DNA of 25,982 nucleotides. Source: a virus. Location of the stretch: positions 1 through 25,982 of the IMG/VR virus record IMGVR_UViG_3300000313_000012. One strand, written 5' to 3'. Below the pieces are notes generated by a model. That model was not told the origin of the DNA, searched no databases, and saw only the letters and a list, made by a program, of their open reading frames with translations. The first letter of the stretch is position 1; the number at the start of each line of letters is the position of its first letter. Below, piece after piece: positions 1 through 25,982 of this stretch. A program made the translations under genes and the position numbers.

Positions 1-76
1 AAAGCCGTTCGCGCTCAATGTAGTCGAGCTCCTGTCGCAAGGACATCGGCTCGCCGGTGCGGGGGTCACGGATCAT
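1..76 (-). CDS. small phage protein, N-terminal part only
   Basis: This is the last visible gene of the leftward operon; the reading frame runs off the left edge, so only about 25 residues are seen. It begins MIRDPRTGEPMSLRQELDYI. I chose the ATG at 76 because an AAGGA core lies seven to ten bases upstream; an ATG at 85 is also in frame but sits almost on top of that ribosome site. The visible part is charged and hydrophilic with no signal peptide or membrane segment. I do not recognise a function. Its placement 13 bases after the stop of the preceding gene argues that it belongs to the same message. Confidence 0.6.
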   Translation of the reverse strand, partial: MIRDPRTGEPMSLRQELDYIERERL

Positions 77-89
77 AGTGCGCATCCTT

Positions 90-587
90 TCACATGCGGT
101 CTAGTCGGTCAATCTCTGCGAGCAACAGCGCGCACGCCTTGACCAGATCGCGGCGGGGCGAACGCGGCTTGATGTAGAAGTGGCCCCACGGCCACAGTCG
201 TCCCATCCACGTCGAGAACTCGGCGATGAAGGGCGAACCAAACCCCCAGTAAGCCACGACGTTGAGGCAGTAGCAAATCGCCCCGCGCACGAGCTCGGCC
301 GAACGGTACTGGTCGTCTTTCCCGGCGGTGTGGCCGAGCTCCTCGATCTGCCGCTTGCGCTCGAGCAGGACGTCGGTGACCGACGGCGGGTCCATCGTCG
401 GCCTCGGCATCCGCACAGACACGCCGGCGGTATTCGATCTGTGGTGATAGCGCACCACGTTGAACAACTCCTGGCCGACGACGCGCAACGCCTGCTTGGC
501 GTCTTCGAGATTGTCGATCTGCTCAGGATCGATGGCCATACCGCGCAAGGCGACGGTGACAATCGGATGGTTGCTGGGGGTGGGCAT
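90..587 (-). CDS. conserved phage protein with ERKRQIEELG...RRDLVKA motif
   Basis: A 165-aa protein of a family seen often in phages and prophages and, to my knowledge, without a proven function. Visible hallmarks are ERKRQIEELGHTAGKDDQY near the middle, then AELVRGAICYCLNVVAYWG, then a WPWGHFYIKP segment and a C-terminal RRDLVKACALLLAEIDRLDR helix. The spaced acidic and basic residues suggest an all-helical fold, and I would not assign an enzyme activity. I chose the ATG at 587, not the longer open frame, because an AGAGGAG ribosome site precedes it and the upstream residues look non-native. It lies five bases after the DUF1653-like gene, so translational coupling is likely. Confidence 0.75.
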   Translation of the reverse strand: MPTPSNHPIVTVALRGMAIDPEQIDNLEDAKQALRVVGQELFNVVRYHHRSNTAGVSVRMPRPTMDPPSVTDVLLERKRQIEELGHTAGKDDQYRSAELVRGAICYCLNVVAYWGFGSPFIAEFSTWMGRLWPWGHFYIKPRSPRRDLVKACALLLAEIDRLDRM

Positions 588-592
588 AGGCT

Positions 593-916
593 TCACTCCT
601 CTGGGTTGACAAGCTCGAAGCGGCCGTCGCGAAAGTCGACCTCTGGCCTCACCCACAGCTGACGATCACTTCCGCGATAGACCACCATGGACTCGTAGTC
701 GGCGAGCGGCGACGCACCGAGCTGAAGCTGTGCGATGCCCACCTCGACGTAGACTGACCCGCGCTTGACGTGTCGCCAACGCGGCAGCGCGCGAGCCTTC
801 GCTGCCTCTGAGGCTTCAATAGCAGACACGAGCGCCTGGGTCACGGATTTCCCGTTCTTGCGCTCATACATGAAGGCGCGACGTGCCTCGCGCACGTGGT
901 CGGGCTTCTTGCTCAT
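593..916 (-). CDS. DUF1653-like small protein
   Basis: A 107-aa protein. The C-terminal half fits the DUF1653 pattern: a W-x-H-x-K-x-G-x-x-Y opening (WRHVKRGSVYVEVGIAQ), a YESMVVYRG core and an LWVRPEVDF segment. DUF1653 is a small beta-rich domain of unknown function found in many bacteria and phages. The N-terminal half, beginning MSKKPDHVREARRAFMYERK, is a basic, helical extension containing a run of Ala and Glu residues. The ATG at 916 overlaps the TGA of the upstream gene as ATGA, which fixes the start and indicates translational coupling. The longer open frame upstream is not used on this reading. Confidence 0.75.
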   Translation of the reverse strand: MSKKPDHVREARRAFMYERKNGKSVTQALVSAIEASEAAKARALPRWRHVKRGSVYVEVGIAQLQLGASPLADYESMVVYRGSDRQLWVRPEVDFRDGRFELVNPEE

Positions 917-1173
917 CTCAGGTGGCTCACTTCCATCGCCATCTTGCCGAGGACGATCACGATGCCAAACAGGGTGATGATGACGGCCGAGAGGAAGACT
1001 GAAGGCCATGGAGACGGCTTGTCGTCCTGGATGTATCGCTTGTAGTGATCGTCAGCGATCAGGACGTTGCGCACCAGCGCGCGCGACCCATGACATTCGC
1101 ACACCGGCGCAGCGCACGATGCCTTGGGGCATACGGACTGCATCGCGTGCGTCAGTCTCACCTCGTTGACCAT
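913..1173 (-). CDS. small Cys-rich single-span membrane protein
   Basis: An 86-aa protein with two regions. Residues 1 to about 30 hold four cysteines (VCPKASCAAPVCECHG), a spacing that could bind a metal or form disulfides. Residues about 57 to 78 (WPSVFLSAVIITLFGIVIVL) form one clear membrane-spanning helix, followed by a short tail. No family is recognised. The start is well set: ATG at 1173 has AGGGAAG upstream and begins one base after the preceding stop. The stop overlaps the start of the DUF1653-like gene. Its role in the early operon is unknown; a membrane-anchored accessory or host-takeover protein would fit, but that is only inference. Confidence 0.7.
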   Translation of the reverse strand: MVNEVRLTHAMQSVCPKASCAAPVCECHGSRALVRNVLIADDHYKRYIQDDKPSPWPSVFLSAVIITLFGIVIVLGKMAMEVSHLR

Positions 1174-1174
1174 G

Positions 1175-1399
1175 TCAGCACTTCCCTGTCCTGATTGCGT
1201 AGATCACCCATTCATCGTAGCCGGATCGGAGACCACAAAACATCGTCTCCCACACAGCGTAGTGTGCTTCGACACGATGGGCCAAGATGAGCGCGCGCAC
1301 GTGGCGGATGCCGGGAAGACGAAGAGCCCAGTGCGCACGGGGTGGCAAGTGCCATCCCATCGCTTGACCGACAGAAAACCACTGCTCTTCGCTAGTCAT
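1175..1399 (-). CDS. conserved small basic phage protein (GYDEWVIYAI motif)
   Basis: A 74-aa, Trp- and His-rich protein. The pattern GWHLPPRAHWALRLPGIRH, then RALILAHRVEAHYAVW and GYDEWVIYAIRTG, looks like a small family I have seen in proteobacterial phages, always as a hypothetical protein. There is no signal peptide and no membrane helix. The ATG at 1399 overlaps the TGA of the upstream gene as ATGA, so both the start and the reading frame are supported by coupling. It could be a small DNA- or protein-binding factor given the basic charge, but no motif proves this. Confidence 0.7.
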   Translation of the reverse strand: MTSEEQWFSVGQAMGWHLPPRAHWALRLPGIRHVRALILAHRVEAHYAVWETMFCGLRSGYDEWVIYAIRTGKC

Positions 1400-1659
1400 G
1401 GGGCCCTCGCGCTGTTGGGGTTGTGGGTAGTCTTACACAACTGCACACCTTTCTCGGTGATCGTGATGCGGCCGCCTGCAGTGACAGCGAGTAGCTCTTC
1501 GCCTACGAGCATGAGGACCGTCGTGGGCTGATGGGGCAACCACTCGCCGGCACACAAGATAGCGCTGCGCTGCACGACGGCGGTGCCCCCGAGGTCGTAG
1601 ATGCGATGCAGGCAAGCGAGCATCGGCGTTGTCACTGGGCCTTGTCGTCTCTTCGTCAT
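1396..1659 (-). CDS. small winged-helix-like protein
   Basis: An 87-aa protein beginning MTKRRQGPVTTPMLACLHRI. The middle, from TPMLACLHRIYDLGG to LLAVTAGGRITITEKGVQLC, reads like a winged helix-turn-helix: an opening helix, a second helix, a recognition-helix-like PTTVLMLVGEELL, and a beta wing ending in the TxKG pattern common at the end of such domains. That suggests DNA binding, perhaps a small phage regulator, but no exact family is recognised. Start at 1659 is supported by an ATGA overlap with the preceding gene; a GAGG lies about 13 bases upstream. The longer upstream open frame runs inside the neighbouring gene and is rejected. Confidence 0.65.
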   Translation of the reverse strand: MTKRRQGPVTTPMLACLHRIYDLGGTAVVQRSAILCAGEWLPHQPTTVLMLVGEELLAVTAGGRITITEKGVQLCKTTHNPNSARAP

Positions 1660-1949
1660 GCGGGCTTCTGATCCTCGATCATGTGGGCGAGCGCGCGCCG
1701 CTCGATGTCGTCGAGGTTCAAGTGCTCCACAGTGAGCGGCGGGCACACCAGGCTCTTCATCGCTGTTGCTGCGCTCATGCCGTAGAAGACGCCGAACCTC
1801 ATCGCTTTTGCCTTTGCCCGATCAAGACCCCACTTCTTTCCCAGGTCGGTGTGCGATAGTTGAACGTTGGTTAGGTCGGCGAGAAACGCCGGATCGAAGT
1901 AGACCATCACCTCGGCGGGGGTCAGGTCGTCTTGAGAAGGGTCAGCCAC
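1656..1949 (-). CDS. 97-aa protein with family A DNA polymerase-like motifs in swapped order
   Basis: A 97-aa protein starting at GTG 1949, with AAGGAG about eight bases upstream. Residues 44-60 (RAKAKAMRFGVFYGMSA) reproduce the spacing of family A DNA polymerase motif B (R-x3-K-x3-F-G-x2-Y-G) and the following MSA of E. coli Pol I. Residues 78-90 (NLDDIERRALAHM) resemble motif A (DYSQIELRIMAHL) but lack its catalytic Asp, and they come after motif B rather than before it. No exonuclease, palm or motif C residues are present, so it cannot be a polymerase by itself. It may be a fragment-derived, mimic or unrelated helical protein. It overlaps its neighbours by 8 and 4 bases, showing an intact, translated gene in the operon. 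Confidence 0.75.
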   Translation of the reverse strand: MADPSQDDLTPAEVMVYFDPAFLADLTNVQLSHTDLGKKWGLDRAKAKAMRFGVFYGMSAATAMKSLVCPPLTVEHLNLDDIERRALAHMIEDQKPA

Positions 1950-2154
1950 CGGACAGCTCCTTCGTGATGGCCCAGATGCGATCTGCCTCGGACTGTGGGA
2001 TCGGAGGATCGGCGCGCGGGCCGACCCAGATGCCCGACACAGGCAAGAACCGCCACCCGAGCGAGCGTAGCTCGTCGGTCGTCACTACGCCGTCGTCGAG
2101 GTCCTGTGGCCCCGCAACGCCGTTGCTGAAGATAGTCTCGCGTCGCTCACTCAT
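1942..2154 (-). CDS. 70-aa hypothetical early protein
   Basis: A 70-aa protein beginning MSERRETIFSNG. A central VVTTDELRSLGWRFLPVSG segment and a VGPRADPPIPQSEADRIW segment are visible, with one probable helix at the C-terminus (SEADRIWAITKELS). No known family is recognised and there is no signal or membrane helix. ATG 2154 is chosen because AAAGGA lies about ten bases upstream; the longer open frame upstream overlaps the 53-aa gene in another frame and carries no good ribosome site. The end overlaps the next gene by eight bases, and the start lies within the last codons of the 53-aa gene. Confidence 0.65.
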   Translation of the reverse strand: MSERRETIFSNGVAGPQDLDDGVVTTDELRSLGWRFLPVSGIWVGPRADPPIPQSEADRIWAITKELSGG

Positions 2155-2308
2155 TGCTTTCGTCCTTTGCTTGCTTGGCCTCGCGCCTTGCACAAACGAC
2201 CGGGCCATGCCCAAAGCAATCGGCCATGTCCTCGCCCATGCAGCGGTCTGGCGGGCATCCGCAATCGCTCGCGGCCTGCTGCAAATCGCTCGCGCGGGGC
2301 TTATTCAT
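2147..2308 (-). CDS. 53-aa Cys-rich small protein
   Basis: A very short gene that a length cutoff would miss. The ATG at 2308 overlaps the TGA of the preceding gene as ATGA, and the TGA at 2147 overlaps the start of the next gene by eight bases. It encodes MNKPRASDLQQAASDCGCPP and then DRCMGEDMADCFGHGPVVCA, ending in a charged tail. Five cysteines (CGC, then three single Cys) with nearby His and Asp residues suggest a possible small zinc-binding protein. It fills what would otherwise be the only gap in the operon, which is the main support that it is real. Function is unknown. Confidence 0.65.
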   Translation of the reverse strand: MNKPRASDLQQAASDCGCPPDRCMGEDMADCFGHGPVVCARREAKQAKDESNE

Positions 2309-2616
2309 CGCTTTCCCCCGTCGGGCACAAACACCAGGGCTACGTTGTCGCCAGACACCGTGCGATAGATGTGGCCCTCGGGTATCTGCATCACACTGGT
2401 GCGGTAGGTGTGGTCATTGATAACGTCTACCCACTCATGCAGGACCCCCCGCTTCTCCGTCCTCGCGTGCTGGGCGTCCCACTGCTCAACGCGCATGAGG
2501 GCAGCGCGAATAGCGTGCGAGTTGTTGCAGCCGTGACATTCTGGGTAGAGACACGGCCGATTGGCCACAGCTTCACAGCCTGCGCGCACTGCAGCGACGG
2601 TGCGTGACACCGGCAT
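2305..2616 (-). CDS. 103-aa hypothetical with CxxxxCxxC cluster
   Basis: A 103-aa protein starting MPVSRTVAAVRAG. It has a cysteine cluster (CEAVANRPCLYPECHGCNN) that may coordinate a metal, followed by a helix (HAIRAALMRVEQWDAQHA) and a C-terminal half rich in beta-type residues (IYRTVSGDNVALVFVPDGG). I recognise no family. ATG 2616 is preceded by AAGGGG and begins one base after the stop of the upstream gene. The much longer open frame in this phase enters the upstream gene antiparallel to no known protein and is composed of Ser/Arg/Pro-rich shadow sequence, so I rejected the longer start. Confidence 0.65.
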   Translation of the reverse strand: MPVSRTVAAVRAGCEAVANRPCLYPECHGCNNSHAIRAALMRVEQWDAQHARTEKRGVLHEWVDVINDHTYRTSVMQIPEGHIYRTVSGDNVALVFVPDGGKR

Positions 2617-2617
2617 G

Positions 2618-3214
2618 TCACTTCCCCTTGAGCAGCGAGACGATGCGGTCGACCTCGCTGGCGGGCCACTCCCACCGCTGCTTGCCGTTGTCGGCGAAGT
2701 GCTTGCGCAGTTTCTGCCGGGCGATGCGCGGCTCCATGTCCACGTCCTTACGCCGGCAGATTTCCTTGAGCGGCACGAGCGCGGTGTCGGCGCCGTTGCT
2801 CGCCTTCCTGGGAGGCGGAGGTGCGTCGGGCGCGGGCTTCTTGCTCGTGTCTCGCTCGCGCTCGCGAGTGGTGCTCGCAGCCGCGCTGCTGGGCGGCGGG
2901 TCGCCGACGCGCTCGCCGTTGCTCGTGACGAGGATCGGGCCACGCGTGCCGGCCTGCTTGGCGAGCACCGTGTCCTTGACATCGCGAGACAGCTCGTTGT
3001 CGGGTATCTCGCCGGCGGTGGTGAAGACTTGCTCGAGCGGGTGCGACACGTCAATGCGCACGTCACGCTTCTTGATGTGGAACGTCTTGCCACGCGCGTC
3101 GGCGGGCACACCCCACTCAGCGAGATAGTCGGCCGCCTGTTGGCCCGTGGGGAAGTAGCGCTCGGTGTGACCATACACTACTTTGCCACCTGCTGCGCTG
3201 ATGTAGACTCCCAT
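2618..3214 (-). CDS. early protein with C-terminal PLKEIC...WEWP domain
   Basis: The first gene of the leftward operon, 198 aa. Residues 1 to about 80 look like a compact domain starting MGVYISAAGGKVVYGHTERY. A low-complexity Ser, Pro, Glu and Arg linker follows at about 105-145. The last 50 residues contain PLKEICRRKDVDMEPRIARQ, then LRKHFADNGKQRWEWP and a closing helix; this arrangement resembles a short helix-turn-helix-like domain repeated across phage proteins of several lineages. A DNA-binding regulator or nucleoid protein is plausible, not proven. ATG 3214 has AAGGAG about nine bases upstream and sits about 50 bases downstream of the predicted promoter start, so the first 20 residues of the longer open frame are unlikely to be made. 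Confidence 0.7.
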   Translation of the reverse strand: MGVYISAAGGKVVYGHTERYFPTGQQAADYLAEWGVPADARGKTFHIKKRDVRIDVSHPLEQVFTTAGEIPDNELSRDVKDTVLAKQAGTRGPILVTSNGERVGDPPPSSAAASTTRERERDTSKKPAPDAPPPPRKASNGADTALVPLKEICRRKDVDMEPRIARQKLRKHFADNGKQRWEWPASEVDRIVSLLKGK

Positions 3215-3271
3215 CCTTTTCACTCCTTTTGCTGAGCTCGGGAAGGGGGCTGAGGCTGACCCGAGCGCCAT

Positions 3272-3300
3272 ATATTAGCGACGCGCGTTGCGCATGTCAA
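3272..3300 (-). promoter_or_regulatory. leftward sigma-70-type early promoter
   Basis: On the minus strand a perfect -35 box TTGACA (3300-3295) is followed by exactly 17 bases and then TAATAT (3277-3272), which matches four of six positions of the -10 consensus. The predicted transcription start is near 3265, giving an untranslated leader of about 50 bases before the ATG at 3214. It would drive the whole eleven-gene leftward operon and should be recognised by host RNA polymerase. This is the strongest promoter-like sequence I see in the window. Confidence 0.75.
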
Positions 3301-3336
3301 CGGTCGTCCTTTATTATTTCGAAGAGCTGATCGTTC

Positions 3337-3429
3337 AGAATATTCTTAATGCGTCAGGCAACCTAAGGAAATATTCTTACTGCCATTAATTAACCTGTAA
3401 GAAAATCTGGGTTTGCGATAAAATATTCT
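3337..3429. repeat. three AATATTCT copies, one a perfect palindrome
   Basis: The motif AATATTCT occurs at 3339-3346, 3370-3376 (with A at the end of the left flank) and 3422-3429. The first is the centre of the perfect 10-bp palindrome AGAATATTCT (3337-3346). The second also forms the left arm of an imperfect inverted repeat with GTAAGAAAAT (about 3396-3405) around a TTAATTAA centre. All lie upstream of the leftward promoter, where a repressor or activator could act. Repeats this close together in an AT-rich patch inside a GC-rich genome suggest protein binding sites or an origin-like element. Confidence 0.5.
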
Positions 3430-3570
3430 GACAACCCTACGCGCGCACGCGCGTCGCGCCTGACACATCACGCGCGCAGATTGCTCTCTATTTCCGTTTA
3501 GAATTACCATGTATCCAGAGAATTGTTTCTGTGCGATTATGCCGGCAATCCGCGCTCGCGATGTGTCAGG
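3428..3570. repeat. CCTGACACATC inverted repeat pair plus a partial direct copy
   Basis: CCTGACACATCACGCGCG at 3459-3476 and the same sequence in reverse at 3553-3570 match in 16 of 18 positions, with a perfect 11-bp core. A third, weaker copy begins CTGACA at 3428 and shares the ACGCGCGC end; it begins 32 bases before the first, about three DNA turns. Such paired sites between divergent operons are typical of phage operators, but no repressor gene is identified in the window, and the factor that binds is unknown. Confidence 0.5.
3481..3510 (+). promoter_or_regulatory. possible weak rightward promoter
   Basis: TTGCTC at 3481-3486 and TACCAT at 3505-3510 are separated by 18 bases and face right. 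Each matches the sigma-70 consensus only in part. It is the best rightward candidate I find in the divergent region and lies between the two inverted repeat copies, so it could be controlled by them. A phage-specific or activated promoter elsewhere in the region is equally possible. Confidence 0.25.
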
Positions 3571-3591
3571 GGGGCAGGCGTGATGCGCGCG

Positions 3592-3605
3592 TTACACGCG
3601 TGTAA
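3592..3605. promoter_or_regulatory. perfect 14-bp palindrome TTACACGCGTGTAA
   Basis: TTACACGCGTGTAA is a perfect 14-bp palindrome 14 bases before the AGGAGG ribosome site of the first rightward gene. Its length and symmetry suit a dimeric helix-turn-helix repressor. At this spot it could also form a hairpin in the leader of the rightward message. The protein that binds is not identifiable from the window. Confidence 0.5.
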
Positions 3606-3629
3606 GCCGACAGGTCTTAGGAGGACTTG

Positions 3630-3947
3630 ATGAGGAAAGATCACTTGATCGAAAGTCTGAGGCGCAAGCGGGACCATCGCGTGCCCTATGCTCTTGAGAT
3701 GATGAGGCGTGCGATGGTTTGTGCGCTCGATCCCGAAGAGTATAAGCAGTTAACTCAGGGCTATCAATTGTGGTATATAGCCTTTTATGGTGCGCCAGAC
3801 GTCAACCCGCCTCAGCCCCTTGTGTCTGCGGGTGAGCAGGTCGAAGCTCCGTTGGTAGTCGAGCTGCGTAAAGCGAAGCGTCGTCAGCGGGACAGGTCGA
3901 AGCGCGACAGACTCAAGACTTTTGGTGAGGATGAAAACGATGGCTAG
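3630..3947 (+). CDS. 105-aa basic hypothetical protein
   Basis: First gene of the rightward set. It begins MRKDHLIESLRRKRDHRVPY and is strongly basic at both ends; the C-terminal KAKRRQRDRSKRDRLK stretch ends in an acidic tip. A central LTQGYQLWYIAFYGAPDVNP segment is hydrophobic but too short for a membrane span. The ATG at 3630 follows AGGAGG by five bases; an in-frame TTG one codon earlier is less likely. No family is recognised. Basic ends suggest nucleic-acid binding. Its stop overlaps the start of the next gene. Confidence 0.6.
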   Translation: MRKDHLIESLRRKRDHRVPYALEMMRRAMVCALDPEEYKQLTQGYQLWYIAFYGAPDVNPPQPLVSAGEQVEAPLVVELRKAKRRQRDRSKRDRLKTFGEDENDG

Positions 3948-4287
3948 AGATGCAGAGTGGCAGAAGGCATTGCGCGCGACGGACGAAGCGCTCGATGATC
4001 TGACGCAGAAGCTCGAAGCTCTCGCGATGCGCGTGGAGCAACTCGAGCATCGTCCCCGTGCTGGTCGCCCGCCGCTTCGATTGAATGAAGCGAGCTCCTG
4101 GCTCGAGAAGCTTTTGACGAAGGGCCCGTGCCGCGTGTCTTTCGTGCTGCGGAAAGGTGCGAAGGAAGGCTACTCGGCTGCGTTGCTGCGTCGTGCGGCG
4201 ACTCACATCGAGGTTGTCAAGGACACGGCGACGCGTCGCTGGTCGCTCGCGCGTCATGCGGCCAGCGAAGAGGGCGACGATGACTGA
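3940..4287 (+). CDS. coiled-coil plus winged-helix-like DNA-binding protein
   Basis: A 115-aa protein. Residues about 5-37 form a probable coiled coil (WQKALRATDEALDDLTQKLE and onward), suggesting a dimer. The second half, from WLEKLLTKGPCRVSFVLRKG through YSAALLRRAATHIEVVKDTA to RRWSL, matches the general pattern of the winged-helix segment found at the end of many phage replication and primase-type proteins, in which a G-S/Y-x-x-LLRRA helix follows a GP turn. No catalytic primase or ATPase motif is present. It is likely a small DNA-binding protein or regulator. Start chosen at ATG 3940 (MARDAEW); an earlier in-frame GTG lacks a good ribosome site. It overlaps the previous gene by eight bases. 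Confidence 0.65.
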   Translation: MARDAEWQKALRATDEALDDLTQKLEALAMRVEQLEHRPRAGRPPLRLNEASSWLEKLLTKGPCRVSFVLRKGAKEGYSAALLRRAATHIEVVKDTATRRWSLARHAASEEGDDD

Positions 4288-4768
4288 GACGGCTCTGTAT
4301 GCTGCTGGTTTGCGGATGCTCGGGCGCTCTCCGTCGGTGAGCGATGTCGAAGACGCGTTGCTCGAAGCTGCATCTTTTGACAGACGTTCTCCGATGGTGC
4401 GCGCGCCGGGGTATCAGCATTTCTGGCCGACTATCGTGTATGACCCGTCGGATTGGGGCTATCAGGCTTTGCAACTAATGTATCTGACTGGAGTGATGCA
4501 ACGGAGAGAAGTGCGTCGCGACCTGTGGCACGTTTCTCCTCGCAAAGACATTTACGACCTGGTGATGATGCACTGGCTAGGTTCGCGTTCGCCGTTGACG
4601 ATGAAGGAGCGGACAGTAGTCTGGTGTCGAGTCGGGAGCGGAGTGAGGACGCCTTGGAGGAAAGTGGGAAAAATCCTCGACGAGTCTCACGAAAAATGTC
4701 GGCGAGACTATGGCGTTGCGTTGCTGAAGTTGCACAATTGGTGCCTGAAGAAAATTGCGTTGACATAG
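4280..4768 (+). CDS. DUF6362-like phage protein, probable helix-turn-helix
   Basis: A 162-aa protein. The N-terminal VEDALLEAASFDRRSP and GYQHFWPTIVYDPSDWGYQ segments, and the C-terminal ERTVVWCRVGSGVRTPWRKV, GKILDESHEKCRRDYGVALL and HNW, follow the layout I associate with DUF6362: an entry helix, a Tyr- and Trp-rich segment and a final helix-turn-helix. Proteins with this arrangement commonly sit upstream of packaging genes in phages and are thought to act as regulators. The ATG at 4280 has AGAGGG upstream and overlaps the previous stop by eight bases. Low-GC-for-context stretches in this gene differ a little from the structural genes. Assignment rests on remembered family layout and should be checked against the profile. 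Confidence 0.6.
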   Translation: MTETALYAAGLRMLGRSPSVSDVEDALLEAASFDRRSPMVRAPGYQHFWPTIVYDPSDWGYQALQLMYLTGVMQRREVRRDLWHVSPRKDIYDLVMMHWLGSRSPLTMKERTVVWCRVGSGVRTPWRKVGKILDESHEKCRRDYGVALLKLHNWCLKKIALT

Positions 4769-5050
4769 GGTGGAATTTTACTGTAGGAAGTTGGTAGAGT
4801 CGCAAGAGGGGCGGACTTCACAAGACGACCCAGATTGGGCCTCTCTTCTCAGACGTTGACAAAGCCAGCGTCTCGGACTTCCTATTCTGGCGTTGGAGCC
4901 GGCCGATGCGTTGAACGCACGCCGACTTCTCGCATGTGCGCGTGTCGCCTCGAGGTCTGCTGGGTTCTCGCGTTGGGCTGACGTGAGACGCGGAAGCACC
5001 TCTTGCAGGCGGCACGCGCACACCTCTTCCTCGTCCCTGTGGAGATCGCG
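4769..5050 (+). other. 282-base stretch with broken coding fragments
   Basis: No intact gene over 30 codons is convincing here. In one frame a GTG at 4770 opens 29 codons that read plausibly (MEFYCRKLVESQEGRTSQDD, then DPDWASLLRR) and end at TGA 4857. A shift of one base at about 4855 would continue into VDKASVSDFLFWRWSRPMR before a stop near 4914. The original frame also stays open from 4860 to 5054 as an Arg- and Ala-rich sequence. This pattern could be a decayed small gene, two tiny genes, or chance in GC-rich DNA. Weak inverted AAGAGG/CCTCTCTT arms lie at about 4804-4851. Confidence 0.35.
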
Positions 5051-5770
5051 ATGACTCAGCAGCCAACTGTCGGGCGGATCGTCATCTACGCGCAAGGGGT
5101 CAAGGAGTGCGAGCAACTGCACGTGCCGAAGGGTACGAACGGCACGCGGCACCACCCAGCGATCATCACTCGCGTATGGTCACCCTCCTGCGTCAACCTA
5201 CAGGTGTTCTGGGACGGCGGGGAAGCGTCGTGCGTGTCGTCGGCGCGAATGATCGCCCACCCGGCCTCAAGCGATGCTGGGGCGCCGCAAGACAGTGGGT
5301 GGTATTGGCCACCTATCTCGACGCCTGCGCGTTCTCCTGACCCGACGCCGGCGACTGAAATCGACATCACTTCGCTTGTCAGCCTGCGGATGGATCGTAT
5401 CCACTTCCGCGCTCAGCCCGGCCTCGTCTTTTCGAAGGCGCAGGCATCTGCACTCGCTCGATGGTTGTCTCGCCTCGCGGGTACTCCACCTGGCCCGGTG
5501 TTGATGTCCAGCGAGAACCCCACCGGGTGGAAACTCGAGGAGTTGCTTCGTCAGATCATCGTTGAGCTCGATGCGAAGACGGCCCGACTTCAATCAGGCG
5601 AGCATACCCAGGCGGTTCGGCAGAACAACCTCAACGCCTTGCTCGCCTTGCGTCGCGCCCTTCAACTCCAGGAGGCTACTCTTGCAATCCTCAGCAGCAC
5701 ATCGGCCCACGGGACATCATCCGAAAGGCTCGGCGTTTCACCAGGCGCACCGAACCCCTCAAGATCGTAA
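5051..5770 (+). CDS. two-part hypothetical protein with phage beta domain
   Basis: A 239-aa protein beginning MTQQPTVGRIVIYAQGVKEC. Residues 1 to about 95 resemble a small, recurrent phage protein of beta type, with a TVGRIVIY start, an AIITRVWSPSCVNLQVFWDG core and a closing WYWPP; in other phages this domain usually stands alone at about 90-100 residues. After a Pro- and Ser-rich linker, residues about 125-235 are mostly helical (WKLEELLRQIIVELDAKTAR and NALLALRRALQLQEATLAIL), likely coiled coil. It therefore appears to be a fusion or extended version. A TGGAGA site stands about six bases before ATG 5051. The end of this gene overlaps the next gene by 89 bases in another frame. Function unknown. 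Confidence 0.6.
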   Translation: MTQQPTVGRIVIYAQGVKECEQLHVPKGTNGTRHHPAIITRVWSPSCVNLQVFWDGGEASCVSSARMIAHPASSDAGAPQDSGWYWPPISTPARSPDPTPATEIDITSLVSLRMDRIHFRAQPGLVFSKAQASALARWLSRLAGTPPGPVLMSSENPTGWKLEELLRQIIVELDAKTARLQSGEHTQAVRQNNLNALLALRRALQLQEATLAILSSTSAHGTSSERLGVSPGAPNPSRS

Positions 5771-5963
5771 CGGCCTGTCGCTGCGACGACTGACCAACTC
5801 GCCGGATGAGTGTCGCCACTGCCTGTGGTTCGCATCGTGCTCGCAGCCTGACGGCACGTGTATCCTGCGGGTAGGCGACCGACTGAACCTCGCCCCGCTG
5901 GTGTTCACTGTCGGCGCGAGTGGGCTTGCCTACCTCCTCGCAACACTCATGGTGCACCGATGA
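5682..5963 (+). CDS. 93-aa TTG-start protein with Cys cluster and C-terminal membrane span
   Basis: The start is a TTG at 5682 preceded by a perfect AGGAGG with six bases between, inside the end of the preceding gene in another frame. A length-based or ATG-only search would begin it elsewhere. Residues about 39-59 hold four cysteines (CRHCLWFASCSQPDGTC), a possible zinc or disulfide site. Residues about 67-90 (LAPLVFTVGASGLAYLLATL) form one membrane helix near the C-terminus. The stop overlaps the next ATG as ATGA. The small size and single span with a Cys head resemble accessory lysis or membrane proteins, but no family is recognised. Confidence 0.65.
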   Translation: MQSSAAHRPTGHHPKGSAFHQAHRTPQDRNGLSLRRLTNSPDECRHCLWFASCSQPDGTCILRVGDRLNLAPLVFTVGASGLAYLLATLMVHR

Positions 5964-6343
5964 ACATTGACCTCAGCAGGATCTTCAGTCAGGTGACGAC
6001 GGGGACCGGCGTGTCTGCCATCCTCGCGGCGGTCACCGCTGTGGCGTCGGGCCAGCTCACGTGGACGCAGGCTGCGCCTGTGATCGTGGGCGGCGTCGTC
6101 GCCATCATCTGGCCCGAGAACAAGCCGCTGCAGTCGGCTTCTCAGTCCGCGGCGACCGACTTGGTCGCTGCTGCGCCGACGATCATCTCCGATGCCGAGA
6201 CGATCATCTCGGCTTTCAAGTCAGGTATGGCGCACGCTGCGAAGGTCACTCCGCCGCAGTTCGTGCCCGTTTCTGTGGCGGCCGGCCAGGTTCCGCCTGG
6301 CGACGTTCCTCGCAACCAACTCGGACAGCCCATCGTCCAGTGA
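5960..6343 (+). CDS. small membrane protein, holin-like topology
   Basis: A 127-aa protein beginning MNIDLSRIFSQVTTGTGVSA. Two hydrophobic stretches, about residues 16-31 (VSAILAAVTAVASG) and 36-51 (AAPVIVGGVVAIIWPE), separated by a QLTWTQ turn, give a two-span hairpin, followed by an Ala-rich amphipathic helix and a Pro-rich hydrophilic tail. The GGVVAIIWPEN pattern recurs in phage proteins of unknown role. Two short spans and a location beside a lipoprotein gene fit a holin or other lysis-module component, but no endolysin is visible nearby, so this is inference. The ATG overlaps the previous TGA as ATGA. Confidence 0.6.
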   Translation: MNIDLSRIFSQVTTGTGVSAILAAVTAVASGQLTWTQAAPVIVGGVVAIIWPENKPLQSASQSAATDLVAAAPTIISDAETIISAFKSGMAHAAKVTPPQFVPVSVAAGQVPPGDVPRNQLGQPIVQ

Positions 6344-6357
6344 AAGGACACAGCACT

Positions 6358-6834
6358 ATGCACTCGCGCAGGCACCTTCTCATTCTGTCGACCGCGACCG
6401 CGTTCGGCGCGCTGCTCACCGGATGCGCCGGCAAGACCGAGTCCCAGCTGCAGACCGACGTTTCACTCATCGCGAACGGTCTCGGCAACGTGCTCGGCAC
6501 GCTCAAGAACATTCCGGGCCTCAACGTGCCGGCCGACGTCTCGGCGAAGATCGATGCCGAGCTCGCTGTTATCAAGTCGGACGCTTCGGCAATCGCCACC
6601 GCGCTGACTCCCGACGCCAACACAGTGCAGGCCATCGCCGACGCGGTCAACGCGATCTACCCGTTGGTGACTCCCTTCTTCCCCGCGGCGCCGGCAATCG
6701 CCATCGCGGTGCAGGCTGCGCTCGACCTCGTTCCTGTGATCCTCGCCGCCGTCGGCAAGTCGTCCGCCTCCACGCGCAAGGCGGTCTACGATCCTTCGAC
6801 CGCGAGGCTTGTCCTCGCTCGTTTCGCCTCCTGA
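6358..6834 (+). CDS. predicted lipoprotein
   Basis: A 158-aa protein with a classical lipoprotein signal: basic start (MHSRRHLL), hydrophobic core, and a lipobox ALLTGC with the acylated Cys at residue 23. The residue after Cys is Ala, so sorting to the outer membrane is plausible in a Gram-negative host. The mature part is helical, Ala- and Val-rich, with a hydrophobic stretch (ITPFFPAAPAIAIAV-like, about residues 100-125) that may be buried or membrane-associated. An AAAGGA site is about ten bases upstream. It may function in lysis (outer-membrane spanin-like partner) or in superinfection exclusion, and the sequence does not decide between them. Confidence 0.7.
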   Translation: MHSRRHLLILSTATAFGALLTGCAGKTESQLQTDVSLIANGLGNVLGTLKNIPGLNVPADVSAKIDAELAVIKSDASAIATALTPDANTVQAIADAVNAIYPLVTPFFPAAPAIAIAVQAALDLVPVILAAVGKSSASTRKAVYDPSTARLVLARFAS

Positions 6835-6848
6835 CGAGCGATGGGACA

Positions 6849-6905
6849 AAGGCAGTCGGCGCACACGTTCTCCCGAGCGTGAGGCGTCGGCTGCCTTCTT
6901 GCTTT
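6849..6905 (+). terminator. strong intrinsic terminator after lipoprotein gene
   Basis: A 14-base arm AAGGCAGTCGGCGC (6849-6862) pairs with GCGTCGGCTGCCTT (6884-6897), with two G-T wobbles. Inside it a second stem, CACGTTC with GAGCGTG, closes a TCCC loop. The stem is followed by CTTGCTTTT. This is a near-continuous hairpin of about 21 pairs with a T-rich tail, the best terminator in the window. It separates the small-membrane-protein genes from the packaging set, so the genes to the right may use a separate promoter, read-through or antitermination. Confidence 0.7.
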
Positions 6906-6926
6906 TCGACCTGAAGGGACGCCAGC

Positions 6927-7223
6927 ATGTGGCGCTATGTGGACGGCATCGGCATTGCGTTTGATCGACTGTGCAATACGCTGATCGGGGGTTCTCCCGA
7001 CCAGACGGTCAGTATGCACTGCGCGGTGTCGTGGCGCGACGGCCGCCCGTTTGGGTGCATCATGTGCTGGTTGCTCTCTGTCTTTGTCCAGCGCGATCAC
7101 TGCGCGAAGCAGTTTGACGATCAGCCCACCGACGTCTTCAGCTTCATTCGCGCGGGCCTCGCTTTCTTCTTCGTTCTCGGATCGCTCGCCTTGATTGTCG
7201 AGCGGGTATGGAGGATGCTATGA
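6927..7223 (+). CDS. conserved small phage membrane protein with LIGGSPDQTVS motif
   Basis: A 98-aa protein. The N-terminal part, GIGIAFDRLCNTLIGGSPDQ and TVSMHC, then RPFGCIMCWLLSVF and RDHC, follows a pattern recurrent in tailed phages, where a D-x-x-x-N-x-LLGGxPDETxS core is followed by an HC pair; to my knowledge its role is not known. Residues about 74-93 (AGLAFFFVLGSLALIVERVW) form one membrane helix at the C-terminus. AAGGGA lies before ATG 6927. The stop overlaps the start of the papain-like gene as ATGA. It lies immediately after the terminator, and its own promoter is not visible. Confidence 0.65.
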   Translation: MWRYVDGIGIAFDRLCNTLIGGSPDQTVSMHCAVSWRDGRPFGCIMCWLLSVFVQRDHCAKQFDDQPTDVFSFIRAGLAFFFVLGSLALIVERVWRML

Positions 7224-7969
7224 TGAAGCTCGGACGCCTGCCGCACGATCCGGACCGCGTTGCTGCGCTGCCCGCGATGTCGCATAAGGCGATGTCGGCG
7301 ATGGCGCCGCCCCCGACGCTCGACCGCTCGGCATTGCACTACCAGCCCGCGATGGATCACAACGATGTGATCGGCGATTGCACCGCTGCAGGCCTCGCCA
7401 ACGCGCTCGATGCGTGGACCGCGACGAAGGGCTACACATCGCGCGTTGACCCCGACAAGGTGCTGCGCTTCTACGCTGCGACCATCGGTCACCCGGAATA
7501 CACCTTCGACCAGCTGACGCAGACCGACGGCGCCTACATGGTCGACGTGCTCTCCTACCAGGCGCGACACGGCTTCGATACATGCGAAGGCCTCATTCCG
7601 CACACCGCGGACTACGCGCGAGTCGACCTCGGGTTCCGCTCGTATCTCGCGCTGGGCATGTCGCATCTCGGCTGCTGCTATGTCGGCGTCGATCTGACCG
7701 ACCACGACATGACGTCCGATGTCTGGGACGATGATGGCTCGGACCGCTCGTCCGTCGTCGGCGGTCACTGCATCGTCCTGTGGGACTACGCCGGCCTCGA
7801 TGACAACTCCATCGTGCGCATCGCGACGTGGGGCACGCTCAAGCGTGCGACGTGGCGCTGGCTCGACAGGCGTTTGCAGGAGGCCTACGTGCTGGCGTGG
7901 CGTCAGGAGACGCAATCGCTGCAGGAATGGCTCGACCTGGAAGCTGGCCCGTTCGGCTGGCTCGCATAA
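7220..7969 (+). CDS. papain-like (C1 family-like) protein
   Basis: A 249-aa protein. Residues 46-59 (DHNDVIGDCTAAGL) look like the catalytic Cys region of papain-like peptidases (Cys54), and residues 181-189 (GGHCIVLWD) hold the His block (His183). The third block, normally NSWG, reads ATWG at 202-205, so the usual Asn is replaced. Either an Asn-free variant acts or the fold has lost peptidase activity. Other members that I recall from phages also show a TWG here. Its place between small membrane proteins and terminase suggests a role in maturation, in host-protein processing, or as a virion protein. ATG 7220 follows GGAGG by five bases and overlaps the previous stop. Confidence 0.65.
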   Translation: MMKLGRLPHDPDRVAALPAMSHKAMSAMAPPPTLDRSALHYQPAMDHNDVIGDCTAAGLANALDAWTATKGYTSRVDPDKVLRFYAATIGHPEYTFDQLTQTDGAYMVDVLSYQARHGFDTCEGLIPHTADYARVDLGFRSYLALGMSHLGCCYVGVDLTDHDMTSDVWDDDGSDRSSVVGGHCIVLWDYAGLDDNSIVRIATWGTLKRATWRWLDRRLQEAYVLAWRQETQSLQEWLDLEAGPFGWLA

Positions 7970-7982
7970 GGACCTTATCGCC

Positions 7983-8453
7983 ATGCGCCACTATCGCGCA
8001 CCTCGCAAGCTCACCAAGGCTGTAAGAGACGAGTGGCTTGCGGAGTTCGCGAAGCATGGCAACATGGCGGCTGCGTCTCGTGCTTGCGATGTCAACCCGC
8101 GTGCGATCCGCGACCTGATCGAGGCCAACCGCTACTTCGCCTATCGCGTCGAGTGCGCACGCGAGGAGGCCGTTGGTCGACTCGAGAAGGAGGCGTTCCG
8201 TCGCGCCGTCGAAGGCGTGAAGAGCTACGTTGTGTCTGAAGGCCGAGTCGTGCGTTACAAGGGCGTGCCGCTGGTCAAGGTAGAATACAGCGACTCGCTC
8301 ATGGGCCTGCTGCTGCGTGCGCATGGCGGCGACGCATACAAGACCAAGACCGACAACACGCATACGCTGCAAGTCGATAGCGATGAGGCGGCGCGCAAGC
8401 TCGCAGATGCACTCAGCCGCAAGTTCGGCGGCAAGCCAGGGGATGATACATGA
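7983..8453 (+). CDS. terS: terminase small subunit
   Basis: A 156-aa protein whose layout fits a small terminase: a helix-turn-helix at about residues 20-46 (WLAEFAKHGNMAAASRACDV and onward), a charged helical linker (REEAVGRLEKEAFRRAVEGV), a short beta pair (YVVSEGRVVRYKG), and a C-terminal helix-rich tail beginning YSDSLMGLLLRAH. Small terminases bind the packaging site and hand DNA to the large subunit. Its place before the large terminase supports the call. The ribosome site is weak, with AAGGA about 12 bases upstream of ATG 7983. The stop overlaps the start of the next gene. Confidence 0.8.
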   Translation: MRHYRAPRKLTKAVRDEWLAEFAKHGNMAAASRACDVNPRAIRDLIEANRYFAYRVECAREEAVGRLEKEAFRRAVEGVKSYVVSEGRVVRYKGVPLVKVEYSDSLMGLLLRAHGGDAYKTKTDNTHTLQVDSDEAARKLADALSRKFGGKPGDDT

Positions 8454-8830
8454 TCGGACCAATCGACATGCGCACAGGTCAAGCGCAAGCCATCGATCTC
8501 TCGAAATACAACGAGGACCAGCCGCGCGACGATCACGGGCGCTTCGGCGAAGGCAGCGGCGGCAGCTCGATGTCTGCCGACCAGCATCAGGCTGCGGCGA
8601 ATTGGCACGCCAAGCAGTCGCAGCAGATCGAGGATCGTCAGCGTCGGGGCTCGGGTCTCTCTCACAAAGAGAAGACCACGATGGACGCGCACGACAAGGC
8701 TTCGGCGTTGCACGCGCGCGCTGCTTCTGCCGCTCGTAATGGGCAGCCTCTCGTGGCGGCGTCTTACGAACGGGCGGCTGCTGAACATGCGGCGAGCACA
8801 GGCATCGCTCGAGCACCCGGAGTGAAGTGA
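8450..8830 (+). CDS. small protein with YNEDQPRDDHGRF motif
   Basis: A 126-aa protein starting with ATG 8450, overlapping the terminase stop as ATGA. A segment at residues about 20-35 (YNEDQPRDDHGRFGEGSGG) is a motif that I know from phage head proteins of several lineages, where it usually lies at a domain edge of portal, MuF or protease proteins. The rest is Gln-, Ala- and Ser-rich and probably helical (DQHQAAANWHAKQSQQIEDR and DAHDKASALHARAASAARNG). No enzyme motif is present. It is likely a virion or assembly protein, and separation from its usual host protein is unusual. Confidence 0.6.
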   Translation: MIGPIDMRTGQAQAIDLSKYNEDQPRDDHGRFGEGSGGSSMSADQHQAAANWHAKQSQQIEDRQRRGSGLSHKEKTTMDAHDKASALHARAASAARNGQPLVAASYERAAAEHAASTGIARAPGVK

Positions 8831-8847
8831 AGCAGAGGAAGTGAGCT

Positions 8848-10452
8848 ATGCGTCGGCAGCCAGCAGAGAAGAAGAACGTCCTGCCGCTGTCGACCATGGA
8901 CCTTATTCGGCAGTTCCATGCGCGCATGGGACGGGACGACTTCCTCACGTTCCTGCGTGAGACCCTGTCTGTGGATGAGATGCTCAGTATTCTCTACAGC
9001 TGGGAATTCTGGGCGCGCCCCAATCAACTTGAGCCTGATGGGCGCTGGACGATCTGGGCTATTCTTGCGGGACGAGGGTTCGGCAAGACGCGCACTGGCG
9101 CTGAGTGGGTTATCAAGAGGGTAAAGGAAGGCGCTCGACGCATCGCGCTCGTCGCCGAGACCGCGGCTGACGCACGAGACGTTATGGTGCAGGGCGAAGC
9201 GGGCATTCTCGCGTGCTCGCCGCCTTGGTTCAAGCCCACCTATCAACCCTCGAAGCGTCGGCTGATCTGGCCGAACGGCGCATTGGCGTTCACTTACTCG
9301 GCGGAAGAACCAGATCAGTTGCGCGGTCCTGCGCATGACACCGCGTGGTGTGACGAGATGGCCAAGTGGCGATACCAGGACACCTGGGATCAGCTGATGT
9401 TTGGCCTGCGTCTGAGCACCAACCCGCGCGCCTGCGTCACCACGACGCCTCGTCCGATCAAGTTGATCCGCGATCTAGTGGCAGACAAGAACACTCACTC
9501 GACGCGCGGTAACACCTACGACAATCGATCCAACCTGCCGGACAGCTTCTTCGACCGCATCATTGCCAAGTATGAAGGCACTCGGCTCGGTAGGCAAGAG
9601 ATCGATGCTGAAATACTCGAGGACGTTCCTGGCGCACTGTGGCAGCGCGACGTGATCGATGCGCTCCGCCGCAAGCCTGACACCATCGCCACAGGCGAAG
9701 AGATCGCCAGCATGGGAGCTGAGCGTGCAGTCGCTCGACACATGCGGCGCGTGACCATCAACATTGACCCGGCAGCTACGTCGGGCGAAGACAGCGACGA
9801 GACCGGCATCACTGCGACCGGCATCGGCTTTGACGACCACGGCTATGTCATCTCCGACCGCAGTGGACGGTATGCGCCGAACGAGTGGGCCACCAAGGCA
9901 ATCGCGCTCTACAAACAGCTCGATGCCGACTTGATAATCGCCGAGTCGAACAACGGCGGCGAGATGGTCGAGCACACCATCCACGCCGTTGACCCTAGCG
10001 TGCCGGTGAAGCTTGTTCACGCGTCGCGCGGTAAGGTCACTCGGGCGGAACCTATCTCGGCGCTCTACGAGCAACGTAGGGTCCACCACATCGGGTCTCT
10101 CGCCGAGCTCGAGGATCAGATGTGCTTGTTTACCTCGGACTTCGACCGTCGCAAGGCGGGCTTCTCGCCTGACCGAATGGACAGTATGGTCTGGGGGTTG
10201 ACTGAGCTCATGGTGGTCGAGACAGACCGCGCTGTCTTCGACTACTACAAAAAGCAGTACGCGGACCAAGAAGACAAGCGCACGGAAAAGGTAGCGACTA
10301 GGGATCAGGTGATCCGGATGCGCGCACCTGCCGGCGTATCCACGTGGTATACGCAGTCTGGCCGCAAGATCAACGTAGGCGGCGATGGCTTTGCTGATGT
10401 GCCGGAGACGGACGTCAGAACAGCTGAGCGCGCCGGCTTTCGGAAGGAGTGA
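8848..10452 (+). CDS. terL: terminase large subunit
   Basis: A 534-aa DNA-packaging motor. The ATPase part has a Walker A site AGRGFGKT at residues 74-81 and a Walker B site at 164-170 (DTAWCDE) whose Asp-Glu pair is D169 and E170, then a TTTP coupling motif at 198-201. The nuclease part has acidic residues in INIDPA (D307), AESN (E366) and the RMDSMVW segment (D445), as expected for an RNase H-like terminase nuclease. Length is normal for the family. ATG 8848 is preceded by AGGAAG. It would cut the DNA concatemer and pump it into the prohead through the portal. Confidence 0.95.
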   Translation: MRRQPAEKKNVLPLSTMDLIRQFHARMGRDDFLTFLRETLSVDEMLSILYSWEFWARPNQLEPDGRWTIWAILAGRGFGKTRTGAEWVIKRVKEGARRIALVAETAADARDVMVQGEAGILACSPPWFKPTYQPSKRRLIWPNGALAFTYSAEEPDQLRGPAHDTAWCDEMAKWRYQDTWDQLMFGLRLSTNPRACVTTTPRPIKLIRDLVADKNTHSTRGNTYDNRSNLPDSFFDRIIAKYEGTRLGRQEIDAEILEDVPGALWQRDVIDALRRKPDTIATGEEIASMGAERAVARHMRRVTINIDPAATSGEDSDETGITATGIGFDDHGYVISDRSGRYAPNEWATKAIALYKQLDADLIIAESNNGGEMVEHTIHAVDPSVPVKLVHASRGKVTRAEPISALYEQRRVHHIGSLAELEDQMCLFTSDFDRRKAGFSPDRMDSMVWGLTELMVVETDRAVFDYYKKQYADQEDKRTEKVATRDQVIRMRAPAGVSTWYTQSGRKINVGGDGFADVPETDVRTAERAGFRKE

Positions 10453-10457
10453 GCATC

Positions 10458-10790
10458 GTGCCGAGGAGACCCGCATCTGACTTCTGGGAACGGCCAGGCA
10501 AGGTCGAGCGCTTGGTGTTCCTGTGGTACCAGGAGCCCCGAGTCTCGACGCAGCAGATTGCCGATCAGCTCGGCTGCAGCAAGAACTCGGTAGTGAGCAA
10601 GGCACATCGATTGAAGCTACCGTCACGCGGCAACCCGGTCGATGAGTCGCGCAAGATCGCTGACATGAAGCGGGCCAAGGCGATTGCCGACGCGGCAACT
10701 ACTCGGCTCAACAACCCCAACGCGCGTCCGTTGCCTCCAGGCGCACGCACGCTGCCACCCCTCATCAGCGAAGGGGGTTCTGCCTGGTAA
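10458..10790 (+). CDS. GcrA-like helix-turn-helix protein
   Basis: A 110-aa protein. The segment KVERLVFLWYQEPRVSTQQI, ADQLGCSKNSVVSKAHRLKL matches the GcrA-type DNA-binding domain: a W/F-rich first helix, an IA-x-x-LG-x-S-x-N-x-V-x-x-K-x-HRL recognition motif. In Caulobacter and relatives GcrA regulates transcription at methylated sites; phage copies are frequent and may interfere with or redirect it. The tail is Pro-rich and disordered. I chose GTG 10458 because AAGGAG lies eight bases before it, whereas the in-frame GTG at 10449 overlaps that site. It stands directly behind the large terminase, an unusual place for a regulator. Confidence 0.7.
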   Translation: MPRRPASDFWERPGKVERLVFLWYQEPRVSTQQIADQLGCSKNSVVSKAHRLKLPSRGNPVDESRKIADMKRAKAIADAATTRLNNPNARPLPPGARTLPPLISEGGSAW

Positions 10791-10802
10791 CCGGAGACGG
10801 TC

Positions 10803-11039
10803 ATGCTGCGATTGAGTCCACCTCGATGGGATGAACAATCCATCCGCCTGTTTCGGATGGAGGTTTTCGACTTGCTTCCCCCTTTCGTCAGGGCCGCGAT
10901 CAACTTTGCGGCTTTCCCCCATGACCCGCTGATTGTTGAGCAGGTGATGCGGGAACAGCGTCTTTCAGACGTCGAGATGGCTCGTCGGATCATCGCCGCG
11001 GATGCGCGGCTAGTAGCAAAGGCAACCAACCATGTCTGA
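10803..11039 (+). CDS. 78-aa hypothetical protein
   Basis: A small helical protein beginning MLRLSPPRWDEQSIRLFRME. A central VFDLLPPFVRAAINFAAFPH segment is followed by QRLSDVEMARRIIAADARLV, which looks like two helices. No family is recognised. GGAGA is about seven bases before the ATG. It sits between the GcrA-like gene and the portal and overlaps the portal start by eight bases, so it is probably translated with it. A chance-open frame is unlikely because of this overlap and the ribosome site. Confidence 0.6.
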   Translation: MLRLSPPRWDEQSIRLFRMEVFDLLPPFVRAAINFAAFPHDPLIVEQVMREQRLSDVEMARRIIAADARLVAKATNHV

Positions 11040-13536
11040 TCGTGCGGCCAAGGGAGGTGGTACGTCAAAGCCGCTCGTGGACGTGGGCTTCACGTTCCCC
11101 AACGCTCAGTGGGCCGGCGGATACAGTGCAGGCATCACGCTCGGCACCGGTGCGGACTGGTTCGGCCCCCTCAACCCGCAGGCGCCGAGTGCGCCGCCAG
11201 AGGTCACCGGCCGTCGCTTCGACTATCCGTCTGGCTACAACCTCAACATCCTACCGCGCGCCTACGAGCCGATCCAGTTCTCTGACTTGCGCGCGATGGC
11301 GGATGGGTATGACGTGCTGCGCACGATCATCGAGACGCGCAAGGACCAGATGGCTGTGGGCCAGTGGTCGATCAAGCCTCGCCTCAAGCCCGACGGCACG
11401 CCTATGACTTCGCCCAACGATCCGATCATAACGGAGATCTCCGAGTTCTTCGAGATGCCGGACGGCGAGAACTTCTGGGACGCGTGGCTGCGGATGCTGC
11501 TCGAAGACCTTTTCGTCTGCGATGCGCCTTCGCTGTTCATCCAGCGCAATCGCGGCGGCAAGATGATCGCGCTGCCTCAGGTGGATGGCGCGACGATCAA
11601 GCGGGTGATCGATGACTGGGGCCGCACTCCTCTTCCTCCGGCGCCGGCGTATCAGCAGGACCTGCATGGTCTACCGGCGGTGAACTACACGACTGACGAC
11701 ATGATCTACCGCCCGCGCAACCAGCGCGTCCATAAGGTATATGGCTACAGCCCGGTCGAGCAGATCTTGATGACGGTGAACATTGCTCTCCGTCGTCAGG
11801 TGTTCTTGCTGCAGTACTACACCGAAGGCAACGTGCCGGAAGCGCTGATCGGTGCGCCTGACGGCTGGACGGTCAAGCAGATCGAAGAGTTCCAGCTGTG
11901 GTTTGATAGCGTGTTACAGGGCAACACGGCCAACCGGCGTCGCCTGCACTTCGTCCCCGGCGGCGTAGCTAAGCAGTTCCTCGACCTCAAGTCGGGAGCG
12001 TTGACGGATCAGACGGACGAGTGGCTGACGCGTATCTGCTGCTTCGCCTTCTCGATCAGCCCAACGCCTTTTATCAAGGCGATGAACCGAGCGACGGCGG
12101 ACTCGGTGAAGGAACAAGCGACCGAAGAGGGCCTTGCGCCCAATCAACGTTGGGTGAAGCAACTCGTCGACTTCATCATCCGCAAGGAGTGGTTCAAGGG
12201 GAAGTCACATACAGTCGAGTTCGCCTGGGAGATTGACGACGACGTTGACCCCAACTCCGAGATGGCCACGCTGACCGGCTATGTCAAGGCGGGTGTTCTT
12301 GCGGTCAACGAAGCTCGCAGCCGCCTAGGTGAAGACCCGACGCCGGGTGGCGACAAGCCCAAGGCACTGATCGGCACTGGCTGGGTTCCGCTCGACCCCG
12401 AGCAAGAAGCAAAGGAAATCCAGTTGAAGACGCCCGCGCAGTTGCGCGACCCGAACGCGCCGCCGAGCGACGGGTCGAAGTCTCCGCCGGGTAAGAAGCC
12501 TGACTCGAAGCAGGTCGAGTCTGCTGAAGGCGAAGGCGCCGACGATCAGGCCAATGCGGGTAGCGAGGACAGCAAGAAGCCGACGCAAGCTCCCGCTACG
12601 GGCAAGAAGGAGGTCGGCAAGTCCGCTGTCCCTTTTGGGAAAGGACTGCTGGCGTGCGACAACCCGCTGAGGAAGGCGAGTAAGAAGAGGATCATCGATC
12701 TTGACCCGGAGAGCTCCACGATACGGAAGCACCGGGCGGCGTTGGTGTCCCTGTGGAAGAAGCATCTCGCCACAGTGGGCAAGGACGTTGCACGCCAGGT
12801 GCGCGTCAAGCTCGATGAAGCTTCGAAAGCTGAGGCGCCTGACTCCGACCAGGTAAAGCGCGCTGCCGAGATTGCCAATGGCGTCGACTTGTCTGGCCTG
12901 TCCATCTTGATCGACCCCACGGCCGAAGAGCTAAAAGGTGCCGCTCAGGACGCTGCGGGACAGGTGATCGTCCAGTTCCAAGAGCTCGACCCCCACGATC
13001 TTTTCGAGCGGGTCAATGCTCGTGCCGCTGACTGGGCGTCAGAAAGGGCGGCTGAGCTTGTCGGGATGCGTGTTCTCGACGATGGGAGCGTGATCGAGAA
13101 CCCCAACGCCGATTACGCCATCACCGACAGCACGCGCGACAGGCTCAAGCAGATCATCGCTGATGGCCTGGCGAACGGTGACTCCAACGATGACATCACC
13201 GACGAGATTGAAGCCGAAGGCTTCGACTCGGACCGGGCCGAGCTTATCTCCTTCACCGAAATCTCGAGGGCGGTAGGACAAGGCGCGTTGGAGTCATACA
13301 AGGCTGCTGAGGAAGACGGCGTTGACGTGCAGAAGCAATGGCTCACTGCCGAGGACGATTTGGTAGACGAGGACATCTGCCAGCCGAACTCAGATCAGGG
13401 GCCAATCGACTTGGACGATCAATTCGACAGCGGAGACGACGCCCCGCCTGGGCACCCACGCTGCCGATGCCGGCTGGTTGGCGTAGTGGGTGGCCAGGAG
13501 GATGACAACGCAGTCGAAGATACGGGAGAAGATTGA
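11032..13536 (+). CDS. portal protein fused to MuF-like head morphogenesis domain
   Basis: An 834-aa protein. Residues about 60-460 look like a portal of the HK97/phage_portal type, with the pattern RAYEPIQFSDLRAMADGYDV and a long helical part (YSPVEQILMTVNIALRRQVF, FDSVLQGNTANRRRLHFVPG). A hydrophilic linker of about 90 residues follows, rich in Lys, Pro, Ser and Asp. The C-terminal segment resembles the SPP1 gp7/MuF domain: KQWLTAEDDLVDEDICQPNS (about 769-788), then PGHPRCRCRLV (about 806-816), with the final HPxCRC signature intact. Two usually separate genes appear joined. The start overlaps the 78-aa gene by eight bases. The portal would be the DNA entry ring and the MuF part an internal minor head protein. 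Confidence 0.85.
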   Translation: MSDRAAKGGGTSKPLVDVGFTFPNAQWAGGYSAGITLGTGADWFGPLNPQAPSAPPEVTGRRFDYPSGYNLNILPRAYEPIQFSDLRAMADGYDVLRTIIETRKDQMAVGQWSIKPRLKPDGTPMTSPNDPIITEISEFFEMPDGENFWDAWLRMLLEDLFVCDAPSLFIQRNRGGKMIALPQVDGATIKRVIDDWGRTPLPPAPAYQQDLHGLPAVNYTTDDMIYRPRNQRVHKVYGYSPVEQILMTVNIALRRQVFLLQYYTEGNVPEALIGAPDGWTVKQIEEFQLWFDSVLQGNTANRRRLHFVPGGVAKQFLDLKSGALTDQTDEWLTRICCFAFSISPTPFIKAMNRATADSVKEQATEEGLAPNQRWVKQLVDFIIRKEWFKGKSHTVEFAWEIDDDVDPNSEMATLTGYVKAGVLAVNEARSRLGEDPTPGGDKPKALIGTGWVPLDPEQEAKEIQLKTPAQLRDPNAPPSDGSKSPPGKKPDSKQVESAEGEGADDQANAGSEDSKKPTQAPATGKKEVGKSAVPFGKGLLACDNPLRKASKKRIIDLDPESSTIRKHRAALVSLWKKHLATVGKDVARQVRVKLDEASKAEAPDSDQVKRAAEIANGVDLSGLSILIDPTAEELKGAAQDAAGQVIVQFQELDPHDLFERVNARAADWASERAAELVGMRVLDDGSVIENPNADYAITDSTRDRLKQIIADGLANGDSNDDITDEIEAEGFDSDRAELISFTEISRAVGQGALESYKAAEEDGVDVQKQWLTAEDDLVDEDICQPNSDQGPIDLDDQFDSGDDAPPGHPRCRCRLVGVVGGQEDDNAVEDTGED

Positions 13537-15536
13537 TGGCCCTCAAGACAATCTACGTCCCCATTACTAAGGTGGACGAAACGCAGCGGATGGTCTACGG
13601 CGTGGTGGCCAGCGAAACTCCCGACAAGACGGGCGAGGTGCTGGACTACGACAGCTCAAAGGACTATTTCAAGTCATGGTCCGAAGAGATCCACACCAAC
13701 AGCGGCGGCAAGTCCTATGGCAACGTGCGCGCTATGCACGGGAAGGTGGCTGCCGGCATCCTCGCGCAACCGCTGGGCTTCAACGACTCGGACAAGGTGA
13801 TCGAGGCCGCGGCCAAGATCGTGGATGACAACGAGTGGGAGAAGGTGGTCAGCGGAGTCTACACCGGCTTCTCCATCGGCGGCCGTTACGTCAAGACGTG
13901 GCAAGACGGAGAGCTCAAGCGATACACTGCTTCCCCTGTGGAAGTAAGCATCGTGGATAACCCGTGCATCCCCGGAGCGAACTTCAAGCTGATTAAGGCG
14001 GACGGTGCCGTCGAGGACCGGCCCTTCATCTCACAGGAGGCAGAAAGCGTGTTCATCTCCAACGACCAAGTGGTGGCGAAGGCCCAGGAACTGGCCAAGG
14101 CCGCCGGCGTCTCGGACGGCAAGTATGCCGACTACCTCGACCAGGCTCGTAAGGAGCTCGAGGCCCAGGCCAACCCGGTTGCCAAGAGCGATACGGCGCC
14201 CGCACAGGCCTCGGTCGATCCTGAGCCGGCTCAACCCTCGGGCGACGAAGGGGCGCCGGCCACGAGCGATCCTACGCCCGCCACGGACCCGGCGCCTGCG
14301 GTCGACGCTCGCTCGGTGGTCAAGCAGGTGTGGACCACTCCCGACGGCAAGACCTTCGACAAGAAGGCGGACGCTGTCGCGCACGTCGAGAAGACCGTCG
14401 TCCCTATGTCGCCGACCGATCAGCTGAACGTCGCGCTCGAGGCCGCGAAGGCGGCGCTCGCCAAGGCATCGGCCGACGACAAGGAGGAGGGCGACTACGG
14501 GGACGTCGAGTACGCGGACCCGGGCTACCAAAAGGACAAGAAGAAGCGATACCCCGTGGACACCGAGGACCACATCCGCGCGGCGTGGAGCTACATCAAC
14601 AAGAAGAAGAACGCGGCGCAGTACTCGTCCGACGACCTGGACAAGGTCAAGGCCAAGATCATCGCGGCCTGGAAGGACAAGATCGACAAGGACGGTCCCC
14701 CGTCGGCGGCCGACAAGGCCGTGCGTGCGCAGACGCTGCAGAAGTCGCTCTACGATGTCAGCCGGCTCGTCTGCGTCATCGAGGACCTCAATTGGCTGCA
14801 GTCCAGTCTGGCGAACGAGGCTGCATGGGAAGGCGACGAGTCGCCGATCCCGGCTCAGCTGAAGGGCCAGATCGCTTCGCTCGTCGGCACGCTCAAGGCG
14901 TTGGTCGACGAGGAGACGTCGGAGATGTTCACCGACGCCGAGAGCGAGGAGTTCGCGGAACTGATGGAAGGCGCAGCGAAGGCGGTATCGCCGCTCTCGC
15001 TTCGCAAGACCATCGACTTCCTCGAGCAGTCGACGTTCTCCAAGTCGGCGACCTTCGCCACGCTGCAGAAGGTGGGCGCGCGCAACTCGAAGGCTGACCT
15101 CGAGAAGATCCAGGCGGTGCACGATCATTCTGTGGCGCTCGGGGCTACGTGCGAGAAGGATGCTGACGGCGACATGGACAAGTCGGCAGCGGGGACGCTG
15201 ACGAAGGCGGACCATGACACGCTGCAGAAGGTGGTGGCCGAGAACGAGGAGCTGAAGAAGGCCGTCGTATCAGCTGTCGAGGGCATCGGCGAGCTCACCA
15301 AGCAGATCGAGGCGCTGAAGAACACTCCTATCGCTCCGACGCCCACCAACCGATACCACGTCATCTCGAAGGGCGCTGACGATCAGCCGCACCCGGCACA
15401 GCTTGACCCCGGGCAGGCGATGGACTTTCTGAAGACCGCAGATCCGGGCGTGCTTGCTGCGGCTGCCATCAAGTTGAGCCAGGCGATGGGTGGTCGACCG
15501 ATCACCTACGCTTCGCCTGCGCCGAAGACTTCCTGA
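13536..15536 (+). CDS. XkdF-like prohead protease with DUF6582-like domain and scaffold-like tail
   Basis: A 666-aa protein. Residues 1-155 fit the XkdF/peptidase S78_2 pattern: VYGVVASETPDKTGEVLDYD, RAMHGKVAAGILAQPLGFND with candidate catalytic His68, GVYTGFSIGGRYVK with candidate Ser113, then ASPVEVSIVDNPCIPGANFK. A Pro/Ala/Asp linker (about 205-260) follows. Residues about 320-383 contain YADPGYQKDKKKRYPVDTED and HIRAAWSYINKKKNAAQYSS, then DKVKAKIIAAW, matching DUF6582. The remaining part is helical, as in scaffolding proteins. It may self-cleave or process the capsid. The ATG at 13536 shares one base with the portal stop; GGGAGA is upstream. Confidence 0.8.
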   Translation: MALKTIYVPITKVDETQRMVYGVVASETPDKTGEVLDYDSSKDYFKSWSEEIHTNSGGKSYGNVRAMHGKVAAGILAQPLGFNDSDKVIEAAAKIVDDNEWEKVVSGVYTGFSIGGRYVKTWQDGELKRYTASPVEVSIVDNPCIPGANFKLIKADGAVEDRPFISQEAESVFISNDQVVAKAQELAKAAGVSDGKYADYLDQARKELEAQANPVAKSDTAPAQASVDPEPAQPSGDEGAPATSDPTPATDPAPAVDARSVVKQVWTTPDGKTFDKKADAVAHVEKTVVPMSPTDQLNVALEAAKAALAKASADDKEEGDYGDVEYADPGYQKDKKKRYPVDTEDHIRAAWSYINKKKNAAQYSSDDLDKVKAKIIAAWKDKIDKDGPPSAADKAVRAQTLQKSLYDVSRLVCVIEDLNWLQSSLANEAAWEGDESPIPAQLKGQIASLVGTLKALVDEETSEMFTDAESEEFAELMEGAAKAVSPLSLRKTIDFLEQSTFSKSATFATLQKVGARNSKADLEKIQAVHDHSVALGATCEKDADGDMDKSAAGTLTKADHDTLQKVVAENEELKKAVVSAVEGIGELTKQIEALKNTPIAPTPTNRYHVISKGADDQPHPAQLDPGQAMDFLKTADPGVLAAAAIKLSQAMGGRPITYASPAPKTS

Positions 15537-15612
15537 GGGGCCGGAGACGGCAAGACCCTCGCCTTGACTTGACGACCGAACCTCCAACCTCCAACAGGGA
15601 AAACTCACCTCC

Positions 15613-17121
15613 ATGGACGCCAACACCATTGCCCAGACGCTCGCTGCGTTCCGGGCTGCCTACAAGTCCCCCATCGCCGACCCGCGACTGGGCGACATGC
15701 TGCAGAAGAGCACCTTCGGCCAGTCGAACTCGCCCACGTCGGGCCTCACGTTCTACGACCTCGAGCTTGGCGCGAAGTTCCTCTACCCCGTGCTCACCCC
15801 GCTGCGCAACTCGATCCCGCGTGTCTCGGGTAAGGGCGGCATCCAGGCCGCTTGGCGCGCGGTGACCGCGATCAACACCTCGGGTGTCCGCATCGGCGTC
15901 TCGGGCGGCAACCGCGGCGGCGTGATGGCTGTGGCGACGCAGGACTACACCGCGTCCTACAAGGGCATCGGCCTCGAGGACAACGTGGACTTCGAGGCGC
16001 AGTATGCCGGCATGGGCTTCGATGACGTGCGCGCCATCGCGGCCAAGACGCTGCTCGAGGCCACGATGATCGGGGAAGAGATCCTCATTCTCGGGGGCAA
16101 CTCGTCGGTCAACCTCGGCCAGGGCGGCACGCCGTCGCTGACCGCGAGCACGTCGGGCGGCACGCTCGCCACCCAGACCCTGTCCGTCATCGTCGCGCCT
16201 CTGTCGCTCGAGGGCTTCCTCAACGGCAGCGTCGCCGGCGGCGTCCAGGGCTCGATCACCCGCACCAACGCGGACAGTTCGAGCGACACCTTCGGCGGTG
16301 GCACCGGCAAGCTGTCGGCCAATGCCACGGTCAGCGTGACCGGCCCGACTGGTTCGGTCGCGGCAACCACCGCCGTCAAGACCGGCGCCGTCGGCTACGC
16401 CTGGTTCTGGGGCGCTGCTGGGTCCGAGGTTCTCGGGGCCATCACCACCATCAATTCGGTGGTCATCACGGCAACGGCGACCGGCACGCAGACTGCCGCT
16501 TCGCTGGGCACCGCGGACAACTCGGCCAACACCCTCGTCTTCGACGGCCTGCTGACCCAGTCCTTCAAGTCGGGCAGCAACGCCTATCTGGCCTCTCTGG
16601 CGACCGGCACCGCCGGCACGGGCACGCCGTTGACTTCCGACGGCGAAGGCGGCGTGGTGGAGATCGACACCATGCTGAAGTCCTTTTGGGACAACTATCG
16701 CCTGTCGCCGACGGACATCTGGGTGAACTCCCAGGAAGCGCTCAACATCTCGAAGAAGATCTTGGCCGGCGGCAGCTCGTCCAACCTGCGCTTCACCTCG
16801 GACATTCGCGACGGCATGATTGCCGGTGGTGTGATGGTGAAGGAATACCTGAACCGCTTCTCGATGGCGGGCGGTCAGGTGATCCCGATCCGCATCCACC
16901 CGAACATGCCGGCCGGCACGATCCTGGCCACGACGGGCAAGTTGCCCTACCCGCTGTCCAACGTGGCCAACGTGATGCAGATCCGCACTCGTCAGGACTA
17001 CTACCAGATCGAGTGGCCGATCCGCTCGCGTAAGTACGAGTATGGCGTGTATGCGGACGAGGTTCTGCAGCACTACTTCCCGCCGTCCATGGGGGTTATC
17101 ACCAACATCGGCAACGGCTGA
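15613..17121 (+). CDS. major capsid protein with inserted beta domain
   Basis: A 502-aa protein that I read as the HK97-fold major capsid protein. N-terminal and C-terminal parts are consistent with it: residues 20-165 (ADPRLGDMLQKSTFGQSNSP, then a long helix) and 345-500 (VEIDTMLKSFWDNYRLSPTD, GTILATTGKLPYPLSNVANV, QIEWPIRSRKYEYGVYADEV). Residues about 172-305 are Gly-, Thr-, Ser- and Ala-rich and beta-like, with VKTGAVGYAWFWGAAGSEVL at the core. This looks like an inserted domain exposed on the shell. Its ribosome site is poor: only an AGGGA about 14 bases before ATG 15613, following a pyrimidine-rich CCTCCAACCTCCAAC repeat. Expression may depend on something else upstream. Confidence 0.85.
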   Translation: MDANTIAQTLAAFRAAYKSPIADPRLGDMLQKSTFGQSNSPTSGLTFYDLELGAKFLYPVLTPLRNSIPRVSGKGGIQAAWRAVTAINTSGVRIGVSGGNRGGVMAVATQDYTASYKGIGLEDNVDFEAQYAGMGFDDVRAIAAKTLLEATMIGEEILILGGNSSVNLGQGGTPSLTASTSGGTLATQTLSVIVAPLSLEGFLNGSVAGGVQGSITRTNADSSSDTFGGGTGKLSANATVSVTGPTGSVAATTAVKTGAVGYAWFWGAAGSEVLGAITTINSVVITATATGTQTAASLGTADNSANTLVFDGLLTQSFKSGSNAYLASLATGTAGTGTPLTSDGEGGVVEIDTMLKSFWDNYRLSPTDIWVNSQEALNISKKILAGGSSSNLRFTSDIRDGMIAGGVMVKEYLNRFSMAGGQVIPIRIHPNMPAGTILATTGKLPYPLSNVANVMQIRTRQDYYQIEWPIRSRKYEYGVYADEVLQHYFPPSMGVITNIGNG

Positions 17122-17135
17122 TCGACTCGACGCAC

Positions 17136-17168
17136 GGCGCGGGGGCAGCAATGCCCTCGCGTCTTTCG
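17136..17168 (+). terminator. GCAA-loop hairpin after major capsid gene
   Basis: GGCGCGGGGGCA (17136-17147) pairs with TGCCCTCGCGTC (17152-17163) around a GCAA tetraloop, with two G-T wobbles, and a short TTTCGTT tail follows. It lies 15 bases after the capsid stop. This is a usual place for a partial terminator that lets capsid message be more abundant than tail message. The short T tract suggests incomplete termination. A structure that protects the 3' end is an alternative. Confidence 0.55.
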
Positions 17169-17203
17169 TTGGCTTGATGAACACAAGAGAAAGGAAGGGC
17201 GCC

Positions 17204-17521
17204 ATGTCGCGCGTCAAGCTGAAGGTTCCCGGCAACATCTCCGCGCTGTCGCATGGCGGCGAAGAGTTCGAGGTGTCGGGTGGCTACGTCGAAGTTCCCG
17301 AACATGCGGTCGACCATCTCGTCGCTTCGCATGGCCTGATGCGGCCGAGCGCCGACGATGAGGTGAGCGAGGACGAAGCTTCGGCGCCGGTCGATGTTGA
17401 CGATATGAACAAGGCCGAGCTGATCGCTTTCCTGAAGGGCAACGGTGTCGAGGTACCGAAGGGCGCGACGATCCCTGACCTGCGCCGGCTGGCGACGGAA
17501 CATCTTTCGAGCAAGGGGTAA
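17204..17521 (+). CDS. 105-aa head-region protein with HeH/SAP-like C-terminus
   Basis: A 105-aa protein starting MSRVKLKVPGNISALSHGGE at ATG 17204 with AGGAAGG upstream. The first 50 residues are beta-like and hold an EVPEHAVDHLVASHGL helix. An acidic linker (SADDEVSEDEASAPVDVDD) follows. Residues about 67-102 (MNKAELIAFLKGNGVEVPKG and LRRLATEHL) match the short two-helix HeH/SAP-like domain common at the end of phage head accessory proteins. It is probably a small virion or connector-associated protein. An in-frame ATG upstream at 17177 lacks a comparable ribosome site. Confidence 0.65.
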   Translation: MSRVKLKVPGNISALSHGGEEFEVSGGYVEVPEHAVDHLVASHGLMRPSADDEVSEDEASAPVDVDDMNKAELIAFLKGNGVEVPKGATIPDLRRLATEHLSSKG

Positions 17522-17528
17522 CCCAATC

Positions 17529-18338
17529 ATGGCCGCAGGTGACCTGACGTCTCTGAGCAACGTCAAGGCTTGGCTCAGCGTCTCATCGTCCGGAGACGAC
17601 GCACTGCTCGGACGTCTGGTCACCTCGGCGTCTCGCTCGATCCTCAACTACATCGGTCGACCCAACCTGCTCGTCCATTCGGTGAACGAAGTGCGTAACG
17701 GCACGGGCACCGAGCGGATGATGATGCGCGAGTTCCCCGTTCTCGCCGTGTCATCTGTGTCTGTCAATGGGTCCGTCATTCCGGCGCAGCCCGTCAATCA
17801 GCCTTTGGCCGGCGGCTACATCTTCGACCCCTGGGACGGCCAGGACGCGTCGGGGCCACAGCGACTTCAGCTCATCGGCTACTCGTTCTACTGCGGATCG
17901 GGTAACGTCACGCTTCAGTATACCGCCGGGTTCCAGTCCGTCGAGGATGATGTAGTTCCGGTCGGAGCTACGCCCTCAATCGTTGTAGCGCGTCCGTGGG
18001 CCGGCGACGTGTCGGTGACCTATGCGACTGGTGCGGCGTTGACGCCTGTAGCCTCTGCGCCGGCTGTAGGGCAATATGCCGTGTCGGCCGGCACCTACGC
18101 CTTCAACACTGGCGACGGCGGACAATCGATCATCATCTCCTACAGCTACATCCCCGAGGACCTTGAGCAAGTGTGCAACGAGGTTGTCGGCGAGGCGTAT
18201 CGCCGCAAGGACCGCATCGGCCAGGCGAGCAAGTCGTTGGGTGGACAAGAGACTATCTCGTTCATCCAGACCAAGCTCAACGCGACGGCGCAGGCGATGC
18301 TCGACCCGTACCGCCTCGTCGCTCCCATTGGGAGGTGA
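17529..18338 (+). CDS. gp6-like head-tail connector with beta insertion
   Basis: A 269-aa protein. The start, MAAGDLTSLSNVKAWLSVSS and DDALLGRLVTSASRSILNYI, and the end, PEDLEQVCNEVVGEAYRRKD and IGQASKSLGGQETIS, fit the gp6-type head-tail connector. Typical members are shorter; here an added segment, residues about 138-208, is inserted between the halves. Part of it (167-207) resembles a segment of the tail tube protein, with about half of 41 residues the same. The connector ring docks the portal to the tail. ATG 17529 begins seven bases after the previous stop; AAGGGG lies about ten bases upstream, inside the end of the previous gene. The GTG at 18342 follows its stop directly. Confidence 0.75.
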   Translation: MAAGDLTSLSNVKAWLSVSSSGDDALLGRLVTSASRSILNYIGRPNLLVHSVNEVRNGTGTERMMMREFPVLAVSSVSVNGSVIPAQPVNQPLAGGYIFDPWDGQDASGPQRLQLIGYSFYCGSGNVTLQYTAGFQSVEDDVVPVGATPSIVVARPWAGDVSVTYATGAALTPVASAPAVGQYAVSAGTYAFNTGDGGQSIIISYSYIPEDLEQVCNEVVGEAYRRKDRIGQASKSLGGQETISFIQTKLNATAQAMLDPYRLVAPIGR

Positions 18339-18341
18339 CCT

Positions 18342-18833
18342 GTGGTTCAGTTCAGCGTTGCGCTTGTCGGTGATAAGGAACTCATCGGCAAGCTCGGCTT
18401 GGTTCCTGACCGCGTGCGCAAGTCTATTCGTGCGAAGGTGCGGGCCCTGGCCATCATGCTCGAGAACAAGGTCGCTTCGGAGAAGCTCACCGGCCAGGTG
18501 CTCAACGTGCGCACCGGCAACTTGCGTCGAAGCATCTTCAACGAGGTGACGGACGAGGGTGGCGCTATCCTCGGCATCGTCGGATCGTCAGGCGACGTTC
18601 GCTACGCCGCCATCCACGAGTTTGGGGGCAAGATCGACATCCCCGAGATTGTGCCTGTCAAGGCGCGTGTCCTCGCATGGGTGAGCGGGGGCAAGACAGT
18701 GTTCGCCATGCGCGCACGCGCACACACCGTGACAATGCCCGAGCGGTCCTTCTTGCGCAGTTCGCTTGCTGAAATGCGAGATGAGATCGTCGAGGGCCTG
18801 ACCGAGGCTGTAGCGGAGGGGATGAAGGAATGA
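18342..18833 (+). CDS. HK97 gp10-like / neck protein
   Basis: A 163-aa protein starting GTG 18342, with GGAGGTGA close upstream. The pattern VRKSIRAKVRALAIMLENKV then VRTGNLRRSIFNEV, an AAIHEFGGKI motif and a PERSFLRSSLAEMRDE helix match the HK97 gp10-like family, found as a neck or tail-completion protein. The H-x-F-GG pattern after a Tyr (YAAIHEFGG) is particularly typical. It joins the connector to the tail. The stop overlaps the ATG of the next gene. Length is within the family range. Confidence 0.8.
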   Translation: MVQFSVALVGDKELIGKLGLVPDRVRKSIRAKVRALAIMLENKVASEKLTGQVLNVRTGNLRRSIFNEVTDEGGAILGIVGSSGDVRYAAIHEFGGKIDIPEIVPVKARVLAWVSGGKTVFAMRARAHTVTMPERSFLRSSLAEMRDEIVEGLTEAVAEGMKE

Positions 18834-19288
18834 GCCCGGTTCCACCCATCGGGAGACCCACGCGCGAGCAGGTGATGCAAGCGCTCTTTCTTCATCTGCA
18901 AGCCATCGCGGACTTCAAGACGGCTGGTCGCAGGTTGAAGTTATGGGCCGACGTGCCGCCAGGTGACCAGCCCGCCATGTTCTTGGTCGATCATCACGAG
19001 AAGAGCACGCCACAGCCTCGTGGGTTGCCCAACAAGCTGCTGCTCCGTGCCAACGTCTTCATCTACTTCCAATCAGGCACAGACCAGACAGTGACGCCTG
19101 ACACTTTGCTCAACGGCTATCTGGACGCTCTCGATGTTGCGTTGGCCCCCGACAACGTGATGGACGGTGTCTTCAGTCTCGGGGGAATGGTAGACCACTG
19201 CTGGGTGGAAGGCGAGACGCTCAAGGACCCCGGCGATCTAGATGGTCAGGGACTCATCATCGTGCCGCTCAACATCCTACTGCCGTAG
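18830..19288 (+). CDS. tail terminator-like protein
   Basis: A 152-aa protein starting MSPVPPIGRPTREQVMQALF. The order helix, then RRLKLWADVPPGDQPAMFLV, a KLLLRANVFIYFQSG strand and a DTLLNGYLDALDVALAPDN helix fits the lambda gpU/tail-terminator fold, and the place just before the tail tube supports it. Tail terminators end tube growth and bind the neck. It overlaps the previous stop as ATGA. Sequence similarity within this family is weak in general, so the call rests on layout and order. Confidence 0.7.
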   Translation: MSPVPPIGRPTREQVMQALFLHLQAIADFKTAGRRLKLWADVPPGDQPAMFLVDHHEKSTPQPRGLPNKLLLRANVFIYFQSGTDQTVTPDTLLNGYLDALDVALAPDNVMDGVFSLGGMVDHCWVEGETLKDPGDLDGQGLIIVPLNILLP

Positions 19289-19329
19289 GGTGTCGCTGTT
19301 CCTCAACCTCTACAAGGAGACCACGTTCC

Positions 19330-20097
19330 ATGGCTATCTACACCTTCGGTTCCGGATACCTGTGGGGGGTGCGGACCGACATTGCGACTCCCACCCCGCG
19401 TCAGTTCGGGACGCTGCAGAGCGTCAGCATCGATTTCCAGTCCACGTCGAAGAACCTCTACGGCCAGAAGCAGTTCCCCGTCGCCGTCGGTCGCGGCACG
19501 GCGAAGCTGACCGGCAAGGCGAAGATGGGGCAGATCCAGGGCAGCGTCTTCGGGGACCTGTTCTTCAACACCACGCCGACGGCTGGCCGCGTCGTCGCGG
19601 TTCAAGGCGAGACGGCGACGATCCCGGCGACCGGCCCCTACACGATCACCGCGGCCAACGCAGGGCTTGCGGGGGTCAATTTCGTGGAGGACCTCGGCGT
19701 GGTCGACGCCACGACGGGCAACCCTTACACCGTGGTCGCATCGTCGCCGGCGACCGGGCAGTATACCCAGGCTGCTGGCACCTACACCTTCGCTGCCGCC
19801 GATGAGGGCAAGAAGGTGGCGCTGTCCTACCGATACAAGGACACGTTGACCGGCCAGACCATCACCTACACCAACCAGGACCTCGGCATTCAGCCGGTGT
19901 TCCAAGTCGTGCTGCGCGAACAGTTCCAGGCGCCGGGCGGCACGATGCAGGCGACGCTGACGCTCCACGCCGCAATCAGCGAGAAGCTGTCCATCGCGAC
20001 GAAGCAGGAGGACTTCGACATTCCGGAGTTCGACTTCTCGTGCTTCGCCGATGCGGCCGGCGTCGTCTTCGACTGGTCCTTCAGCGACGTCTCGTAA
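19330..20097 (+). CDS. major tail tube protein
   Basis: A 255-aa protein. The first part, MAIYTFGSGYLWGVRTDIAT and the VSIDFQSTSKNLYGQKQFPV stretch, is typical of siphovirus tube proteins of this kind, and AKLTGKAKMGQIQGSVFGDL is a conserved block. The segment DLGVVDATTGNPYTVVASSP to YTFAAADEGKKVALSYRYK (about 121-169) is a Gly-, Ala- and Thr-rich added domain, shared in part with the connector. AAGGAGACC precedes ATG 19330. The tube forms the channel through which DNA passes. It is followed by the chaperone pair, as usual. Confidence 0.8.
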   Translation: MAIYTFGSGYLWGVRTDIATPTPRQFGTLQSVSIDFQSTSKNLYGQKQFPVAVGRGTAKLTGKAKMGQIQGSVFGDLFFNTTPTAGRVVAVQGETATIPATGPYTITAANAGLAGVNFVEDLGVVDATTGNPYTVVASSPATGQYTQAAGTYTFAAADEGKKVALSYRYKDTLTGQTITYTNQDLGIQPVFQVVLREQFQAPGGTMQATLTLHAAISEKLSIATKQEDFDIPEFDFSCFADAAGVVFDWSFSDVS

Positions 20098-20107
20098 GGA
20101 GGACCTC

Positions 20108-20443
20108 ATGACCCAACCCAGCATCGTTGTCAAGATGGGCGAAGTCGAAGTTGTCTTCAAGCCCCTCAAGCTGAAGCAACTTCGGCTCGTTCTGCCGTTG
20201 CTCACCAAGATGCGCACGCTGCAGGCGACGGAGACCGAGTTCATCGATACGCTCGTGGAAATCCTGTCGCTGAGCGGCACGCGCACCGACGGCACACCCG
20301 TCACCGTCGAGGACATCATGGATATTCCCATGACTCTCGGCGAACTCGTGGACACCGTCCGACAGCTGTCGGTCATCAGCGGCCTCCGCGTCGAGGATAA
20401 GTCGACGGGGGAAGCAGCTCAGGAAGCGACGACGGCGAGCTAG
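20108..20443 (+). CDS. tail assembly chaperone, short form (G-like)
   Basis: A 111-aa protein starting at ATG 20108 behind AAGGAGGACCTC. MTQPSIVVKMGEVEVVFKPL and KLKQLRLVLPLLTKM are a typical opening for tail assembly chaperone proteins of the lambda gpG type: a small helical protein that binds the tape measure. The C-terminal EAAQEATTAS is a short tail ended by the TAG at 20441. The downstream frame encodes a second part reached by a -1 shift. It is probably made in excess over the fused form. Confidence 0.8.
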   Translation: MTQPSIVVKMGEVEVVFKPLKLKQLRLVLPLLTKMRTLQATETEFIDTLVEILSLSGTRTDGTPVTVEDIMDIPMTLGELVDTVRQLSVISGLRVEDKSTGEAAQEATTAS

Positions 20444-20691
20444 ACTTCGCCGAGCTCTACGGGCGGCTGGCCACGACCTGTGGCTACAGTTACCCAATGA
20501 TAGACGAGCTGACGCTTCCTGACGTTCACGAGCTATACTCATACTGGGAACGACATCCGCCGTTGCACGAGTTAGTAGCGCACTTCGTCGGGTTCAAACC
20601 TCCGCCGAAGAAGAAGGCCGGTCAGAAGACGCTAACGCCGGACTTCAAAGACTTCTATCGTGCGATGACGGGCAGCAACCTCCCGGTGTAA
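20108..20691 (+). CDS. frameshifted tail assembly chaperone (GT-like), join 20108..20410 and 20410..20691
   Basis: A -1 shift at GGGGGAA (20407-20413) joins 101 residues of the short form to 93 from the -1 frame, about 194 aa. The -1 frame opens at 20401 after a TAA at 20398 and runs to the TAA at 20689 as DGELDFAELYGRLATTCGYS, then MIDELTLPDVHELYSYWERH and FKPPPKKKAGQKTLTPDF. It has no ribosome site or start of its own before ATG 20497, and the 0-frame stop is at 20441. This arrangement is the hallmark of the G/GT chaperone pair. The extension should bind tail tube subunits. Confidence 0.8.
20407..20413 (+). other. programmed -1 frameshift site GGGGGAA
   Basis: The five G run lies in the only 43-base window where the 0 frame (stop TAG 20441-20443) and the -1 frame (open from 20401) overlap. 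Codons read ACG GGG GAA; a slip of one base lets GGG re-pair with GGG, and the next codon becomes GGA. I find no other slippery sequence in the window. No downstream hairpin was folded by hand. Confidence 0.75.
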
Positions 20692-20706
20692 CACAGGCAC
20701 CGCACA

Positions 20707-20735
20707 CTACGTCCCCCGCTTCGGCGGGGGCGTAG
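20707..20735 (+). other. GC-rich hairpin with TTCG loop before tape measure gene
   Basis: CTACG, a bulged T and CCCCCGC pair with GCGGGGGCGTAG around a TTCG loop, giving about 12 pairs of very high stability. It lies 16 bases after the chaperone stop and five bases before the GTG at 20740. There is no T tract, so termination is unlikely. It may hide or position the ribosome site, or stabilise RNA at this junction. Confidence 0.6.
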
Positions 20736-20751
20736 ACGAGTGGATGCACCA

Positions 20752-23355
20752 ATGGCCGAGAACGAGGTTAACGTCAAGTTCGGTGCCGAGATCAACGGCT
20801 TCACCGAAGGCGTTGAGTCCATTAAGGAGAAACTCGAAGGACTCAACGGGCCTATCAAGGTTGTAGCCGAGTCTTTCGGTGGTTTGGGCGAAGCGGTGAT
20901 GGCCGCCTTCGCCTTCAACGAGTTGAAAGAAGCTTTTGAGGCTCTCGCCGAGCCCTTCGAGAAAGTTGCCGAGTGGGCCGAGCAAATGGGCGAGCTCGGC
21001 GAGAAGGCGGTTGTCGCCTCTCAAATGATCGGTATGAGCGTCCAGCAGCTGACTGAGTGGCAGTTCGCTGCTTCGATGGTCGGCGTTAATAGCGAAGCCA
21101 TGACGCACGCGCTCGAGCGGCTTGAGCGGTCGATGGCTATGTCCCAGAAAGGGACGGGCGCACAAGCTCAGGCGTTCAAGTCGCTGGACATCTCGGTAAA
21201 GGACAGTGAAGGCAACCTCAAGAGTGTTAGTGACATCGTAGGTCAGATCGCCGAGAAGTTCAGCGAAACTGCGGATGGGCCGACGAAGACAGCCGTCGCT
21301 ATGCAGCTGTTCGGTCGAGCTGGTGCCGAGATGATCCCGATACTCGATCAAGGCAAGGAAGGCCTCGATGAGTTGAAGGCTAAGGCTGCCGAACTCGGCG
21401 TGACGATGGACGATACTCGCGCGCACGCTTTCATGGAAAGTGCAGACGCGCTAAAGGAGATGCACGCCGCAGCGACGGGGCTTAGCGAGACTCTGTTCTC
21501 CTACTTCGAGCCCGCGATTGTCGCGGTCATCCACGGCGTTACCGATCTGCTGACCAGCATCAACAATGCGAGCAAGGAGTCGTCTGCACTGCATGATGTC
21601 TGGACCGCGTTGGTCCTCGTCATCGACACACTGGTGGCGGCAGTCGCATTGCTCAGCTCATCCATCCAAGCCCTGTGGCAGGTGATCGCGGCTGTTACTG
21701 AGGGCATCGTCACCTCGCTGACGACTATCGGCAACGTCCTCGAAGACCTCGTGACCGGCCATTTCGGCCGAGCGAAAGAGGACCTGGTCAAGGGTCTTGA
21801 CGAGCTCAACACGATCATCTCCGAGCGTGCAGAAAAGTTCGCTAAGATCGCAGAAGGCTATGCCGACACGATCAAGACGCTGTTTCGCAACGTCGGCGAA
21901 GCGGGGGTATCATCGGCCAAGCCTGAAGAAGTCCAGAAGCCGAAGCCCACTGAGCAGCTTCATTTTGACCCCTCAGGGGGCGGAAAGGCTGACGACAAGG
22001 AGTTTAAGTATAAGCTTGCTATGCTCGATATGGAGATAGCGGCTTACAAGAACAACTATGATATGCAGCTTCAGCTCGAGGACGAGAAGCTCGCACTCAT
22101 CAAGGCCAAGTATGGCGAAGAAAGCTACGAGTATCAGAACGAACTGCGCAAGCGCGAGGACATGGTCGAGAAGCATACCGAGCTGGTTGCTCGGATGCAG
22201 CTCGAAGCTGACAACACGCAGCGTGAGATACAGACCATCGGTCTCGAAGAATACAAGAAGAACCTTGACGCGGAGGTAGCGCAAGGCGCTATCACCAACA
22301 GTGAGAAGATCGAGCAACTCAAGGAGTATTACCGTCAAGTCCATGATCTTCAGCTTCAAGGACTTGAAGAGCAGCTCAAAATGCCCGGGCTTAATCCCGA
22401 GCAGGTGCAGAAGATCAACGACCAAATCCTTGTGCTGCAGGCGAAGTATAACTCTCAGATCGCCGACATCAACGCGCAAGGTGCGACTGAGTCCGCCAAG
22501 GAGTGGCAGCAAGCGTTCCAACCTATCGGTCAAGCTTTCGACGGCCTCGTCTCGACGATCTTGCAAGGTAATCAGTCCATCGAGCAGGCTGCGTTGCGCG
22601 CCGCATCTCAGATGGCCCAGGCCTACATCAAGATGGCGGTTGAAGCGGCCGAACGCTGGGCCTGGTCTGAGCTTATGCGCACCACAGCGACGCAAGCAGG
22701 CAACGCGCAGCGATCAGCCTCCAATATGGCGGCCGACGCGTCTGCCAACGCCGGTATCCTCACGCGCGTAGCTCGGTGGATCGCTGGTGAGCTTGGTATG
22801 ACGACGGCGACTGAGACCCAGGACGCCGCACGCACCGCCGAGCAAGCGACTCAGGATACCGTGGCCAAGACATCAGCCATCTTGTCAAACACCATGCAGG
22901 CTCAGTCCTATGCCGCTGTCGGCGCAACGGCGGCTGGCGCGTCCGCAGCTGCCATTCCGATCATCGGGCCTGAGTTGGCGCCAGAAGCCGCCGCAAGCAC
23001 CTATGCGGCGCTTGAGGCGTTCGCAGGACTAGCTTCAGCGGAGGGTGGGTGGTCCGAGGTTCCCGAGGACGGTGTGATTACTGAGCTACACAAGAAAGAG
23101 ATGGTGCTGCCGGCGAGCATCGCTGATCCGTTGCGACAGGCTATCCCGATGATTTCCGCCTCACTGCCCACGTCGAGCTATAGTTCAGGTCAGATGGGCG
23201 GCGAAGGGGGCGGCGTCCACCTGAACTATGCTCCCGTGCTTAATCACAATGGCCGAGGACCGATGTCGAAGCAGGAAGCTCAGCGGTTCTACGCCAGCCA
23301 TGGAGACGTGATGATGCAATACTTGGCCAATGCGCGTCGCAACGGGAGGATTTAA
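20752..23355 (+). CDS. tape measure protein
   Basis: An 867-aa protein starting MAENEVNVKFGAEINGF; an in-frame GTG at 20740 would add four residues, and no good ribosome site is visible for either. The layout is helical throughout with hydrophobic patches near residues 280-340 (including VALLSSSIQALWQVIAAVTE). Long charged helices follow (about 425-600). The last part holds an Ala-rich segment (AAVGATAAGASAAAIPIIGP) and a GGWSEVPEDG and EMVLPASIADPLRQ pattern that I know from tape measure C-termini. It sets the tail length at about 0.15 nm per residue by general rule and would give a tail of roughly 130 nm. Its length and position after the chaperones agree. Confidence 0.85.
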   Translation: MAENEVNVKFGAEINGFTEGVESIKEKLEGLNGPIKVVAESFGGLGEAVMAAFAFNELKEAFEALAEPFEKVAEWAEQMGELGEKAVVASQMIGMSVQQLTEWQFAASMVGVNSEAMTHALERLERSMAMSQKGTGAQAQAFKSLDISVKDSEGNLKSVSDIVGQIAEKFSETADGPTKTAVAMQLFGRAGAEMIPILDQGKEGLDELKAKAAELGVTMDDTRAHAFMESADALKEMHAAATGLSETLFSYFEPAIVAVIHGVTDLLTSINNASKESSALHDVWTALVLVIDTLVAAVALLSSSIQALWQVIAAVTEGIVTSLTTIGNVLEDLVTGHFGRAKEDLVKGLDELNTIISERAEKFAKIAEGYADTIKTLFRNVGEAGVSSAKPEEVQKPKPTEQLHFDPSGGGKADDKEFKYKLAMLDMEIAAYKNNYDMQLQLEDEKLALIKAKYGEESYEYQNELRKREDMVEKHTELVARMQLEADNTQREIQTIGLEEYKKNLDAEVAQGAITNSEKIEQLKEYYRQVHDLQLQGLEEQLKMPGLNPEQVQKINDQILVLQAKYNSQIADINAQGATESAKEWQQAFQPIGQAFDGLVSTILQGNQSIEQAALRAASQMAQAYIKMAVEAAERWAWSELMRTTATQAGNAQRSASNMAADASANAGILTRVARWIAGELGMTTATETQDAARTAEQATQDTVAKTSAILSNTMQAQSYAAVGATAAGASAAAIPIIGPELAPEAAASTYAALEAFAGLASAEGGWSEVPEDGVITELHKKEMVLPASIADPLRQAIPMISASLPTSSYSSGQMGGEGGGVHLNYAPVLNHNGRGPMSKQEAQRFYASHGDVMMQYLANARRNGRI

Positions 23356-23357
23356 CC

Positions 23358-24416
23358 ATGGGTGTCTATGCCTATGATGGCTTCTCCCACTATGGTTCGG
23401 TGAATGACCTGCTCGCACGCTCGGGCAAACTTCAATGGACTCAAGCCAACGAAGTCAGTGTTAACCAGGGAGGTCCAAATGGGATCGGCAAGTCGATCCT
23501 GCTTCAGGGCACCAACGCGGGTGCGATCTTAACAGCAGCGTGCTCAAGTAGCTTTGATGAAGCCTTCTTTGGCGCTCACCTCTACATCACCCCCTCACCA
23601 TTCAACGTCGGGAACAGCGCCACAGTCACGGTCAAGGACCTTAGTACTCAGCAACTTCAGATTTACCTAGACGCTAACACTGCGTCTATCAGCGTCTATG
23701 ACCATTCTGGTACTCAGGTCGGATCGACTGCACCCGCCGCGTTCCCGATCAATGCGTGGTTTATGTTTGAGGTGCATCCGCACATCTCGACAGGTGGCGT
23801 AGAGGTCAAGGTCAACAGCGCAACTGTGCTGACGCTTTCTGGTAAGTCGTTTAATGGGTCGGGTAACAACCACTTCAACCTCATTAGCTGGACCATCAAC
23901 GGCAGCTTCCTTTCGTCCAGTGGGTATTACCTCACAGACTTCTACCTCACAGACACCTCCATCGATCCTGGGCCGAACCCGCACAACTACTTCTTGGGCG
24001 ACATTCGCGTGGAGACGCTGTTCGCAGTCAGCAATGGCGACACGATCACGTGGACGCCCCTTGCGAACACCAATTGGCAAGAGATCAGCGAGACTGCTTT
24101 CGACGGCGACTCCAGCTATAATGATACCTCGACGGTCGGTAACATCGATCTGTTCCATTTCGCGCAACTGCGAAACACGGTCAATAATGTGATTGCCGTC
24201 CAGCTGACTGGGGCTTATCGAAAGGACGACGCGAACAACCACACTATCGCTCACCAGATCAAGATCAGTGGGACCGTGTATGCGGGTAGCAACATGCTGA
24301 TGTCCAACACCTACACCTACCTGAGCGATGTGTGGCCCATCAATCCCAACACTGGCGGAGTGTGGGCGACGACTGACGTTAACGGAATGCAGGCAGGCTA
24401 CGGCCTGAGCAGCTGA
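23358..24416 (+). CDS. tail/virion protein with LamG-like and structural domain
   Basis: A 352-aa protein beginning MGVYAYDGFSHYGSVNDLLA. Residues 1 to about 205 are beta-rich with aromatic and Gly positions resembling a concanavalin/laminin-G sandwich, including FEVHPHISTGGVEVKVNSAT and a LTLSGKSFNGSG turn. From about 215, FLGDIRVETLFAVSNGDTIT, TPLANTNWQEI and DGDSSYNDTSTVGNIDLFHF match a block recurrent in phage structural proteins after such sandwich domains. It is probably a distal tail or tail-associated glycan-binding protein. GGGAGGATTT lies before ATG 23358. The stop shares a base with the DUF2460 start. Confidence 0.6.
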   Translation: MGVYAYDGFSHYGSVNDLLARSGKLQWTQANEVSVNQGGPNGIGKSILLQGTNAGAILTAACSSSFDEAFFGAHLYITPSPFNVGNSATVTVKDLSTQQLQIYLDANTASISVYDHSGTQVGSTAPAAFPINAWFMFEVHPHISTGGVEVKVNSATVLTLSGKSFNGSGNNHFNLISWTINGSFLSSSGYYLTDFYLTDTSIDPGPNPHNYFLGDIRVETLFAVSNGDTITWTPLANTNWQEISETAFDGDSSYNDTSTVGNIDLFHFAQLRNTVNNVIAVQLTGAYRKDDANNHTIAHQIKISGTVYAGSNMLMSNTYTYLSDVWPINPNTGGVWATTDVNGMQAGYGLSS

Positions 24417-25324
24417 TGGCAGTTCGTGTCTCTCAGTACTTCATTGAAGCAGCAGTCGGCGGGGGATACAGCCGTGTATCACAACAGGTCGGCGAGATAC
24501 TCGTCCAAGGCGTTGGACAACGTTCCTCTCAGCTTGTTGCTGAGGTCGCTGTTCAAGGGGTGGGCCATCGTGTATCTCAGCAAGTTGCAGAGGTCGCTGT
24601 CCAAGGCCGCGGAATACGCGTCTCGCAGTTTGTGCTCGAGGTTCTAAGAACGAATAGGGAGATACCCGTGCCCGCGATATACCCAACGCTGATCGGCCTG
24701 ACTTTCACCGTTATCAAGCGGCCGAAGTTCAGCACGGAGATCAGCTCGCACGTCAGCGGGCGCGAAGCACGCGTCGGCTACTACGCCAACCCCCTGTGGG
24801 AATTCGAGCTCTCCTATGACTTCATCCCGGACGCGCATCCCAACCTGCCCGGGTCATTCACCAGTGACCTTAAGCAACTCATGGGCTTCTTCCTCGCGCA
24901 TCAGGGGCAGCTCATTCCCTTCTGCTTCAAGGACCCAGACGACAATACGGTGACCGCTCAGCCCATCGGCACCGGTGATGGTACCACATCGTCTTTCACG
25001 CTCGTGAGGACCTTCGGTGGAAGTGACGGCACGAGCACTGAGCCGATTGGTTATGCTGATCTGTCGCAGACCTTCAACGTCTATCTGTCGGGTGTCTTGC
25101 AGTCTCCCAGTTCCTACACCGTCAACCAGACGATCATGGGACAGCAGACGCTGAACTTCCTCACATCGCCGGCGTCAGGCAAGGCTGTTGCGGTCGACAT
25201 GAGCTATTACTACGCCGTCCGCTTTGGCGAGGACACCAACGACTTCGAGAAGTTCGCCTACAAGCTATGGCAGCTCAAGAAAGTTCTCCTCCAGTCGATC
25301 CGGTCCGAAAATGCGCCAAGCTAG
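24416..25324 (+). CDS. DUF2460-like tail protein with N-terminal 16-aa repeats
   Basis: A 302-aa protein. Residues 4-80 hold five copies of a 16-aa unit with the pattern RVSQxVxEVxVQGxGx, starting at residues 4, 20, 36, 52 and 68. From about residue 85, YPTLIGLTFTVIKRPKFSTE, VGYYANPLWEFELSYDFIPD and a LKQLMGFFLAHQGQLIPFCF block match the DUF2460 family, which includes tail proteins of phages and gene transfer agents. The C-terminal half has TGDGTTSSFTLVRTF and a LNFLTSPASGKAVAVDMSYY strand pair. The likely place is the baseplate hub. ATG 24416 shares a base with the previous stop, as TGATG. Confidence 0.8.
   Translation: MAVRVSQYFIEAAVGGGYSRVSQQVGEILVQGVGQRSSQLVAEVAVQGVGHRVSQQVAEVAVQGRGIRVSQFVLEVLRTNREIPVPAIYPTLIGLTFTVIKRPKFSTEISSHVSGREARVGYYANPLWEFELSYDFIPDAHPNLPGSFTSDLKQLMGFFLAHQGQLIPFCFKDPDDNTVTAQPIGTGDGTTSSFTLVRTFGGSDGTSTEPIGYADLSQTFNVYLSGVLQSPSSYTVNQTIMGQQTLNFLTSPASGKAVAVDMSYYYAVRFGEDTNDFEKFAYKLWQLKKVLLQSIRSENAPS
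24425..24655 (+). repeat. five 48-bp tandem units within DUF2460 gene
   Basis: The five protein units correspond to DNA units of 48 bases. Middle copies (about 24473-24616) are the most alike at the DNA level, for example the GTATCTCAGCAAGTTGCAG and CCTCTCAGCTTGTTGCTG regions. The first and last are divergent. This supports expansion by tandem duplication, not chance. Confidence 0.75.
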
Positions 25325-25982
25325 TTCAGCCCTCATTTCTTTCCTCCTGAGCAAGCAGCCATGCTGGCTCGCGGACCTGTTCACCATCACCTTACTTGAT
25401 GGCACAGTGCTTCGGTGGACGAGCGCAGACCAGCCCATCACCTTTGGTCTGCACACCTGGGCGGCTCAAGGGCCAATGCTCCAACGGTCCAAGTGGAACA
25501 TGGTCAACACCATCCAGGTTCCTGAGCTCAACATCAACATGATGGCCGGCAACGACTCAACCTTCAACGTCGGCAGCTTGAACATCAAGCAGTATATGCA
25601 CAACGGCGGCTTCGACGGTGCAAGGCTGCAGCTCGAGCGCGCCGTCATGCCTGTGGCGTCAGGCTTTGGCAACACAACGCTTGGCACTGTCGTCATCTTC
25701 AACGGTCGAGTTAGCCAGACGAAGATCAACGCCGTCGGCGCAGAGATCACGGTTAAAGGCGATAACGTCCTCTTTAATCAGTACCTGCCACGCAATGTGT
25801 ATCAGACGAGCTGTCTGCATACGCTTTACGATGTAGGTTGCACCATCAACGCGGCATCGTTCACCTCTTCAGGAGCGGTCGACACAGGCTCCACAGCTCG
25901 AGTCGTCCTGTGGGCTACTCCCCCCGCCAACATCTCAAAGTACCAGCTTGGATATATCCGCTTCACGTCGGGAGCGGCGGCG
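25311..25982 (+). CDS. DUF2163/BR0599-like tail protein, partial
   Basis: The gene starts with ATG 25311, overlapping the previous gene's end by 14 bases, and runs off the right edge after 224 codons. It begins MRQASSALISFLLSKQPCWL and ADLFTITLLDGTVLRW, the DUF2163-type opening. Toward the edge NVYQTSCLHTLYDVGCTINA, then YQLGYIRFTSGA, looks like the BR0599-type segment with its conserved Cys pair. In gene transfer agents and related phages this protein follows the DUF2460 protein and forms part of the tail tip. The true length cannot be seen. Confidence 0.75.
   Translation, partial: MRQASSALISFLLSKQPCWLADLFTITLLDGTVLRWTSADQPITFGLHTWAAQGPMLQRSKWNMVNTIQVPELNINMMAGNDSTFNVGSLNIKQYMHNGGFDGARLQLERAVMPVASGFGNTTLGTVVIFNGRVSQTKINAVGAEITVKGDNVLFNQYLPRNVYQTSCLHTLYDVGCTINAASFTSSGAVDTGSTARVVLWATPPANISKYQLGYIRFTSGAAA

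Follow-up and report, generated by a model that had tools for sequence, protein, structure and literature searches.

The head-tail connector and the tail tube protein encoded in one stretch of viral DNA of 25,982 nucleotides (IMG/VR record IMGVR_UViG_3300000313_000012; hereafter the window) carry one homologous, self-contained beta domain, a conclusion supported by profile comparison and by the identical secondary structure predicted for a 41-residue segment of the two copies. We read this domain, which we call the module, as an independently folding beta-sandwich of the Ig-like type, ~75 residues long, that would have been transferred between virion genes long ago, inherited mostly with its host genes since then, and likely put to use as a brace of the rings; as a whole, we hold this reading to be somewhat better than an even bet. 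The genes and segments concerned are the following.

17529..18338, plus strand (ATG at 17529): head-tail connector/adaptor gene, gp6-like, 269 aa, recognized by Pfam, PHROG and predicted fold.
17934..18149, plus strand: connector copy of the module, residues ~136-207 (HMM E 5.6e-22).
18027..18149, plus strand: connector copy of the 41-residue segment, residues 167-207, 21/41 identical to the tube segment.
18830..19288, plus strand: tail terminator-like gene (phrog_8150, E 8e-25; weak match to the tail terminator family phrog_4204), with no module in the window's copy.
19330..20097, plus strand (ATG at 19330): tail tube gene, 255 aa (phrog_8234, E 7.6e-57; predicted fold).
19597..19836, plus strand: tube copy of the module, residues about 90-169, or 84-177 in the predicted model (HMM E 5.7e-29; DSSP).
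19714..19836, plus strand: tube copy of the 41-residue segment, residues 129-169, 21/41 identical to the connector segment.

The product of the first gene is a gp6-like head-tail connector/adaptor, by profile as well as by fold. It matched Phage_connect_1 of Pfam (PF05135, E 9.4e-10) and the head-tail adaptor families phrog_442 (E 1.6e-21) and phrog_132 of PHROGs, and its predicted model (mean pLDDT 95) resembled the head completion protein of T5/DT57C (Z 13.1) and the RcGTA adaptor (Z 11.0). The protein consists of N-terminal and C-terminal helices interrupted by two domains, its own beta (attachment) domain and the module, and its adaptor-profile matches are split in two (residues 3-145 and 208-266), with a match to phrog_8234 in between. 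The product of 19330..20097 is a siphophage tail tube protein, as seen from its fold and its gene order. Its predicted model (mean pLDDT 90) matched the tubes of SPR, YSD1, JBD30, lambda and R4C with Z in the range 10-15, best of all the SPR tail tube (8xkn; 228 residues aligned, Z 15.4), with Z 13.3 each for YSD1 and JBD30, these three alignments extending over the whole tube, and the gene lies between the terminator and tape measure genes, as fits a siphophage tail tube. Because this predicted structure matches siphophage tail tubes, phrog_8234, labelled 'unknown function' in PHROGs, can be named a tail tube family. Whole-protein sequence searches against the PDB returned no relatives, except for the helices of known connectors. 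The interval from the tube gene to the tape measure gene holds a pair of small ORFs (20108-20443 and 20497-20691), a position that usually encodes the frameshift-produced pair of tail assembly chaperones.

The preliminary description of the window had reported an ungapped match between connector residues 167-207 and tube residues 129-169, and both the residues and the count of identities were reproduced. BLASTP aligned the two proteins with E = 2e-9, and their BLOSUM62 local score of 114 was the highest among all pairs of the 14 window proteins, the runner-up scoring 69. The match described for this segment stands, but its limits were drawn too short: the profiles of connector copies and tube copies aligned over 74 columns (hhalign, 99.9% probability, E 4.7e-32), so that the segment makes up the C-terminal, better conserved portion of a domain of ~75 residues. 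We give almost no credence to the possibility that beta-rich segments resemble each other here by chance or composition, and rejected it. Secondary structure was predicted to be the same at 41/41 positions of the segment, yet generic beta patterns reach 33/41 in the best unrelated (off-diagonal) register, and this agreement is therefore support and not proof. What decided the question were the shuffled sequences, which scored 37.5 on average (sd 6.4, max 67, n=2000) against the observed 114, the segment profile, which matched none of 22,529 reversed ORFs, and the profile comparison with its E of 4.7e-32; in addition, 339/339 profile matches lie on the strand of the tail genes.

To find the module elsewhere, tube relatives were collected from viral contigs and a profile was made of their middle part. 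The module was present in 217/217 tube ORFs assigned by the body profile, the only tube matches without it being four short fragments (53-116 residues); it is apparently a constant part of the tube. The proposed check, whether the module hops among virion proteins of other phages, gave a divided answer: it occurs in at least four tail protein families beyond connector and tube, while recent hopping was not borne out (see the trees below). These hosts are a tail terminator (phrog_8150; L082 3812-4477), with the module near the N-terminus; a DUF2460 protein, with the module at its end (L003, L068); baseplate hub proteins of the Gp84_N family (L041, L158, L160, L162, L316); and a Phage-tail_3 tail-tip protein (L066, L103, L118, L150, L151, L183, L186), where L068, L103, L150, L160 and L162 were assigned because their size, position and module arrangement are like those of a relative that had been tested, and L186 solely by PHROG. 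The module sometimes comes as two tandem copies in such hosts. Single genomes can carry it in two or three different tail proteins, and the cultured Brevundimonas siphophages Strzyga and Polewnik (PMC10070969) have it in three proteins each, namely tube, connector and a DUF2460 protein. The window itself ends within a baseplate hub protein gene (Gp84_N; 25224-25982, truncated at the window end). As the hubs of relatives have the module in their C-terminal part, a third copy might sit in the missing end of this gene.

Bacterial genomes were surveyed as well, in two class-wide samples (299 and 289 genomes). The module was found in 10 of their genomes, mostly in phage tube, connector, hub or tip proteins. 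One match, however, falls in an exported chromosomal protein of 989 residues (E 1.9e-16; L319 5934-8900, also L310 826-3246) in genome G149 (class of Bryocella). This protein starts like a signal peptide, contains short YG-x-EGRR repeats and weakly matches B_lectin. No phage neighbours were seen beside its gene, and because the nearby ORFs look like housekeeping genes, the module is not confined to phages.

In the connector, the module is inserted between the last strand of the attachment domain (ending YTAGF) and the next helix (IPEDLEQ; P-x-D-L in the alignment). The insertion is clean, since 21 connectors lack the module at this site, most of them with two residues instead. Among the 46 loci that were fetched through the tube and had a recognizable connector, the connector module was present in 16 and absent from 30, and connectors have or lack it as a whole unit. 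This bears on another explanation, namely that the similarity reflects paralogy of the whole proteins, through a common tail-tube fold, or arose when the connector duplicated its attachment domain. Such an origin is conceivable, as the stopper, terminator, tube and distal proteins of RcGTA are of one fold (PMC7296036), but we consider it very improbable: the module is missing as a unit from many connectors, and tube body, attachment domain and module have no mutual profile similarity (<1% probability in each comparison), which also upholds the earlier claim that the two proteins are otherwise unrelated. The RcGTA attachment domain is the counterpart of the connector's own beta domain (~46-134) and not of the module, which is a further insertion behind it. 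An iterated profile did align the attachment domain with the module, but that profile had absorbed module-bearing sequences, and direct comparison of the two gave nothing; we discarded the duplication on this ground.

Three connectors (L251 862-2244, L276 4584-5768, L287 2722-3846) have nested modules, where a complete module lies in a loop of another and profile positions run 1-30, 1-72 and 33-72 in succession. The two copies, inner and outer, share 55-62% identity and are of the connector type. Other connectors carry additional material: an insert of ~235 residues at the module site with a weak Laminin_G_3 match (L043 1465-2739, E 0.047), a CBM_5_12-like stretch ahead of the module, also a weak match (L064 1869-2972, E 0.11), a stretch in the same place that by eye is similar to the latter (L063 1912-2937), and, elsewhere in the protein, an FN3-looking stretch of 100 residues with no Pfam match (L039 1009-2055). 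The lectin or CBM nature of these inserts is only suggestive.

To follow the history of the copies we examined trees of the module and of the connectors. In the tree of module copies, whose support values are low because the domain is short, connector copies lie apart from tube copies, and a single clade of all connector copies was not rejected (p-AU 0.96). Connector copies are more similar to one another than to the tube copy of the genome they come from, and that tube copy is no closer to the connector copy than tubes generally (mean rank 0.50 in 26 genomes that have both copies). Another view came from a connector tree that left the module out: there, a single clade of module-bearing connectors was rejected (p-AU 0.023) and the best tree required at least four changes by gain or loss. 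Because no single clade unites the module-bearing connectors, repeated gains or losses are indicated. Connector and tube copies are thus, as far as these trees can tell, separate old lineages of an old, occasionally transferred domain.

The match had been taken to imply a mobile or exchangeable surface module, and of this the unit shared by several virion parts holds, while recent mobility between connector and tube does not. We regard it as most unlikely that the two copies in the window were copied from one another by recombination as parts of an actively mobile module. The nested connector copies do indicate that duplication of the module inside a gene can occur, and the scattering of module-bearing connectors over the connector tree is in line with movement, but the nested copies are both of the connector type, the tube of the same genome is not favoured, all connector copies may form one clade, and the two segments of the window are identical at only 71/123 nt. 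The picture that the trees suggest instead is one of an old transfer, mainly vertical descent, recurrent gain and loss in connectors, and occasional duplication: all copies would go back to one domain that moved between virion genes long ago, after which the module would mostly have been inherited with its host gene.

The module is predicted to be all-beta, with 6-7 strands. Taken alone, the connector module aligned with residues 91-153 of the SPR tube (8xkn) with Z 4.8 and an rmsd of 2.5 over 60 residues, and gave weak matches to baseplate and neck proteins (Z about 6) and, more generally, to phage beta-sandwich domains (Z 5-6); since common beta arrangements also score at such low Z, these matches indicate no more than a similar arrangement. 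In the predicted tube model the module lies between a peripheral helix (71-77) and the next core strand (190-201). The same layout is found in the major tail protein of JBD30, with a helix at 77-83 and a decoration domain at residues 88-175 (PMC11445458), and in YSD1 (Chi), whose domain 2, an Ig-like sandwich, acts as a latch on the adjacent subunit (PMC7385642): in both, a beta-sandwich of similar size is inserted after the peripheral helix. From these solved relatives we infer the surface placement of the module. The JBD30 and YSD1 domains, however, have no detectable sequence similarity to it, a PDB sequence search with the module or tube profiles having given no link to the YSD1, SPR or JBD30 domains, and, unlike the module, they are not reported from the connector or other tail parts (PMC11445458, PMC7385642).

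We scanned 57 modules against Pfam with its curated cut-offs, and no family was matched above cut-off, including the Ig-like families (Big_2, FN3, I-set and others). The tube copy of the window scored below cut-off against DUF11 (E 0.0018, 19.0 bits against a cut-off of 24.6), and the best Ig-like matches of any module were Big_9 (E 0.033) and Fn3_arc (E 0.038). The analysis supports a promiscuous module, probably of the Ig-like type. As described by Fraser et al. (2006), in the account given in PMC8718954 and PMC9022992, domains of the Big_1, Big_2, I-set and FN3 families are promiscuous in phages. Like these, the module is an accessory domain, a probable beta-sandwich, occurs in several classes of virion proteins, is optional in some and is likely exposed. 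They are mostly C-terminal, whereas the module is inserted inside proteins, and unlike them it spans tube, connector, terminator, DUF2460 protein, hub and tail tip; two of its hosts, connector and terminator, are outside the five virion protein classes listed as hosts of Ig-like domains (PMC9022992). The adaptor of R4C, which has an Ig-like domain (PMC10276861), offers a further likeness, with an extra beta domain at the periphery of a dodecameric adaptor and outside the known Ig-like Pfam families. A description of the module in both connector and tube was not found in the open-licence literature searched. The module is a new, uncatalogued family of a kind of add-on domain known to be shared among virion proteins.

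Its role is most likely that of a peripheral brace around the tail rings, the predicted models being those of monomers and the contact between subunits presumed. In the tube, the module would branch off the ring after the helix, ahead of the next core strand, and rest on the neighbouring subunit, so that each hexamer may be braced from the outside as by YSD1 domain 2; in the connector, it could surround the dodecamer close to the capsid as a similar collar at its periphery. We favour bracing because the module is constitutive in the tube, is placed as in YSD1 and is more conserved than the tube body. The latter claim rests on tubes from full-length searches (module 45-57%, body 35-39%), as conservation among loci fetched with the module pattern is biased upward. 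Several findings count against a brace: the connector module is slightly less conserved than the connector body in the two cultured relatives (35% vs 42%), which fits a loose accessory better and, together with its optional presence, suggests an accessory role there; one copy is in the exported bacterial protein with the weak lectin match; and the isolated module gives a weak structural match, with no sequence link to the YSD1, SPR and JBD30 domains.

The main rival to bracing is glycan binding, according to which the module would be an Ig-like domain with weak affinity for glycans, exposed over the full length of the tail axis, that adds avidity for the cell surface, any bracing being incidental. 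We consider it possible but not probable. Ig-like domains of the Douge capsid and tube bind mycobacterial glycans (PMC13033339), other connector inserts are weakly lectin- or CBM-like, and the bacterial protein joins the module with a B_lectin match; these supporting Pfam matches, however, are below cut-off, the higher conservation of the tube module is unusual for a receptor-facing surface, and the connector adjoins the capsid, where the authors of the R4C study judged adsorption unlikely for the Ig-like domain of the adaptor (PMC10276861). The exposed face may also bind cell-surface glycans weakly, as a function added to bracing. Rather unlikely, in our view, is a continuous outer collar of neck and tail, in which the copies on connector, terminator, tube, hub and tip would recognize each other or the same surface; if so, successive rings would be coordinated or reinforced by a single interchangeable part.

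Beyond fold resemblance, the comparison provides direct sequence evidence for one accessory domain common to two parts of a single virion, connector and tube, and for the same domain in four further tail protein families. It also offers a profile of an accessory domain that is missing from Pfam and identifies phrog_8234 as a tail tube family. Connectors with and without the module are natural pairs for testing the function of such domains, and Strzyga and Polewnik, being cultured, are usable for experiments.

The major capsid candidate of the window (15613-17121, phrog_13692) contains a long Ser/Thr/Gly/Ala-rich stretch at residues ~190-310 that has no Pfam match and resembles a further inserted beta domain, and an 834-residue portal-MuF fusion (11032-13536) matches both Phage_portal and Phage_Mu_F (head morphogenesis) in a single protein.
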